Under the pieces are notes generated by a model that did not search any database, had not been told where the DNA came from, and was given only the letters and a program-made list of their open reading frames with translations. Made by a program: the position numbers and the translations under genes. From Mesorhizobium sp. AR10 (GTDB lineage: Bacteria > Pseudomonadota > Alphaproteobacteria > Rhizobiales > Rhizobiaceae): DNA of 64,000 nt. Shown piece after piece: positions 1 to 64,000 of this stretch. Positions within the stretch are counted from its first letter, which is position 1; each line of letters starts with the position of its first letter. The DNA lies in the NCBI RefSeq assembly GCF_024746795.1, contig NZ_CP080524.1:4442001-4506000 (forward strand), read 5' to 3'.

Positions 1-278
1 TAGCTTTCCGGCGTGTCGATGACGGCGCTCTTCACGCCGGCTTTCGACCAGGTCTGCCTCGCCATATCGGCGAAGGGATCGACGCCAAGGCGGGTCAGGA
101 AGGTGATGTCGGCGCCAAGCCGGCCTGCCGCGACCGCCTGGTTCGAGCCCTTGCCGCCCGGGCCAAGCGTGAAGGATGTGCCAAGGATGGTCTCGCCCAT
201 GCGCGGCTGGCGGGCGGCGCGATAGGCAGTGTCGGCGACAAACACCCCGAGGATGACGACAGGCTTGCCGGCTGCCAT
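1..278 (-). CDS. Ribokinase-like PfkB sugar kinase, N-terminal part
   Basis: Partial gene: 92 codons are present and the rest lies beyond the window start. The translation begins MAAGKPVVILGVF and carries the PfkB sugar-binding signature PGGKGSNQA at residues 40-48, followed by AAGRLGAD, as in ribokinases that phosphorylate ribose or a related sugar with ATP. Asp16 of the usual N-terminal NxD sugar-binding motif is kept, but the preceding Asn is replaced (VAD). ATG at 278 has a GGAG-type ribosome site in the tail of the upstream fucU-like gene, 4 bases away, so the two are probably co-transcribed. The C-terminal anion hole and catalytic Asp are not visible, so substrate cannot be judged. Confidence 0.85.
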   Translation of the reverse strand, partial: MAAGKPVVILGVFVADTAYRAARQPRMGETILGTSFTLGPGGKGSNQAVAAGRLGADITFLTRLGVDPFADMARQTWSKAGVKSAVIDTPES

Positions 279-282
279 TTCC

Positions 283-735
283 CTACTCCGCGTCCGGCGG
301 AACGACGCCCTTGCGGAAGGCAAAGCAGCCATAGAAGCGGCGCTCGCCTGTCTGGATGACGCAATAGGCCTTCTTGGCGCGTTCGTAGAAGGCATAGCGC
401 TCGACCGAGATCATCGGCCAGGCCTTACCCTCGGCCGCGTCGATCTGCTTTTGGACTTCCTTCTGCACAGGCGGGATTTCATCTGGATTGCCGACGATCT
501 CCATGCGGGCGGCTGCGTCGTCGACGAAGCTGTCCAGCGGATAGAGCGACAGCACCGCCTTGACCACGTCCGCCGCCGGCGCATCGATGTGCAGCAGCTT
601 GCCGAGCACGGTCTGGCGCGCCACCGAATCGGCGGGGAAATTGGTGTCGGCGATGATCAGGTCGTCGCCGTGGCCCATCGCCCGCAGTGCCTGAAGCACA
701 TCGGCATTGAGCAACGGGTTGATCCCTTTGAGCAT
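283..735 (-). CDS. RbsD/FucU-family sugar mutarotase
   Basis: A 150-residue protein of the RbsD/FucU family, cytoplasmic enzymes that interconvert anomers or ring forms of sugars. The N-terminus MLKGINPLL...MGHGDDLIIADTNFPA matches FucU (L-fucose mutarotase) better than RbsD (ribose pyranase), including the MGHGD and FPA motifs, and the C-terminus has the family's YERAKKA...TGE...KGVV pattern. ATG at 735 is chosen because a GGGAGGAA ribosome site lies just upstream; an in-frame extension to 816 would run into the ABC ATPase gene. It sits between that ATPase and the ribokinase-like gene on the same strand, so it probably prepares the imported sugar for phosphorylation or oxidation. Confidence 0.88.
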   Translation of the reverse strand: MLKGINPLLNADVLQALRAMGHGDDLIIADTNFPADSVARQTVLGKLLHIDAPAADVVKAVLSLYPLDSFVDDAAARMEIVGNPDEIPPVQKEVQKQIDAAEGKAWPMISVERYAFYERAKKAYCVIQTGERRFYGCFAFRKGVVPPDAE

Positions 736-769
736 GTATTCCTCCCGGAAAAGTTTGCTTGGGCGAAAA

Positions 770-1828
<1,059 letters not shown>

Positions 1829-1911
1829 CACTCCCCCTATCGTCGCCGTGAAGCTAACCAACGCAAACGGCGAGGGCAAGTCAGTCTCTTATAGATAAAA
1901 ACCCAATCTCG

Positions 1912-1940
1912 TTGACACGGCACTTGGTTGTGAGAATAGT
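1912..1940 (+). promoter_or_regulatory. Candidate sigma-70 promoter for the sugar ABC operon
   Basis: TTGACA at 1912-1917 is followed after 17 bases by AATAGT (or after 16 by GAATAG) in the divergent region between the ATPase gene and the binding-protein gene. The -35 is perfect and the -10 is weak, which would suit an activated or repressed promoter. It is placed about 145 bases ahead of the binding-protein start. Confidence 0.45.
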
Positions 1941-2086
1941 GGCAGGCGTCAGGGTCTTGGCCCTAATCGAAGCGCTTGCGCGAGAGGGAACTTAGGCCTG
2001 CTATTTCCGGGAGTCGCGTCGTTGGGGAACACCGTTAGCGCTCCACTATCCGAAACTGTCACCATTGATCTTCTGGGAGGAACGAG

Positions 2087-3751
2087 ATGAGAGTCAGCCT
2101 TTTCAACCAACTCATGCGCGCGGGTGCCACCCGCCGCGATATACTGAAGGGAGCGGCCAGCATGGCCGCGCTCTCGGCGGCATCCGGCGCCGGTCTTGGC
2201 GCATTGACGCGCCCGGCATCCGCCGCCGATGATCTGCGCGCGCAGATCCTGCAGATCCCGGGCGTCGGCAAGGGTCAACCGACCGACGCCGACTTCCAGA
2301 AGGTCGGCGAGATGTGCCTTGGCGCCACCAAGGCCAGTGTCAAGCCGGGCGAGTTCGCCGGTGTCGAGCTCACCTTCATGGGCCTCAACAACCAGAACCT
2401 GCACAATGTGCTGTACCGCGGCTTCCTGAAGGCGTGGGAAGACTATACGGGCGCCAAGTTCACCTGGATCGATCTGGCGCAGGCCGACTACGGCGCGCGC
2501 CTGCAGCAGTCGATCGCCACCGGCACCGTCGACTTCGACGTCATCGAGATGGGGGCGCCGTTCGAAGGCGATGTCTGCGGCAAGGGGTTGGCCTCCGAGA
2601 TGCCCGATTGGGTCAAAGAACAGATCGACATGAAGGATGTCGTGGCCTATCTGCAGCCGCCGGTCGGCACCTGGGATGGCAAGCAGTACCGTGTGACCGT
2701 CGACGGCGACGCGCACAATTTCAACTATCGCACCGATGTCTTCGCCGACAAGGGTCTCGCCGATGAGTGGAAAGCCGCCGGCAACGCAACGCCGTGGGGC
2801 GTACCGACCACCTGGCAGCAGGTGCAGGCCGTGACCAAGTTCCTCAAGGGCAAGAAGTTCAACGGCCAGGACGTCTACGGTTACCTCGACGCACCCAAGG
2901 CCTGGGGTGGCTTCGGTTTCTACTTCCTTGGCAGCCGCGCCACCGCCTATGCCAAGCATCCCGACGACAAGGCCTGGCTGTTCGACGCCGACACGATGAA
3001 GCCGCGCATCAACAATCCGGCCTGGGTGCGGGCGATCCAGGACGTGATCGATGCGCTGCCGTCCGAGCCGCCGGATCAGATCAATGCCGACCCGAACCAG
3101 ACCTGCTTCTCGCAATTCCTGGGCGGCACAGGTTCGATGCTGGCTTGGTGGGGAGACGCTGGCTCGAATGCGAAGACCAGCGACTCCTCGGTCGTCGGTG
3201 ACGTCACCGGCTTCTCGATCCTGCCTGGTTCCGACGATGTCTACAATTCCAAGACCGGCAAGTGGGACACGCTCGCGAGCGGCCCGAACTTTTCGCCGAA
3301 CTGCGCCTATCTCGGCTGGGGCGTTTATGTCATGGCCCGCGTCGATAGTGACGAAAAGAAGAAGAAGGCGGCCTGGTCGGCGGCAGCCCATCTCGGCGGC
3401 AAGGACCTGTCGCTCTGGTGCGCAGCGTATCCGTCGGGCTTCCAGCCCTACCGCAACAGCCATTTCAACATTCCGGAATGGGTGGCGGCCGGCTATGACG
3501 AGGCGTTCATTACCTCGTATCTCAAGTCGGAGGCTGACAGCTACAATCATCCGAACGCGGCGATCGAGCCGCGCATCCCCGGCATCTTCCAGTATTACAG
3601 CGCCGCCGAGGACATTTTGGCCAACACCTTCGCCGGCAAGATGAAGGCGCAGGAAGGCGCCGACGCCATCGCCGCCGCCTGGGAGAAGCTGACCGATCAG
3701 CTCGGCCGCGAGAACCAGATCAAGCTCTACAAGGCCTCGCTTGGCGTGTAG
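2087..3751 (+). CDS. ABC transporter extracellular substrate-binding protein (family 1-like)
   Basis: A 554-residue exported binding protein. The N-terminus has a twin-arginine-like start of a signal sequence (TRRDILKGA, residues 17-25), a hydrophobic Ala-rich stretch and a likely cleavage near ASAADD (about residue 47), so Tat export of a pre-folded protein is plausible. The mature part contains features of large sugar-binding proteins (TFMGLNNQNLHNVLYRGFL, WGDAGSN, YLGWGVYVMA). It is longer than typical CUT1 binding proteins (about 420). GGAGGAACGAG precedes ATG 2087. Two permeases follow. Ligand is unknown; neighbouring fucU-like and sugar kinase genes suggest a monosaccharide or derivative. 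Confidence 0.88.
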   Translation: MRVSLFNQLMRAGATRRDILKGAASMAALSAASGAGLGALTRPASAADDLRAQILQIPGVGKGQPTDADFQKVGEMCLGATKASVKPGEFAGVELTFMGLNNQNLHNVLYRGFLKAWEDYTGAKFTWIDLAQADYGARLQQSIATGTVDFDVIEMGAPFEGDVCGKGLASEMPDWVKEQIDMKDVVAYLQPPVGTWDGKQYRVTVDGDAHNFNYRTDVFADKGLADEWKAAGNATPWGVPTTWQQVQAVTKFLKGKKFNGQDVYGYLDAPKAWGGFGFYFLGSRATAYAKHPDDKAWLFDADTMKPRINNPAWVRAIQDVIDALPSEPPDQINADPNQTCFSQFLGGTGSMLAWWGDAGSNAKTSDSSVVGDVTGFSILPGSDDVYNSKTGKWDTLASGPNFSPNCAYLGWGVYVMARVDSDEKKKKAAWSAAAHLGGKDLSLWCAAYPSGFQPYRNSHFNIPEWVAAGYDEAFITSYLKSEADSYNHPNAAIEPRIPGIFQYYSAAEDILANTFAGKMKAQEGADAIAAAWEKLTDQLGRENQIKLYKASLGV

Positions 3752-3772
3752 GCTGATCGTATAGTGAACAAG

Positions 3773-3817
3773 GGTCCGGCGGTGCAAAGCCGCCGGACCT
3801 GACCGGCCAGGCCGGTC
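3773..3817 (+). repeat. Two consecutive palindromes between binding-protein and permease genes
   Basis: A perfect 10-bp stem GGTCCGGCGG/CCGCCGGACC (3773-3782 and 3790-3799, 7-base loop) is followed at once by the 8-bp palindrome GACCGGCC-A-GGCCGGTC (3801-3817). Neither has a T-run, so a full intrinsic terminator is unlikely. The position just after the binding-protein stop fits mRNA-stabilising hairpins that let binding protein be made in excess over the permeases. Confidence 0.7.
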
Positions 3818-3847
3818 GTAGGGCCTTCTTATGAATGGACGAGACGC

Positions 3848-4969
3848 GTGGCTGACCAGACCTTGCCCACCAATGCATGGCCGGCAAACGCCGTTCCACC
3901 CGACCTGATAGCGCCAGGCCGCAAGCGGCTCGGCCGGGCAATAATGGCCGTTGCGACGCTCGGTCTCCTGGCAATCATCGCAGTCCAGATCCTGTACAAG
4001 ACTGAAGTCGACGCCATTGGCTTCGAGACCTGGCGGCCGATCGTCTATGCCTACATGCTTTGGGGCGTGGCAATCGGCATCGGCCAGGTGCTGACGCGCG
4101 GCGAAGACGGCCAGCGCGCGCTGTTCCTGCTGCCGGCGCTGCTGTTCACCATCGCCATGGTGATCTTTCCGACGCTGTTCGGCTTCTACATCGCGCTGAC
4201 CGACTGGAACCTCAGTTCCGTCACCGGCCGGAGATTCAACGGGCTCGACAATTTCTGGCAGATGCTGGCCGACCCCTACTACCGCAACGCGCTGTTCAAC
4301 ATGGTGCTCTACGTGCTCGCCGTGCTGGTCGAATATGCCATCGCCTTCGGGTTAGCATTGTTGCTCAACGCGCAGATCCGGGCACGCAAATTCTTCCGCG
4401 TCGTCTTCCTGATGCCGTTGATGCTGTCGCCGGTCGCAGTGTCGTGGATGATCGGCAAGTCGCTGATGGAATACCGCTTTGGGCCGGCGGCAACGCTGGC
4501 GCGCCAACTCGGCTGGGAAAACCCGGCCTTCTTCTCGGACCCGATCACCGCCCGCATCTCGATCATGGTGCTCGATGCCTGGACCTTCATTCCGTTCATG
4601 ATGATCATGCTCCTTGCCGGCCTGCAGGCCATGTCGCGCGAGGTGCTCGAGGCCGCGCGTGTCGATGGCGCCACCGCCTGGCAGACCTTCTGGCAGGTCA
4701 CCTTCCCGCTGATGCTGCCGGTGTCGGTGACGGCGGTCATCCTGCGCATCATCTTCAAGCTGAAGCTTGCCGACATCATCATCACCGTCACCTCGGGTGG
4801 CCCGGGCGGTGCGACCGATTCCGTGTCCAGCTTCATCTACCGCGAGTACCGCGACCGCTCGAATGTCGGCTACGGCACCATGCTGGCGATGGCCTATCTC
4901 GTGATCATCGTCGTGTTCGTGACGTGGCTGTTGAAATTCGCCAACCGCTTCGTGCGCAACGTCAATTAG
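3848..4969 (+). CDS. Sugar ABC transporter permease (MalF-like)
   Basis: A 373-residue inner-membrane permease starting with GTG. The binding-protein-dependent transport domain is clear: the EAA loop EVLEAARVDGATAWQTFWQV (about residues 275-294) contacts the ATPase. Unlike most MalF/UgpA relatives it has two extra hydrophobic helices before the core, around residues 29-48 and 62-80. It lies 96 bases after the binding-protein gene and 14 bases before the second permease. Substrate is inferred only from operon context. Confidence 0.9.
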   Translation: MADQTLPTNAWPANAVPPDLIAPGRKRLGRAIMAVATLGLLAIIAVQILYKTEVDAIGFETWRPIVYAYMLWGVAIGIGQVLTRGEDGQRALFLLPALLFTIAMVIFPTLFGFYIALTDWNLSSVTGRRFNGLDNFWQMLADPYYRNALFNMVLYVLAVLVEYAIAFGLALLLNAQIRARKFFRVVFLMPLMLSPVAVSWMIGKSLMEYRFGPAATLARQLGWENPAFFSDPITARISIMVLDAWTFIPFMMIMLLAGLQAMSREVLEAARVDGATAWQTFWQVTFPLMLPVSVTAVILRIIFKLKLADIIITVTSGGPGGATDSVSSFIYREYRDRSNVGYGTMLAMAYLVIIVVFVTWLLKFANRFVRNVN

Positions 4970-4983
4970 GGCCCGCGGGGAAC

Positions 4984-5901
4984 ATGAGCGTCCAGACCAC
5001 CGATTATACCGCTTCCGAGATCCGCTCGCCGGCGAGCTTTGTCGCCAACCGCGTCTTCATCTATGGAGCGCTGGCCTTCTGGGCCTTCATCTGCCTGTTC
5101 CCGATTTACTGGACGATAACCACCTCGTTCAAGACCGCGGTCGACGTCACCCAAGGCCATCTCATCCCGTTCGTCGACTTCCGACCGGATTGGAAAGGCT
5201 GGCGTTCGCTCGGCCTGTCGCCGGACTCGATCTTCCGGACCTCGACGGTGCGCGACGAGTTCCTCAAGCGCTTCATGAATTCGGTCATCACCTCTGTCGG
5301 TGCATCGAGCCTCGCCATCGTCATCGGCAGCCTCGCCGCCTACGGCCTGACCCGCTACCGCTACCATTTCGCCTGGTTCAAGAACGAGGACATCTCCTTC
5401 TTCTTCCTGTCGCAGCTGATCCTGCCGCCGGTCGTGCTCGCACTGCCGTTCCTGGTGCTGTACCGCGAAGTCGGCCTGCTCGACACGCGCATCGGGCTGA
5501 TCCTGCTCTACACGCTGATGGTGCTGCCGATCGTCATCTGGATCATGCGCGACCAGTTCAATTCGATCCCGGTCGAGCTCGAGGAGGCAGCGCTCGTCGA
5601 TGGCCTGTCGATCTGGGGCGCCTTCTTCCGCATCGTCCTGCCGATCGCGCTGCCGGGCATGGTCGCCGCCTTCATCCTGGCGATGGTGCTGTGCTGGAAC
5701 GAGTATTTCTTTGCAGCCCTTCTGACCTCGACCGATGCCAAGACCATCCCTGTCATGGTGGCGAGCCAGACAGGCTCACAAGGCATCAACTGGTGGTCGA
5801 TGGCGGCGCTCGCCACAGCAGCCATAGCACCGCTTGCCGTCATCGGCATCGCGCTGGAACGCTACCTGATCATGGGTATGACGGCGGGAGCCGTGAAGTA
5901 G
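4984..5901 (+). CDS. Sugar ABC transporter permease (MalG-like)
   Basis: A 305-residue partner permease. It begins MSVQTTDYTAS, has a first membrane span near residues 25-45 (ALAFWAFICLFPIYWTITTS), a substrate-dependent periplasmic loop, and the ATPase-coupling EAA loop VELEEAALVDGLSIWGAFFR near residue 200. The MalG-type C-terminal end is present. ATG 4984 is taken as the start because it falls just after the first permease's stop and gives the usual family length; the open frame upstream overlaps the first permease and is not coding. The next small gene starts 3 bases after the stop. Confidence 0.9.
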   Translation: MSVQTTDYTASEIRSPASFVANRVFIYGALAFWAFICLFPIYWTITTSFKTAVDVTQGHLIPFVDFRPDWKGWRSLGLSPDSIFRTSTVRDEFLKRFMNSVITSVGASSLAIVIGSLAAYGLTRYRYHFAWFKNEDISFFFLSQLILPPVVLALPFLVLYREVGLLDTRIGLILLYTLMVLPIVIWIMRDQFNSIPVELEEAALVDGLSIWGAFFRIVLPIALPGMVAAFILAMVLCWNEYFFAALLTSTDAKTIPVMVASQTGSQGINWWSMAALATAAIAPLAVIGIALERYLIMGMTAGAVK

Positions 5902-5904
5902 GCG

Positions 5905-6222
5905 ATGGCCAACAAATACTGGTTCGCGCGCAATCGGCGGGGCAACGGCTACAGCAAAGGCGTGATGCCGATCAGTTGGGAAGGCCGGGCTGTGATCGCC
6001 GGCTTTGTGGTGGCGATGGTCACCGGTGGCCTGATCATGCTGTTCCTGGGCCTCAACACGAACCTCATGGCGCTTGGCATCGTAATCTACGTCATACTGG
6101 CGATCTGCGGCGGCGGCACGTTCCTCTGGGCTGCTGCGACCAAGGTCGATCCCGACAAGACCAGGGCCGACTATCAGGCCGAAAGGCTAAGAGCCAGATC
6201 GTCCGGGTCTAGACAGGTCTAG
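5905..6222 (+). CDS. Small membrane protein of the sugar ABC operon
   Basis: A 105-residue protein not recognised. It has two predicted membrane helices (about residues 30-50, VIAGFVVAMVTGGLIMLFLG, and 54-76), a basic N-terminus MANKYWFARNRRGNGYSKG, and a charged C-terminal tail DPDKTRADYQAERLRARSS. It starts 3 bases after the second permease, so co-expression is likely and a role as an accessory membrane subunit is possible but unproven. Its stop shares the tetranucleotide CTAG with the stop of the convergent creatininase-family gene. Confidence 0.75.
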   Translation: MANKYWFARNRRGNGYSKGVMPISWEGRAVIAGFVVAMVTGGLIMLFLGLNTNLMALGIVIYVILAICGGGTFLWAAATKVDPDKTRADYQAERLRARSSGSRQV

Positions 6223-6962
6223 CGCAAAAGCGTCGTGCGCAGGTGATCGAGGATCATGGCGACGGCCTCCTGCCCCATCTCCGCCGAGGCGTCGGGTGCA
6301 GTTGCCGTGTACCACCCGGTGTTGTCGGCGAAATGGCTGGCGTCCACCGCTTCAGGGCACAGCGCCAGCATCAGCGAGGTCTCACCAATGCCGGCATGGT
6401 CGAACGGATACTTTCCGTTCATCGCTGCCGGCATCAGCGGATGCACCTGCACCCAGTTGAAGAAGTTCTCACCCGAGGCGTGGCCGGAATAGTAGCCGGC
6501 CATAGCCTGGGCCCCCCACCAGCCCTCGCCGCGCTCCTTCTCGAGAAACCGGAAGATCGCTTGCCGGCCGGCGGCCTTGAAGGCGAGATCGGTCGGCATG
6601 CCGGCGGCAAAATTCTCGGTCTGGTGGTGGACGATGGCATGGATGTTGCGAAAGCCGATGCGCAGCAAGCTGTAGCACAGCTCCTCCGCGAACGGCGCCA
6701 GCGCATTGCCGCCGACCTGCACCGAACCGCTGCCCTCCGGCGGCGCCACCGCATAGCTCGCCGCGCCGTAGTAAAAGGGCGGCAGGATGACGATGTCGGC
6801 CTCCTTTTCGAACAGGTACAGCACCTTGACGACCGCCAGCGTGTCCATGCCGACAGCCATATGCTCGCCATGGTATTCGAGCACGCCCAGCGGCAGTGCG
6901 ACCGGCCAGTTCTCGGCGATCGCCTTGCGGATCTGGTGCGGCAGCATCAGCTCGTAGCGCAT
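6219..6962 (-). CDS. Creatininase-family metal-dependent amidohydrolase
   Basis: A 247-residue protein of the creatininase/MftE-like family, metal-dependent amidohydrolases of varied substrate. Metal ligands are recognisable as E29, H31 and D40 in LEYHGEHMAVGMDT, and the later HAGIGETS segment supplies the conserved Glu. The usual central NGHGGN loop is replaced by HHQTEN, so the active site differs from true creatininase. It is immediately downstream of the SIS-domain gene (3-base gap), and both face the ABC operon. A role in processing a sugar-derived amide or lactone is speculation from context. Confidence 0.82.
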   Translation of the reverse strand: MRYELMLPHQIRKAIAENWPVALPLGVLEYHGEHMAVGMDTLAVVKVLYLFEKEADIVILPPFYYGAASYAVAPPEGSGSVQVGGNALAPFAEELCYSLLRIGFRNIHAIVHHQTENFAAGMPTDLAFKAAGRQAIFRFLEKERGEGWWGAQAMAGYYSGHASGENFFNWVQVHPLMPAAMNGKYPFDHAGIGETSLMLALCPEAVDASHFADNTGWYTATAPDASAEMGQEAVAMILDHLRTTLLR

Positions 6963-6965
6963 GGT

Positions 6966-7532
6966 CTATTCCATGTTGGTGTGGCGGGCACGCATCGCTT
7001 CTGGCGTTGCCCCGGTGATGGCTTTGAGCTTCAGCACCATCACCTCGAACAGCAGGAACAGTGCGCCTTCGAACACCGAGCCCATCGGCAGGACGGAGGT
7101 CTTTTCCGGTCCCTGGTCGCTGGCCATGGTCTGCGCCGGGATCAGCAAGGTGAAGTCGGCAAGTTTCGCAGCACTGCTGCCGGCCTCGGCGGTGAGCAGC
7201 AGAGTGGTCGCACCCGTTTCGCGGGCGACTTGCATCAAGGTGAGCACGGTTGAGGTCTCGCCCGGACCGGAGCTGACGAGGAGGACATCGCCTGGACCCA
7301 GCGGTGGCGTGGTCATGTCGCCGACCACCGACACCGGCCGGCCGAGATGGTAGAGCCGCATGGCAAAGCCTTTGACCTGCAGCGCCTCGCGGCCGCAGCC
7401 ATAGGTGACGATTTGCCTGGCGCCGGCCAGAGTGGCGCAGGCGGCGTCGATGCGGCCGTCGTCCATTCGCGCCAGCACGCTGCCAAGCTCATTGAGCGCA
7501 ATCGCGAACAGATTCTTGTCGACATTCGTCAT
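6966..7532 (-). CDS. SIS-domain sugar phosphate isomerase (6-phospho-3-hexuloisomerase-like)
   Basis: A 188-residue single-SIS-domain protein. It resembles 6-phospho-3-hexuloisomerase (PHI): GCGREALQVKGFAMRLYHLG near residues 45-64, the phosphate loop SSGPGETS near 87, the PMGSVFEGALF segment near 148, and the terminal RARHTNME typical of PHI. PHI converts D-arabino-hexulose-6-phosphate to fructose-6-phosphate, but no hexulose-phosphate synthase partner is nearby. Together with the sugar kinase and mutarotase it suggests isomerisation of a phosphorylated sugar. It is divergent from the aldo/keto reductase. Confidence 0.85.
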   Translation of the reverse strand: MTNVDKNLFAIALNELGSVLARMDDGRIDAACATLAGARQIVTYGCGREALQVKGFAMRLYHLGRPVSVVGDMTTPPLGPGDVLLVSSGPGETSTVLTLMQVARETGATTLLLTAEAGSSAAKLADFTLLIPAQTMASDQGPEKTSVLPMGSVFEGALFLLFEVMVLKLKAITGATPEAMRARHTNME

Positions 7533-7714
7533 GATGGTTCCGCCTCCGAACCAGAAAACGGTCTTGATTTTCCAGTCACGTTTTCCCCGAACAGCTTGTT
7601 TTTGTTCATGCTATCACTGCGAAAATCCGTGTCCAACGGCCCTCGATGCTTTTGCTGTGCCACGGGTGTGATAAGTGTCATGTCAGACAAATCAACCTAG
7701 GAATTCGGCAGCAT

Positions 7715-8737
7715 ATGAAGACACGGCATTTCGACCGCATCGGCAATGGCGGCATCGCGTTCACGGAACTCGGCTTCGGCACGGCGCCACTCGGAAACCT
7801 CTACCGCGCCGTCTCCGATGAGGACGCCAACGCCACGCTGGAGGCCGCTTGGCAGGTCGGCTGCCGTTACTACGACACCGCGCCGCTCTACGGGCTCGGC
7901 CTGTCGGAAACGCGGCTCAATCCATTCCTGCGCTCGAAAAGCCGCGACGACTATGTGCTGTCGAGCAAAGTCGGGCGCATCATGCGCGCCTGCCCGCCCG
8001 AACAGCGCACCGGCATCGGCAAATTCTTCGACACGCCGTCGCGCCGCGAAGTCTATGACTACAGCTATGACGGCGTCATGCGCTCCTTCGAAGCGTCGCT
8101 GGAACGGCTCGGCGTCGACCGCATCGACATCCTCTTCGTGCATGACGTCGACATCTTCACGCATGGCAGCAAGGAAGCCTCGGACCAGCGCATCGAGGAG
8201 TTCATGGCCTCCGGCTATTATGGGCTGCTTTCGCTGCGCGACCAGGGCGTGATCAAGGCCTTCGGCGGCGGCATCAACGAATGGCAGGTTTGCCAGACGC
8301 TGGTCGAGCGCGGCGACTTCGACCTCTTCCTGCTTGCGGGGCGTTATACGCTGCTGGAGCAGGAGGCACTGGAAACCTTCCTGCCGCTCTGCCAGGCGCG
8401 CGGCATCGGCATCGTTCTTGGCGGACCATACAATTCAGGCATCCTGGCAACTGGGCCCAAGCCTGGCGCCTACTACAACTACTCCGAGGCGCCGCAGGAT
8501 ATCCTCAATCGTGTTGCCGCCATCGAGGCCGTCTGCAAGCGCCATAGCGTGCGCCTGATCGAGGCAGCGCTGCAGTTTCCGCTGCTGCACCCTTCGGTCG
8601 TCTCGGTGATCCCCGGCGGCCAGCGCGCGAGCGAAGTCGAAAGCAACCGCTCGCTGCTCGATGCAAAGCTGCCACCCGCGCTGTGGGCCGATCTTAGGAA
8701 GGAAGGGTTGATGCACGCCGACGCACCGACGGCATAA
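7715..8737 (+). CDS. Aldo/keto reductase, aldose 1-dehydrogenase-like
   Basis: A 340-residue NAD(P)-dependent oxidoreductase of the D-threo-aldose 1-dehydrogenase / pyridoxal 4-dehydrogenase group. The catalytic tetrad is visible: Asp and Tyr in YYDTAPLYGLG, Lys in VLSSKVG, His in ILFVHDVDIF; the C-terminal nucleotide-binding segment SVIPGGQRASEVESN is also present. Some members oxidise L-fucose or D-arabinose to the lactone, which would agree with the FucU-like mutarotase in the same locus; this link is inference. ATG 7715 has a weak AGGAA site. The 182-base gap to the divergent SIS gene probably holds both promoters. Confidence 0.88.
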   Translation: MKTRHFDRIGNGGIAFTELGFGTAPLGNLYRAVSDEDANATLEAAWQVGCRYYDTAPLYGLGLSETRLNPFLRSKSRDDYVLSSKVGRIMRACPPEQRTGIGKFFDTPSRREVYDYSYDGVMRSFEASLERLGVDRIDILFVHDVDIFTHGSKEASDQRIEEFMASGYYGLLSLRDQGVIKAFGGGINEWQVCQTLVERGDFDLFLLAGRYTLLEQEALETFLPLCQARGIGIVLGGPYNSGILATGPKPGAYYNYSEAPQDILNRVAAIEAVCKRHSVRLIEAALQFPLLHPSVVSVIPGGQRASEVESNRSLLDAKLPPALWADLRKEGLMHADAPTA

Positions 8738-8788
8738 AGGCCGCTGCCTCCTTTCGAAAGCGCAGCAGCATTGGCGTGACACAAAAAA

Positions 8789-8816
8789 GAAAAGCCGGGC
8801 AAGCCCGGCTTTTCTG
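8789..8816. terminator. Bidirectional intrinsic terminator between the reductase and hupB
   Basis: AAAAGCCGGGC-AA-GCCCGGCTTTT forms a near-perfect palindrome. Reading left it ends in TTTTCTTTTTT, reading right in TTTTC, so it can end both the plus-strand reductase and minus-strand hupB transcripts. Confidence 0.85.
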
Positions 8817-8837
8817 ATCTCTGAAAAGAAAAAGGTC

Positions 8838-9110
8838 TTAGTTGACCGCGTCCTTGAGGCCCTTGCCGGCCGAGAACTTCGGCACGGTGCGCGCCGGAAT
8901 CTTCACTTCGGCGCCGGTCTGCGGGTTGCGGCCGGTCGACGCAGCGCGCTTTGACACGGTGAAATTTCCGAAGCCGACAAGCCGGACATCGCCGCCCTTC
9001 TTCAGTTCGCCAGTGATCACGGAAAACACCGCATCGACCGCCGACTGCGCGTCGCCCTTCGACATGCTTGCGGAATCGGCGACAGCGGACACCAGTTCGT
9101 TCTTGTTCAT
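8838..9110 (-). CDS. hupB: DNA-binding protein HU
   Basis: A 90-residue histone-like nucleoid protein that bends and compacts DNA as a dimer. The family signature is complete: MNKNELVSAVA at the start, GFGNFTVSKRAASTGRNPQTG covering the DNA-binding beta-arm with the intercalating Pro, and VPKFSAGKGLKDAVN at the end. ATG 9110 has GGAAG upstream; an in-frame extension to 9248 runs through the lon terminator and is not coding. It lies directly downstream of lon, the order usual in alphaproteobacteria, but separated from it by a terminator and a repeat element, so it is likely transcribed from its own promoter. Confidence 0.97.
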   Translation of the reverse strand: MNKNELVSAVADSASMSKGDAQSAVDAVFSVITGELKKGGDVRLVGFGNFTVSKRAASTGRNPQTGAEVKIPARTVPKFSAGKGLKDAVN

Positions 9111-9251
9111 AAAACTTCCCTTCCATGAGAAAACCGGAACCACACGACTCATCCGGCAGGAAACGGACTTTAGAAAGAAGCGTTCCGGCAACCAAGTCGA
9201 AAAGCAGGAAAAAAAGCAGAAAAAGCCCGGAAATGCTGGGTTTTTCACATG

Positions 9252-9276
9252 AAAAAGCCGGGCTCAAGGCCCGGCT
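9252..9276 (-). terminator. Intrinsic terminator of lon
   Basis: On the minus strand AGCCGGGC-CTTGA-GCCCGGCT is followed by TTTTC: an 8-bp GC-rich stem, 5-base loop and T-run. It lies after lon and before hupB. The stem sequence is the same as that of the hupB terminator at 8789-8816. Confidence 0.85.
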
Positions 9277-9309
9277 CTCTCTTTGTGCGCTGCAACATCA
9301 GCAAAATCT

Positions 9310-9359
9310 GATGCATGACCCCGAAAACCGGTTTCGGTTTTCGTAAAGGATCATGCATC
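9310..9359. repeat. Intergenic palindromic repeat, GATGCATGA...TCATGCATC type
   Basis: Nested palindrome: outer arms GATGCATGA (9310-9318) and TCATGCATC (9351-9359), inner arms CGAAAACCG (9322-9330) and CGGTTTTCG (9335-9343). It resembles the short palindromes with GATCATGC ends and CGAAAACCGG cores that are dispersed in Rhizobiales genomes. No coding potential. Confidence 0.75.
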
Positions 9360-9370
9360 GACTCCAAGCG

Positions 9371-9414
9371 TTAGAGCGTCCTTTGCGCGTCCAAGAGGAC
9401 GCGCGGCGCTCTAA
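9371..9414. repeat. TTAGAGC...GCTCTAA palindromic repeat overlapping the lon stop
   Basis: Palindrome with outer arms TTAGAGCG/GCGCTCTAA and inner arms GCGCGTCC/GGACGCGC around the loop AAGA. Its right end contains the stop codon of lon (9411-9413). It sits 11 bases from the previous palindrome, so the two may form one composite element. Confidence 0.7.
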
Positions 9415-11822
9415 TGCGCAAGCGTCTTTCCGGCATCATCCCCGTTGTCAGCCGAGGCCGGCGGATTGACCGGCTCGACCCACTCGATCGGGTCCGGCAT
9501 ACGCACCAGCGCGTGGCGCAGCACCTCGCCGACCCGTGAGACCGGAATGATCTCCATGCCGTTCTTCACATTGTCCGGAATCTCCGCCAGATCCTTGGCG
9601 TTATCTTCCGGGATCAGCACCTTCTTGATGCCGCCGCGAAGTGCGGCAAGCAGCTTTTCCTTGAGGCCGCCGATCGGCAGCACCCTGCCGCGCAGCGTGA
9701 TCTCGCCGGTCATCGCCACATCCGCCTTGACCGGAATGCCGGTCAGGATGGAGACGATCGCCGTGGCCATCGCCACGCCAGCCGACGGTCCGTCCTTGGG
9801 CGTTGCGCCCTCGGGTACGTGGACGTGGATGTCGCGCTTGTCGAACAGCGGCGGCTCGATGCCGAAATCGACGGCCCGCGAGCGGACATAGGACGCCGCC
9901 GCCGAGATCGATTCCTTCATCACGTCGCGCAGATTGCCGGTCACCGTCATGCGGCCCTTGCCGGGCATCATCACGCCTTCGACCGTCAGCAGCTCGCCGC
10001 CGACTTCCGTCCAGGCGAGACCGGTAACGACGCCGACCTGATCGTCAGCCTCGACCTGACCGAAGCGGAAGCGCGGAACACCAAGGTAATCGGCGAGATT
10101 TTCCGCCGTGATGTTGACCGTCTTCTTCTTGGTCTTCAGGATCTCTGTCACCGCCTTGCGGCCGAGCTTCATCAGCTCGCGCTCCAGGCTTCTGACGCCC
10201 GCTTCACGAGTATAGGTCTGGATGATGCCGCGGATGGCGTCCTCGCCGACGGAGAATTCCTTCGGCTGAAGCGCGTGGTCGCGGGTCACCTTAGGCATCA
10301 GGTGACGCTTGGCGATCTCGATCTTCTCGTCCTCGGTATAGCCGGCGATACGGATGATCTCCATGCGGTCCATCAAGGGCGCAGGGATGTTCAACGTGTT
10401 CGCCGTCGTCACGAACATCACGCTCGACAGGTCGTATTCGACCTCGAGATAGTGGTCCATGAACGTCGAGTTCTGCTCGGGATCGAGCACCTCGAGCAGC
10501 GCCGACGACGGATCGCCGCGGAAATCCTGGCCCATCTTGTCGATTTCATCGAGCAGGAAGAGCGGATTGGACTTCTTCGCCTTCTTCATCGACTGGATGA
10601 CCTTGCCGGGCATCGAGCCGATATAGGTGCGCCGGTGGCCACGGATCTCGGCCTCGTCGCGCACGCCGCCCAGCGCCATGCGGATGAACTCACGGCCGGT
10701 TGCCTTGGCGATCGACTTGCCGAGCGAGGTCTTGCCGACGCCGGGAGGACCGACGAGGCACAGGATCGGCCCCTTCAGCTTCTTCTGGCGGCTCTGCACG
10801 GCGAGATACTCGACGATGCGGTCCTTGACCTTGTCGAGGCCGAAATGGTCGGTGTCGAGCACGTTCTGCGCGAAGGACAGGTCCTGCTTGACCTTGGAGT
10901 TCTTGCCCCACGGTATCGACAGGATCCAGTCGAGATAGTTGCGCACGACGGTCGATTCAGCCGACATCGGCGACATCGTCCGCAGCTTCTTCAGTTCGGC
11001 TTCCGCCTTTTCGCGGGCCTCCTTGGAGAGCTTTGTCTTCTTGATGCGCGCCTCGATCTCGGCGGCCTCGTCGCGGCCGTCCTCGCCCTCGCCGAGCTCC
11101 TTCTGGATCGCCTTCATCTGCTCGTTGAGGTAGTATTCGCGCTGCGTCTTCTCCATCTGGCGCTTGACGCGCGAGCGGATGCGCTTCTCCACCTGCAGGA
11201 CGGAGATTTCGGCTTCCATGAAGCCCATCGCCTTTTCCAGCCGCTCCTTGACCGAGAGCGTGGCCAGCATTTCCTGCTTCTCGGGGATCTTGATGGCAAG
11301 GTGCGACGCGACCGTATCGGCGAGCTTGGAATAGTCGTCGATCTGGCTGGCGGCACCCACCACTTCGGGCGAGATCTTCTTGTTCAGCTTGACGTAGTTC
11401 TCGAAGTCGGTGACGACGGAACGCGCCAGCGCCTCGACCTCGACCTCTTCTTCCTCCGGCTCGACCAGCGCCGCGGCGTGGGCCTCGTGGAAGTCGGGAC
11501 GGTCGGTGAACGAGACGATTTTCGCGCGCGTGGCACCTTCGACCAGCACCTTGACGGTGCCGTCCGGCAGTTTCAGCAATTGCAGCACGTTGGCGAGTGT
11601 GCCGATGTCAAAGATGGCACCGGGCTCGGGATCGTCATCGGCGGCATTCATCTGGGTGGCAAGCAGGATCTGCTTTTCCTGACCCATCACCTCTTCCAGC
11701 GCCTTGATCGATTTCTCACGCCCGACGAAGAGCGGAACGATCATGTGCGGGAACACCACGATGTCGCGCAGCGGGAGGACTGCGAAAACGCCGTCGCTGG
11801 GAGCCTTGGATACTTTGGCCAT
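9411..11822 (-). CDS. lon: ATP-dependent protease La
   Basis: An 803-residue cytoplasmic AAA+ protease degrading misfolded and regulatory proteins. Order: N-terminal substrate domain beginning [19 protein letters not shown], a coiled-coil middle, the ATPase with Walker [10 protein letters not shown] and Walker [11 protein letters not shown], and the C-terminal protease with catalytic Ser in [14 protein letters not shown] and Lys in [16 protein letters not shown] 11822 ([11 protein letters not shown]) is preferred over 11837 because AAAGG lies 7 bases ahead of it. It is followed by its own terminator and then hupB, and preceded by clpX and clpP on the same strand, a stress-proteolysis cluster common in alphaproteobacteria. 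Confidence 0.98.
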
Positions 11823-12064
11823 TGTCCAACCTTTCATGTCGCGGCCACCAATAGGCCAACCGCGAATCTTATATTAACGACCAAGGGCCGTTCCGCCTAC
11901 CACCGTTTGTGACGGGAGTTTTACAGCACAGAATTCGGCCCCTCGGCCTTCTTTTGTTAGTTGGATGCACGAGGGCCAAAGATCAAGGGTCATCACGATC
12001 CGTTCATCCAATCCATTTCTCTCGACGCGGTCCATCCGCAACAGCAAAGATGGGGTGCAACAGC

Positions 12065-12089
12065 AAAACGGCGCCCTGCGGCGCCGTTT
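12065..12089 (-). terminator. Intrinsic terminator of clpX
   Basis: A perfect 10-bp stem AAACGGCGCC/GGCGCCGTTT with a 4-base loop, reading into TTTT on the minus strand 25 bases after the clpX stop. On the plus strand it could also act, since TTTC follows, but no plus-strand gene ends there. Confidence 0.85.
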
Positions 12090-12113
12090 CAAAAAATCCA
12101 CTGCCGGCTCACG

Positions 12114-13388
12114 TCAGGCGCTGACGTTGCCCTTCTTTTCCTTCTGCTCGGAGTAGATGTAGAGCGGCCGGGCGCTGCCGGTAACCACCTCTTCTGAAAT
12201 AACCACTTCGCGCACGCCTTCCAGCGCCGGAAGCTCGAACATCGTGTCGAGCAGGATCGCTTCCATGATCGAACGCAGGCCGCGAGCGCCGGTCTTGCGC
12301 TCGATGGCGCGCTTGGCAATCGCCGACAGCGCATTCTCGTGGAAGGTCAGGTCGACGTTTTCCATCTCGAACAGCCGCTGATACTGCTTGACCAGCGCGT
12401 TCTTCGGCTCGGTCAGGATCTGGATCAGCGCCGGCTCGTCGAGGTCCTCCAGCGTCGCCAGGACCGGCAGACGGCCGACAAATTCGGGAATGAGACCGAA
12501 TTTCAACAGATCTTCGGGCTCGACCAGGCGGAAAACATCGCCGGTGCGGCGATCCTCGGGCGAAGCGACGATGGCGCCGAAGCCGATCGAGGTCTTTCTG
12601 CCGCGATCCGAGATGATCTTGTCCAGCCCGGCGAAAGCGCCGCCGCAGATAAACAGGATGTTGGCGGTGTCGACCTGCAGGAACTCCTGCTGCGGATGCT
12701 TCCTGCCGCCCTGCGGCGGCACGGAGGCAACCGTGCCTTCCATGATCTTCAGCAAAGCCTGCTGCACGCCCTCGCCCGACACGTCGCGGGTGATCGAGGG
12801 GTTGTCCGACTTGCGCGAAATCTTGTCGATCTCATCGATGTAGACGATGCCGCGCTGGGCGCGCTCGACATTGTAGTCGGCCGACTGAAGCAGCTTCAGG
12901 ATGATGTTTTCGACGTCCTCGCCGACATAACCGGCTTCGGTCAGCGTCGTGGCGTCCGCCATGGTGAACGGCACGTCGATGATGCGGGCCAGCGTCTGCG
13001 CCAGCAGCGTCTTGCCGCAACCCGTCGGGCCGATCAGCAAAATGTTGGACTTGGCCAGCTCGACGTCGTTGTTCTTGCCGGCATGCGCGAGGCGCTTGTA
13101 GTGGTTGTGGACGGCCACCGACAGCACGCGCTTGGCGTAGGGCTGGCCGATGACATAGTCGTCGAGAACCTTGAGGATCTCCTGCGGTGTCGGCACGCCT
13201 TCGCGAGACTTCACCATCGAGGTCTTGTTCTCCTCGCGGATGATGTCCATACACAGCTCGACGCATTCGTCGCAGATGAAGACCGTCGGACCGGCGATCA
13301 GCTTGCGCACTTCGTGCTGGCTTTTGCCGCAAAACGAGCAATAAAGCGTGTTCTTGGAATCACCGCTATTGTTGCCGACCTTGCTCAT
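12114..13388 (-). CDS. clpX: ATP-dependent Clp protease ATP-binding subunit ClpX
   Basis: A 424-residue AAA+ unfoldase that feeds tagged substrates to ClpP; in alphaproteobacteria it degrades cell-cycle regulators. The N-terminal zinc-binding domain has C17, C20, C39 and C42; then come Walker A GPTGCGKT, Walker [11 protein letters not shown], the IGF-type ClpP-docking loop region (TSIGFGAIV) and the sensor-2 GARGLR motif. ATG 13388 is preferred to 13394 because AAAGGA is then 8 bases upstream. clpP lies upstream on the same strand, separated by 317 bases. Confidence 0.98.
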
Positions 13389-13705
13389 TTTCATGTCCTT
13401 TCATAGCCGCCCGCCGATGGTCTGGCTGAAAGGGCGCATATTCAATATATCGCGGGAATTCGCCGCCGCCAGTGTCCCAGCTCACACAACGCATTCCGTA
13501 CGAAACACAAATCAGAAAACGTCGCAATGATTCGCAACAACCCCACCCAACGCTAAGCCGTCGAAACTCAACATAGCCTTAACGTAGGCAATCGTAGCCG
13601 TCGAGGGAACAGCCAATTGTGGCCGAAATGCCGCAAGCCGCGCCAAAAGCGCTGGATACGCCCTTCCGCGATCCGGGATACCGCCATCCAACTGCCACTT
13701 GGCGC
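13389..13705 (-). other. clpP-clpX intergenic region
   Basis: 317 bases without a supported gene. It should hold the clpX promoter; an AT-rich stretch (ATATATTGAATAT on the minus strand, about 13438-13450) lies roughly 55 bases ahead of clpX, but I cannot assign a -35 with confidence. No intrinsic terminator for clpP is obvious, so read-through into clpX is possible. Confidence 0.5.
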
Positions 13706-14335
13706 TTATGCGGCAACACCTTCGACCGGCTCGCGCGACGAAATGACCTTGTCGATGAGACCGAAATCCCTGGCTTCGTCGGAGGTCATGAAGTGGTCGC
13801 GGTCGAGCGTTTTCTCGATTTCCTCGTAGGTTTTGCCGGTGTGCTTGACGTAGACCTCGTTGAGACGGCGCTTCAGCTTGATGATGTCCTGGGCATGGCG
13901 CTCGATGTCGGAAGCCTGGCCCTGGAAGCCGCCGGAAGGCTGGTGAACCATGATGCGGGCATTCGGCGTGGCAAAGCGCATGTCCTTGTGGCCGGCGCAA
14001 AGCAACAGCGAGCCCATCGAGGCCGCCTGGCCGATGCACAGCGTCGATACCGCCGGCTTGATGAACTGCATGGTGTCGTAAATCGCCATGCCGGAGGTGA
14101 CCACGCCACCCGGAGAATTGATGTAGAGGTTGATTTCCTTCTTCGGATTCTCCGCCTCGAGGAACAGGAGCTGCGCGCAGACCAGCGTCGCCATGCCGTC
14201 CTCGACCGGACCGGTGATGAAAATGATGCGCTCTTTCAGCAATCGCGAGAAAATGTCGTAGGCCCGCTCGCCGCGATTGGTCTGTTCGACCACCATCGGA
14301 ACGAGGTTCATGTAGGTTTCGACGGGGTTCTTCAT
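13706..14335 (-). CDS. clpP: ATP-dependent Clp protease proteolytic subunit
   Basis: A 209-residue serine peptidase forming the tetradecameric Clp chamber. The catalytic triad is S106 in [12 protein letters not shown]131 in IMVHQPSGG and D180 in LDRDHFMT. The region [19 protein letters not shown] is the oxyanion-hole segment. Length and sequence fit the main housekeeping ClpP of Rhizobiales. AAGGGAT precedes ATG 14335. Its ATPase partner clpX lies downstream. Confidence 0.98.
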
Positions 14336-14676
14336 GGACTATCCCTTACTGAAGGTGGGATTCCGGCGCCGGGCGATGTTAGCAAGTCGGGCAGAATCGG
14401 TTCTGGATCGTTGTTCTTGTAAATAGGATGCCGGCTCACCCTTGCGCAAGGCCGACCGGCCTAGCCATCCGGTTAAGTCAAATCAAGGTTGCGGCGCAAG
14501 TATCTGTCCGATGCCTTATCATCGTCGCTGCCACCCCGTCGAGCGGTCGTTGCTGTGTAGGAGTTTCTTAACCGCGTCGCTTAACGAAATCCGGCGAATC
14601 CGCTTTTCGCCGGCCCGGCTTCCCCTACAATTCACCGTTGAGCTTGCGTTTGAAGTCCAAAACAGGGGGAGTTACG
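14336..14676 (+). other. Intergenic region between clpP and a secreted protein gene
   Basis: 341 bases between divergent genes, with no convincing open frame. It must contain promoters for both. A hairpin CCGGCGAA/TTCGCCGG with a 7-base loop lies near 14591-14613, about 65 bases ahead of the plus-strand gene. AT-rich TTTCTTAACC and GCTTAACGAA segments sit just before it. Confidence 0.4.
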
Positions 14677-15267
14677 ATGTTCAGGAAAACGTCTTCCTTC
14701 GCCATCGCCGCGCTGACTGTTCTGGGCACGGTGTCCGAAACGGCTGCGGGCGGCCGCGCCGTCGAATGCTACGAACCGGTCAACACTCCCGCCACTTACG
14801 AAACCGTCTACGAAAACGTGCTCGTCAGTCCGGCCGGCCAGCAGGTGCACACCATTGCAGCCATCTATGGAACGCGCGAGCGGGTGGTGCAGATCGCGCC
14901 GGCGCGCGTCAGCTACGAGATCGTGCCTGCCATCACCCGCACCATCTATCGCACGGTGAGGGTCGATGACGGCGGCTATTCCTGGGAATGGCGCATCATC
15001 CATGGCCGCAGGGTGCTGTGCAAGATCAGGCACCGAGCGCGTTATGAACGCGTGGCCGAAACAATGGTGGTGCAACAGGAACGCCGGCGGCGCGTGGTGC
15101 ATCCGGCCGAGTATGAGAGCATCGCCGAAGAGCTTGTCGTGCAGCCCGAGCAACGGCACATCATCGACGTTCCCGCCTCCTACCAGACGGTGGCGCGCCG
15201 GGTGCTGGTCCGGGAAGGCTCAACCGACTGGCGGCGCGTGCATATTCCGAGGCACTGCCGGTATTAG
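14677..15267 (+). CDS. Exported protein with imperfect tandem repeats
   Basis: A 196-residue protein of unknown function. A signal peptide covers about residues 1-24 (FAIAALTVLGTVSETAAG). The mature part contains imperfect 22-23-residue repeats of the form PAxYExVxExxVVxPExxR: PATYETVYENVLVSP, ARYERVAETMVVQQE, PAEYESIAEELVVQPE and PASYQTVARRVLVREG, suggesting a beta-rich surface or periplasmic repeat protein. Similar YxTVxxxVLVxPA repeats occur in some proteobacterial envelope proteins. ATG 14677 follows AGGGGGAG. Convergent with the FAD oxidoreductase gene. Confidence 0.8.
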   Translation: MFRKTSSFAIAALTVLGTVSETAAGGRAVECYEPVNTPATYETVYENVLVSPAGQQVHTIAAIYGTRERVVQIAPARVSYEIVPAITRTIYRTVRVDDGGYSWEWRIIHGRRVLCKIRHRARYERVAETMVVQQERRRRVVHPAEYESIAEELVVQPEQRHIIDVPASYQTVARRVLVREGSTDWRRVHIPRHCRY

Positions 15268-15275
15268 AGCCGCTC

Positions 15276-16382
15276 TCAGACCACCTCGGCCCGCAGCCAC
15301 TTGTTGAGGCCGCCGACATCGCTGTTGCCGATGCAAGCTGCGACGCGCCGCCCCACCGCCGCGCCGAACTTGTAGCCATGGCCGGAACAGGCCGAGACGA
15401 TCAGGCACTTGCCCTTCTCATGCACGAAGAACTTCTCGTCGTCGGTGAAGGTGTAGGCGCAGGTGACGACCTCGGTCACCTCATATTCGGCGATGCGGGC
15501 GATCGGCGGTGAGAACAGGTCGCGGATCGCCTCGCCCTCACCTGGCACCGGCTGGCGGTTCCAGTCGGCGTCGCTGGTCGGCACCCTGTGCAACCCTGAG
15601 CCGAATTTCATGCCGGCGCCGCCGGAGGGCGGGATCACATAGCCGTCGACCGTGCCGCCGATATCAAGGATCACCGGTGCGGTCTGCCATGCCGCTTTCA
15701 GGTCGGCCGGCGGTTCGACATAGGCGAGCGCCGTGCGAAAAGTCTTCAATTCGCCGCCCAGTTCCGGAAACAACTTCAGCACCCAGGCGCCGGCAGTGAC
15801 GACGATGCGGTCGGCCTGCATCGTCTCACCGCTCTCAAGCACGATGCGCCCGGCCTCGGCGTCGACCTCGATCACCCTGCTGTTTTCGTAGACATTGGCG
15901 CCGTTGGCGCGCAGCCATTTTGCCAGCCCCGCCGCAATCTTGCGGCAATGCAGCGCGCCGCCCTCCGTCGAAAAATAGGCATAGCGGAACGAACCAGTCT
16001 CCAGGAAAGGCCAGCGCTCGACGGCAGCATCCGGCTCCAGCAGGTCAAACGGATAGTTCCCTTCCTCCAAGCCTTGGCGGTATTCCTCGGCCTCGTCTCC
16101 CGGCTCACGTGAAATGCAGAGGAACCCGCGCGCATCGAGATGGCTTTCGCCAAGATCGGCCCACATCTCGTCCCATGCCTCATAGGCTTCGGTGATCAGC
16201 CGGCCATAGCCAGTTCCAGCCCGGTAGGCGCGGCGGATGACACGGTGATGATCGCCCGAGGCAGCAAGCGGATTGGGGATCGGACCTTGCTCGACGATCG
16301 AGACAAGGTGCCCGGCCTTGACCAGCGACCACGCCGTCGAAAGCCCCGCAATGCCCGCACCGACCACGATCACATTCATCAA
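15276..16382 (-). CDS. FAD-dependent oxidoreductase (D-amino-acid/sarcosine oxidase family)
   Basis: A 368-residue flavoenzyme of the DAO superfamily. The N-terminal Rossmann motif VGAGIAGLSTAWSLVKAG binds FAD, the next beta strand ends in E (VSIVEQG), and the C-terminal SACSGHGYKFGAAVGRRVA is the flavin-contacting segment typical of monomeric sarcosine oxidase/N-methyltryptophan oxidase relatives. It probably oxidises a secondary or N-methyl amine, but substrate cannot be read from sequence. Start is either of two adjacent ATGs (16382 or 16379). Divergent from the P450 gene, 102 bases away. Confidence 0.87.
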   Translation of the reverse strand: MMNVIVVGAGIAGLSTAWSLVKAGHLVSIVEQGPIPNPLAASGDHHRVIRRAYRAGTGYGRLITEAYEAWDEMWADLGESHLDARGFLCISREPGDEAEEYRQGLEEGNYPFDLLEPDAAVERWPFLETGSFRYAYFSTEGGALHCRKIAAGLAKWLRANGANVYENSRVIEVDAEAGRIVLESGETMQADRIVVTAGAWVLKLFPELGGELKTFRTALAYVEPPADLKAAWQTAPVILDIGGTVDGYVIPPSGGAGMKFGSGLHRVPTSDADWNRQPVPGEGEAIRDLFSPPIARIAEYEVTEVVTCAYTFTDDEKFFVHEKGKCLIVSACSGHGYKFGAAVGRRVAACIGNSDVGGLNKWLRAEVV

Positions 16383-16484
16383 AACCGTCTTTCCGCAGCC
16401 GCGTCGGCTGGCTCAACTCATTGGGCAATCGGGCGCCAACATACGGTCTGGCGCCTCTCTGGCAAGCCGCGCTAATGATCCAGG

Positions 16485-17734
16485 ATGACCAATTTGATCC
16501 CGCCACCTTACCTGGTGTTTGATCCAGTCCGCCGCCATGTGCGACTGGACCCACATGAGCCGGCTTTTTTCCAGAACCCCTATGAGGCCTATGCCTTCAT
16601 GCACGGCATATCGAACGCCTTCTTCTGGGAAGAGTTCGGCTTCTGGTGCTTTGGCGGCTTCGACGACGTCAACAGGCTGTTGCGCGACCGCCGCTTCGGC
16701 CGCCAGAACCCGGCCGGAATCCCCGACAGCCGCGGCATCGGTCAGGACCGCACGCATCTCAGCGCCTTCGACGGTATCGAGGCCATTCGATGCTGGAGCT
16801 CGAGCCGCCGGTGCACACCAGACTCCGAACACTGGTCAACCGCGCTTTTGTCTCGCGCCAGGTCGAGCGGCTGCGGCCGCGTGTCGAGGCGCTCGCCAAC
16901 GAATTGATCGATCGTTTCGAAAAGGGCCAGGTCGATCTGCTGCCGGCTTTCGCGGCTTCCTTGCCGATCACCATCATTGCCGAGATGCTGGGCGTGCCGG
17001 TCGAGATGGGGCCGCAATTGCTCGACTGGTCGCATCAGATGGTTGCCATGTACATGCATGGCCGCACGCGCGAGACGGAGGAGACGGCCAATCGCGCCGC
17101 CCGCGATTTTTCCGATTTCCTGCGCAGCTATGTCACTGTACGGCGCAAAAATCCCGGCGAGGATCTGTTGTCGCTGCTGATCTCGGCACAGGAGGATGGC
17201 CAAAAACTCTCGGAGGACGAACTGGTGTCCTCCGCCATCCTGCTGCTTAACGCCGGCCATGAAGCGACCGTCCACCAGACCGGCAATGCCGTGCGCTCGA
17301 TTCTCGCGCAAGGCGGTGACCCCAACCGCTTCTTCACATCGCCGGAAGCGACCGCGGCAACAGTCGAGGAGTGCCTGCGTTTCGATGCCCCACTGCATAT
17401 GTTCCTACGCTATGCCTATGACGAGATCGAGGTTGGACCCGGGATTGTCCTGAAACCCGGCGAAAAGATCGCATTGCTGCTCGGCATGGCCAATCATGAC
17501 CCGCTTGCCTTTGCCGAGCCCTCCGCGTTCAGGCCTGACCGAACGGACCAAAAGAACGTGTCGTTCGGCGCCGGTATCCATTTCTGCATCGGTGCGCCGC
17601 TCGCCCGGCTCGAATTGCAGGTGTCGCTGAAGACCCTGTTCATGCGGCAGCCGCGACTGCATCTTGCCGAACAGCCGCGCTTCCGCGACACTTATCATTT
17701 CCATGGGCTGGAAACGCTCGCCGTCAGTTTTTGA
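16485..17734 (+). pseudogene. Cytochrome P450, frameshifted
   Basis: Two overlapping frames together make one P450 of about 417 residues. The first frame (16485-16784) begins MTNLIPPPYLVFDP and reads to FDGIEA; the second continues HSMLELEPPVHTRLR from 16784 to the end. Adding one C in the CC run at 16783-16784 would restore GAG GCC CAT TCG ATG and a single protein. The downstream part has the I-helix NAGHEATVH, the ExxR motif EECLR, and the heme-binding loop FGAGIHFCIGAPLAR with its Cys. All conserved parts are intact, so this is either a recent inactivation or a sequencing error. ATG 16485 has a poor ribosome site. Confidence 0.88.
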
Positions 17735-17757
17735 AAGGGCGAGCCTGGGGCTGCGAC

Positions 17758-18819
17758 ATGAGATGGTTTTCGATGCGGGCGGCGGCGTTCGCCCTGGCAC
17801 TGGCATGCGGTAGCACCGCCGGCGCGTTCGCTCAGCAACAAAACATCCAGCAGGAAAACAGCGATGCCGTGGCCCGCGCGCTGGCAGGCGGTCTGCTCGA
17901 ACGCCAGACTGGCGCGCCTGTGCCCGCAGACAGGTTCTGGGCGTATGAGGTCGATTTCAACCTCGACGGATTCTCCGAAATCTACGTCTATGTCACAGAT
18001 CCGGCCTGCGACGGGGTGACGTGCGGGCTTTTCCTTTTCGTGCTGGAAGGCGACAGCTACCGCGAGGTTCTCGGCGATATTCCAGGTGCAAGGCTCACGC
18101 CTCCAGACAGGATCAGGCTCGCCGCTTTCAAACGGAACGACTTCATCGACCTGCAACTCGACCAGAAGCTGTTTGGCTGGACGGGCGACCGCTATGCTGA
18201 AGTGTCGACCTTCCCCGCTACGTCGCTCGACGGTGGTTCCTTCATCGCTGCCTGTCAGAAAAGCAAGTCGAACGAACAGCCAGAAGAGGGCGAGGCCGAA
18301 CGGGTGGCCAGCGAATGCCAGTGCCAGTTCAACCGCTTTCAGGCGATCGGCTTCACGCAGGCAGACCTCGACCAGTATGCCGCCTATTTGGGCGAGAACT
18401 TCGACTATCCCACAGGCGACAAGGAGAAAGCCTGGCAGGCCGTGATCAAGAACGCGCAGGACGTGGCGACCGGCTGCGATGTCGCCAGCGGCAAGAGCCA
18501 GTGGCAACCGGCCTACTTCAACCATGGCGACCAGCCACAAGAGAAGCTCGATTTCGCTGGCTTTGTCGAAGCCTGCCCCGGCCAGGATTTCATCCTGACC
18601 AACCGCAAGATCGGCTCGCCGGACCGCGCGCTCGGGCTTTGTGGCTGCCTTGCCCGTGAAATGCCGACCCATGGCGTCACGCAGACAGGGCTGGATCTTC
18701 TGGCGCAGTATTATCGCAACGAGATTTCCGATGCCGATATCGATGCCCAGGATGCCGAACTGCTGACGGCTCACGACAAGGTTTCTGAAGCGTGCCTCGG
18801 CCTGTTTCCGGCCAGATAG
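17758..18819 (+). CDS. Exported Cys-rich protein of unknown function
   Basis: A 353-residue protein not recognised. A signal peptide spans about residues 1-25 (AAAFALALACGSTAGAFAQ). The mature chain has ten cysteines, many in pairs (CDGVTC, CQC, CGC), suggesting disulfides in the periplasm. The segment FNLDGFSEIYVYVTDPACDG resembles a DxNxDG-type calcium or repeat loop. ATG 17758 is chosen; the TTG at 17731 lies before the signal peptide and is unlikely. It follows the P450 by 23 bases and may share its transcript. Confidence 0.78.
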   Translation: MRWFSMRAAAFALALACGSTAGAFAQQQNIQQENSDAVARALAGGLLERQTGAPVPADRFWAYEVDFNLDGFSEIYVYVTDPACDGVTCGLFLFVLEGDSYREVLGDIPGARLTPPDRIRLAAFKRNDFIDLQLDQKLFGWTGDRYAEVSTFPATSLDGGSFIAACQKSKSNEQPEEGEAERVASECQCQFNRFQAIGFTQADLDQYAAYLGENFDYPTGDKEKAWQAVIKNAQDVATGCDVASGKSQWQPAYFNHGDQPQEKLDFAGFVEACPGQDFILTNRKIGSPDRALGLCGCLAREMPTHGVTQTGLDLLAQYYRNEISDADIDAQDAELLTAHDKVSEACLGLFPAR

Positions 18820-18864
18820 GCGCGGACAGAATTCAACGATGGCCTATTGCAGGGCTGGGACGGC

Positions 18865-19582
18865 ATGACCGAAACGATGACATTCGCTTTTTTGCAGGAG
18901 CCGCCCTTCTGTTTTACCGACGCATCCGGAAATCTCTCAGGTTGCGACGCCACACTCGCGCAAAAGGTCTACCAGGCGCTGGGGCTGGAAGCGTTTTCGC
19001 CCATCGAGACCGAATTCGCCAAATTGCTTCCCGGATTGGTCGAAGGCCGGTGGGATATGACCACCGGTCTGTTCATTTCGGACGAACGCAAGAAGCTTGT
19101 CGACTTCACGCGGCCGATCTGGGTGCTGCAGGACGGGTTGCTGGTTGCCAAAGGCAATCCGCGCGAAATCCGGGGCTATCGTTCCATCGCCGGCGACCAG
19201 GCAGCCTTGATCGGCGTCATATCAGGCCAGGTTCAACATCAGACAGCCTTGCAAAATGGCGTTCCGCCCGAGCGGATAAGGATACTCGCCACGCAAGCGG
19301 AGGCGGCGGAGGCCGTCGCTGCCGGCGTGGTTCATGCCTATGCGAGTGTCGCCCTGGCCCATCGCGGCTATCTGAGCCGGCGACCCGATGCGCTTCTTGC
19401 AGTCGTCGATGTTCCGACAGCCGAAAAACAGCCGGCCGCCGGCTTTCGCTCTCGCCAAGGGCAAAACGGCCCTGCGCCAGCGCGTCGATGCATGCCTCAA
19501 TGATTTGCTAGGAAGCGCCTGGCATCGGGAGATGATGCGCGGCTACGGGTTTTCCGATGCCCACATCGATCAGCTTCTGTGA
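18865..19582 (+). pseudogene. Solute-binding family 3-like protein, frameshifted, no signal peptide
   Basis: The first frame (from ATG 18865) reads MTETMTFAFLQEPPFCF and carries family-3 solute-binding features: GCDATLAQKVYQALGL, FAKLLPGLVEGRWDMTTGLF, DERKKLVDFTRPIWV. After about residue 192 it loses homology; the +1 frame then continues FALAKGKTALRQRVDACLND to a stop at 19582, as expected for the family's C-terminus. Removing one T from the TTT run at 19444-19446 would join them into about 238 residues. No signal sequence is visible, so the protein would be cytoplasmic unless the true start is upstream. Second single-base frameshift in 3 kb. Confidence 0.8.
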
Positions 19583-19592
19583 GATCTGGCTT

Positions 19593-19943
19593 TCAGAGCT
19601 TGATCACATATTCCTTGCGAGTCGTTTCAAGCACTTCCCAACTGCCCCTGAAGCCGGGCCTGAGCACAAAGCTGTCGCCGGTCCTGACGGTGCGGGCCTC
19701 GCCGCCCTCGTCTGTGATCACCGAGACACCTGACAGGATGTGGCAAAACTCCCACTCGTCATATTCGATGCGCCATTTGCCCGGCGTGGCTTCCCAGATG
19801 CCGGCATAGAGCCCGCCGTCGCGTTCCTCGACATTCCAGGTACGGAACTTCGGATCGCCTGCAATCAGCCGATCCGGCGCCGGCGCACCAAGTTCCGGTT
19901 CGACACCATCGATACCGACGAAGAGAAAATTCGGCGCGGTCAT
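19593..19943 (-). CDS. Cupin-domain protein (DUF861-like)
   Basis: A 116-residue single cupin. Motifs: GLYAGIWEATPGKWRIEYDEWEF (about residues 43-65) and HILSGVSVITDEGGEARTV followed by GDSFVLRPGFRGSWEV, the pattern of the EutQ/DUF861 cupin group. In this group the metal-binding histidines are often partly lost, as here. Function unknown; related proteins are placed with amino-acid or polyamine metabolism. It ends next to the frameshifted binding protein and lies downstream of metY on the same strand (23-base gap), so the two are likely co-transcribed. Confidence 0.8.
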   Translation of the reverse strand: MTAPNFLFVGIDGVEPELGAPAPDRLIAGDPKFRTWNVEERDGGLYAGIWEATPGKWRIEYDEWEFCHILSGVSVITDEGGEARTVRTGDSFVLRPGFRGSWEVLETTRKEYVIKL

Positions 19944-19966
19944 GGACGCTCCTTGCTTGCCAGGGA

Positions 19967-21247
19967 TCAGACCTTGGCGAGGGCCTGTTCCAGATCGGCG
20001 ACGATGTCGTTGACATCTTCGATGCCGACGGAAAGCCTGACCGTGTCAGGTCCCGCCCCGGCTGTGACCTTCTGCTCGTCGGAAAGCTGACGGTGCGTGG
20101 TCGACGCCGGGTGGATGACCAGTGACTTGGTGTCGCCGACATTGGCAAGGTGGGAGAACAATTCCAGCGCCTCGACGAACTTGATGCCGGCCGCATAGCC
20201 GCCCTTCAGACCGAAGGTGAACACCGCACCCGCGCCAAGCGGCGAGTATTTCTTCTGCAGCGCATTGTTATTGTCGCTGGGCAGGCCTGGATAGGACACC
20301 CAGGCAACCTTCGGATGATTGGAGAGCCAGCCAGCGACGGTCACCGCATTGTCGCAGTGGCGCTGCATACGCAGTGGCAAGGTTTCGAGACCGGTCAGGA
20401 TCAGGAACGCATTGAACGGCGAAATCGCCGGGCCGATGTCGCGCAGGCCGAGCACACGCGCGGCAATGGCGAAGGCGAAATTGCCGAAGGTTTCGTGCAG
20501 GACAATGCCGCCATATTCGGGGCGCGGCTCCGACAGCATCGGGTACTTGCCCGACTTCGACCAGTCGAAGGTGCCGCCGTCGACAATGGCGCCGCCGATC
20601 GAATTGCCATGGCCGCCGATGAACTTGGTCAGCGAATGCACGACGATGTCGGCGCCATGCTCGATCGGCCGCACCAGATAGGGCGAGGCCAGCGTGTTGT
20701 CGACGATCAGCGGCAGACCGTGTTTGCGGGCGATGTCACCGATCTTCTCGATGTCGACGAAGACGCCGCCGGGATTTGCCAGGCTCTCGATGAAGATCGC
20801 CTTTGTCCTGTCGTCGATCTGGCTTTCGAAGGTCGAGATATCGTTGGTGTCAGCCCAGCGCACCTCCCAGCCGAAATTCTTGAAGGCATGGCCAAACTGG
20901 TTGATCGAGCCGCCGTAAAGCCTTGTCGCAGCGACGAAATTATCGCCTGGCTGCATCAGATTGTGGAATACCAACACCTGTGCGGCATGGCCGGAGGCGA
21001 CGGCCAGAGCCGCCGTGCCGCCTTCGAGTGCGGCGATGCGCTCCTCCAGCACTGCCTGCGTCGGATTCATGATGCGGGTATAGATGTTGCCGAAGGCCTT
21101 CAGCCCGAACAGCGAGGCGGCATGGTCGGCATCGTCGAAAACAAAGGAGGTCGTCTGGTAGATCGGCGTGGCACGCGCGCCGGTGGCCGGATCCGGCTTG
21201 GCGCCGGCATGGACGGCCAGAGTGTTGAAACCAGGCGTGCGGGTCAT
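19967..21247 (-). CDS. metY: O-acetylhomoserine sulfhydrylase (PLP-dependent)
   Basis: A 426-residue Cys/Met-metabolism PLP enzyme that makes homocysteine from O-acetylhomoserine and sulfide. It starts TPGFNTLAVHAGAKPDP and has YQTTSFVF, the cofactor segment ALAVASGHAAQ, and the Schiff-base lysine in HSLTKFIGGHGN. Length and the large insert match MetY rather than MetB/MetC. ATG 21247 has GGGAGG upstream; a start at 21286 is less likely. I looked for a SAM-II (metA-type) riboswitch core in the 5' region and did not find one. Confidence 0.9.
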   Translation of the reverse strand: MTRTPGFNTLAVHAGAKPDPATGARATPIYQTTSFVFDDADHAASLFGLKAFGNIYTRIMNPTQAVLEERIAALEGGTAALAVASGHAAQVLVFHNLMQPGDNFVAATRLYGGSINQFGHAFKNFGWEVRWADTNDISTFESQIDDRTKAIFIESLANPGGVFVDIEKIGDIARKHGLPLIVDNTLASPYLVRPIEHGADIVVHSLTKFIGGHGNSIGGAIVDGGTFDWSKSGKYPMLSEPRPEYGGIVLHETFGNFAFAIAARVLGLRDIGPAISPFNAFLILTGLETLPLRMQRHCDNAVTVAGWLSNHPKVAWVSYPGLPSDNNNALQKKYSPLGAGAVFTFGLKGGYAAGIKFVEALELFSHLANVGDTKSLVIHPASTTHRQLSDEQKVTAGAGPDTVRLSVGIEDVNDIVADLEQALAKV

Positions 21248-21391
21248 CGAAAACCTCCCTCTCGAACTTTTGAAATCGCCGGGCATTCTTGGCGAAGCCC
21301 GGGCGCGAATGCAAAGAAGAAAATTCCTTTCGGCGGACGATCCGCGATGAACGCGCCAGAAAATCCATCTCTTCCCAGAATAATATTTCGC

Positions 21392-21913
21392 CTATTTTTG
21401 GCGAACGCCGAAGCTCTGGAATCCCGGCCGCATCAGCGGCTTTTTCGACGACAGCACACCGGAATTGACTCCGGTCCAGCCGATCTCGCCCGACAGCTTG
21501 CCATATTCGATCTTCGGACAGCGGTTCATCACCACCTTGATGCCGATGGCTTCGGCGCGCGCAGCCGCCTCGTCATGGCGTACGCCAAGCTGCATCCAGA
21601 TGACTTTCGGCAGCGGGTCGAGCCGCAACACGTCGTCGACGATGCCGGGGACTGCTGCCGCCCCGCGAAAGACGTCGACCATGTCGATCGGCTCCGGAAT
21701 GTCGGCAAGCCTTGCATAGGTCATCCGGCCGAGGATTTCCTTGCCGGCCTGGCCGGGGTTGATCGGAAACACAAAAAATCCCTTGCCCAGCAGATATTTC
21801 AGCACGAAATAGCTCGGCCGCACATCGTTGGCCGATGCGCCGACCATGGCGATGGTCTTCACCGAATTGAGGATGCCGGTGATATAGGCATTGTCGTAGG
21901 TGTCGTGATTCAT
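21392..21913 (-). CDS. CoA-binding domain protein (YccU-like)
   Basis: A 173-residue Rossmann-fold protein of the CoA_binding_2 family. It has TIAMVGASANDVRPSYFVLKYL (about residues 19-40), the nucleotide-binding beta-alpha unit, then VFPINPGQAGKEILG and VVMNRCPKIEYGKL, hallmarks of YccU-type proteins. These bind CoA or acyl-CoA but have no settled enzymatic role. Its start overlaps the end of the ATPase gene by 4 bases (ATGA type), so the two form an operon. Confidence 0.87.
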   Translation of the reverse strand: MNHDTYDNAYITGILNSVKTIAMVGASANDVRPSYFVLKYLLGKGFFVFPINPGQAGKEILGRMTYARLADIPEPIDMVDVFRGAAAVPGIVDDVLRLDPLPKVIWMQLGVRHDEAAARAEAIGIKVVMNRCPKIEYGKLSGEIGWTGVNSGVLSSKKPLMRPGFQSFGVRQK

Positions 21914-22686
21914 GCATCGTCCTCATACAACGCCTCGGCGAGAAAACCATCCGGATCGTTGCAGAAATTACGCATCATGCGGAAATGATCGGTATCGCTG
22001 AAATCGGTCGGTTGGAGCCCGAACCGGCCGATGCGAAACAACCGCGCGCCGGGACAGGCCATCAGCAGTGGCGAATGTGTCGCCATGATCACTTGCGCCG
22101 TGCCGGACCGGTCCATCCGCCGCAACATCTTGAGCAGTTCGATCTGGCGCGTCGGTGACAAGGCGCTTTCGGGTTCGTCGAGGATGTAGATGCCTTGCCG
22201 GCTGCAGCGCTCCTCGAAGAAGCGGATGAAACCCTCGCCATGCGACCAGGACAGGAAATCCGGTGGAGCCCCACCGGACTCCAGCGCCGCCTGATCGAGA
22301 TAGCGAGCGACGGAGTAAAAGGACTCGGCGCGAAAGAACCAGCCGGCGGTGACCTTCGGCAGCCAGTGGCCGCGCAATGTGTCGGCCAGTGCCGCGCCGC
22401 TCTTGTCGATGGCACGAGAATGGTCGATGGGCATGTAGCCCTTGCCGCCGCCGGCCTCGTCATAACCGGCCAGAGCGCCGATCGCCTCCAGCAACGTCGA
22501 TTTGCCGGTACCGTTCTCGCCGACGATGATGGTGATCGGCGTGGTGAATTCGAGTTCGAACTCTTGGCCGCGGAAGAGCGACAGGTTCCAGGGATATTTT
22601 TCCCAGTCCGCGACCCGTGTCGGCTCAAGCAGGATGCGCTTGAGATAGGGCGCCTTCAGCCGCGTCAGTTGCTTGCGATAGGCCAT
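21910..22686 (-). CDS. AAA ATPase of the ABC/SMC-like class
   Basis: A 258-residue soluble ATPase. Walker A GENGTGKST lies near residue 56, Walker B IYILDEPESALSP near 166-178, and the H-loop ATHSPLLM near 200. A classical LSGGQ signature is replaced by LSWSHGEGF. There are no membrane helices, so it is not a transporter subunit; it resembles chromosomal predicted ATPases with internal short insertions, sometimes phage-defence related but here in a housekeeping setting. It overlaps the glyoxalase-like gene by one base and the CoA-binding gene by four. Confidence 0.82.
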   Translation of the reverse strand: MAYRKQLTRLKAPYLKRILLEPTRVADWEKYPWNLSLFRGQEFELEFTTPITIIVGENGTGKSTLLEAIGALAGYDEAGGGKGYMPIDHSRAIDKSGAALADTLRGHWLPKVTAGWFFRAESFYSVARYLDQAALESGGAPPDFLSWSHGEGFIRFFEERCSRQGIYILDEPESALSPTRQIELLKMLRRMDRSGTAQVIMATHSPLLMACPGARLFRIGRFGLQPTDFSDTDHFRMMRNFCNDPDGFLAEALYEDDA

Positions 22687-23126
22687 CAGCCCGGCAGCGA
22701 AATCGATCCGTCTTCCGCGATGGGAAAGGCCGGATTGTGCGCCACTTCCCAGACATGTCCGTCCGCATCGGCGAAGTAACCATACCAGCCGCCCCAGAAG
22801 GCGCGGCCGGCCGGCTTGACGATACGACCACCGGCCTTCTCGGCCATCGCAAGCACTTCATCGACTTCAGCGTCCGAACGGGTGTTGTAGGCGAGGTAGA
22901 CTGCCGACGGCGCCTCGGCGAAGGCAATGCCCGAATCCTCTTCGGCGCTGTGGCGCGGAAACAGGCCCAGAATGACGCTGCCCATCTGGAAGAAGGCGAC
23001 TCCGTCGGTGATCGCGGCATGGCGCGTGAGGCCCATTCCCTCGTAGAAGCGCACGGCGCGATCAAGATCCTCGGTGGCGATGGTGATGATGGAGATGCGC
23101 GGCTCCACGTCTATTCCTCCGTCCAT
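22686..23126 (-). CDS. VOC/glyoxalase superfamily protein
   Basis: A 146-residue protein of the vicinal oxygen chelate fold: ISIITIATEDLDRAVRFYEGM at the start of the first module and WGGWYGYFADADGHVWEVAHNP in the second, with the C-terminal Glu metal ligand. Substrate is unknown; annotations in this group range from glyoxalase to antibiotic resistance proteins. Its start overlaps the stop of the enoyl-CoA hydratase gene by 16 bases, so translation is probably coupled. A later start at 23111 or 23105 is possible. Confidence 0.85.
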   Translation of the reverse strand: MDGGIDVEPRISIITIATEDLDRAVRFYEGMGLTRHAAITDGVAFFQMGSVILGLFPRHSAEEDSGIAFAEAPSAVYLAYNTRSDAEVDEVLAMAEKAGGRIVKPAGRAFWGGWYGYFADADGHVWEVAHNPAFPIAEDGSISLPG

Positions 23127-23932
23127 TCCGGTTTGCGTTTGCCGATGAAGGCGCCGATGCCTTCCTCCGCATCGCGCGCCAGCATGTTCTCGACCATGAC
23201 GCGGCCAGTATGGGCATAGGCGTCAGCCAGCCCCATTTCGGCCTGCGCGTAGAAGGCTTCCTTGCCGGTCTTGACGACCAAAGATGATTTTGAAGCAATG
23301 GTTTGCGCGTATTTGGTGACGATCTGATTCAGGTATTCGCGCGGCACCACCCGATTGACCAGGCCGAATTCCTTGGCCGTTGCCGCATCGATTGTCTCGC
23401 CGGTCAACAGCATCTCCATCGCGTGCTTGCGCGAGACGTTGCGCGACAACGCTACCATCGGCGTCGAGCAGAACAGGCCGATGTTGACGCCCGGCGTGCA
23501 AAAGGTCGCCTCATGCGAGGCAATGGCGAGGTCGCAGCTGGCGACCAGTTGCAGCCCGGCGGCGGTGGCCAAACCATCGACCTCGGCGATGACCGGCTTC
23601 GGGTGGCGCACGATGACCTGCATGAGTGCTGCGCAAGCGGAAAACGTTGTCTCGAAGAATGCCTTGCCCTTATCCGCGTCAGCGCGGCGCGCAGTCATCT
23701 CCTTGAGGTCGTGGCCGGCGCAGAACACTTTTCCGGCCGCAGCCAGGACGATGACGCGCACGGATTTGTCGACCTTGGCGCGGTCGAGTTCCGCGGTCAG
23801 TGCCGCCATCACCGAAAGCGACAGGGCATTGGCGGGCGGATTGGCCAGTGTCAGGCGCAGGACGCCCTTGTCCAGCCTGGCGACAACCGGACCTTCGGCA
23901 ACAGCCGGCTTGATGGCGACGATTTCGGCCAC
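23111..23932 (-). CDS. Enoyl-CoA hydratase/isomerase family protein
   Basis: A 273-residue crotonase-fold protein. The oxyanion hole segments are KVFCAGHDLKEM (about residues 70-81) and ATAAGLQLVASCDLAIAS (about 118-135), and the CoA-binding region FCTPGVNIGLFC follows. The catalytic Glu pair of true hydratases is not clear, so the reaction on the acyl-CoA could be hydration, isomerisation or hydrolysis. It heads a minus-strand operon with VOC, ATPase and CoA-binding genes. Confidence 0.87.
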   Translation of the reverse strand: MAEIVAIKPAVAEGPVVARLDKGVLRLTLANPPANALSLSVMAALTAELDRAKVDKSVRVIVLAAAGKVFCAGHDLKEMTARRADADKGKAFFETTFSACAALMQVIVRHPKPVIAEVDGLATAAGLQLVASCDLAIASHEATFCTPGVNIGLFCSTPMVALSRNVSRKHAMEMLLTGETIDAATAKEFGLVNRVVPREYLNQIVTKYAQTIASKSSLVVKTGKEAFYAQAEMGLADAYAHTGRVMVENMLARDAEEGIGAFIGKRKPEWTEE

Positions 23933-24108
23933 GTTTCATAAACCTCTTTGTCGGCCCGCCGCAGCGGAATGGCGAGCCATGGAACAAAAGAACTAGCACG
24001 CTGCCGATTGAAGAAAAGCCACGAGACGTGTTTTCTCAAGCGCAACTATTGGCCCAGGCAGTTCTGCAAACCTGCCTGCGCGATGCCGCCGCCCCAGCAA
24101 GGACCGAC

Positions 24109-24564
24109 ATGCCTGCCCAAAGCAATCTCAAACCGGTGCTGACCGCGGCGCAAGTCAATGCGCTGATGGCAACCGTCTACCCGCAGCTCAACGACCAGTT
24201 CACCGTCTATCAGGCGATCGACGTGTTTCCCGGCGGCTGCACTGTACGGCTAAACGCCGATGAGCGGCATTTGCGCCCCGGCGGCACCGTGTCAGGCCCG
24301 TCGCTGTTCACACTGGCCGACATAGGCGGCTATGTCTGCGTGCTCTCGCATGCCGGGCCGGATGCGCTTTCGGTGACCACCAACCTCAACATCAATTTCG
24401 TCCGCAAGGCCGAGGCGGGACCAATCGACGGCCACTGCCGCATCCTGAAGCTCGGCAAGAACCTGATGGTGTTCGACATCGATATCGTCGCCGGACCGGA
24501 GGGACAGACGGTGGCGCACGCCACCGGCACCTATTCGATCCCGCCGAAGCGAGTGTTTTCCTAA
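24109..24564 (+). CDS. Hotdog-fold thioesterase (PaaI family)
   Basis: A 151-residue protein with the PaaI/YdiI-type hotdog fold: HLRPGGTVSGPSLFTLADIG holds the catalytic loop and SVTTNLNINFVRKAEAGPI the central strand. It would hydrolyse acyl- or aryl-CoA thioesters in the cytoplasm. ATG 24109 follows AAGGA and starts the recognisable domain; an in-frame start at 24028 would add an unsupported 27 residues. Divergent from the enoyl-CoA hydratase operon, which also handles CoA esters. Confidence 0.83.
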   Translation: MPAQSNLKPVLTAAQVNALMATVYPQLNDQFTVYQAIDVFPGGCTVRLNADERHLRPGGTVSGPSLFTLADIGGYVCVLSHAGPDALSVTTNLNINFVRKAEAGPIDGHCRILKLGKNLMVFDIDIVAGPEGQTVAHATGTYSIPPKRVFS

Positions 24565-24596
24565 CACTGACGACCCGAAGCGTCCCGGAGACCGCA

Positions 24597-24857
24597 ATGA
24601 AGAACTATTTCGCATTGGTCGATAAAGATCCCGACAGCGCGTTCGGCATCCGATTTCCCGACATTCCTGGCTGCTTTTCTGCTGCGGACGAGGCTGAAGA
24701 CATCGTGCCGAATGCGGTGGAAGCTTTGCAATTGTGGGCGGAAGATATGCCTGTTCCCGCGCCGTCCAGTCACGAACCGATCGTCACGCTTCCGGACATA
24801 CGCAACGCGCTCGCCAAAGGAGGTTATCTGATCTCGATACACACCAAGCCGGCCTGA
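24597..24857 (+). CDS. HicB-like antitoxin-family protein without HicA
   Basis: An 86-residue protein with the partly degraded RNase H fold of HicB: MKNYFALVDKDPDSAFGIRFPDIPGCFSA is the typical HicB start with the PGC motif, followed by an acidic helix. A HicA toxin (about 60 residues with a GSH motif) is not found on either side: the preceding gene is a thioesterase and the following one rplM. So it is a solitary HicB, possibly a remnant or a regulator. GGAG precedes the ATG. Confidence 0.78.
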   Translation: MKNYFALVDKDPDSAFGIRFPDIPGCFSAADEAEDIVPNAVEALQLWAEDMPVPAPSSHEPIVTLPDIRNALAKGGYLISIHTKPA

Positions 24858-24948
24858 CGCGGCATCAAGTGGATGTGGTAAAATAATACCTTTTCATCAA
24901 ACCATTGGTTTTGCTGTATTTTACGCACCATAGCACTTTCACGACGCC

Positions 24949-24977
24949 TTGACGCACCCCCCGCCCTCGCCTATAAG
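24949..24977 (+). promoter_or_regulatory. Sigma-70 promoter of rplM-rpsI
   Basis: TTGACG (24949-24954), a 17-base spacer, and TATAAG (24972-24977). This is very close to the consensus for strongly expressed alphaproteobacterial genes. The start of transcription would be near 24984. Confidence 0.8.
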
Positions 24978-24983
24978 TCCTCA

Positions 24984-25097
24984 CGAAGCAGCGGCCCGCA
25001 AAGGCCGCCGTTTTGTTATTGGCGGCGGGCAAGCTTGTCGCCAATCCAAGCAACAAGAAACGCCTTCTCCGGAAGGTCCGAACCGAAAGCAGAGTCC
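24984..25097 (+). promoter_or_regulatory. rplM 5' leader with possible attenuator hairpins
   Basis: The untranslated leader contains GCGGCC-CGCAAA-GGCCGC (24991-25008) followed by CGTTTTGTTATT, which looks like an intrinsic terminator inside the leader. The right arm can instead pair, as GCCGCC (25004-25009), with GGCGGC (25021-25026). The two folds exclude each other, as in attenuators. A role in L13 autoregulation is inference. Confidence 0.45.
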
Positions 25098-25562
25098 ATG
25101 ACAACCTTTTCGCAGAAGCCTGCGGATGTGGTGAAGAAGTGGGTGCTGATCGACGCCGAGGGTCTCGTCGTTGGTCGTCTCGCCACTGTCATCGCCAATC
25201 ATCTTCGCGGCAAGCACAAGCCCACCTTCACCCCGCATGTCGACGACGGCGACAACGTCATCGTCATCAATGCCGACAAGGTGGTGTTCACCGGCAAGAA
25301 ATTCACCGACAAGGTCTATTACTGGCACACCGGACACCCCGGCGGCATCAAGGAGCGCACCGCGCGCCAGCTGCTCGAGGGCCGTTTCCCCGAGCGTGTC
25401 GTCGAGAAGGCCGTCGAACGCATGATCCCGCGCGGCCCGCTCGGCCGTCGCCAGATGAAGAACCTCCGCGTCTACGCGGGCACCGAGCATCCGCATGTCG
25501 CCCAGCAGCCAGTCATCCTCGACGTCGGTGCGCTGAACGCCAAGAACAAGAAGGTTGCATAA
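25098..25562 (+). CDS. rplM: 50S ribosomal protein L13
   Basis: A 154-residue ribosomal protein, one of the early-assembling proteins of the large subunit. It has the L13 hallmarks [38 protein letters not shown] and [23 protein letters not shown] 25098 starts [15 protein letters not shown], the usual N-terminus in Rhizobiales. rpsI begins 1 base after its stop, so both are on one transcript from the promoter at 24949-24977. Confidence 0.98.
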
Positions 25563-25563
25563 G

Positions 25564-26046
25564 ATGGCTGAGCTTTCCTCGCTCGCAGAACTCGGAACTG
25601 CCACCGGCAACACCAATACCCAGCCGGCAGCTCCCGTCCATGTCCAGAAGCTCGACAAGTCGGGCCGCGCCTATGCCACCGGCAAGCGCAAGAACGCCAT
25701 CGCCCGCGTCTGGGTTAAGCCTGGTTCTGGCAAGATCATCGTCAACGACAAGGAATTCGCGACCTATTTCGCGCGTCCGGTCCTGCAGATGATCCTCAAT
25801 CAGCCGATCATCGCCTCCAACCGCGCCGGCCAGTACGACATCGTCGCCACCGTTGTCGGCGGCGGCCTCTCCGGCCAGGCGGGCGCCGTGCGTCACGGCA
25901 TCTCCAAGGCGCTGACCTATTACGAGCCGACGCTGCGCGCCGTGCTCAAGAAGGGCGGCTTCCTGACCCGCGACAGCCGCGTCGTCGAGCGCAAAAAGTA
26001 CGGCAAGGCGAAGGCACGCCGCAGCTTCCAGTTTTCCAAGCGCTAA
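25564..26046 (+). CDS. rpsI: 30S ribosomal protein S9
   Basis: A 160-residue small-subunit protein. After a less conserved N-terminal extension typical of alphaproteobacteria (about 35 residues), the S9 domain runs from [21 protein letters not shown] to the C-terminal RRSFQFSKR that reaches the P-site tRNA. ATG 25564 follows the rplM stop directly. A strong terminator closes the operon at 26101. Confidence 0.98.
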
Positions 26047-26098
26047 GAAGTGCTTGGGGCCAGTTCTCGAAGCGCTACGCCGAGGACTTGCCAAGATC

Positions 26099-26128
26099 GA
26101 AAAGGCCGCCTTCGGGCGGCCTTTTCTT
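26099..26128. terminator. Bidirectional terminator after rpsI
   Basis: AAAGGCCGCC-TTCG-GGCGGCCTTTTCTTT: a 10-bp stem with the extra-stable UUCG loop and a T-rich tail. The minus-strand reading also ends in TTTTCG, so it may end the convergent LysR gene too. The core is the same as at 28060. Confidence 0.9.
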
Positions 26129-26157
26129 TGGTCGCTAAACAGCTTTCTGCCGGAATA

Positions 26158-27063
26158 TCAGACCTGATCAGCCGATTGCTTGACGAAGTCGATGAACGCC
26201 CTGAGCGGCGCCGGCACCAGACGCCGTCCGGGGTAGTAGAGGAATGGTCCCGGGAAGCGCTGCCACCAGGGCTCCAGCACGGGTTCAAGCGCACCGCTCT
26301 CGAAATGCGGGCGCAGCCAGTCCTCGAACAGCCATAGAATGCCCACGCCGGCGATCGCCGCATCGATGGCGAGATCGACTCCCCCGCCGATCCCGACGAT
26401 CAGTGGCCCCGTAGGATCGACCCGTACCACCTCGCCGTCACGCTCGAATTCCCACGAATTCATCACCCCGCTGGGGAAGCGGCCGCGCAAACAGGCGTGG
26501 CCAAGCAAGTCGCTGGGGTGTCGAGGCCGACCATGGCGATCAAGGTAGGCCGGCGAAGCGGAGGTGGTGAAACGCTGGAAGCGTGGTCCGATCGGCACGG
26601 CAATCATGTCCTGTTCCAAGCGCTCGTCGTAGCGGATGCCGGCGTCGCAGCCAGCCGCAAGCACGTCGACGAAGCTCTCCTCGGTGACCACCTCCAGCCG
26701 GATGCCGGGGTAGGCGAGCAGGAACCGGGGAACGATGCTGGGCAGTACCAGCCGCGCCGCGCTGATCGGTACATTGAGGCGCAACGAGCCGGCCGGCCTT
26801 TCGCGAAAGCCGTTGACCACATCGAGGGCAGCCTCGACTTCGCCCAGCGCCGGGCCCAGCCGCTCAAGCAACCCGCTGCCGGCCTCGGTCAGCACGACGC
26901 TGCGGGTCGTCCTGTTGAACAGTCGGACACCGAGCTGTGCCTCCAGGCGACGCACTGCTTCGCTCAAGCCCGAGGCACTGCCGCCGCTGGCGCGCGCGCC
27001 GTCGCGAAAGCCCTTGGCGCGCGCCACCGCCACGAAGGCGTTGAGATCACCGAGATCCATCAT
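26158..27063 (-). CDS. LysR-family transcriptional regulator
   Basis: A 301-residue LTTR. The N-terminal winged HTH spans about residues 1-62 (MMDLGDLNAFVAVARAKGF, SEAVRRLEAQLGVRLFNRTT), followed by the periplasmic-binding-protein-like effector domain. The recognition helix region SGLSEAVRRLE is intact. It is divergent from the aldo/keto reductase at 27155, and the 91-base gap contains a palindromic operator candidate, so it most likely controls that gene and itself. Confidence 0.93.
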   Translation of the reverse strand: MMDLGDLNAFVAVARAKGFRDGARASGGSASGLSEAVRRLEAQLGVRLFNRTTRSVVLTEAGSGLLERLGPALGEVEAALDVVNGFRERPAGSLRLNVPISAARLVLPSIVPRFLLAYPGIRLEVVTEESFVDVLAAGCDAGIRYDERLEQDMIAVPIGPRFQRFTTSASPAYLDRHGRPRHPSDLLGHACLRGRFPSGVMNSWEFERDGEVVRVDPTGPLIVGIGGGVDLAIDAAIAGVGILWLFEDWLRPHFESGALEPVLEPWWQRFPGPFLYYPGRRLVPAPLRAFIDFVKQSADQV

Positions 27064-27075
27064 TGTTCGCCATTT

Positions 27076-27099
27076 GGTACAACCTGTGTGGATTGTACC
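27076..27099. promoter_or_regulatory. Candidate LysR operator
   Basis: A perfect inverted repeat GGTACAA-N10-TTGTACC, 12 bases ahead of the LysR start and 56 bases ahead of the reductase start. It contains the T-N11-A core expected of LysR boxes. It is the only strong palindrome in the divergent region. Confidence 0.6.
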
Positions 27100-27154
27100 T
27101 GGTTATCGCGAAGTTGGGCAGCGCCTATCTTTGTCTCCTCAAAGGAGATCACTC

Positions 27155-28027
27155 ATGTCCAATATCCAGCAGCCCGGCACGTTCACCCTCGGCAGCCACA
27201 CAGTGAAGCGGCTCGGCTATGGCGCCATGCAACTCGCAGGCCCCGGTGTGTTCGGGCCGCCCAAGGACCACGACGCCGCGTTGGCGGTGCTGCGCGAGGC
27301 GGTTTCGCGCGGCGTCAACCATATCGACACCAGCGACTTCTACGGCCCGCACGTCACCAACCGACTCATCCACGAGGCGCTCGCACCCTACCCCGACGAT
27401 CTCGTCATTGTCACCAAGATCGGCGCCCGGCGCGGCGCCGATGGCTCATGGCTGCCGGCCTTCTCGCCTGAAGACCTGACACGCGCGGTCCACGACAATC
27501 TGCGCAATCTCGGGCTCGATGCGATCGACGTGGTCAACCTTCGCATCATGTTCGATACGCATGGTCCGGCTGAAGGGTCGATCGAAGCGCCGCTTGCCGT
27601 CCTGGCCGAGTTGCAGCGGCAGGGCCTGGTGCGCCACATCGGGCTGAGCAACGTCACCCCCGCGCAGATTGCGGAGGGACGCGGGATCGCCGAGATCGTC
27701 TGCGTGCAGAACCAGTACAATCTCGCGCATCGGGACGACGATGCCCTGATCGACGAACTCGCCCGAGACGGCATCGCCTATGTGCCGTTCTTTCCGCTGG
27801 GTGGCTTCAACCCGCTGCAGTCGTCCACCTTGTCCGCGGTCGCCCAGCGCCTCGGCGCCACGCCGATGCAGGTCGCGCTGGCTTGGCTGCTCCGCCGCGC
27901 ACCCAACATTCTTTTGATCCCCGGCACCTCGTCGGTCGCCCATCTGCGGGAGAACCTCGCCGCAGGCGAGCTCGAGCTGCCGCAGGACGCGCTCAGGGAA
28001 CTGGAGGGCATGGCGATGGCCGCCTGA
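27155..28027 (+). CDS. Aldo/keto reductase
   Basis: A 290-residue NADP-dependent oxidoreductase. Catalytic residues: Asp and Tyr in HIDTSDFYGPH, Lys in VIVTKIGAR, and the fourth position in VVNLRIMFD is Asn-Leu-Arg rather than the usual His, so that residue is changed. The C-terminal cofactor loop LIPGTSSVAHLRENL fits NADP binding. AAAGGAG precedes ATG 27155. It is probably regulated by the adjacent LysR protein. Substrate unknown, perhaps a reactive aldehyde. Confidence 0.92.
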   Translation: MSNIQQPGTFTLGSHTVKRLGYGAMQLAGPGVFGPPKDHDAALAVLREAVSRGVNHIDTSDFYGPHVTNRLIHEALAPYPDDLVIVTKIGARRGADGSWLPAFSPEDLTRAVHDNLRNLGLDAIDVVNLRIMFDTHGPAEGSIEAPLAVLAELQRQGLVRHIGLSNVTPAQIAEGRGIAEIVCVQNQYNLAHRDDDALIDELARDGIAYVPFFPLGGFNPLQSSTLSAVAQRLGATPMQVALAWLLRRAPNILLIPGTSSVAHLRENLAAGELELPQDALRELEGMAMAA

Positions 28028-29492
28028 CGGCATAGGAACCGCAACGCAGCTTCATCAGCAAAGGCCGCCTTCGGGCGGCCTTTTCACTGGACATGGCTAT
28101 CCACCGGCAGAATGATCGGTCCCGGATGAACACGAACGCGCAGATCGCCGCGCCGGCCACGGCAAGCGCGGATGCCAGAAAGGCAAGTCGCATACCGTCG
28201 ATCGTGCCCAGCGCCAGCGCCGAACCAAACAGCGCCACGCCGATCGCGCCGCCTGATTGCCGCACAGTGTTGAGCATGCCCGAGGCAGTGCCTGATACCG
28301 CCGTTGGCACCGACGACAGCAATGCCGTGGTCATGGCGGGGACCGCGAGCCCGATGCCGATCGGCAGAAACAGCAGGCGCCAGAGCAAAGACATATAGGA
28401 CGTGTCGGCCTGGATCAGCGCCATAAAGCCGAAACCGGCGGCGCCGATGGACAAGCCAATTGCCATAGGCAACCGCGCCCCATACTTGCCAGCGATACGG
28501 CCGGCGACGACGTTCGACACGGTGACCGCCGCCATGAACGGCAGGAAGGCGAGCCCCGTCTGTTGCGGCGAGTAGTGTCTTTCCTGCTGGAAATAGAGGC
28601 TGAGCATGAAGATCGTGCCGTAGAGCGCCAGGTTCACCGCAAGCCCAACCAGGCTCGTCACCGCCGGCACGCGGCGAACAAAAAGGTCGAGAGGAAACAT
28701 CGGCGCCTTTGCCCTGCTCTCGACCAGCAGGAAAACCGATCCGGCCACGATGGCGACCGCCAGTCCGCCGATGACCAGCGGCGAGGTCCAGCCCGTTGAC
28801 CCGGCCGCTATGAAGGCGCCAGTCAGCGCGAACAGCGTCAACACGACAAGCCCCTGCCCGGCCCAATCGATGGGCGGCTTCTCGTCCTTCAGCGGCGTTT
28901 CCTGAAGAAACCGGTAGGCCATCCAGATGGCGAGCGCCCCGATGGGCAGGTTGACCAGGAAGATGCTCGCCCAGCCGAGCGATGCGACCATGACCCCGCC
29001 GAGCACTGGTCCGGCCGACAGCGCGATGCCGCCGGCTGCCGTCCACAGGCCAACAGCGCGGGCTCGCCGCGCCTTGTCGGACGCATAGGCGCGATTGAGA
29101 AGCGCCAGAGAGCACGGCATCAGCAAAGCAGCGCCCGCGCCTTGCACGGCCCGCGCCGCGATCAACAGCCAAGCGCCCTGCGCCAGCCCGCAAACCAGCG
29201 AGGCGATGCTGAAAAGTACCATGCCACCAACGAAAACGCTGCGTGCGCCAATTCTGTCGCCGAGCGCGCCGCCGGCCAGCAGCAACGATGCGAAAGAAAG
29301 GGTGTAGGCATCGACGACCCATTGCAGGCCGCCGATGCCCATCGACAGTGCGGAGCCGATCTTGTTGAGGGCGACATTGACGATCGAGACGTCAAGCTGC
29401 ACCACCACGAAACCAAGGCTGGTCGCGGCTATGGTCGCTATATAGAGAAAGTTGGGAGAGTGCTTGAGAACCATCGTATTCGGCATGCCCAT
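27993..29492 (-). CDS. DHA2-family (EmrB/QacA-like) MFS drug exporter
   Basis: A 499-residue, 14-helix major facilitator exporting toxic compounds by proton antiport. The family motifs are present: QLDVSIVNVALNKIG in helix 1, LGDRIGARSVFVGG after helix 2, and GAGAALLMPCSLALL plus GPVLGGVMV in the antiporter motif C region. The last about 33 residues (from MSSEKAARRRP) are encoded by the reductase terminator hairpin and overlap the reductase gene by 35 bases; another frame would stop at 28084. The true C-terminus may therefore have been changed by a late frameshift. ATG 29492 or 29486. Confidence 0.88.
   Translation of the reverse strand: MGMPNTMVLKHSPNFLYIATIAATSLGFVVVQLDVSIVNVALNKIGSALSMGIGGLQWVVDAYTLSFASLLLAGGALGDRIGARSVFVGGMVLFSIASLVCGLAQGAWLLIAARAVQGAGAALLMPCSLALLNRAYASDKARRARAVGLWTAAGGIALSAGPVLGGVMVASLGWASIFLVNLPIGALAIWMAYRFLQETPLKDEKPPIDWAGQGLVVLTLFALTGAFIAAGSTGWTSPLVIGGLAVAIVAGSVFLLVESRAKAPMFPLDLFVRRVPAVTSLVGLAVNLALYGTIFMLSLYFQQERHYSPQQTGLAFLPFMAAVTVSNVVAGRIAGKYGARLPMAIGLSIGAAGFGFMALIQADTSYMSLLWRLLFLPIGIGLAVPAMTTALLSSVPTAVSGTASGMLNTVRQSGGAIGVALFGSALALGTIDGMRLAFLASALAVAGAAICAFVFIRDRSFCRWIAMSSEKAARRRPLLMKLRCGSYAVRRPSPCPPVP
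28060..28085 (+). terminator. Intrinsic terminator of the aldo/keto reductase gene
   Basis: AAAGGCCGCC-TTCG-GGCGGCCTTTT, 33 bases after the reductase stop. Same stem and loop as at 26099. It lies inside the C-terminal codons of the convergent transporter gene if that gene's frame is taken at face value. Confidence 0.85.
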
Positions 29493-29573
29493 GGATAACG
29501 TCTTCGTCCTGACACCATTGCGTCAGGATAGACTGGCCGCGACGAATAGCTGCAAGGCACAATACGGTGAAAA

Positions 29574-30632
29574 TCAATTGATGCTGGCGGTGGCCGCGGG
29601 TTCGATGCGCTCGCCCGACCCGGCATAGGGGACCCGAAAACCGTTGGCTGCCAGCCAGCCGATCGCCGCTTTCGGCTCGTCGGTCTGGATGATGGTGGCG
29701 CCGCGCTCGGCCCAGAAGCCGTAGGTCTCGGCGGGCAGACTGGCCTGCACCGCCAGTTCGTCGCCACGGCCGCCGGACAGGAAACCGCCCGGCTTGTTGA
29801 CGATGGCATAGGTGTCGGCCCAGATGTGCCAGCCGCCCCTCACCGACACCGCCCGCATGCGGGTGCTGAACAGCGGACCGCCGGTCTCGGTCAGGGTCTC
29901 GGCGCCCGCCCGCCAGTGGATCAGCTCGATGGCGCCGGGCGAAAATGCCTTGCCGACCTCCTCGGCGAAACCGGCGTCATGCACCGCGTCGTCCGCGATG
30001 ATCGGCATGAACTGGAAGCCGCCGCCGATCGCATCCATGGCGGCCTTGACTGTGGCAAGCCTGGCCGGATTCCACAGGTTCTCCTTGACGATGACCTGCT
30101 CGGCCATGCCGAGATCCCGGGCGATCGCGATCATGCCGGCAAGGCTTTCCACATCGAGCTTGTTGTCAAGGTTGATGAGGATCCTGTCCCTGGTCGCCAT
30201 CAGCATCTCGCGCAGCGTCGAAACCGTTTCACCTGACACAGCACCTGTGCCTTCGATCACCAGCCTGCATGTCCTGAGCTCCGCCAGTGTGTGCTTGACG
30301 ACCTCGCCCTTGCAGGTCGTGGTGCGGTCGAGCCAGCTGTCATGCATGACGACGAATTCTCCGTCCTGCGAGCGCCGGATGTCCACTTCAACGATTTCGG
30401 CGCCCATGGCGATCGAGCCTTCCACGGCGGCGATCGAGTTCTCGGGATAGAGCGTCTTGCCGGCCTGCATGCTGCCGGCGCGATGCGCGGCCACCATCAC
30501 ATGGTCGCGCCATTGGTTGGCGTGTTCGAACCGGTCGAGAATCTGCCTGGCGCGCGTCTCGCCAGCCACCGCCTGGCCGACGGAGCCCGCCATCGCGGCG
30601 GAAAGCAGAAGGCTAAACCAGATCGTCCGCAT
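29574..30632 (-). CDS. Exported glycerophosphodiester phosphodiesterase family protein
   Basis: A 352-residue protein with a signal peptide (residues 1-23, ending VGQAVAGE) and a GDPD TIM barrel. The catalytic pair is H in VMVAAHRAGS, with the downstream ENSIAAVEGSIAMGAEIVEVDIRRSQDGEFVVMHD supplying Glu, Asp and the second His. It hydrolyses glycerophosphodiesters in the periplasm to glycerol-3-phosphate. ATG 30632 has AAGGAGCG; the start at 30659 is rejected. Its C-terminal GDPD region shows larger than usual divergence. Confidence 0.87.
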   Translation of the reverse strand: MRTIWFSLLLSAAMAGSVGQAVAGETRARQILDRFEHANQWRDHVMVAAHRAGSMQAGKTLYPENSIAAVEGSIAMGAEIVEVDIRRSQDGEFVVMHDSWLDRTTTCKGEVVKHTLAELRTCRLVIEGTGAVSGETVSTLREMLMATRDRILINLDNKLDVESLAGMIAIARDLGMAEQVIVKENLWNPARLATVKAAMDAIGGGFQFMPIIADDAVHDAGFAEEVGKAFSPGAIELIHWRAGAETLTETGGPLFSTRMRAVSVRGGWHIWADTYAIVNKPGGFLSGGRGDELAVQASLPAETYGFWAERGATIIQTDEPKAAIGWLAANGFRVPYAGSGERIEPAATASIN

Positions 30633-30727
30633 CGAGAATCGCTCCTTGCCGGATCGCAACCCGGATAGGCGATGCCCGTGACAGGCCGGTGAACGAAGCC
30701 GGCTACCGGCTCACGCGAAATGAGCGA

Positions 30728-31942
30728 TCAGATGCGCTTGGAGAGCCGGCGGAACCAGGCCATGGCCGGCATTTCGACAAAGCGCCAGGTGAACCACGAG
30801 GCAGCGATGGTGGCGATCAGCATGGCGACGATCGCGGCGAGCCCTACCCATGGTGAGCTGGTGCCGAAACCTGTCACGTCGTCGCCCCGCAGCCAGATGT
30901 CGCCGATGAGCCCGAGCCCAAGCTTGCGCTCGATTAAGCCCGCGACGTTGATCATGCGCGCCTGCACGAAGATGTGGACCATATAGATGGAATAGGAGAG
31001 CGCCCCGAGCGTCAGCATGGCAGGGGTGCGCAGCATGGCGCTGATCCAGCCGCCTTCATGGGCAAAGAGGTAGAGCGCCAGTGCGAACACGAAGGGCGCC
31101 GCGATCCCCGCGTCGTTGTCGCCGGCCAGCGAGACGAACAGGACAATCACCACGACCATCACGACCTCGGCCAGCGTCCAGGCCATTCGCGCGCCGTCCC
31201 TGGCCAGCGCCTGTCGTGCCGCTGCAATGGAATCATGCTGAAACCACGCCAGCAGCGCACCAAGCGAAAAACCGTACAGGCAGCGGATGAAGCCGAAATC
31301 GAAGGACACGTCCATATGACGGGTCGAGACCGCAAGCAGGAACAGCGGCGCGGTGACGGCCGCGGCAACGAACCAGATCCAGGCCCGTTGGCCCGCGGCA
31401 AAGACGACGCCGGCAAACAGCATATAGGCGAAGAACTCGGCCGAAATGCTCCAGCTTGGCGCATTCCAGCTCAAATGGTCCGCAAAACCCATGCCTTGCA
31501 GCAGGAACAGATTGGCGAGAAAGCTCTTGAGGTCGAAGCCGCCGGTGAAAGGCGCGGCCCCGGTGCCGTGCAATTGCGGCAGAACCAGCCGCAGAGTCTC
31601 GAAAGCGGCGAAGGCGAGCAGCATGACGAGATGCAGCGGGTAGATGCGGCCGAAGCGGACCAGCGCGAAGCGGGTGAACTCATCGGGCTCGTCCAACCGG
31701 CTGGCGTAGCTGCTGGCGATGACGAAGCCGGACAGCACGAAGAAGAAATCGACGAAGAGATAGGACGAGCCGACGAAGGCGCTTTGCGAAATCGCCGAGC
31801 TGGTCGGAAAATGAAACACCGCGACCAGCAGTGCGCAGATGCCGCGCCAGGAATCGAGAACCAGGAAGCGTTCGCCGGCTTTCGTGCCGGTTTGGATCGT
31901 TGCCGTGACACGGGTCGGATTGAGAAACGCGGTCTGCGTCAT
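30728..31942 (-). CDS. Acyltransferase family 3 membrane protein
   Basis: A 404-residue integral membrane acyltransferase (OafA/NodX-like), adding acetyl or other acyl groups to exported sugars. FLVLDSWRGICALLVAVFHF includes the conserved Arg and His of the first helix; FVDFFFVLSGFVIA is the second signature; about ten membrane helices follow. ATG 31942 (MTQTAFLNP) starts the domain; upstream in-frame codons to 32110 are unlikely because they overlap the divergent agmatinase gene. It lies outside the polysaccharide locus at 35.5 kb but could modify its product. Confidence 0.87.
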   Translation of the reverse strand: MTQTAFLNPTRVTATIQTGTKAGERFLVLDSWRGICALLVAVFHFPTSSAISQSAFVGSSYLFVDFFFVLSGFVIASSYASRLDEPDEFTRFALVRFGRIYPLHLVMLLAFAAFETLRLVLPQLHGTGAAPFTGGFDLKSFLANLFLLQGMGFADHLSWNAPSWSISAEFFAYMLFAGVVFAAGQRAWIWFVAAAVTAPLFLLAVSTRHMDVSFDFGFIRCLYGFSLGALLAWFQHDSIAAARQALARDGARMAWTLAEVVMVVVIVLFVSLAGDNDAGIAAPFVFALALYLFAHEGGWISAMLRTPAMLTLGALSYSIYMVHIFVQARMINVAGLIERKLGLGLIGDIWLRGDDVTGFGTSSPWVGLAAIVAMLIATIAASWFTWRFVEMPAMAWFRRLSKRI

Positions 31943-32066
31943 GATGATACAAATCCTGTTTTGCCATGGCACCTGCGGAGCGCCATTTCGTCTCGCCAAG
32001 CTGTGACTGGCATGTTCCGTGCCGGTTCTGTAGTTGTTGCACCCCGATGAAAAACGAGGATCCGTA

Positions 32067-33068
32067 ATGGCGAACCAAAATATCGACCACGCCTTCACCG
32101 CCCGTTCCAAAACGGGCGCGTCCTTCGAGCCGACCTATGCCGGCGCGCTGTCGTTCATGCGGCGCAAATACACGAAGGACGTGAAGGGCGCGGACGCCGT
32201 GGTGTGGGGCATTCCCTTCGACGCAGCCGTCACCAACCGGCCGGGCGCACGCTTCGGGCCGCAGGCGATCCGCCGCGCTTCGACCATCCTCGACAACGAC
32301 CCGCAATATCCGTTTTCGCGCGATCTGTTCGAACATCTCGCGGTGGTCGACTATGGCGATTGCCTGCTCGACAGCGGCAACCATCAGAAGACACCGGGGA
32401 CCATCGAACGCGAGGCGGCAAAAATCCTGAAGTCGGGCGCCTTCCTGCTGTCGCTGGGCGGCGACCATTTCGTCACCTGGCCGCTGCTCAAGGCGCATGC
32501 CGCCATCCATGGACCGCTGGCGCTGGTGCAGTTCGACGCCCATCAGGACACCTGGCCGGACGACGGCAAGCGCATCGACCATGGTTCGTTCGTCGGCCGC
32601 GCCGTCAACGAGGGCATTATCGACCCCGACCGTTCGATCCAGATCGGCATCCGCACCCATGCGCCGGATACGTTCGGCATCAAGATCCTCTACGGCCACG
32701 AAATCGAGGAGATGCGGGCGTCCGACATCGCCTATGCCATCGTCGATCGCACCGGTGGCAAGAAGACCTACCTCACCTTCGACATCGACTGCCTTGATCC
32801 GGCCTTCGCGCCGGGCACCGGTACGCCGGTCGCCGGCGGCCCGTCTTCGGCGAAGATCCTGTCGACACTGCGCCAGCTCGGTCAGGTCGACATTGTCGGC
32901 GCCGATGTCGTCGAGGTTGCGCCGGCCTATGACCATGCCGATATAACGGCGATCGCCGGTTCGATGGTGGCCATGCAGTATCTCGGGCTGCTGGCGGAGC
33001 GAAAGGCCCGGCTCGGCGAGATGAACAACGGCAATCATGTTGCAGTGAATAACGCAAGCGGCATATAG
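32067..33068 (+). CDS. speB: Agmatinase/ureohydrolase
   Basis: A 333-residue binuclear manganese ureohydrolase that converts agmatine to putrescine and urea. Metal ligands are in SLGGDHFVTW, QFDAHQDTW and TFDIDCLDPAFAPGTGTP, and GARFGPQAIRRAS is the family's N-terminal loop. The second motif reads DAHQD as in agmatinases. Guanidinobutyrase or a related amidinohydrolase is the main alternative. It is followed by argC after 30 bases, so arginine-related metabolism may be coordinated. ATG 32067 is chosen; a codon at 32034 lacks a ribosome site. Confidence 0.88.
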   Translation: MANQNIDHAFTARSKTGASFEPTYAGALSFMRRKYTKDVKGADAVVWGIPFDAAVTNRPGARFGPQAIRRASTILDNDPQYPFSRDLFEHLAVVDYGDCLLDSGNHQKTPGTIEREAAKILKSGAFLLSLGGDHFVTWPLLKAHAAIHGPLALVQFDAHQDTWPDDGKRIDHGSFVGRAVNEGIIDPDRSIQIGIRTHAPDTFGIKILYGHEIEEMRASDIAYAIVDRTGGKKTYLTFDIDCLDPAFAPGTGTPVAGGPSSAKILSTLRQLGQVDIVGADVVEVAPAYDHADITAIAGSMVAMQYLGLLAERKARLGEMNNGNHVAVNNASGI

Positions 33069-33098
33069 CTTTGAAATAGCAGGGAATTTGGACAGGCA

Positions 33099-34025
33099 AT
33101 GAAACCGAAAATCTTCATCGATGGCGAGCACGGCACCACTGGTCTGCAGATCAGGGCGCTGCTGGCCGAACGCGGCGACCTGGAGATCATTTCGATTCCG
33201 ACCGAGCGCCGCAAGGAACCGGCGGCGCGCGCCGAATTCCTCAATGCCGCCGATGTCGCGATCCTGTGCCTGCCGGACGCGGCCGCCAAGGAAAGCGTCT
33301 CACTGATCACCAACGACACCACCAAGGTTATCGATGCGTCCACGGCGCATCGCGTGGCCGAAGGCTGGGAATACGGTTTTGCCGAGATGGACAAGGATCA
33401 GGCGAAAAAGATCGCCAGGGCGAAGCGCGTTGCCAATCCCGGCTGCTGGCCGCAAGGGCCGATCGCGACGCTGCGGCCGCTGGTCGCCGCAGGGCTGCTG
33501 CCTCCGGATTTTCCGATCACGGTCAACGGCATTTCGGGCTATTCGGGCGGCGGCCGGCCGATGATCGAGGAGTATGTCGCCAAGGGCGAGGACGCGTCGG
33601 AATTCCTGCCCTACGGGCTGACCCTGCAGCATAAGCATGTGCCTGAACTCAGGACTTACGCGAAACTTTCGCATGACCCGATCATGCAGCCGGCGGTCGG
33701 CAATTTCGCGCAAGGCATGATCACGGTGGTGCCGCTGCAGCTTGGCGGTCTCGACCATGTGCCGACCGGCGCCGAACTTCATTCTGTCATCGCCGACCAT
33801 TTCGCTGCCATCGATGGCGGCGTGGTCGAGCTGGCGCCCTATGCGCATCTTGAGCGCATGCCGGAGATCGATCCGGAAGTCTACAACGGCACCAACCGCA
33901 TGAAGGTCTATGTCTTCGCCAATGACGACAGGGCGCAGGCGCTGCTGCTCGCCGTCTACGACAATCTCGGCAAGGGCGCCTCGGGCGCCGCTGTGCAGAA
34001 CATGGATCTGATGCTCGGTCTTTGA
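33099..34025 (+). CDS. argC: N-acetyl-gamma-glutamyl-phosphate reductase, type 2
   Basis: A 308-residue NADPH-dependent enzyme of arginine biosynthesis. MKPKIFIDGEHGTTGLQIR is the cofactor-binding start of the short type-2 ArgC group, the catalytic Cys lies in VANPGCWPQGPIATLRP, and GISGYSGGGR is the substrate loop. Length matches type 2 (about 310), shorter than type 1 (about 345). It likely forms an operon with the agmatinase gene. Confidence 0.95.
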   Translation: MKPKIFIDGEHGTTGLQIRALLAERGDLEIISIPTERRKEPAARAEFLNAADVAILCLPDAAAKESVSLITNDTTKVIDASTAHRVAEGWEYGFAEMDKDQAKKIARAKRVANPGCWPQGPIATLRPLVAAGLLPPDFPITVNGISGYSGGGRPMIEEYVAKGEDASEFLPYGLTLQHKHVPELRTYAKLSHDPIMQPAVGNFAQGMITVVPLQLGGLDHVPTGAELHSVIADHFAAIDGGVVELAPYAHLERMPEIDPEVYNGTNRMKVYVFANDDRAQALLLAVYDNLGKGASGAAVQNMDLMLGL

Positions 34026-34027
34026 TG

Positions 34028-34082
34028 GACGCGCCGGCATTTGACGACAGGCCGGTCCGGAGCGTCCGGGACCCGGCGCGTC
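34028..34082. repeat. Hairpin between argC and ctaA
   Basis: Perfect 10-bp arms GACGCGCCGG (34028-34037) and CCGGCGCGTC (34073-34082) enclose 35 bases that themselves contain GGCCGG/CCGG pairings. It lies between convergent genes and overlaps the ctaA stop. No T-run, so termination would not be of the classical kind. Confidence 0.55.
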
Positions 34083-35172
34083 AGCTTCTGACCGCTATCT
34101 CATGGGGCAGCGGATAGGCGCCCTTGGTGCCACGCCAATGCGCGGCGGCAAAACCCAGCAGGACAAGTGCGAACGCCTGGTGCGTCAGCGCCATGTGCAA
34201 CGGCACTTGCATCAACAGCGTGCCAATGCCGATCGAAGCCTGGATCACCACCAAGGCGAACAACAGCGTTGCGCGGCGGGCATGCGTTGTGCCCGATAGG
34301 CGCCAACGCGTCGCGACCATGTGCCATAGCGCCACTGCGAAAACCGCGTAGGCACCAAGCCGGTGGACGAACTGCACCGTCTTCGGATTCTCGAAGAAGT
34401 TGCGCCATACCGGCTCAAGCAACAACAAATCGTCGGGGATCAGCTTGCCGTCCATCAATGGCCAGGTGTTGTAGCTCAAGCCTGCATGGAGCCCGGCGAC
34501 CAGACCGCCAAGATAGATCTGGATCAGCGCCAGCAACACCAGAAAACCGGCCAGGCGTTGCGTCGAGCGGTCGGCAGCAGGCTCGGAATGCGGGGCCAGC
34601 CCGCGCGCGACGACCATGGTCGCGGTGAAGATGAGTGCGGCAAGTGTCAGGTGCGTGGCCAACCGATACTGGCTGACCGAGACCCGGTCGACCAGGCCGG
34701 ACGCCACCATCCACCAGCCGATGGCGCCCTGCAAGCCGCCGAGCAGAAGGATGCCCAGAAGCTTCGGCCCAAGGCCGCGCTCGATGCGGCGCGTCGCCCA
34801 GAAAAACAGCAGCGGCAGAGCAAAGACCAGGCCAACACTGCGCGCCAGGATGCGGTGCGCCCATTCCCACCAGAAGATCGACTTGAACGCCTCGATGCTC
34901 ATGCCCTTGTTGAGCTCAGCGTACTGCGGGATCTGCTGGTAACGCTGGAACTCCTCCTGCCATTCGGCGTCGTTGAGCGGAGGGATGACCCCGTGGATCG
35001 GCTTCCACTCAGTGATCGACAGGCCGGAACCGGTGAGCCGGGTGGCACCGCCGACCAGCACCAGCGCAACCAGCACCAGGAGCACGACATAGAGCCAGCC
35101 GCGCAACAGCGCCCGGTTGCGCAGGTCGCGGTCGCGGGCCACATGAGGCGCGGCATCTGACATGGCAGCCAT
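34081..35172 (-). CDS. ctaA: Heme A synthase (COX15/CtaA type 2)
   Basis: A 363-residue, eight-helix inner-membrane protein that oxidises heme O to heme A for cytochrome aa3 oxidase. Conserved heme-ligand regions are present: [33 protein letters not shown] near the start, [16 protein letters not shown] and [14 protein letters not shown] 35172 ([11 protein letters not shown]) or 35163 are the plausible starts; the longer frame to 35325 runs over the divergent DUF2842 gene's leader. Its divergent neighbour is a small membrane protein. Confidence 0.95.
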
Positions 35173-35324
35173 GGTCTTGTTCCGGCCGGTTGACGTCGCG
35201 GATTGGTGAACCATCGCAGTCCTGCTGGCAAGACCGGACAGCGCGGCACGCCGTCGCGCCGCTTCTGGCGGGTTGCGCGTCATCGTTTCAAGGCTTATTC
35301 GATGCGCTTGAAAGAGACCAGACA

Positions 35325-35540
35325 ATGCCCATTCGCCTGAAAAAGCTGATCGGAACCTTCCTGCTGGTTGCGCTGGTCATCATCTACGCGCTGGTCGCGT
35401 CGATCGTGGCGGTCGCCCAGTTGTCGCAGTCGGGACCTCTGGCGCATTTCCTGTTCTTCCTGTTGAGCGGCATGCTCTGGGTGCTGCCGGCAATGGGCAT
35501 CATCAAGTGGCTGATCCTGGAGCCACGGCCGAAAGGCTGA
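35325..35540 (+). CDS. DUF2842 small membrane protein
   Basis: A 71-residue protein of the DUF2842 family found in alphaproteobacteria. Two hydrophobic segments, about residues 10-30 ([20 protein letters not shown]) and 41-62, are followed by a basic tail EPRPKG. No known function. AAAGAGACC lies ahead of ATG 35325. It is divergent from ctaA, so a respiration-related role is possible but unproven. Confidence 0.85.
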
Positions 35541-35571
35541 AACGCTCGAAAGCTAAATGGTAACGACCATC

Positions 35572-36630
35572 TCAGATGGTCACCACCATCTTGCCGGCAT
35601 TGGCCAGCGGTGTCGTCACCCCCGACAGCATCGTGCGGATATGGGCGACGCTCTGGTAGCGGCCATTGACCGAAATGCGCGGCAGCGCATGCAGGAAGCC
35701 TGAATGTTCCGCACGCAGCACGCCGTGGCGCGTCGTCACCGCCGAGGCATAGCCGGCGTCGCGGGCATAGCCCACTTCGCGGCAGCCGACGGCGCTGGCA
35801 TAGCCGTAGGGATAGGCGAGATGCTGCGGCTCCTCGCCCAACTCCGCCTGCAATATGCGCCTGACGTCATTGAGCTCGTGGCGCGCATCGGCTTCTGAAA
35901 GCCGCTTCAGATTGCGATGGTTGACCGTATGCGCGCCGATCGTCACCAAGGGATGTGCGGCCATGGTGCGGATTTCGTCCCAATTCATCAGTGTCCGGTG
36001 GCGCGGCTCGTCGAGTTCGATGCCGTTCGAGCGCGCCAGTTCGCGCAGCACCGCAGGCTGGTCCTCTTCGCGGACCTCCAGCGTCAGATAGGCATGCAGG
36101 CGGGCATTGGCCTGAAGTTTCTTGCCCGCTGTCGAGCAATCGATGGTCACCGGCCCGGCCGGCGTCTTCAGCGTCAACCGGTCGCGCGCGTTGACGATGT
36201 CCTCGACCACGTCCCACCACAGATCGGCGGCGCCGTTGATCAGCCCCGGTGCGACATAGATGGTGATCGGCGCGCCGTGCTTTTCCAGCACCGGCAGCGC
36301 CTCGGTCATGTTGTCGCGATAGGCATCATCGGCGGTGATAGTGGCGAACTGGCCGCCTTTGCCGCCGGCCTCGATGCGCTCGATCGCCTCGTCAAGCGAG
36401 ACGAAGGCGTAGCCATTCGCCTTCATGTCGGCGATCACGGCGTCGAGGAACTGTGGCGCTATGTTGAGATGCCGGTTGACGCTGTCAGGCTTTTCCGGGG
36501 TCGCGGTCACCCGGTGCAGCATCAGGATGGCGCCGATGCCGCCGACAAACGGCTTGGCCAGCGGTGCAAGGCCGGTAAAGCGGGCGACGTTGAGCGCCAG
36601 TTTCCGGATTGCCTCGCCCCCGTCGATCAT
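35572..36630 (-). CDS. Polysaccharide deacetylase family protein
   Basis: A 352-residue NodB-fold hydrolase that removes N-acetyl groups from polysaccharides. ITADDAYRDNM carries the catalytic and metal-binding Asp pair, and TIGAHTVNHRN carries the two metal-binding histidines. Motif 3 is present as HLAYPYG. No signal peptide is visible, so it may act in the cytoplasm or with the membrane assembly machinery. It stands at the edge of the polysaccharide locus beside an acyltransferase, as HfsH does in Caulobacter holdfast synthesis. Confidence 0.88.
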   Translation of the reverse strand: MIDGGEAIRKLALNVARFTGLAPLAKPFVGGIGAILMLHRVTATPEKPDSVNRHLNIAPQFLDAVIADMKANGYAFVSLDEAIERIEAGGKGGQFATITADDAYRDNMTEALPVLEKHGAPITIYVAPGLINGAADLWWDVVEDIVNARDRLTLKTPAGPVTIDCSTAGKKLQANARLHAYLTLEVREEDQPAVLRELARSNGIELDEPRHRTLMNWDEIRTMAAHPLVTIGAHTVNHRNLKRLSEADARHELNDVRRILQAELGEEPQHLAYPYGYASAVGCREVGYARDAGYASAVTTRHGVLRAEHSGFLHALPRISVNGRYQSVAHIRTMLSGVTTPLANAGKMVVTI

Positions 36631-36721
36631 TCATTCACCTTTTACGCCTAGGCTCATCCAAGCACCGAACGCGCCTATGCGAACCCCTAAATTGCGATGA
36701 ATACGCCCTAAGGATTGAGGT

Positions 36722-37954
36722 ATGGTTGACGCCACCGCGTCATTTGACGGCAATCGGCTCGCGGCAAGCGAGGCGTCGCCGCGCGCGGTTCCGATCGACC
36801 AAACCGGCCTGTCGGTCTCGGTTGCCGACCGTGCTGCACTCGCGGCCTACGCGCAATTCAGCCGCTCAGTCCTGTTTGCCCCGGCGCAGAGCGCCTCCTG
36901 GATCTTGAACTGGACCGCACAGACCGGGCCTGACATCCTCGTGGCGACGCTGAGCGCTGAAGGCAGGCCGGTTTTTGCGCTGGCGCTCGAAGTTGTCCGC
37001 AGCGGCCCGTTTCGTGTTGCCCGCTTCATGGGCGGCCGCCATGCCAACGGCAATTTCGCTGCCGCCGATCCGCGCTGGCTGGCCAAGGCGGACAGTTCTG
37101 CCATCCGCTCGATGCTGGCGGCCATCCGCAAGAGCCGGCCGGATATCGACCTCATCGCGCTGGAACGGCTGTTGCCAGATCTGGATGGCGTTGCCAATCC
37201 GCTCGCGGCCTTCCCGCATTTTCCGAGCCCCAACCTGTCTCTCGCCGTCGACCTCGTCGGCGGTTTCGACGCACTGCTGGCGCGCGCGAGCGGCAAGCGC
37301 AAGCGCAAGAAGCATCGCTCGCAGACGCGCAAGTTCGAGGCTGTCGGCAGCCACCGTCGCATCGAGGCCAAAACTCCGGACGAAGTGAACCGGCTGCTCG
37401 ACGCCTTCTTCGAGATGAAGGAATTCCGCTTCCGCAAGATGGGTATCGCCAATGTCTTCGGTGATGGCCAGGTGCGCGCCTTCTTCCGTGCGCTGTTCGT
37501 TGAAGCGCTTGCAGAGGAAAACCCATCCTTCCTGCTGCATGGGCTCGAGGTCGCCGGCAAGCTTCGCGCGGTGACCGGATCGAGTCGGTCGGGCAAACGG
37601 CTGATCTGCGAATTCGGCGCGATCGCCGAGGACGATCTCGGCCACACCAGCCCCGGCGACTTCCTTTTCTTCGACAATATCCAGGAAGCCTGCGAGACGG
37701 GTTTTGCCGTCTATGATTTCTCGGTCGGCGACGAACCCTACAAGCGGCTGTGGTGCGATATCGAAACGCAGCATTTCGAGGTGCTGTTTCCCTTGACGCT
37801 GAAGGGCCGCGCGCTGGCGCTTGTCCTGCAGCAGGGCGCGCGGTTGAAGGCCTTCATCAAGAACAGCCCGACGATCTGGAAACTGACCAAGATGCTGCGC
37901 CGCAAGGCCGCCGGACAGACGGCGCCCGCCGCCGCTGGCGACGACGACAGCTGA
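36722..37954 (+). CDS. GNAT/CelD-like N-acyltransferase
   Basis: A 410-residue protein of the BcsL/CelD-like GNAT group found in polysaccharide gene clusters. The GNAT core is in the C-terminal half: FFEMKEFRFRKMGIANVF, LEVAGKLRAVTGSSRSGKRLICEFGA and the acceptor end PGDFLFFDNIQEACETGFAVYDFS. It would transfer an acyl group to an amino sugar or amino acid of the polymer. A basic stretch KRKRKKHRSQTRK lies near residues 193-205. It is divergent from the deacetylase and convergent with the co-polymerase gene. HfsK of the holdfast pathway is a comparable protein. Confidence 0.85.
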   Translation: MVDATASFDGNRLAASEASPRAVPIDQTGLSVSVADRAALAAYAQFSRSVLFAPAQSASWILNWTAQTGPDILVATLSAEGRPVFALALEVVRSGPFRVARFMGGRHANGNFAAADPRWLAKADSSAIRSMLAAIRKSRPDIDLIALERLLPDLDGVANPLAAFPHFPSPNLSLAVDLVGGFDALLARASGKRKRKKHRSQTRKFEAVGSHRRIEAKTPDEVNRLLDAFFEMKEFRFRKMGIANVFGDGQVRAFFRALFVEALAEENPSFLLHGLEVAGKLRAVTGSSRSGKRLICEFGAIAEDDLGHTSPGDFLFFDNIQEACETGFAVYDFSVGDEPYKRLWCDIETQHFEVLFPLTLKGRALALVLQQGARLKAFIKNSPTIWKLTKMLRRKAAGQTAPAAAGDDDS

Positions 37955-38015
37955 CGGCTGTCGGAATTTCGAGACCTTTAAGTGAGATGACCTCTGAGTG
38001 GAACGGAGGGCGACC

Positions 38016-40202
38016 TCAGGCCGCCGACCGCCGCCGTCCCGGCCACGGATTCCCCGGCGTCTCGTGACCAATCGGCGTCACCAGCGTCAGGTCGGGATAG
38101 CCGCTCTCGATCAGCTTGACCGCAGCCTGCGCCACCTCGTCATCCGACTCCAGCATGGAGAGGAAGACCTCGGTGCCCTCGCCCACCAGACGGCTGATGC
38201 CTTGCGCGTCGGCGGGTCCGCATTCGACGATGACCAGATCGTATGCGGTGGTCAGCGACTGCATGATGATCGGCAACCTGTCGGCGGCACGCATGGCGCG
38301 AACCGGATCGGCTGTCCCGACGGGAATGACGTGGCAGTCCGAATAGAGATCGGGATGGATGACGTCGCTGAACTGCGCTTCGGAGGCGAGCAGATTGGTG
38401 ATGCCCGGGAAAAGCCCGCTGTCCAGCATCGGCCGCGAGGCGGCACCCGAAGCGGTGAGATCGAGCAGCAGCACGCGCAAGCCGGCGTCGGAGACTTCGC
38501 GCGCCACCAGAACCGCCGTGGCGGCCGCCTCGTCGCCTTCCGGCGAAACGAAGATGGCGCGGGCCGCGCCGCTGGCGATCAGTTTTTCCGCTGCCTTCTC
38601 GACATCGATCTCGCCGAGTCTGGAGCGGACAGGTTCGGCGTCCCCGGCGGTCGTTTCCGCCACGGCAGCCGCTCCTTGCGGCTCCGCCTCGGCTTCGGCC
38701 ACTGCGTGATGATCGCCGGCTTCCGCGATCTCGACAATCGCGGGCTCCTGCTGGGCAGCCGGCATCGCAACCTGCTCGATGCGCTCGAAGCTGGCGCCGG
38801 GGGCCGGGCGCATGGCGCGGCCCGAAAACAATTCCTGGAGAAGCGTCACGATCGCCATCAGCAGCAGCGAGCCGACGAAGGCCGCGCTGACGATCGGGAC
38901 GATCTTCGGGAAATAGGGCTCGGAGGGCTTCCGCGCGTCGGAAAACACACTGGCATCGACCGGCAGGTAGTTACGAACCTTGCGCGAGGATGCTTCACGG
39001 AAGCTGGTCATGTAGGATTCGAGTTGCTGGCGCCGGGCGGTCGCTTCGCGCTGCAGCGCATCGAGTTCGACCTGCTCTTCGCCGGCGCGCGCCGATGCGG
39101 CCTTCAGCGTGTTGACGTCTGATATGAGCTGGTTTTCGCGGGCCTGTGCGGTCTGCGCCTGCGTCAGCAGCCCCTTCATGATCTTTTGCGCCTCGTTGCG
39201 GATCTGGCCATCGAGATCGGCGAGCTGCGACTTCAGCGCCCGGATACGCGGATGGTTGTCGAGCAGTGTCGTGGAAAGATCGGCAATGTTGGTCTTCAGT
39301 TCGACCTGCCGCTCGCGCAGGCGCTGGATCAGATCGGAAGACAGCACCTCCGGTACGGCATCCAGCGAGCCGCCATTCTGCAATGCCCTGCGCACGCTGT
39401 CGGCGGTTGCTTCCGCCGAAGCGCGGTTGGCGCGCACGCGCGACAGTTCGGTCGACAGTTCGGACAATTGTTGCGTCGCCAGCACCGCATTGTTGCCGCC
39501 CATAAAGAGGCCCGACTCGGCACGGTAGTTGGCGACCTTGGCCTCGGCATCCCTGACCTGCTTCTGCAGCTCGGTAATTTCCGGCCCCAGAAAGGCGGTG
39601 GCGGCAGAATTCGAATCGGTCTTCGCCTTGCCCTGGTAGGCGATGTAGGCGGCGGCGATGGCGTTGGCGATGACGGCGGCAAGCTCGGGATCCTCGGAGG
39701 AAAATTCGATGGCGATGGCGCGCGTTTTTTCAACGCTGTAGACGTTGAGCTTCTCGCGCATCTTCTCCAGCACGCGCTCTTCCTGCGGAACCTCTTCGGG
39801 ATCGCTTTTGAGGCCGGCAATGACGAGAAAACGGCTCAACGGCGACATGTTGACGGCGTCGTCGAACTCGGGGAGCCGTGCCAGATTGAGATTCACGGCC
39901 ACCTGATTGAGAATGTCGGAGGAAGAGGAAATAACCTGGACCTCGGTGGCCACACCTTCCGCATCGAGGACAGGCTTGTCGTCGTCATTGGTGCCGGCAG
40001 GTCGGGTGAAGGCCGATTCGTTCATCTGGATCTTCAGCATGGCCGCGGCCTTGTAGTGCGGCGTGGCAAGCCAGGCGAGCACGAATGCCAGGCCGGCAAC
40101 GGCCAGAGCCACCACGAGAATACGCAGCCAGTTCCTCGCAAGACTTGCGAAGAGTTGCCTGAGATCGATATCGACGTCTGCGGCCGCGGACTGAACGGAC
40201 AT
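38016..40202 (-). CDS. Wzz/GumC-type polysaccharide co-polymerase with degenerate kinase domain
   Basis: A 728-residue inner-membrane chain-length protein. The Wzz domain runs from about residue 12, with membrane spans near 24-45 and 430-452, a long periplasmic coiled-coil region between them, and the Pro-rich motif SEPYFPKIVP before the second span. After residue 550 comes a bacterial-tyrosine-kinase-like domain, but the Walker A Lys/Ser-Thr are lost (SPEGDEAAATAVLV), Walker A' is LLDLTASG, Walker B reads VIVECGP, and no tyrosine-rich tail is present. It can set export and length control but should not autophosphorylate. Start MSVQSAAADVDIDLRQL at 40202. Confidence 0.92.
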   Translation of the reverse strand: MSVQSAAADVDIDLRQLFASLARNWLRILVVALAVAGLAFVLAWLATPHYKAAAMLKIQMNESAFTRPAGTNDDDKPVLDAEGVATEVQVISSSSDILNQVAVNLNLARLPEFDDAVNMSPLSRFLVIAGLKSDPEEVPQEERVLEKMREKLNVYSVEKTRAIAIEFSSEDPELAAVIANAIAAAYIAYQGKAKTDSNSAATAFLGPEITELQKQVRDAEAKVANYRAESGLFMGGNNAVLATQQLSELSTELSRVRANRASAEATADSVRRALQNGGSLDAVPEVLSSDLIQRLRERQVELKTNIADLSTTLLDNHPRIRALKSQLADLDGQIRNEAQKIMKGLLTQAQTAQARENQLISDVNTLKAASARAGEEQVELDALQREATARRQQLESYMTSFREASSRKVRNYLPVDASVFSDARKPSEPYFPKIVPIVSAAFVGSLLLMAIVTLLQELFSGRAMRPAPGASFERIEQVAMPAAQQEPAIVEIAEAGDHHAVAEAEAEPQGAAAVAETTAGDAEPVRSRLGEIDVEKAAEKLIASGAARAIFVSPEGDEAAATAVLVAREVSDAGLRVLLLDLTASGAASRPMLDSGLFPGITNLLASEAQFSDVIHPDLYSDCHVIPVGTADPVRAMRAADRLPIIMQSLTTAYDLVIVECGPADAQGISRLVGEGTEVFLSMLESDDEVAQAAVKLIESGYPDLTLVTPIGHETPGNPWPGRRRSAA

Positions 40203-40449
40203 GCATTCCTGCTCCGGAACTTGAGTCTAGTCTGCACCGTAAACAACTATGGTAACTCAGCCGTTAAGATCGAGGTAAGCACCCGTCAGGGTTTGGTGAC
40301 GGGCGGCAAACAAAGACCGGAAAACGAGCCGCATCGGCCGCGCACCTTTACCGGCCATTAACCCTAACGGGATGATAACGACGTCAGTTCCCTTAAGGTT
40401 TGCCGCGCAGTGTCCAGGCGGCCAGAGCGATGAAGGTACGTGTCCGGTC
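40203..40449. promoter_or_regulatory. Divergent promoter region of the polysaccharide locus
   Basis: 247 bases between the co-polymerase gene and the exporter gene, presumably with both promoters. A palindrome CCCGTCA-N8-TGACGGG (40282-40303) lies near the middle and is a candidate operator or hairpin. No clear -10/-35 pair could be assigned. Confidence 0.4.
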
Positions 40450-41013
40450 ATGAAAAGCACTGCTTCCCTGTTTCGTGCTCTGGTTGCCGTGTCGATGCTT
40501 GCCGGCTGCTCCAGCTACCGTCCAACCCCTGCCGCGTTCCATCAAGCGCTCGACCAGCCCTACCGGCTCGGCGCCGGCGACCGCGTCCGCGTCACCGTGT
40601 TCGAGCAGGACGGATTGACCAACACCTACAGCGTCGACCAGTCCGGCTACCTCTCCTTCCCGCTGGTCGGCGCCGTGCCGGCACGCGGTCACACGGCCCA
40701 GCAACTCGAGGGCGAACTCGCCGACAAGTTGCGGCAGGGCTATCTGCGCGATCCGGATGTGTCGGTCGAGATCGACCGCTACCGGCCGATCTTCGTCATG
40801 GGTGAAGTGGGTGCTGCCGGTCAGTATTCCTACGTGCCCGGCCTGACAGTGCAGAAAGCGATCGCCATCGCCGGCGGCTTCACCCCGCGCGCCAACCAGG
40901 AAAGCGTCGACATCACCCGCGACATCAACGGCAAGGTGATGACCGGGCGTGTGGTCACGTCAGACCCGCTGCTGCCCGGCGATACCGTCTACGTCCGCGA
41001 ACGCCTGTTCTAG
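40450..41013 (+). CDS. Polysaccharide export outer-membrane lipoprotein (OPX family)
   Basis: A 187-residue short Wza relative. The signal sequence ends in the lipobox LAGC at residues 17-20, so Cys20 is lipidated. The Poly_export domain follows (YRLGAGDRVRVTVFEQDGL, DQSGYLSFPLVG) and one SLBB-type domain (FVMGEVGAAGQYSYVPGLTV). Its length, without the extra SLBB domains and C-terminal helix of Wza, matches short OPX proteins such as HfsD/UppC types. Starts the plus-strand operon exporter - GT - sugar transferase - polymerase. Confidence 0.92.
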   Translation: MKSTASLFRALVAVSMLAGCSSYRPTPAAFHQALDQPYRLGAGDRVRVTVFEQDGLTNTYSVDQSGYLSFPLVGAVPARGHTAQQLEGELADKLRQGYLRDPDVSVEIDRYRPIFVMGEVGAAGQYSYVPGLTVQKAIAIAGGFTPRANQESVDITRDINGKVMTGRVVTSDPLLPGDTVYVRERLF

Positions 41014-41018
41014 ACCAC

Positions 41019-42197
41019 GTGGCGGACACACTCAGGATCGTCCATTGCTTTCGCTCACCCGTCGGAGGGATATTCCGGCATGTGCGCGACCTCACCGAGG
41101 CGCAGCTCGCCGCCGGTCATTCCGTCGGCATCGTCTGCGATTCGACCACCGGCGGCGAATTCGAGGAGCGGCTGTTCGCGCAAATGAAGGACAGCCTGGC
41201 GCTCGGCATCCATCGCACGCCGATGCAGCGGCATGTCGGGCCGGGCGACCTCGCGTCGGCCTGGCGCACTTACAGAATCATCAAGGAATTGCGGCCGGAC
41301 GTGCTCCACGGGCACGGCGCCAAGGGTGGCGCCTATGCCCGCCTGTTCGGCTCATTGTTGCGGGTATCAAGGTCTCGCGTCGCCCGCCTTTATTCGCCGC
41401 ATGGCGGCTCTCTCCACTATGACGAGAACACGACCACGGGGAAGCTGTTCTTCGCGCTCGAACGCTTCATGGGACGCTTCACCGACTACCTGCTGTTCGT
41501 CTCCGACTATGAGAGACGAACCTATCGCAGGAAGGTCGGCGAGCCGCCTGTACCCAATAGCCTGGTCTACAACGGCCTGCGCGCCGCGGAATTCGAGCAG
41601 GTCGCGACCCAACCGGACGCGGCCGATCTCCTCTATATCGGCATGATGCGCGATCTGAAGGGACCCGACATCTTCATCGATGCGCTGGCGCTGGCCGCAA
41701 TGCGGCTTGGCCGGCCGGTCGCCGCGGTGATGGTCGGCGACGGCGATGACCTGCCGCGCTACCATGCGCAGGTGAAGCGGCTGGGGCTCGACGACCATGT
41801 CCGCTTCCTGCCGCCGATGCAGGCGCGCGAGGCCTTTGCACTGGCGCACATGGTTGTCGTTCCTTCGCGCGCCGAAGCGATGCCCTATATCGTGCTGGAG
41901 ACGCTGGCCGCCGGGCGGCCGATGATCGCCACCGCCGTCGGCGGCATACCGGAAATTTTCGGCGCCGGCTCGCCTGCCCTGATCCGGCCCGACCCGCGCC
42001 AACTCAGCGACAAGGTGAGCGAGGCGCTGGCCGACCCCGGCGCTTACATCAGCCTGATGCCGGATACCGCCAGCCTCAAGGCGCGCTTCGGCGCCGACGT
42101 CATGGCCGCCGAGATCGAGAAGGCCTATTTCGCCGCTCTCGGCCGCCAGCCACTGGGGACCGCTCCAAAGCCACCTGTTGCTTCAAGGCTTTCTTAG
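41019..42197 (+). CDS. Glycosyltransferase family 4
   Basis: A 392-residue GT-B fold enzyme beginning with GTG 5 bases after the exporter stop. N-terminal acceptor domain: RIVHCFRSPVGGIFRHVRDL; C-terminal donor domain: LLYIGMMRDLKGPDIFI and VVPSRAEAMPYIVLETLAAGRP with the E-x7-E motif of retaining GT4 enzymes. It likely adds a sugar to the lipid-linked repeat unit in the cytoplasm. No ribosome site of note. Confidence 0.92.
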   Translation: MADTLRIVHCFRSPVGGIFRHVRDLTEAQLAAGHSVGIVCDSTTGGEFEERLFAQMKDSLALGIHRTPMQRHVGPGDLASAWRTYRIIKELRPDVLHGHGAKGGAYARLFGSLLRVSRSRVARLYSPHGGSLHYDENTTTGKLFFALERFMGRFTDYLLFVSDYERRTYRRKVGEPPVPNSLVYNGLRAAEFEQVATQPDAADLLYIGMMRDLKGPDIFIDALALAAMRLGRPVAAVMVGDGDDLPRYHAQVKRLGLDDHVRFLPPMQAREAFALAHMVVVPSRAEAMPYIVLETLAAGRPMIATAVGGIPEIFGAGSPALIRPDPRQLSDKVSEALADPGAYISLMPDTASLKARFGADVMAAEIEKAYFAALGRQPLGTAPKPPVASRLS

Positions 42198-42241
42198 CTC
42201 TCTTTTGCTATTCACGTGAAGCAAGCTCGCGGGAAGTTCCA

Positions 42242-43777
42242 ATGAAGGAAATCGACCCTGCGCGCCGCTTTTCGGCCGATGCGGTGCGCAAATTCGACGG
42301 TCCTGCCGAAGGCGACACGCCCGGCAGCCTGAACAACGTTGCCCGACAGGTCGCCTCGCAGTATCGGCGCGATACGATGTCGCCGATCATGGTCAGCGGC
42401 GTGTTGCGCATGGTCGAATTCGGGCTGCTGTTCCTGTCCGGCCTCGGCCTCTATTTCCACTATGTCGGCTTCTTCACCTATCTGGCCTGGCAATATCCGC
42501 TGACCATTGCCGCCGCCTCGTTGGTCGCCGTGGTGCTGCTCGACGTCAGCGACTGCTATCAGATCGTCGCCTTGCTGCGGCCGATCGCCAATTTCGGCCG
42601 CATGCTTATGGTCTGGGCCGGCACCTACGCCTTGATGGCGCTGACGGCCTTCACCCTGAAGATATCGGAGGACTATTCGCGCCTGCTGTTCGGCACCTGG
42701 TTCGTGGTCGGCTTCGTGCTGATCTTCGGCCTCAGGCTGGTGATGTCGAAGCTGATCCGGAGCTGGGCGCGCGACGGGCGCATGGAGCGCCGCGCCGTCA
42801 TCGTCGGCGGCGGCAAGGCAGCGGAAATGCTTATCCGCTCGGTCGAAAAGCAGCCCTACAACGACATCCGTATCTGCGGCATCTTCGACGACCGCGACGA
42901 CAAGCGCTCACCGCCGATCGTTGCCGGCTATCCGAAGCTTGGCAACATTTCCGAATTGATCGAATTCGCCCGCATCGCCCGCATCGACATGCTGATCGTC
43001 TCGCTGCCGCTGACCGCCGAAACGCGCGTCCTGCAGCTGTTGAAGAAGTTGTGGGTGCTGCCGGTCGATATCCGGCTGTCGGCGCACTCGAACGCACTGC
43101 AGTTCCGCCCGCGCGCCTATTCCTACATCGGCTCGGTGCCGATGCTCGACATCTTCGACAAGCCGATCAACGACTGGGATTCGGTGGCCAAACGCGCCTT
43201 CGACATCGTCTTCTCGATCATCGGCATCGTCCTGTTCTCACCAGTCATGCTGGCCACGGCCATCGCCATCAAACTCGACAGCAAGGGACCGGTGCTGTTT
43301 CGCCAGAAGCGGCACGGCTTCAACAACGAGGTCGTCGAGGTCTACAAGTTCCGGTCGATGTACACCGACCGGGCTGATCCGACCGCCAAACAGACGGTGA
43401 CCAAGAACGATCCGCGCGTGACTCGCGTCGGCCGCTTCATCCGCAAGAGCTCGATCGACGAACTGCCGCAGTTCTTCAACTCGCTGCTGGGTTCGCTGTC
43501 GCTGGTCGGTCCGCGCCCACACGCCATTGCCGCCCAGTCGCACAACCTGCTCTATAACGAAGTGGTCGACGGCTATTTCGCCCGCCACAAGGTCAAGCCC
43601 GGCGTTACCGGCTGGGCGCAGATCAACGGCTGGCGCGGCGAGATGGACACCAACGAGAAGATCCGGATGCGGACGGAATTCGACCTCCATTACATCGAGA
43701 ACTGGTCGCTGCTGTTCGACTTGCGGATCCTGCTGCTGACGCCGATGCGGCTGCTCAACACGGAAAACGCGTATTGA
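42242..43777 (+). CDS. Undecaprenyl-phosphate sugar phosphotransferase (WcaJ/HfsE type)
   Basis: A 511-residue initiating transferase that loads the first sugar phosphate onto undecaprenyl phosphate. N-terminal four to five membrane helices (about residues 60-170) and a CoA_binding_3-like domain (RRAVIVGGGKAAEMLIRS) precede the catalytic part: KRAFDIVFSIIGIVLFSP membrane entry, QKRHGFNN, EVYKFRSMYTD, SSIDELPQFFNSLLGSLSLVGPRP. These are the hallmarks of WcaJ/UppE/HfsE. Next gene overlaps its stop by 4 bases. Confidence 0.94.
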   Translation: MKEIDPARRFSADAVRKFDGPAEGDTPGSLNNVARQVASQYRRDTMSPIMVSGVLRMVEFGLLFLSGLGLYFHYVGFFTYLAWQYPLTIAAASLVAVVLLDVSDCYQIVALLRPIANFGRMLMVWAGTYALMALTAFTLKISEDYSRLLFGTWFVVGFVLIFGLRLVMSKLIRSWARDGRMERRAVIVGGGKAAEMLIRSVEKQPYNDIRICGIFDDRDDKRSPPIVAGYPKLGNISELIEFARIARIDMLIVSLPLTAETRVLQLLKKLWVLPVDIRLSAHSNALQFRPRAYSYIGSVPMLDIFDKPINDWDSVAKRAFDIVFSIIGIVLFSPVMLATAIAIKLDSKGPVLFRQKRHGFNNEVVEVYKFRSMYTDRADPTAKQTVTKNDPRVTRVGRFIRKSSIDELPQFFNSLLGSLSLVGPRPHAIAAQSHNLLYNEVVDGYFARHKVKPGVTGWAQINGWRGEMDTNEKIRMRTEFDLHYIENWSLLFDLRILLLTPMRLLNTENAY

Positions 43778-45087
43778 GCGCGGTTTCCCACGAGCTGCCA
43801 CCGGCCGCGGTCAACACGTTGCCGCCTTCGGCGGTCAACGCCAAGCTGATCGCGCTGATTGCGTCAGGCGCGGTTTTCCTCGGCGTCTTTCTCTCAGGCT
43901 TCGTCATCGACGAACCGGCGCCCTACGATCTCTACATGGTCGGACTGATCGCGGTTTGGGCGCTGTTTGGCCTGCGCATATCGCGCGCGGCGGTGCCGCT
44001 GCTGGTGCTGCTGGTGACGATGAACATCGGTGGCATGATCTCGATGACGCAGATGTCGGACCTCGCCAGCACGCCGCTCTATCTCTCCGTCTCGCTGTTC
44101 CTCGCCTTCACCGCGGTGTTCTTCGCCTCGGTGACAGCCGTCCAGCCCAGCCTATACCGGCTGATCTTCTTCGCCTATGTCGTCTCCGCGGTGCTGACCT
44201 CGCTGCTCGGCATTGCTGGCTATTTCCACGCCTTCCCCGGCGCCGAGATCTTCACCAAATACGACCGCGCCGCCGGCGCCTTCCAGGATCCGAACGTGTT
44301 CGGGCCGTTCCTGGTGCTACCCGGCATCTATCTGCTCTATCTCCTGCTGACGGGGTCGATCGCGCGCATGCCGCTGCTGGCGGTGCCGCTGCTGATCATC
44401 ACCGCCGGCATCTTCTTCTCCTTCTCGCGCGGCGCCTGGGGCATGTTCGCCGTCTCGGCGATCCTGCTCACCGGCGCCCTGTTCCTGCAAAGCGCCAGCG
44501 GCAAATTCCGGCTGCGCGTCGTTGTCATGACCATTGTAGCCATCGCGCTGCTGGTCATCGCGATGGTCGTCATCCTGCAGCTTCCCGGCGTGTCCGAAAT
44601 GTTTTCCAGCCGCGCCCAGCTGGAACAGAGCTATGACAGCGCCCGCCTCGGCCGCTTCGCCCGCTACGCGATCGGCTTTGAGATGGCGCTGGAACATCCG
44701 TTCGGCATCGGCCCGCTGGTCTTCGGCACGATCTTTGGCGAAGACACCCACGACATCTGGCTGAAGATGCTGATGGACTATGGCTGGCTCGGCTTCGTCT
44801 CTTTCCTGGCGCTGACCTTGTGGACGATAGCAGCCGGCTTCCGCATTCTCCTGCGCGACCGGCCATGGCAGCCCTATCTTCTGTGCGCCTATGTCGCCTT
44901 CATCGGCAATATCGGGCTCGGCACCTTCATCGACATCGATCACTGGCGCCACCTCTATCTGCTGCTTGGCCTGATCTGGGGCGCCATCGCGCTCGAATAC
45001 CGCCACCAGCGGCAGTTGCGACCGGCGGCGCTGCCGGCGCCTGCGGGGCCAATTCCATCAGGCAGGAAAGCCGCCGAATTCGGTTGA
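43774..45087 (+). CDS. O-antigen ligase/Wzy-type polymerase
   Basis: A 437-residue membrane protein with about 11 helices. The Wzy_C region includes AAGAFQDPNVFGPFLVLPGI, FFSFSRGAWGMFAVSA and the large periplasmic loop ending GEDTHDIWLKMLMDYGWLGF, the signature H-x-D/N region of O-antigen ligases and polymerases. It likely polymerises or transfers the repeat unit at the periplasmic face. TTG start at 43774 overlaps the previous stop (TTGA). The last codons overlap the promoter of tRNA-Pro. Confidence 0.9.
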   Translation: MSAVSHELPPAAVNTLPPSAVNAKLIALIASGAVFLGVFLSGFVIDEPAPYDLYMVGLIAVWALFGLRISRAAVPLLVLLVTMNIGGMISMTQMSDLASTPLYLSVSLFLAFTAVFFASVTAVQPSLYRLIFFAYVVSAVLTSLLGIAGYFHAFPGAEIFTKYDRAAGAFQDPNVFGPFLVLPGIYLLYLLLTGSIARMPLLAVPLLIITAGIFFSFSRGAWGMFAVSAILLTGALFLQSASGKFRLRVVVMTIVAIALLVIAMVVILQLPGVSEMFSSRAQLEQSYDSARLGRFARYAIGFEMALEHPFGIGPLVFGTIFGEDTHDIWLKMLMDYGWLGFVSFLALTLWTIAAGFRILLRDRPWQPYLLCAYVAFIGNIGLGTFIDIDHWRHLYLLLGLIWGAIALEYRHQRQLRPAALPAPAGPIPSGRKAAEFG

Positions 45088-45112
45088 CCCGAACCGGGTT
45101 ATCACGATACAT
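45084..45112 (+). promoter_or_regulatory. Candidate promoter of tRNA-Pro
   Basis: TTGACC (45084-45089), 17-base spacer, ATACAT (45107-45112), ending 11 bases before the tRNA. The -35 overlaps the stop codon of the polymerase gene. Confidence 0.5.
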
Positions 45113-45123
45113 CGCGACCGGTC

Positions 45124-45200
<77 letters not shown>

Positions 45201-45230
45201 ATCAAACCTTGAAATCCCTGGTTCTTATCC

Positions 45231-45256
45231 AAAGGCACCGAATGGTGCCTTTTTCC
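45231..45256 (+). terminator. Intrinsic terminator of tRNA-Pro
   Basis: AAAGGCACC-GAAT-GGTGCCTTTTT: a 9-bp stem with a 4-base loop and a T-run, 30 bases after the tRNA 3' end. Confidence 0.88.
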
Positions 45257-45430
45257 ATTTTCGGGACGAAAGGCACCCAATCTTGATGTGATCTGGGTTG
45301 GACCGGCCTCCCATCTCTGACCGGTGCAATTCCATGGGTTCTTCTGTCGGAAGGCAGAAGTTTCCGACCCGCTCCCGGTCATGGCATTATAGCGCCAAAG
45401 ACCGCCATTGTTACTCGCAGGAGTGCCAGC

Positions 45431-45610
45431 ATGGACAAAAAGGAAGCCGCACAGGAGATAATGCAGATCGTAAAAGGTGAGTTGGCGAGCGCCAAAAGCG
45501 CGGTAGAGGGGCAGCAATCCTGGCGAATGATCGATGAGGCGATGATCAAACTAAGGAGAATCGCTTCCATTTTGGACCACGACAGAGAGCCTCCCAAACC
45601 CGCCAATTGA
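45431..45610 (+). CDS. Small acidic/helical protein, 59 residues
   Basis: A 59-residue protein not recognised: it begins MDKKEAAQEIMQIVKGE and ends DREPPKPAN. It is rich in charged residues and Ala/Ile with heptad-like spacing, so a short helical protein is expected. GGAG lies 8 bases before ATG. First gene after tRNA-Pro and part of the small-gene region. Confidence 0.6.
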   Translation: MDKKEAAQEIMQIVKGELASAKSAVEGQQSWRMIDEAMIKLRRIASILDHDREPPKPAN

Positions 45611-45838
45611 TTTGATTTTCAACCTCGAGCTCCGTCACACACCCCCATGCCTCTCAGGCTCGGCGCGGCAATGGACGATCAGCATGCAGCGACGCTCAAA
45701 TTCTGGAGCGCAAGAAAGCCCTTTGAAAATTGATGTCGCCGTGCCGAGGCCGAATCCCAATGTCTCGGCTAGCCTAGATGGCGCTGAGTTTGGCGAAGCG
45801 GTGGGGGACGCCCCCGCCCTTTGAGCCCCGTCGTGCCG

Positions 45839-46024
45839 CTATTCGGTCTTCGGTGGCACTTCTTTTTTGATTTCTACCGTTGTCGACGTGTCGGCCTTTT
45901 CGACGCTGGCCGTCTTCGTCTGTGTGTCGACCGATGCCTGTACCTTCGAATGCCCGGGGCATTCCGCAGAGGCGGTGGTTACGGATAGGCCCAGCGCGGC
46001 GGCTATTGCGAGGAAAGTTTTCAT
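45839..46024 (-). CDS. Small exported protein, 61 residues
   Basis: Begins MKTFLAIAAALGLSVTTASAECPG: a classical signal peptide with cleavage after ASA (residue 20). The 41-residue mature part is polar, with one Cys and many Thr/Lys/Glu (KTASVEKADTSTTVEIKKE). GAGGAG precedes the ATG. No family recognised; probably a small periplasmic protein. Confidence 0.65.
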   Translation of the reverse strand: MKTFLAIAAALGLSVTTASAECPGHSKVQASVDTQTKTASVEKADTSTTVEIKKEVPPKTE

Positions 46025-46153
46025 CGTCTTCTCCTCTTTCGTTGATGACGCAACGTAACCCGTCTGGTGCCGGCTGCAAAATCACTTTTCAACCCATGCT
46101 AGGTCTTCAATGTCCAGTGGGGTCGACTCCGGCTGTCGGCTAGGGAACGGCGG

Positions 46154-46450
46154 TCATTGCTGAATGGATTTGGCTGGCATTCGAATATCGGTCTGTATTC
46201 CCAGAACGTCAGCTGCCCAATCTCGCATTTCCGGTGAAGCGTTGTCGGATTTTATTATTGACACGGCCAGCGTCGCCATATCGGCGGGCGGCTTTTTGTT
46301 GGCGGTCATATAGGTGAAATAACCGGCCATGATAGCGCATCCAATAGAAACGACCGTTGGGACGAATCTTATGGTCGTCAGAGCTATCGCGCGCCAGCGT
46401 TTGGGCGGGCTGGGTTCTAGAAGCTCATCCTCGTCAACAAGGTCAGTCAT
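46154..46450 (-). CDS. Small single-span membrane protein
   Basis: A 98-residue protein with an acidic N-terminus (MTDLVDEDELLEPS), one membrane helix at about residues 26-46 (TIRFVPTVVSIGCAIMAGYF) and a soluble tail. GAGTGGA lies ahead of the ATG. No family recognised. Low GC relative to the neighbouring operons. Confidence 0.6.
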   Translation of the reverse strand: MTDLVDEDELLEPSPPKRWRAIALTTIRFVPTVVSIGCAIMAGYFTYMTANKKPPADMATLAVSIIKSDNASPEMRDWAADVLGIQTDIRMPAKSIQQ

Positions 46451-46640
46451 TCCACTCTGCCCGCGTGTCGGTAGAACGCCACCTTCAAGGATTACCTACA
46501 TTAGTTAAAATGCGGATAAAGCTTTATCGGGGTATCTCCCCGCCATGTGCATCGCCGCGGCTATCGGCGCGGAGCGCACAAAAAAGCCCGCCAGGGCAAA
46601 CCATGGCGAGCCTTGTTGTACAGACGCCTTGTCGTCGCTG

Positions 46641-46925
46641 CTATGAGACGGATCGATTTTCTGCCGGTTGCATCAGCACGGCTGGAGTGACCAGAGCGCT
46701 TTCCGGAAGTCGGAGCGCAGAGGCGATGCGTCTAAGTTTCGACGGATCAGCATCCTTGCCGTTCTCGATGTCCGCAATCTCGTTGGACGACAGACCGCAC
46801 GTCAGAGAAAGCTCCTCAATGCTATATCCCCTGGTTTCTCGGATGGCCCTGAGGGCGCTATGGTCGGGCGCAACTTCGGTTGCCGCCAGTTCGGAAAAGG
46901 GCTTGCGGTTTGCATTTTGGGGCAT
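46641..46925 (-). CDS. XRE-family helix-turn-helix protein
   Basis: A 94-residue DNA-binding protein. The HTH covers about residues 27-80: LRAIRETRGYSIEELSLTCG, then LSSNEIADIENGKDADPSKLRRIASALR, typical of the Cro/C1 type. ATG 46925 has GGAG upstream; a TTG at 46931 is less likely. Probably a local repressor, possibly of the small exported genes around it. No toxin partner is seen. Confidence 0.75.
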   Translation of the reverse strand: MPQNANRKPFSELAATEVAPDHSALRAIRETRGYSIEELSLTCGLSSNEIADIENGKDADPSKLRRIASALRLPESALVTPAVLMQPAENRSVS

Positions 46926-47223
46926 TGGCAACTCCGTGGGCTGAAAGAGTTAGATCAAATCATGATGTTGCCTGAGACAAGCGGGAGAATGCCCGGTCGT
47001 TAACGATTTGCCAAGAGCCAAAGGAGGCGTCACGGCATCGTGAACCAACAGGGAATGGTGTGTTGTAAACGACGCCCGCCTGCTGCCATGACCTTGTCCC
47101 GATCAAGTTCTTTTGAAGCACCGCGCGACGAATTGTTCGACAGTTTTGGGCCGCTCGCTCGTTAAGCGAGTGTCGCTGGCCAGCCACCCTAGCAGGCCAG
47201 CTTTTCCAGAAGGATCTGACACC

Positions 47224-47838
47224 ATGAATTTGAAGACATTCGCGGTCGTGCTTGGCACGATTTCAAGCCTTGCCGGTACCAGTCTGGCCGCGGCGCAAGC
47301 GGCCGACGCTCTGCGCGTGCGCGGCACGGTGGTCAGCTTTGCCGCATCGACCCTTACGGTAAAGACCCGCGAGGGCACGACGGACGCGATCACGCTGGCA
47401 CAGGGGTGGAAAATCTCCGGTGTCGCCAAGGCATCCGCCAAGGACATCAAGCAGGGCGACTTCCTTGGCATCGCCTCAGTCTCGAAAGCCGATGGCGGCA
47501 GCGGCGCGCTGGAAGTGGTGGTCTTTCCGGCTGCACTGAAAGGCACCGGCGAAGGTGACCGCCCGTGGGACCTGCAGCCCAACAGCCGGATGACCAACGG
47601 CACCGTTGCCGATGTGACCGACATCGACGGCCGGACGGTGACCCTTACCTATGACAATGGCCAGAAGAAGCAGATCGCTATTCCGCAAACGACGCCAATC
47701 GTGACTTTCGCCGCCGCCGCGCCGGCCGACCTGAAGCCCGGTGCGACAGTGTTCGTCAACGCCGAGCGTGGCACCGACGGCACGCTGACCGCTGGCCGCG
47801 TCGTCGTTGGCAACAACGGCATCGTTCCGCCGATGTGA
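47224..47838 (+). CDS. Exported DUF5666-like protein
   Basis: A 204-residue protein with a signal peptide (about residues 1-24, AGTSLAAAQAADA) and two small beta-rich segments of the DUF5666 type: LRVRGTVVSFAASTLTVKTREG and NGTVADVTDIDGRTVTLTYDNG. Such OB-like modules occur in periplasmic proteins of unknown role. AAGGA precedes ATG 47224. Next plus-strand gene is the histidine-rich peptide. Confidence 0.75.
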   Translation: MNLKTFAVVLGTISSLAGTSLAAAQAADALRVRGTVVSFAASTLTVKTREGTTDAITLAQGWKISGVAKASAKDIKQGDFLGIASVSKADGGSGALEVVVFPAALKGTGEGDRPWDLQPNSRMTNGTVADVTDIDGRTVTLTYDNGQKKQIAIPQTTPIVTFAAAAPADLKPGATVFVNAERGTDGTLTAGRVVVGNNGIVPPM

Positions 47839-47989
47839 GGTGACGGGGTCTTCAGACACAATCCAGAAACAAAATTCTACAGTCGGGAAAAACTGTCGAA
47901 AAAATCCAGGAGGATAGTCCCGATCGCGGCGCTCAAGTCACCGGCACGATCCGGTGATTCTCAAAACGCGCAGAAAAGGAAACAATGTC

Positions 47990-48187
47990 ATGAAGAAGTC
48001 CCTCCTGTCCGCCCTCGGGCTTGCTGTTGCCCTGGCTGTCTCGATGCCGATCATCGGCGCAAGCAGCGCCGATGCAGCACCGCTGCATGTGAAGCATCAC
48101 CGCCATCATCATCACCACAGGCACCACGTCCGCCATCATCACCACCACCATCATCACCACAAGAAGATCGTGGACAAGAAGGCCTAA
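47990..48187 (+). CDS. Histidine-rich exported peptide
   Basis: A 65-residue protein: signal peptide MKKSLLSALGLAVALAVS to about residue 29 (SADA), then a mature stretch with 19 histidines in about 29 residues, including runs of five and nine, ending KKIVDKKA. The composition strongly suggests binding of Ni, Zn or Cu in the periplasm. AAAAGGAAAC precedes ATG 47990. His-rich small exported proteins occur in rhizobia but this one I cannot assign to a family. Confidence 0.8.
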   Translation: MKKSLLSALGLAVALAVSMPIIGASSADAAPLHVKHHRHHHHHRHHVRHHHHHHHHHKKIVDKKA

Positions 48188-48543
48188 GCAGGCCGACTTG
48201 CCGGGAAGGCTGGCTTGGAGTCTCAGCCAAAGCCAGCTTTCCCGATGGGCCTTGCCATGCGGGCATGGCGAAACCAGCATTCGATAGCGTACATCGGCAA
48301 AAAGGCATCGCGGCTCGTTTTTCGCGACCTGGAAGCGACAGCTCCAACGATATTTGAGAAGCAATTCGCGACATGCCGGCGAGGGTCGCCGTCTTGCGCG
48401 GCCTATCGGCCAAAAAATTTTGAAACGACCCATGAACCTTTCCTCTCGGGGCCGCACCAAGTCGGCATGGACGCCAAGAAGGCGATCCCCAACCAGAAGG
48501 ACGCCACGCCGGCGATCCTCGATCCAGAGAAGGAAATGCTCAA
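48188..48543. other. Intergenic stretch with a large hairpin
   Basis: 356 bases after the histidine-rich gene. GGGAAGGCTGGCTT pairs with AAGCCAGCTTTCCC (48203-48243, one mismatch), a strong hairpin without a T-run, probably ending or stabilising that mRNA. A frame of 110 codons (48215-48547) crosses the hairpin but shows no family resemblance and no ribosome site, so I do not call it a gene. The rest should contain the promoter of the next gene. Confidence 0.5.
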
Positions 48544-48819
48544 ATGACCAACATCTCGAACCTCAAGCGCATCTCGCTCGCCGCTGCCATCATCGTCTCG
48601 GCATTCGGCTCGGTTTCCGTTCCGAGTTCGGCTTTCGCCAATGGCACGCATCCCACCGGCGGTGGTGCGGTTTGTAAGGGCTTCGGCCACTGTCTGGTGC
48701 TGGAGCTCGACTGCAAGGGCACCTATACGGACGCTACCGACTCCAACGGCACCGTCTACGGCAAGTGCAGCCAGACCGCTCAGGTTTCGCCGCAGGCCAA
48801 GATCAAGCTCGCGAAGTAA
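48544..48819 (+). CDS. Small exported protein, 91 residues
   Basis: Signal peptide MTNISNLKRISLAAAIIVSA to about residue 32 (SSAFA), then a 59-residue mature part with three cysteines (CKGFGHC, LDCKGTY, GKCSQT giving four with the first pair) and a Gly/Thr-rich middle. AAGGA lies ahead of the ATG. No family recognised. Fits the pattern of small exported proteins in this region. Confidence 0.7.
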   Translation: MTNISNLKRISLAAAIIVSAFGSVSVPSSAFANGTHPTGGGAVCKGFGHCLVLELDCKGTYTDATDSNGTVYGKCSQTAQVSPQAKIKLAK

Positions 48820-48837
48820 ATCGACTGCCAATGACGG

Positions 48838-48880
48838 AAATGGCGGTCGTCCGCGGGACGGCCGCCATTTTCTTTGTCGC
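48838..48880. terminator. Hairpin terminator after the small exported gene
   Basis: AATGGCGG...CCGCCATT with further pairing of CGTCC to GGACG around GCGG, followed by TTTTCTTT on the plus strand. Ends the 48544 gene and could also serve the convergent minus-strand gene. Confidence 0.75.
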
Positions 48881-48915
48881 GGTGTTGTAGCCGGCAGTTC
48901 TTGCTTGAGCCGCGT

Positions 48916-49218
48916 CTACCTGCGGCTGAAGAGCAGACTGGCGACAAGCCCGACCACCACCAGCCCCACCGCGGCTGCAGTCGCGGGATGATCGCGCGCC
49001 GTCCTTTCGATCGCCCTGCCCTGCTTTCTGATCGCAGGCAAGGCGTCACTGATGCGGTCGGCAAGCTGCGCATAATAGTCCGACGCGGTATCGCGCCCGT
49101 CTTCGTAATAGGCGCCGCTCCGCTTGGACACGGCTTTCCTGAGGGCCGCCAGTTCCCTGGAGAGCGCCGCGACCTGCTTGTCCAGGTCAATGTCGGTGAT
49201 GGTCGAAAGCGATGCCAT
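48916..49218 (-). CDS. DUF883/ElaB-like membrane-anchored protein
   Basis: A 100-residue protein. The N-terminal part is helical (DKQVAALSRELAALRKAV), the middle has SDYYAQLADRISDALP, and the C-terminal helix HPATAAAVGLVVVGLVASLL ends in SRR, the layout of DUF883 proteins such as ElaB/YqjD, which tether ribosomes or other factors to the membrane in E. coli and respond to stress. Function here unproven. Confidence 0.8.
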   Translation of the reverse strand: MASLSTITDIDLDKQVAALSRELAALRKAVSKRSGAYYEDGRDTASDYYAQLADRISDALPAIRKQGRAIERTARDHPATAAAVGLVVVGLVASLLFSRR

Positions 49219-49342
49219 GATATTTTTCCTTCATTTGCAGAAGGATGGGTAACGCATGGCCACAAAACCGGTTCCGGCTTTCCCAAGCTAGACGCCAAGG
49301 GACCGCGCCGATTGGTACTTGACGCTCGCCACCGATCGGCTG

Positions 49343-49882
49343 TCAGCGCACTTGGTCGAGCAAGCGCTTGCACTCGAGAAGGTCGAACAGCGCCTCTTGC
49401 AGCAAAGCACGATTGTCACGCGACAGTTTTGACGCGCCCGGCTGGACCGGACCTTCGTCATCGGTCTTGCCAAGGCCGAAAAAGCGGCGGCTGGGTTTCA
49501 CCTTGGGTTGGCCGACCAGCTCGTCGTCCATGCCGCGCGGTTGGGCCGCCGGCGTCAACGGCACGGCATCGGCCTGCCGGCGCTGCGAGATCGCCTCGAC
49601 CGCCGCCATGTCGCCATTGCCGATGGCGACCAGGAAATGGTTGCCATTCTCGCGCAGCAGCTTCTGCACGCCCTTGATCGTATAGCCCTGGTCGTAGAGC
49701 ATATGGCGGATGCCCTTGATCAGTTCGACATCCTGCGGTCTGTAGTAACGGCGGCCGCCGCCGCGCTTCATCGGCTTGATCTGGTTGAAACGCGTTTCCC
49801 AGAAGCGCAGCACGTGCTGCGGCAAATCGAGATCTTCTGCGACCTCGCTGATGGTGCGGAAGGCATCGGGGCTCTTGTCCAT
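49343..49882 (-). CDS. MerR-family transcriptional regulator
   Basis: A 179-residue regulator. The N-terminal winged helix [23 protein letters not shown] and [22 protein letters not shown] is the MerR HTH. The C-terminal part is not a metal-binding domain and lacks the usual Cys; it holds low-complexity linkers and a helical tail [10 protein letters not shown]. It follows ihfA in the usual alphaproteobacterial order fabH-ihfA-merR. Its target genes are unknown. Confidence 0.9.
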
Positions 49883-50088
49883 GGGCGAATCCTCACGCTG
49901 GACGGCGATCCAGCTGACCTTGCCGAATCGAGCCTTATTTCAGCGGTTTATGAAACAATATTCAAGCCCGGCGTCAAAGACAGCGGCGTTTTCAACCAGA
50001 GCTTTAAGCGCGGGCGCTGAAGCGAGGCGCCCAAGACAGCTGCGCACCCTCGGTTCGAGCTCGACGGCAAGCTCTTGGGCGACATGCA

Positions 50089-50412
50089 TTATTTGCCGCT
50101 CTTGGCCTTGCTGTTCTGATGGGAGCGCAGGATGCGGCTCTTCAGCACGTTCGACGATTTGAAGGTCATCACGCGGCGCGGCAGGATCGGCACTTCCTCG
50201 CCGGTCTTGGGATTGCGCCCGATGCGCTCGTTCTTGGAGCGGACATGGAATGTCGCGAAGGACGACAGCTTCACCGTCTCGCCACGAACGATCGCTTCGC
50301 AAATCTCATCCAGAACCGCTTCGACGAGTTCGGCCGATTCCGTGCGCGACAAACCGACCTTGCGGTAAACAGCTTCGGCAAGGTCGGCGCGCGTTAGTGT
50401 CTTTCCCCCCAT
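50089..50412 (-). CDS. ihfA: Integration host factor subunit alpha
   Basis: A 107-residue IHF-alpha, which bends DNA as a heterodimer with Ihf[24 protein letters not shown] is the alpha-subunit start; [25 protein letters not shown] is the beta-arm with its intercalating Pro. The C-terminal tail [11 protein letters not shown] is extended, as in Rhizobiales. Follows fabH and precedes merR. Confidence 0.95.
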
Positions 50413-50513
50413 GCGACCGTCCCATCAGCTCAAAACATAAATCGATACAAGCAAAGGCAGAGCCTAAGTAATTGATCCGGCAAGGTCAAGGACCGAACCC
50501 GACCGTTCGGCAC

Positions 50514-51485
50514 TTACCAGCGAACCAAAACCGCGCCCCAGGTGAAGCCTCCCCCCATCGCCTCGAGCAACACCAGATCGCCCTTCTTGATGCGGCCGTC
50601 GGCGACGGCCACCGAGAGAGCCAGCGGCACGGAAGCAGCCGAGGTGTTACCGTGCAAATCGACCGTAACCACCACCTTTTGCTCGGCTATCCCGAGCTTT
50701 TTGGCCGAAGCGTCAATAATTCGTTTATTGGCCTGATGCGGCACGAACCAGTCGAGGTCGGCGGCTGTGATGCCGGCAGCCGAAAACGTCGCCTCGATGA
50801 CGTCGGTGATCATGCCGACGGCATGCTTGAACACCTCGCGTCCTTCCATCCTGAGATGGCCGACCGTTCCGGTGGTCGACGGTCCGCCATCGACAAAAAG
50901 CTTTTCCTTGTGGGCGCCATCGGAGCGCAGGCTGGCCGCCAGCACGCCACGGTCGGCGATGCCGCCTGCCCCCTCGCCGGCTTCCAGCACCAGCGCGCCG
51001 GCGCCGTCGCCGAACAGGACGCAGGTCGAGCGATCGCTCCAGTCGAGGATGCGCGAGAAGGTTTCCGAGCCGATCACCAGCACCCGCTTGGCCAGGCCGC
51101 CGCGGATATAGAGGTCGGCGGTGGTCACCGCATAGACGAAGCCCGAGCACACCGCCTGCATGTCGAAGGCGAAACCGTGATGCATGCCCAGCCGGTTCTG
51201 GATCTCGACGGCGGTCGCCGGAAAAGTGTTGTTGGGGGTCGAGGTGGCCAGCACGATCAGGTCGATGTCGGCAGGCGTCAGGCCGGCGGCGTCGAGCGCG
51301 GCGCGCGCCGCCGCCTCGCCCAGCGAAGCCGTCGTCTCGTCGTCGGCCGCGATATGGCGCTGGCGGATGCCGGTGCGCTGGGCAATCCACTCGTCGGACG
51401 TCTCGACCATGCCTTCGAAATCGGCATTCTTCATGATGCGGCGGGGCAGCGCGGCACCGGTGCCGCGCACGACTGATCTGATCAA
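50514..51485 (-). CDS. fabH: 3-oxoacyl-ACP synthase III
   Basis: A 323-residue enzyme that starts fatty acid synthesis by condensing acetyl-CoA with malonyl-ACP. Catalytic Cys113 lies in [11 protein letters not shown], His in [11 protein letters not shown] and Asn in [12 protein letters not shown]. Length and motifs are complete. It starts 10 bases after plsX, so one transcript is likely. Confidence 0.97.
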
Positions 51486-51494
51486 AGCTCTTTC

Positions 51495-52565
51495 CTATTC
51501 CTTTGCGTCGATAACGACGTCGGATTTCCTGTTTGCCTGGGCATGCGGATTGCGCGCATGGAACAGATCGAGATCGGCCTCGATGCGGTCAAGCAAATTG
51601 TTGCGCACCATGTCGTAGCCAAGCTCGATCGCCGCGGCAAAGCCGTCGGCATCGGCGCCGCCATGGCTTTTCACGACGATGCCGTTCAGCCCCAGGAAGA
51701 CGCCGCCATTGGAGCGGCCGACATCCATCTTTTCGCGCAAGCGGTCAAAGGCGCCTTTGGCGAAGAGATAGCCTATCCTGGCCATCAGCGTCCGGCTCAT
51801 CGCGGCGCGCAGGTAACCGGCAATCTGCCTGACCGTGCCCTCCGCGGTCTTCAGCGCGATGTTGCCAGCAAATCCTTCGGTGACGACCACGTCGACCGTG
51901 CCCTTGCCGATGTCGTCGCCCTCGACGAAACCATGATAGTTCATCGAAGCCATATTGGCCTCGCGCAGCATGCGCCCGGCTTCCTTGACCTCTTCCTGGC
52001 CCTTGATCTCCTCGACGCCGACATTGAGCAGGCCGACTGTCGGCCGGTCGATACCGAAAACCGAACGCGCCATGCCGGTGCCGAGAATGGCAAAATCGAT
52101 GAGCTGGTGCGCATCCGCGCCGATAGTGGCGCCAACGTCCAGAACCACGCTCTCGCCGCGCATTGTCGGCCAGATTGCCGCGATCGCCGGGCGGTCGATG
52201 GTCGCCATGGTGCGCAGGCAGAATTTCGACATCGCCATCAGCGCGCCGGTGTTGCCGGCCGAAATGCAGGCCTGCGTCGTGCCTGATTTGACCGCTTCGA
52301 CCGCTTTCCACATCGACGATTTCCAGCGGCCGTGGCGCAGCGCCTGGCTCGGCTTGTCGTCCATCCTGACCGAGATCTCGCAATGGACGAACTCGCTCAC
52401 CTGCGCCAGCTTGGGGAATTTGGCGAGTTCGGGGCGCACCACGTCTTCGCGTCCGTAGATGACGAAGCGGATGTCGGGACGCCTGATAGCGACCGTCATG
52501 AGCGCCGGGATGACCACGCTTGGTCCGTGATCGCCGCCCATGGCATCGATGGAAATTCTGATCAC
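51495..52565 (-). CDS. plsX: Phosphate acyltransferase PlsX
   Basis: A 356-residue enzyme that converts acyl-ACP to acyl-phosphate for phospholipid synthesis. [21 protein letters not shown] is the signature start; [14 protein letters not shown] and [21 protein letters not shown] are the conserved core. Together with fabH it links fatty acid and phospholipid synthesis. The DUF177 gene lies 126 bases upstream. Confidence 0.97.
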
Positions 52566-52690
52566 GCGGTCTTTATCTCACTTGCTTGGGCCAGCGGCTT
52601 CGGGCTGAAGAACGGGGGGTCGCGAAGGTTCGGCGAAAATAGCGGTTTTGGGCTGCCGCACAACCGACTTTTCTAATATTGGGACGGCTT

Positions 52691-53239
52691 TTAGGATTTT
52701 CCCAGCAGGGATCGCAGCTTTTGCTGGAATTCGCTCTCCGCCGGATCGGTATCGCCAGCGGCCTCCAAAGACACGCCTTGCTTGCGCGGATAGGGGTCGA
52801 TTGCCAGTCCAAAGAACTGTTCGGCGAGCGCCCCGACATCGATCGTATCGCCGGAAAAAGTCTCGGGGCTGTCCGGCCCTTCGGCATCGAGCAGGATTTC
52901 GCCGCCGCCATCGAAACCTTGCCGTCCGAGCTTGGACTCATCCGGCAGCAACAGGGCTTCGACCGGCTCGTCGATATGCGCCTCGACGGGGTCGAGGGTG
53001 ACGATGCAGGCCTGGGTGATGTCGGCCACGACTCGGCCGCTGACCTTGACGCCGTTGCGCTTCCACGGCGCCACCAGAAGTTCGGCGCGGTAGCTTTCGA
53101 CCGAAAGCAGCTCGTGCTCGCTGGCCAGGGCGACGCGTTGCGCGGCGTCGGCGTCGATCACCACCAACAGGCCCTTTTGCGGCAGGCGGCCGACATTTGC
53201 CATGAAGGATACAGGGCTTTGCAGATCTGCATGTTTCAT
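52691..53239 (-). CDS. DUF177/YceD-family protein
   Basis: A 182-residue protein of the YceD group, linked to 23S rRNA processing in plants and bacteria. QACIVTLDPVEAHIDEPVE (the C-V-T-L motif) is the family hallmark, and the C-terminal acidic EPFSGDTIDVGALAEQFFGLAIDPYP matches the conserved end, though the terminal residues read PYPR. In many bacteria it precedes rpmF; here plsX follows instead. Overlaps the upstream chaperone gene by 4 bases. Confidence 0.88.
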   Translation of the reverse strand: MKHADLQSPVSFMANVGRLPQKGLLVVIDADAAQRVALASEHELLSVESYRAELLVAPWKRNGVKVSGRVVADITQACIVTLDPVEAHIDEPVEALLLPDESKLGRQGFDGGGEILLDAEGPDSPETFSGDTIDVGALAEQFFGLAIDPYPRKQGVSLEAAGDTDPAESEFQQKLRSLLGKS

Positions 53240-53793
53240 CGGGTGTCTCCTTCGGCCTGGCCTGGGACAGGAAATAGCACAGTGCCGGAAACGATCGATT
53301 CGGTCGGCTGGGCCGCCAGGCGCTTGTCGGCATCGACGACATAGCCCGCCAGCAGCGCTGCTTGCGGCCAGGCCCCGGCGTCAGGCCTTACGTTGCGGGC
53401 AAGGGCAGCAGCGAGCGCGTCGCGGTCGTCGCGCTCCAGCGCATCGTCATAGGCAGCCGTGCGGCCATAGAACATTTTCGCCAGTTTCTTCATTCGCTTC
53501 GGCACGCCGACGTCGCCAATGCCCAGTTCTCGCAGGGAATGCTCGACATCCAGAAAGAACTCATCGATCAGCACCTGCGCAACCTCAGCCGCGACGCCGC
53601 TCTCGCCGCGCAGCCGGTGCTGGAACAGGAACATGTGCAGCGACAGCATCTCGAAACGGCCGAGCGGCGTGTCCGGCACACTCCAGTCGGAATAAAACAA
53701 AGTCTGCCGCGCCGCTGCCACGATTTGTGCGTAAAGCGCCTCGGTGATGGCGCGGTTGGCGTGACGTTCGCGACCAAAAAGGCGCTGGAACAT
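53236..53793 (-). CDS. Ubiquinol-cytochrome c chaperone family protein (CBP3-like)
   Basis: A 185-residue protein of the Ubiq_cyt_C_chap family, related to mitochondrial CBP3, which assists cytochrome b assembly. FYSDWSVPDTPLGRFEMLSL and FLFQHRLRG are conserved, with VEHSLRELGIGDVGVPKRMK in the centre. ATG 53793 (MFQRLFGR) is chosen; upstream codons to 53850 lack homology. Overlaps the DUF177 start. Confidence 0.9.
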   Translation of the reverse strand: MFQRLFGRERHANRAITEALYAQIVAAARQTLFYSDWSVPDTPLGRFEMLSLHMFLFQHRLRGESGVAAEVAQVLIDEFFLDVEHSLRELGIGDVGVPKRMKKLAKMFYGRTAAYDDALERDDRDALAAALARNVRPDAGAWPQAALLAGYVVDADKRLAAQPTESIVSGTVLFPVPGQAEGDTR

Positions 53794-53907
53794 TGAGGGT
53801 GGTCTCCTGGGGACCTTATGTTGAATTGGCCTTGTTGCATCGGCAAGCAAGCTGGTTTACCGGTTTTGCGGCCCAGCGCAAGTTGCGGCCAGCTTATGGA
53901 GTTGTAG

Positions 53908-54435
53908 TTGCGCGCGCTGAAATTCAAGTCGACTTTTTTGCCCAGGCCTGCCGGCGTGATCTCGCTGCTGGTGGTTGCTTCTGCGCTGTCCGCCTGCAAC
54001 TCGTCCAAGATGATCGGTGATCTCAATCCGAGTGAGACGCTGACGCAGGGCTACGTCATTGACCAGCAGGCCATCGACCTGGTGCCGGTCGGCTCGAGCC
54101 GCGAACAGGTGCTGCTGGCGCTCGGCACGCCGTCAACGACGGCGACCTTCGACAACGAAGCCTTCTATTACATTTCGCAGACGCGCAAGCGCTACGTCGC
54201 CTTCGACAAGCCAAGACTGGTCGACCAGAAAGTGCTGGCCGTCTATTTCGGCGAGGACGGGCGCGTCAGCCAGATCGCCAATTACGGCATGAAGGACGGC
54301 AAGGTGTTCGACTTCATCTCGCGCACCACGCCGACCGGCGGCAAGGACCAGAACTTCCTCAGCCAAATCATAAACGGCGCCAGCAAGCTGGCGCCCGGCC
54401 TGCCCGGCGGCGGCGGCGGCACGCCCGGGACCTGA
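53908..54435 (+). CDS. BamE/SmpA/OmlA-family outer membrane lipoprotein
   Basis: A 175-residue lipoprotein. Signal sequence with lipobox ALSAC (about residues 26-30), then the BamE fold: TQGYVIDQQAIDLVPVGSSRE with VLLALGTPSTTATF. BamE stabilises the BAM complex that inserts outer-membrane proteins. The C-terminal tail PGLPGGGGGTPGT is disordered. Start TTG 53908 with GGAG-like site; divergent from the chaperone gene, with a double terminator downstream. Confidence 0.88.
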   Translation: MRALKFKSTFLPRPAGVISLLVVASALSACNSSKMIGDLNPSETLTQGYVIDQQAIDLVPVGSSREQVLLALGTPSTTATFDNEAFYYISQTRKRYVAFDKPRLVDQKVLAVYFGEDGRVSQIANYGMKDGKVFDFISRTTPTGGKDQNFLSQIINGASKLAPGLPGGGGGTPGT

Positions 54436-54499
54436 TTCCTTTCGGCTTTTCTTCTTTATCTTTTGCTCCCCAGGGAAAGCAGCACCATCTCAGGCGACC

Positions 54500-54543
54500 A
54501 AAAACCCGTGGGAGCAATCCCACGGGTTTTTGTTTTTCAAAGT
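54500..54543. terminator. Strong bidirectional terminator 1
   Basis: A 14-bp perfect stem (54500-54513 and 54518-54531) with loop GCAA, T-rich on both sides (TTTTTGTTTTT on the plus strand, TTTTTGG on the minus). It ends the bamE transcript and can stop hppA. Confidence 0.92.
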
Positions 54544-54582
54544 GCCCGCAATCTGCAGCAGATCGATCCGCCTTTTGATGTG

Positions 54583-54622
54583 AAAAACCCGCAGGATCGC
54601 TCCCGCGGGTTTTTGTTTTCGA
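54583..54622. terminator. Strong bidirectional terminator 2
   Basis: AAAAACCCGC (54583-54592) pairs with GCGGGTTTTT (54605-54614), followed by GTTTTC. Sequence is close to terminator 1, so it may be a duplicate. It lies 17 bases from the hppA stop. Confidence 0.88.
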
Positions 54623-54638
54623 GCGATGGCTCCCGTAT

Positions 54639-56780
54639 TTATCCGTGCGCGAGCACGGCCAGCAGCAACAGCGCGACGATGTTGGTGATCTTGATCGCCG
54701 GGTTGACCGCGGGACCGGCGGTGTCCTTGTAGGGATCGCCGACCGTATCGCCGGTGACCGAGGCCTTGTGCGCTTCGGAACCCTTCAGGTGCTTGACGCC
54801 GTCCTTGTCGACAAAACCGTCCTCGAACGACTTTTTCGCATTGTCCCAGGCGCCGCCGCCGGAGGTCATCGAGATGGCGACGAACAGGCCGTTGACGATG
54901 ACGCCGAGCAGCGAGGCCCCGAGTGCCGCGAAGGCCGAGGCCTTCGAGCCCGAGATCAGCAGCACGCCGAAATAGACGACCAGCGGCGCCAACACCGGCA
55001 GCAGCGACGGGATGATCATCTCGCGGATCGCCGCCTTGGTCAGAAGGTCGACTGCACGCGCATAGTTCGGCTTCGAGGTGCCGGCCATGATGCCCGGATC
55101 CTCGCGGAACTGCTTGCGCACTTCCTCGACGATGGCGCCCGCCGCACGGCCGACGGCCGTCATGGCGATGCCGCCGAACAGATACGGGATCAGGCCGCCG
55201 AAGATCAGACCGGCGACGACGTAGGGGTTGGAGAGGTCGAACGAGACCTCGCCCATGCCCTGGAAGTAGGGATACTTGTCGCCGTTGGCGGCAAAGAACT
55301 TCAGATCGTTCGAATAGGCCGCAAACAGCACCAGCGCGCCGAGGCCGGCCGAGCCGATGGCATAGCCCTTGGTAACCGCCTTGGTGGTGTTGCCGACCGC
55401 GTCGAGCGCGTCGGTGGATTGGCGCACTTCCTTGGGCAGGCCGGCCATTTCGGCGATGCCGCCGGCATTGTCGGTAACCGGGCCGAAGGCGTCGAGCGCA
55501 ACGATCATGCCGGCAAGACCGAGCATGGTGGTGACCGCGATCGCCGTCCCGAACAGGCCGGCGAGCTGATAGGTCGAGATGATGCCGCCGACGATGACGA
55601 TCGCCGGAAGCGCCGTCGATTCCAGCGACACTGCAAGGCCCTGGATGACGTTGGTGCCGTGGCCGGTCACTGAGGCCTGGGCGATGGAGTTCACCGGGCG
55701 CTTGCCGGTGCCGGTGTAGTATTCGGTGATCACCACGATGAGGCCGGTCACCAGGAGGCCGATCAGGCCGCAGATGAACAGGTTCTTGCCGGTGATGACC
55801 ATGCCGGCAACGGTGCCGATCTCGCCCCAGCCGAGGCATACCGAAGTGGCAACGCCGAGCCCAACGATCGACAGCAGGCCGGTGACGATCAGGCCCTTGT
55901 AGAGAGCGCCCATGATCGAGCCGTTGGCGCCGAGCTTGACGAAGAAGGTGCCGACGATCGAGGTCAGGATGCAAGCGCCGCAGATCGCCAGCGGATAAAG
56001 CATCGCGGCGCCGAGAACGGCGGTGCCGCCGAAGAAGATGGCGGCGAGAACCATGGTGGCGACGACGGTCACCGCATAGGTCTCGAACAGGTCGGCGGCC
56101 ATGCCGGCGCAGTCGCCGACATTGTCGCCGACATTGTCGGCGATGGTGGCCGGGTTGCGCGGATCGTCTTCCGGGATGCCGGCTTCGACCTTGCCGACGA
56201 GATCGCCGCCAACGTCAGCGCCCTTGGTGAAGATGCCGCCGCCGAGACGGGCGAAGATCGAGATCAGCGAGGCGCCGAAGCCGAGCGAAACCAGCGCGTC
56301 GATGACGGTGCGATCGTCGGGCTGGAGACCCATGAAGTGGGTCAGGATGAGGTAGTAGATCGAAACGCCGAGCAGTGCGAGGCCGGCCACCAGCATGCCG
56401 GTGATAGCCCCCGACTTGAAGGCGATGTCGAGACCGGCGGCGAGGCTGTTGGAAGCCGCCTGCGCGGTGCGCACATTGGCGCGCACCGAGACATGCATGC
56501 CGATGAAGCCGGCGGCGCCTGAAAGCACGGCGCCGATCAGGAAGCCGATCGCAGCGGTGATCGAAAGCAGCCACCAGGCGAGCAGCAGCACGACCACGCC
56601 GACAATGGCGATGGTGGTGTACTGGCGCGCCAGATAGGCCTGCGCGCCCTCGCGGATGGCCGCGGAGATTTCCTGCATGCGTGCATTGCCCTGATCGGCT
56701 GCAAGAACCGAACGTGTCGCCCAGATGGCGTAAAGGATTGAAAGCAGGCCGCAGGCGATGACGGCGGAAATAATGGTCAT
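54639..56780 (-). CDS. hppA: K+-independent membrane proton-translocating pyrophosphatase
   Basis: A 713-residue, 16-helix pump that uses pyrophosphate hydrolysis to move protons out. The catalytic loop [20 protein letters not shown] and [19 protein letters not shown] are complete. The residue that decides potassium need is Lys in [15 protein letters not shown]; a Lys there gives a potassium-independent pump (the dependent form has Ala). ATG 56780 ([13 protein letters not shown]). The gene is followed on the minus strand by two terminators. Upstream lies the osmoprotectant operon. Confidence 0.97.
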
Positions 56781-57018
56781 TGCCGAATTTTCCTCGATTG
56801 ATGGCCCAAAAGAACCCCTCCCTGGGCCGTTGAGACGGGGAGCGGATTCCGGTGGCGGAATCCGTCCCTTCGCAGCGGCTTATGCGAAACAGGGCTGCGA
56901 ACGTCAAGATATTGTTCGGTTTTTGCCCGGCTTTCGCCGAAATGGCGTATATGCCAGCGCGCCGTCGGTGCCTCTGTCCGATAAGATCGATTGAAATTGG
57001 TTCCGGCGCGGTACGGGA

Positions 57019-57768
57019 CTACTCTGCCTCACGCCCCATGCGGCGCGCAGTGTAGCGCTCGATCGCCGACAGTCCGTCATAGATCAGCACCGCAAGGGCG
57101 GCGACGATCAGCCCGCCCTGCAGCACAAAGGCGAGGTTGTTCGACAGCAAGCCGGCGATGATCACCTCACCCAAAGTCTTGGCCGCCACGGTCGAGCCGA
57201 TGGTCGCGGTGGCGAGGCTGATGACAACCGACAAACGGATGCCGCCCAAAATGATCGGCGCGCTGAGCGGCAATTCGACCTTGACCAGCCTTTGCCAGCC
57301 GGTCATGCCGGCGCCGCGCGCCGCCTCGACCACATTCCCGGGCAGCGTCGTCAGCCCGGTCAGCGCATTCTCGAAGATCGGCAGCAGGCCGTAGAGAAAC
57401 AGCGCAATCAGCGTCGGCTTCTCGCCGAAGCCGACGGCCGGCACCGCCAGCGCCAGCACCGCCACCGGCGGAAAGGTCTGGCCGATATTGACCAGGCTGC
57501 GCGACAGCGGCAGGAATTCGACACCGGCCGGCCTGGTGACCAGGATAGCGAGCGCCACGGCGACGATGGTGGCGGCCACCGTGGCGATCAGCACGGTCCG
57601 CAGATGCAGCAGCGTCAGCGTCAGCAGGCTGCCCTGATTGTAGATTACCGGCGCGTTGTTCTCGGTCAGCGGCTTCAGCAGCGGCTCGAACCAGCCGGGA
57701 TTGGTGACGAAGGCGACGAGCAGCACCACCAGGGCAAGCCTGAGCAGCGATGGAAGCCAGGCTTTCAT
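57019..57768 (-). CDS. yehW: OsmU-type osmoprotectant permease YehW
   Basis: A 249-residue permease, last gene of the operon. Five to six helices with the coupling loop NVVEAARGAGMTGWQRLVKV near residue 140; related to the betaine/OpuC permeases. E. coli YehW has 243 residues. It overlaps yehX by 4 bases. Symbols here follow the identical E. coli gene order. Confidence 0.88.
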   Translation of the reverse strand: MKAWLPSLLRLALVVLLVAFVTNPGWFEPLLKPLTENNAPVIYNQGSLLTLTLLHLRTVLIATVAATIVAVALAILVTRPAGVEFLPLSRSLVNIGQTFPPVAVLALAVPAVGFGEKPTLIALFLYGLLPIFENALTGLTTLPGNVVEAARGAGMTGWQRLVKVELPLSAPIILGGIRLSVVISLATATIGSTVAAKTLGEVIIAGLLSNNLAFVLQGGLIVAALAVLIYDGLSAIERYTARRMGREAE

Positions 57769-58703
57769 GCCGGCCTCGCCGCGCGTTTGACCAGCCCGTC
57801 AACCGTGACGCGGCCAAGCGGCTTGCCGTCCGCGCCTTTGACCGGTAGCGCCGGACGGCCAGACCACAGGAGTTCGGCCAGCGCGTCGCGCTGGCTGGCA
57901 TCGCCGGGGATGGCTTCACCCTCGGCGGTGCCCTTTTCCACGGCATCGCGTACCCGGCCGAGCGACAGCAGCCTGAACGGCTTTTCGGCGGCGCCGACCA
58001 GGGTTTCGACAAAGGCGCTGGCCGGCCGCGCCAGGATTTCGGCGGGCCTGGCATATTGCACCAGCTTGCCGGCATCCATCACGGCGATCTTGTCGCCCAT
58101 ATGCACGGCCTCTTCCATGTCGTGAGTGACGAGGATGATGGTGGTGCCGAAGCGCTTCTGGATCGCCAGCAGATCCTCCTGCGCCTTGTTGCGGATGATC
58201 GGGTCGAGCGCTCCGAACGGCTCGTCCATCAGCAACACGTTCGGTTCGGCCGCGAGCGCGCGGGCGACGCCGACGCGCTGCTGTTGGCCGCCGGAAAGTT
58301 CGTGCGGATAGCGTGGCCCGAAGGCCTGGGGATCGAGCTGGTAGAGCGTCATCAACTCATCGACGCGGGCCTTGATGCGGTCCGCACTCCAGCCAAGCAG
58401 CACCGGAACGGTGGCGATATTCTGCGCCACGGTGCGATGCGGGAACAGGCCGTGGCCTTGGATGGCGTAACCGATGCTGCGGCGCAGCTCGTAGCCCGGC
58501 AGCGAGCGGTTGTCGGCGCCGTCGAGCTTTATCACGCCCGAGGTCGGCTCGACCAGCCGGTTGATCATGCGCAGCAGCGTCGTCTTGCCCGAGCCGGAGG
58601 TGCCGACGATGACGCAAACCGTGCGCGGCTCGATCACCATCGACACGTCGTCGACCACCGTCGTTGCGTCATAGCGCTTGGTAATGCCTTCGATCTCGAT
58701 CAT
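57765..58703 (-). CDS. yehX: OsmU-type osmoprotectant ATPase YehX
   Basis: A 312-residue ATPase. Walker A GTSGSGKTT, signature LSGGQQQRVGVARAL, Walker B VLLMDEPFGALDP, switch His in LVTHDMEEAV. The C-terminal about 70 residues are a shortened CBS-like region (ALPVKGADGKPLGRVTVDGL), which in OpuC-type importers senses ionic strength. Overlaps the genes on both sides by 4 bases. Confidence 0.92.
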   Translation of the reverse strand: MIEIEGITKRYDATTVVDDVSMVIEPRTVCVIVGTSGSGKTTLLRMINRLVEPTSGVIKLDGADNRSLPGYELRRSIGYAIQGHGLFPHRTVAQNIATVPVLLGWSADRIKARVDELMTLYQLDPQAFGPRYPHELSGGQQQRVGVARALAAEPNVLLMDEPFGALDPIIRNKAQEDLLAIQKRFGTTIILVTHDMEEAVHMGDKIAVMDAGKLVQYARPAEILARPASAFVETLVGAAEKPFRLLSLGRVRDAVEKGTAEGEAIPGDASQRDALAELLWSGRPALPVKGADGKPLGRVTVDGLVKRAARPA

Positions 58704-59863
58704 GCGGGTTCAGCCCTGCGTTTGGTCGTCGTCATTTCGATCACCGCGTCGAGGATGATGGCGGCGGCAAAGGCCAGCGCCACCGTCGGCACCGCGCCGA
58801 GCAGCACCAGGTCCATCGCCGTCTGGCCGACGCCCTGGAACACGAACACGCCGAAGCCGCCGCCGCCGATCAGCGCGGCAATGGTGGCGAGGCCGATATT
58901 CTGCACCAAAACGATGCGGATGCCGGTGAGGATCACCGGGAAGGCCAGCGGAAACTCGACGCCGAACAGGCGCTGGCGGTCGGTCATGCCCATGCCGCGC
59001 GCGGCGTCATTGGCGGCACGCGGCACGCCGGCAAGGCCGACCACGGTGTTGGCCACCACCGGCAGCAGCGAATAGAGGAACAAAGCGACGAAAGCGGGCG
59101 CCGTACCGATGCCGCGAATGCCGAGGGCGGCGGCTCCCGGCACATGGGTGGCGACCCAGCCGAGCGGCGCGATCAGCAGGCCGAACAGCGCGATCGAGGG
59201 AATGGTCTGGATGATGTTCAGCACGTTGAGCACGCCGGCCCGCAATCTTTCGACGCGGTGGCAGAGGATACCGAGCGGCAAGCCGACGATCACCGCCGCT
59301 GCCAGCGAGCCAAGCGCCAGCGTCACATGCTTGGAGCCTTCCGCCCAGAAACTGTCGGCGCGGTTGGCATATTCCTTGAGGATGGAAAGGTTGTCCCAGC
59401 TTCCCGAGATCAAGAGCAGGCCGATGGCCAAAGCCGCGACGACGAGCACGCCGACCCGCGCCCATGGCGACAAGTTCAGCCTTGTCAGCACATCGGCCAG
59501 CAGAAGTGTGACGGCGAAGATGAGCAGCCAGAAGCCCGAGGCCGGCGAGATGCGGGCGAAAGTGTTGCCCTCAGGCGTCAGGAAGCTGCCGGCGACACCG
59601 ATCAGCAACGCCAGTGCCGCGAGCGCAACCACGCTTGCCGCAAGGCGCAGGACGAGCGGCGTTTTCAACAGCGCAATGAGGGCCGCGACGACCACGATCG
59701 CCAGCAGAAGTGGGCTAATTGCCGACGGCAGCGCCTCCAGGATAGAGCGCGCCTCGCCGGGAACGATGCGGTTGGCGCGGAAGGTGGCGAAGGGAGCCAG
59801 GAACGCCGCATAGGCAACGATCGCGGCGATGACCACGCCGAGCTTGTCGAACCGGATGGTCAT
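58700..59863 (-). CDS. yehY: OsmU-type osmoprotectant permease YehY
   Basis: A 387-residue permease with an N-terminal extension of about five extra helices (residues 1-160) before the transport core with coupling loop RAANDAARGMGMTDRQRLF, the same unusual size as E. coli YehY (385). Middle helices LALGSLAAAVIVGLPLGI mark the start of the core. It follows the binding protein after a 264-base gap with a repeat element. Confidence 0.9.
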   Translation of the reverse strand: MTIRFDKLGVVIAAIVAYAAFLAPFATFRANRIVPGEARSILEALPSAISPLLLAIVVVAALIALLKTPLVLRLAASVVALAALALLIGVAGSFLTPEGNTFARISPASGFWLLIFAVTLLLADVLTRLNLSPWARVGVLVVAALAIGLLLISGSWDNLSILKEYANRADSFWAEGSKHVTLALGSLAAAVIVGLPLGILCHRVERLRAGVLNVLNIIQTIPSIALFGLLIAPLGWVATHVPGAAALGIRGIGTAPAFVALFLYSLLPVVANTVVGLAGVPRAANDAARGMGMTDRQRLFGVEFPLAFPVILTGIRIVLVQNIGLATIAALIGGGGFGVFVFQGVGQTAMDLVLLGAVPTVALAFAAAIILDAVIEMTTTKRRAEPA

Positions 59864-59932
59864 GATGCACGCCCGTGCAATCCGACGTACCCTGGGGGAG
59901 ATGCGGCTGCGGGGTTGTTACGTCTGCGCGAG

Positions 59933-60092
59933 GCGCCCCCCTCTGGCCTGCCGGCCATCTCCCCCTCAAGGGGGGAGATCAGATGCCGCGACGGCTTTCG
60001 CCAACTTTCAGCGGTACAAGGTGCGTGCCGTCGCTGACGCTGCCAATCTCCCCCCTTGAGGGGGAGATGGCCGGCAGGCCAGAGGGGGGTGC
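59933..60092. repeat. Inverted-repeat element, 47-bp arms
   Basis: Arms at 59933-59979 and 60046-60092 are inverted copies with one mismatch, spaced by 66 bases. Each arm contains the inner palindrome ATCTCCCCCT/AGGGGGGAGAT. It looks like the CTGCCGGCCATCTCCCCC repeats common in Rhizobiales, here as a head-to-head pair between the binding protein and permease genes. No coding potential. Confidence 0.85.
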
Positions 60093-60127
60093 TTTGCACC
60101 TGCGTCACGATTTCAAACGGGCTGAGG

Positions 60128-61039
60128 CTACTTCAAAAACCCATTCTTCTTCAGGAAGTCTTCGGCGACGCCCTTGACCGGCTCACCGCCGACCTGCACG
60201 CGGCCGTTCAGTTCCTGCAGCGTGACGAGGTCGAGCTTGGCGAAGACCGGCTTCAGCAGCGTCTCGATCTCGGGATGTTCCTTCAGCACCGCCTCGCGGA
60301 TGATCGGCGCCGGCTGGTAGACCGGCTGTACGCCCTTGTCGTCGTCGAGCACGACCAGGCCGGACGGAGCGATGCCGCCATCGGTGCCGTACACCATGGC
60401 GGCGTTGGCGCCGTTGGTCTGGTTCGCCGCTGCGGCGATGGTCGCCGCGGTGTCGCCGCCAGACAGGGTGATCAACTGTTCCGGCTTCAGCGTGAAGCCA
60501 TAGGTGGTCTGGAAAGCCGGCAAGGCGGCAGCCGAATTGACGAATTCGGCCGAGGCCGCCAGCACCACCTGACCGCCGCCGGAGACGTATTTGCCAAAGT
60601 CGGATAACGTGGCCAGCTTGTTGGTCTCGGCGACCTCCTTGCGCAGCGCGATCGCCCAGGTGTTGTTGGCCGGTGACGGCGACAGCCAGACGATCTTGTT
60701 GGCGTCGTAGTCGAGCTTTTTCGCCGCCTCATAGGCTTTCGCTGCATCCTTCCACACCGGATCGTCGGCCTTCTCGAAGAAGAAGGCAGCGTTACCGGTG
60801 TATTCGGGATAGATATCGATCTCGCCGGCGGTGATCGCCTTGCGCACCACCGGTGTGCCACCGAGTTGGATGCGGTCGGTGGTCTTTATGTTGTTGGCGT
60901 TCAGCACCAGTTGAATGATGTTGCCGAGCACGCCGCCCTCGGTGTCGATCTTCGAGGACACCACCACTTGAGCGCTGGCGGAGGCTGCGGTTATGCCGAG
61001 CGCCAGTGCGGCGCCGGTGAGAGCCCTGATTGAAAACAT
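60128..61039 (-). CDS. osmF: Osmoprotectant substrate-binding protein OsmF/YehZ
   Basis: A 303-residue exported binding protein of the OpuAC family. Signal peptide MFSIRALTGAALALGITAASA, then VVVSSKIDTEGGVLGNIIQLVL and ITAGEIDIYPEYTGNAAFFF, which hold ligand-binding Tyr residues, as in glycine-betaine/choline-type binders. ATG 61039 follows AAGGGG. It is first in the operon osmF-yehY-yehX-yehW. Confidence 0.92.
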   Translation of the reverse strand: MFSIRALTGAALALGITAASASAQVVVSSKIDTEGGVLGNIIQLVLNANNIKTTDRIQLGGTPVVRKAITAGEIDIYPEYTGNAAFFFEKADDPVWKDAAKAYEAAKKLDYDANKIVWLSPSPANNTWAIALRKEVAETNKLATLSDFGKYVSGGGQVVLAASAEFVNSAAALPAFQTTYGFTLKPEQLITLSGGDTAATIAAAANQTNGANAAMVYGTDGGIAPSGLVVLDDDKGVQPVYQPAPIIREAVLKEHPEIETLLKPVFAKLDLVTLQELNGRVQVGGEPVKGVAEDFLKKNGFLK

Positions 61040-61196
61040 TGTGAAAACCCCTTGCTGTGAACCGGAATTCGGTGGCCGCATATGAGCATGGCTTCAACGC
61101 CCAGTCGGGGCACACGGTTTCATAAGAAGCGGGATCAGCGCAATAATTTTGTTCCGGCGCGGTAAAATCGGCGCGCCTTGTCCCGACAGCGTGATG

Positions 61197-62417
61197 TCAG
61201 GTGCCCTGGCGCAAGCCCGTCATCTTCAACGCGCCAAGCGCCACGAAGCAGAGCACGGTGACCGGGAAGATGATCCAGTTCAGCATTTCCCAGCCCCAGG
61301 CGTTGTAGACCGCGCCCGACATCAGCGAGGCGAAGGCGACGGAGCCGAACAGGACGAAGTCATGAAAGCCCTGGACCTTGCCCTTTTCCGATGGCCGGTA
61401 GCTGTCGGCGACCATGGCGGTGGCGCCGATGAAAGCGAAATTCCAGCCAAGGCCAAGCAGGATCAACGCCGTCCAGAACTGCCATAGCGCCAGACCGGAC
61501 AGCGCCACCACGGCGCAACCGACAAGCAGGATCAGCCCTGTTGCGACGATCCGTTCGGCGCCGAAGCGGTGGATCAGCGAGCCGGTGAAGAAGCTCGGCG
61601 CAAACATCGCCATGACATGCCAGGAAATGCCGAGCATCGCATCATCCGTCGACAGGCCGCAGCCGACCATGGCCAGCGGCGCACCGGTCATGACGAAGCT
61701 CATCAGCGCGTAGCTGCCGACGGCGCAAAACAGCGCCGCGACGAAGCGCGGCCTGGTGACGATCTCGGCGAGTGGGCGGGCGTCGTTGTCGGTGAATTCC
61801 GCCTTGTCGGTGGTCCTGGCCGGGATGCGCAGGAACGACAGGATGACGGCGCCGACCGCCGCCAGCACCAGGATGGATGCGAACGATCCGGCAAACATCA
61901 CCGGCGCGAACAATTCGCTGGTGAAGATGACGATCTGCGGCCCGAGAATGGCGGTGACGATGCCGCCGGCCAGCACAAAGGAGATGGCTCGAGCCTTGAA
62001 TTCAGGCGGCGCATTGTCGGCAGCGGCGAAACGGAACTGCTGGACGAAAGCGCCGCCGACGCCGAGCACGGCCAGGCCGAAGGCGAACAGCCAGAAGCCG
62101 GCCTGAAACAATGCCAACGTCGCGATCAGCCCGCCGACCGCGGTGATGATCGTGCCGGTCATGAAGCCGCCGCGCTGGCCAAGCCAGCGGATGATTGCCG
62201 CTGCCGGCAGTGCACCGAGCGCCACACCGACGTTGAAGCCGGTGATCGGCGCTGTCGCCAGCGACTTGTCGGCGGCAAGTAGATACTGCCCGGCCAACCC
62301 GCCCACGGAAATGGCGATGGGTGCGGCCGAACCGATTATCGCCTGCGCGGCGGCAAGGATGAATGCCGTTCGGCGTGCTTCCTTGCCGGCCTCGGTGACG
62401 ACGGCCGCGGCCGTCAT
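61197..62417 (-). CDS. MFS transporter (BCD/PUCC-like or YcaD-type)
   Basis: A 406-residue, 12-helix major facilitator of unknown substrate. ATG 62417 ([16 protein letters not shown]) overlaps the nusB stop by 4 bases; the frame extending to 62717 is inside nusB and is rejected. Features: [19 protein letters not shown] between helices 2 and 3, and [17 protein letters not shown] in the last loop. Conserved next to nusB in related genomes is plausible but not checked. Confidence 0.85.
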
Positions 62418-62914
62418 GAAGCGTCCTTGCCGCGTCCCTCGCCGCGCACCCGGCGCGACACGCGATCGAGTACGGCGTTGACCAGCTTCGGCTCGTCTTC
62501 CTCGTAGAAGGCCTTGGCGATGTCGACATATTCCGAAACGATGACGGCCACCGGCACGTCCTCGCGCTTCATCAATTCGTACACGCCGGCGCGCAATATG
62601 GCGCGCAGCGTCGAATCGAGCCGGGACAGCGGCCAATCCTCGGTCAAAGCCTGGCGAATGATCGGATCGATGTTCTTCTGATTCTCGACGACGCCGGCAA
62701 GAATGGCGCGAAACCATTGCGCGTCGGCCTCGCGATAGAGCGCGCCGTCGACTTCCTTGCCGAGCCGAAAGGCCTCGTATTCGGCGGTGATCTCGAAGAC
62801 GCCGCTGCCGGCGACATCCATCTGGTAGAGCGCCTGCACGGCGGCCAGACGAGCAGCGCCGCGCTTGTTGGCGTGGCGCACCGCAGGCTGGCCGGGCGCA
62901 GCGGGTTCGCTCAC
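62414..62914 (-). CDS. nusB: Transcription antitermination factor NusB
   Basis: A 166-residue all-helical RNA-binding protein that helps ribosomal RNA antitermination with Nus[20 protein letters not shown] is the typical start (ArsR-like ArR motif), [21 protein letters not shown] and [35 protein letters not shown] end (here ending [11 protein letters not shown]). Overlaps ribH by 4 bases. Confidence 0.97.
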
Positions 62915-63405
62915 GATCGCTCTCCCAGCTGCTGCTTGAGGGCGATCATGGTCAGCGCCGCGCGCGCGGCAAAGCCACCCTTGTCGCCTTCCGAACGCTT
63001 GGCGCGCGTCCAGGCCTGCTCGTCATTCTCCGTGGTCAGGATGCCGTTGCCGATGCAGACCGAGTCCTGCACCGACAGATCCATCAGCGCACGGCTGGAT
63101 TCATTGGCGACGATGTCGAAATGATAGGTATCGCCGCGGATGATGGTGCCGAGGGCGACGAATCCGTCATAGCTAGTCCCGCCTTCGGCCATGCCGTCGA
63201 GCGCGAAGGAAATCACCGCGGGGATTTCGAGCGAACCCGGAACGGTGACGATGTCATAGGTCGAGCCCGCTTCATCGAGCGCGCTGGTCGCGCCGTCGAG
63301 CAGCGCGTCGGCAAGATCATCGTGGAAGCGCGCCTCGATGACGAGAAGGTGGGCCTTCTTCTTCGGGCGGATGAACGCTTTGCCGTGTTGGGATGTGCCA
63401 GCCAT
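62911..63405 (-). CDS. ribH: 6,7-dimethyl-8-ribityllumazine synthase
   Basis: A 164-residue enzyme of riboflavin synthesis. [17 protein letters not shown] binds substrate, and His95 in [14 protein letters not shown] is the catalytic base. It forms a pair with riboflavin synthase, 95 bases upstream. A variable N-terminus ([17 protein letters not shown]) is normal. Confidence 0.97.
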
Positions 63406-63500
63406 AGATGTCTCCGGGGATCGCCGGTGACTTAGGCCGAAGCGGCCGCGTTCGCAAGCTTTGTCCGATGTTCAGGCACGGTGTAATTTCCGAGAGTGGC

Positions 63501-64000
63501 TCAAAGGCCCTCTTTGGCTGCCTCGACCAGCCGCGCCGCGTAGCGGGCCATCGTGTCGATCTCGAGGTTGACGCGGTCGCCGACGTCACGCTCGCCCCAG
63601 GTGGTCACGGTCAGCGAGTGATGGATCAACAGCACGTCGAAGCGCGTGCCTTCGACCTTGTTGACGGTGAGCGAGGTGCCGTCGAGCGCGACCGAGCCTT
63701 TGGGCGCGATGAACCTTGCCAGCTCGCGCGGCGCCTCCAGGGTAAAACGCACGGCGTCGCCCTCTTCCTTGCGCGCCACGATCTCTGCCATGCCGTCGAC
63801 ATGGCCCGATACAATGTGGCCGCCGAGTTCGTCACCGATCTTCAGCGCCCGCTCAAGATTTACCCTGGTGCCGGATTTCCAGCCCATGGCTGTCGTCAGC
63901 CTGAGCGCCTCTTCCCAGGCCTCGACCTCGAACCAGCGTGCATTGGCCCCCCTTTCCGGCAGTGCCGTCACCGTCAGGCAAACGCCGCCGCAGGAAATCG
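63501..64000 (-). CDS. ribE: Riboflavin synthase alpha chain, C-terminal part
   Basis: Partial gene; the N-terminus lies beyond the window end. The visible part reads ISCGGVCLTVTALP at its left end (the catalytic CxGVCLTV loop of barrel 1), then the second barrel GHIVSGHVDGMAEI and SVALDGTSLTVNKVEG. It dismutates two lumazine molecules to riboflavin. ribH and nusB follow. Length fits the family once the N-terminal part is added. Confidence 0.93.
   Translation of the reverse strand, partial: ISCGGVCLTVTALPERGANARWFEVEAWEEALRLTTAMGWKSGTRVNLERALKIGDELGGHIVSGHVDGMAEIVARKEEGDAVRFTLEAPRELARFIAPKGSVALDGTSLTVNKVEGTRFDVLLIHHSLTVTTWGERDVGDRVNLEIDTMARYAARLVEAAKEGL

Follow-up and report, generated by a model that had tools for sequence, protein, structure and literature searches.

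The gene block at positions 35572..45087 of the window, a 64,000-nt stretch of the Mesorhizobium sp. AR10 genome, raises the question of which polysaccharide it produces: a holdfast, a unipolar polysaccharide (UPP), or bulk exopolysaccharide (EPS). In rhizobia, the upp gene set directs synthesis of a sticky polysaccharide at one end of the cell, by which the bacteria attach to roots and other surfaces. Judged from homology and gene order, the block is in all probability (about 0.9) the Mesorhizobium form of uppABCDEF, the core UPP locus, accompanied by a deacetylase gene that sits at the same locus in this lineage.

All seven open reading frames (ORFs) listed in the initial annotation were found at their coordinates in the window, and Pfam and NCBIfam agree with the parts it named. 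The gene at 35572..36630 (minus strand) encodes a polysaccharide deacetylase of the CE4/NodB fold (PF01522 Polysacc_deac_1, E 3e-20), which keeps the TADD and HTxxH motifs and gave a weak match in a PDB sequence search. The first core gene, at 36722..37954 (plus strand), encodes a GNAT/CelD-like acyltransferase (PF13480 Acetyltransf_6, E 3e-22; uppA by order only), for which the PDB sequence search returned no match. The co-polymerase gene (uppB by order only) lies at 38016..40202 on the minus strand and is followed, on the plus strand, by genes encoding a short OPX outer-membrane export lipoprotein (40372..41013; PF02563 Poly_export and SLBB, E 9e-24; uppC by order and type) and a GT4 glycosyltransferase (41019..42197; PF13692/PF13579, E 2e-24; uppD by order only). 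The OPX lipobox is LAGC, and position 40450 is a more likely start of this gene than 40372. A WcaJ-type polyprenyl-phosphate hexose-1-phosphate transferase (PHPT; 42242..43777, plus strand; Bac_transf and CoA_binding_3, E 2e-64; uppE by order and type) exceeds the cut-off of NCBIfam TIGR03023 WcaJ (478.5 vs 410.75 bits), and the start of the Wzy_C polymerase/ligase gene (43774..45087, plus strand; PF04932, E 1e-13; uppF by order only) overlaps its stop. The seven genes are judged to be real because counterparts share their order and strands in most loci examined. CtrA-type sites (TTAA N6-8 TTAA) were not found in the window.

The initial annotation described the co-polymerase as Wzz-type, which holds for its Wzz part (PF02706, E 3e-11); the protein is not a plain Wzz, since a kinase-like domain of about 200 residues is fused to its C-terminus (residues 530-728; 38019..38615, minus strand) and has lost the catalytic motifs. 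The Walker A motif GK[ST] occurs in none of 121 sequences at this place, as opposed to 6 of 6 control proteins, and the last 40 residues hold 0-2 tyrosines in the former and 3-6 in the controls. The domain thus has both marks of a BY-pseudokinase PCP-2, being devoid of the Walker A lysine and of the C-terminal tyrosine cluster, and it gave weak sequence matches to the BceF and Wzc structures in the PDB. In this it resembles EcpK/EpsV and HfsB/HfsA, from which it differs in being fused to Wzz. Fused Wzz-pseudokinase forms, including SMc01795 and Mlr8439, appear in the available text of PMC12004946.

The six core proteins share 34-67% identity with their upp counterparts in Agrobacterium tumefaciens and Sinorhizobium meliloti: 34% for the GNAT protein, 41-44% for the co-polymerase, 63-67% for OPX, 55-57% for GT4, 58-59% for PHPT, and 54-56% for Wzy_C. 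The order GNAT-Wzz-OPX-GT4-WcaJ-Wzy, mostly adjoining ctaA/DUF2842, was complete in 75 of 84 loci, and all six core genes were present in 41 of 45 loci of a second family set, which has some genomes in common with the first. At the ctaA-DUF2842 site, A. tumefaciens UMA610 (L089/L135) and the annotated S. meliloti Ak57 carry these six genes with identical order and strand orientation. The Agrobacterium comparison runs through strain UMA610 and gene order, strain C58 lying outside the 80 named loci. The chromosomal site is also shared, one flank carrying argC, ctaA, and DUF2842 in each of the two genera; the opposite flank holds merR and ihfA in S. meliloti, whereas the A. tumefaciens stretch shows no visible merR or ihfA. 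A PHPT match was found in 185 of 199 family genomes, a few of them with paralogues only.

The available text of PMC4018554 assigns uppABCDEF to Atu1235-1240 of A. tumefaciens, names uppE as an hfsE homologue, describes the cluster without Wzx, and states that Wzx and Wzy have not yet been identified in this species. That of PMC12727192 gives uppC as Wza-type and uppE as the initiating transferase; with OPX third and PHPT fifth in the window, the lettering used here agrees with print. Deletion of these genes is described as abolishing prominent polar binding in A. tumefaciens (PMC4046570, in part), and deletion of uppC or uppE as reducing root attachment in Bradyrhizobium (PMC12727192). Holdfast formation in a Caulobacter hfsE/pssY/pssZ mutant is reported to be restored by initiating transferases of Rhizobium leguminosarum and Brucella ovis (PMC11340318, in part). 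The window resembles the upp loci of Agrobacterium and other Rhizobiales, and the R. leguminosarum gms glucomannan system, in its six core genes, their order, strands, and flanks (A. tumefaciens and S. meliloti compared) and in having no Wzx at the locus. It differs from them in the linked deacetylase, and the S. meliloti locus, unlike the window, has a metallophosphatase, a CatB-type O-acetyltransferase, and a second GT4. The view that the block encodes an attachment polysaccharide rather than bulk EPS, already put forward in the initial annotation, is supported by these sequence and synteny matches to the upp cluster of rhizobia.

Succinoglycan (exo) gene sets encode multiple glycosyltransferases together with an ExoP whose kinase is active, whereas the window has one GT4 and a co-polymerase without the Walker A lysine. 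A succinoglycan-like bulk EPS locus might be suggested by the co-polymerase, which passes TIGR01005, a family named for exopolysaccharide transport (761 vs a cut-off of 411.7 bits); this family is broad, and its name does not separate attachment polysaccharides from bulk EPS. Such a locus is highly improbable, given the single GT4, the absence of sugar-nucleotide genes among the seven, the occurrence of counterparts at this position across most family loci, and the pseudokinase nature of the co-polymerase, as opposed to ExoP, which is described as autophosphorylating in the available text of PMC4182512. The initial annotation also left room for a holdfast, and a true hfs locus, acquired from or common to Caulobacterales, would share PHPT, OPX, a co-polymerase with a pseudokinase, and, in kind, the HfsH-like deacetylase and HfsK-like GNAT functions with hfsEFGHCBAD, hfsJ, and hfsK of Caulobacter. 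Among the HfsE-family matches in this genome, the PHPT scores highest (338.7 bits, the next reaching 215.7). That score, however, falls below the HfsE NCBIfam cut-off of 750 bits, which no match exceeded in 289 class-level genomes; the best two HfsE matches there (G671, 624 bits; G456, 608 bits) served as hfs-like comparators. The initiating transferase shares 38-40% identity with those of the two stretches; one also gave an OPX match (31%) and a weak match over part of the co-polymerase (24%), and the other ends before OPX. GNAT, GT4, Wzy, and the deacetylase had no match at E 1e-3 in these 20-kb stretches, which are cut near the cluster end, with hfsC and hfsH possibly outside. Their two HfsB-like proteins likewise lack GK[ST]. 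By reading, these stretches contain one gene resembling Wzx and another, kinase-like one that stands apart, HfsA and HfsB being separate proteins in hfs systems; the neighbours there differ from those of the window, which are the housekeeping genes that adjoin upp in Rhizobiaceae. All six core proteins match upp and three have matches in the two hfs-like stretches; UPP fits and the holdfast probably does not. The latter, barely credible, was set aside on the HfsE cut-off, the chromosomal site, and the comparison with hfs-like stretches.

Homology, gene order, neighbours, and distribution place the UPP locus, and family knowledge suggests its enzymatic steps. UppE would load glucose-1-phosphate onto undecaprenyl phosphate, and the repeat unit would be built by GT4 and unlinked transferases, perhaps including a WecG-type enzyme, and acylated by the GNAT enzyme. 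It would then be flipped by an unlinked Wzx: as the initial annotation had noted, no flippase was found, here in the whole window for PF01943, the one flippase family searched, and five PF01943 proteins are encoded elsewhere in the genome. After polymerisation by the Wzy_C protein, the co-polymerase would set length and dock on OPX, its dead kinase domain acting as a scaffold and not through tyrosine phosphorylation, and the polymer would leave through OPX at one pole. The deacetylase may have an HfsH-like role, freeing amino groups and so giving the polymer stickiness and cohesion, as proposed for HfsH in the holdfast. A WecG/HfsJ-type match occurs in 158 of 199 genomes; as a strict partner this gene was rejected, since the full-locus genomes G015 and G024 have no match and the reduced-locus genomes G018, G023, G041, G102, and G137 keep a strong one. 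An unlinked WecG and GT4 pair at about G000:C2:6108573-6110536 (L097) is a candidate partner. The OafA-type acyltransferase at 30728-32110 was considered as UppZ and rejected, with no match in the stretches around the 45 and 84 loci, many of which stop short of these coordinates; 2 of 20 loci (L272, L287) have weak matches nearby (34% and 31%).

The deacetylase might be a chance neighbour outside the pathway, as it lies on the strand opposite to the adjoining GNAT gene, is found at this position in 14 of 45 family loci and not at the locus in the other 31, and persists only as remnants in G086, a genome with a full locus that looks like M. alhagi. This is unlikely in view of its distribution: 52 of 55 non-reduced genomes have a strong deacetylase copy, linked or unlinked, as against none of the 12 reduced-locus genomes with deacetylase data. 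In the tree, a single row of either placement class falls on the side of the other class. G009 runs counter to the link, having a deacetylase but a site without OPX, co-polymerase, GT4, and GNAT.

Reduced loci, found in some relatives, lack the polymer-building genes, and no relative of the window-type Wzy was found anywhere in the 12 reduced genomes with deacetylase data. The dead-kinase remnant is kept in 13 of 14 reduced loci, some of the matches being weak, and in some it is free-standing and the co-polymerase is absent. On the transferase tree, full and reduced states require at least 7 changes, 6 by reading without the pair L133/L134, and a prediction set beforehand held in 8 of 11 genomes. 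We tentatively propose, at somewhat below even odds, that upp exists in two states. In the full state, GNAT, GT4, Wzy_C, the periplasmic portion of the co-polymerase, and a deacetylase encoded anywhere in the genome would be coupled and yield a deacetylated adhesin; in the reduced state this cassette would have been dropped together, apparently several times, leaving PHPT, OPX, and mostly the dead kinase, in some cases as a soluble protein of its own. On this view the dead kinase would work with PHPT and OPX more generally, for a second polymer, and would not be only a co-polymerase module. Within the open-licence literature, the co-loss of the deacetylase with the polymer-building genes may be new; part of the pattern may already appear in Onyeziri 2022.

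The system itself is of a known kind, and Mesorhizobium sp. AR10 very likely carries a standard rhizobial polar adhesin locus, including a deacetylase, which makes it a convenient locus to mutate in work on root attachment. On comparative grounds, the co-loss argues for a deacetylase as a member of the UPP pathway also in genomes where its gene is unlinked, and the natural reduced genomes could help to distinguish shared components of the machinery from those specific to the adhesin.

All seven genes that the initial annotation had placed in this locus proved genuine and correctly positioned. Of its proposal of a holdfast or unipolar adhesin, the second part stood and the first did not: the six core proteins (GNAT, co-polymerase, OPX export lipoprotein, GT4, the initiating transferase PHPT, and Wzy_C) all match proteins of Agrobacterium tumefaciens and Sinorhizobium meliloti, at 34-67% identity. 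In two hfs-like comparator stretches (L258 and L259), the PHPT is matched at 38-40% in both; only L259 also matches OPX (31%) and, weakly, part of the co-polymerase (24%), and L258 stops short of its OPX. Since neither stretch shows hfsC or hfsH, little can be read from the lack of Wzy and deacetylase matches in them. Within its own genome the window PHPT ranks first in the HfsE family (338.7 bits, the next 215.7), far under the 750-bit HfsE cut-off. Sequence comparison favours a locus for the unipolar polysaccharide (UPP) over one for holdfast.

Passages of published work describe uppABCDEF as Atu1235-1240, uppE as an hfsE homolog, and Wzx and Wzy as not yet identified (PMC4018554), and the upp genes as two adjacent operons, with deletion abolishing prominent polar binding (PMC4046570). 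UppC is Wza-type and UppE WbaP-type, and deletion of uppC or uppE lowers root attachment in Bradyrhizobium (PMC12727192). OPX and PHPT hold positions 3 and 5 of the observed order, as do uppC and uppE in print; the names uppA, uppB, uppD, and uppF for genes 1, 2, 4, and 6 come from order alone. PHPT genes of R. leguminosarum and B. ovis restore the Caulobacter holdfast, and the OafA-type UppZ is required for A. tumefaciens UPP (both PMC11340318). An OafA-type acyltransferase, named by reading, lies upstream of the locus (window 30728-32110), and its counterparts are seldom near upp in relatives.

Among 45 family loci fetched around PHPT, the usual order is ctaA, DUF2842, deacetylase (present at 14/45), GNAT, co-polymerase (on the opposite strand in most), OPX, GT4, PHPT, Wzy_C, merR, and ihfA. 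PHPT and OPX occur in 45/45, co-polymerase matches and DUF2842 in 43 each, ctaA in 42, and GNAT, GT4, and Wzy_C in 41 each. A scan of named genomes (best 80 of 576 confirmed loci, including A. tumefaciens UMA610, plus four further loci) found all six core genes in 75 of 84, a set sharing some genomes with the 45, so that the counts are not additive. The nine incomplete loci include two reduced ones (L133, L134), three short stretches (L164, L190, L202), and three with GNAT not found upstream (L208, L210, L211); the ninth is the plasmid locus L130 described below. Annotated S. meliloti Ak57 has the six genes in the same order. PHPT is matched in 185/199 family genomes, a few by paralogues only, and 10 of the 14 genomes without a match measure 2 Mb or less. 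PHPT identity to eight loci named Mesorhizobium (89-92% in six, 81% and 76% in two) indicates that the source genome, in which the window spans G000:C2:4442001-4506000, is Mesorhizobium-like.

Several observations concern individual records. On Phyllobacterium sp. T1293 plasmid pT1293c (L130), a UppE-like PHPT (69%) is the only core gene, adjoining glycosyltransferase and HlyD genes with RuBisCO genes near. A Sinorhizobium sojae plasmid gives a 100% match to the genome G138. The 3.72-Mb S. meliloti record CP090106.1 (L129), filed as plasmid pSymB, seems to bear the wrong label: rplM, rpsI, plsX, and further chromosomal genes are on it. Three Mesorhizobium-side loci (L096:14943-15386, L204:4840-5283, L209:4800-5243) have, between GNAT and co-polymerase, a gene for a protein of 147 residues that by eye is FKBP-like; the window has no such gene. 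Directly downstream of the window locus lies tRNA-Pro (45124-45200), and one relative has an integrase-like ORF, judged by eye, downstream of Wzy_C (L204:12956-14068); the site may therefore be an island insertion site.

The C-terminal domain of the co-polymerase gives weak matches to the structures of the kinases BceF and Wzc. Among 121 co-polymerases (ORFs >600 residues from 129 loci including the window, shorter ones dropped, some genomes represented twice), the Walker A lysine column holds G in 94 and A in 27, versus GK[ST] in all six controls chosen from 25 listed proteins (four annotated tyrosine autokinases, two unannotated); the last 40 residues contain 0-2 tyrosines versus 3-6 in controls. 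Two HfsB-like proteins also lack GK[ST], and HfsB has been described as a pseudokinase (PMC12004946). As the same source names fused pseudokinase co-polymerases, one from Mesorhizobium japonicum, the feature is a known one, to which the present comparison adds that it holds for every sequence examined.

Reduced loci have PHPT and OPX and lack core genes such as Wzy_C. In the first 47 genomes with a known locus, the deacetylase was matched at E 1.8e-41 or better in 43/43 full ones and in 0/4 reduced ones (G028, G041, G108, G137). For 11 further genomes with no strong deacetylase, a reduced locus was predicted in writing beforehand. The prediction was correct for eight (G008, G018, G023, G042, G102, G127, G151, G174); for G108, G137, G102, G127, G151, and G174, absence means missing from the complete list of matching genomes. 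It failed for G150 and G086, both full, and for G077, whose 4.2-kb contig carries GT4 and Wzy_C. After the fact, the G150 deacetylase was seen to be cut by a contig end and G086 (Mesorhizobium alhagi-like) to have only remnants of the gene; the full Mesorhizobium alhagi locus (L279/L207) likewise has only short deacetylase remnants, between DUF2842 and GNAT. Of nine positive controls (eight named beforehand, G036 added at fetch), seven were full, G001 was cut by a contig end before Wzy_C, and the G009 site kept PHPT and Wzy_C without OPX, co-polymerase, GT4, and GNAT. Altogether, the deacetylase occurs in 0/12 reduced genomes and is strong in 52/55 others (Fisher p 8e-11, ignoring kinship and with a sample partly chosen by deacetylase status). 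At least seven changes, gains or losses, are needed to explain how the reduced label is spread over a PHPT tree built from 70 loci; one of them is the pair L133/L134, outside the deacetylase counts.

Relatives of the window Wzy_C are absent genome-wide from 12/12 reduced and present in 6/6 full genomes; the 12 may carry other polymerase families. For GNAT, 11/12 reduced genomes have no relative or a weak one, but G108 has two at 32-33% identity. The co-polymerase persists in part in 13/14 reduced loci, kinase-domain sequence included in all 13, and has no match in L092. It is nearly whole in L269; L105, L106, and L274 keep both ends and lack approximately residues 190-400, the periplasmic part, and L133, L134, L090, and L271 keep the kinase part alone, in which a crude hydropathy count finds no membrane segment. 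Weak remnant matches in L090, L271, and L272 have E 5e-4 to 8e-9.

A deacetylase match occurs in 157/199 family genomes at E 1e-3, some weak; strong matches form two classes, linked and unlinked, the latter mostly at 29-40% identity. Among matches of E 1.8e-41 or better, only G132 (as two pieces) and G153 have two entries. Nine of 16 fetched unlinked sites share housekeeping neighbours, tldD-, pdxH-, fabI-, and aroC-like, named by reading. A tree built from 20 linked and 16 unlinked sequences divides into the two classes with two exceptions: linked L118 falls among the unlinked sequences and unlinked L248 among the linked ones. In A. tumefaciens UMA610 the unlinked relative (L242) is part of a 747-residue fusion with an ATP-grasp domain, so equivalence is less sure in that case.

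Published passages report that at high ionic strength HfsH promotes adhesion by the holdfast (PMC8449245) and that cohesion of the holdfast requires HfsK, which belongs to the GNAT proteins and has been likened to FemX (PMC5362036). On these data, and with steps beyond homology inferred, the deacetylase and GNAT protein of the locus would play roles modelled on those of HfsH and HfsK in the holdfast.
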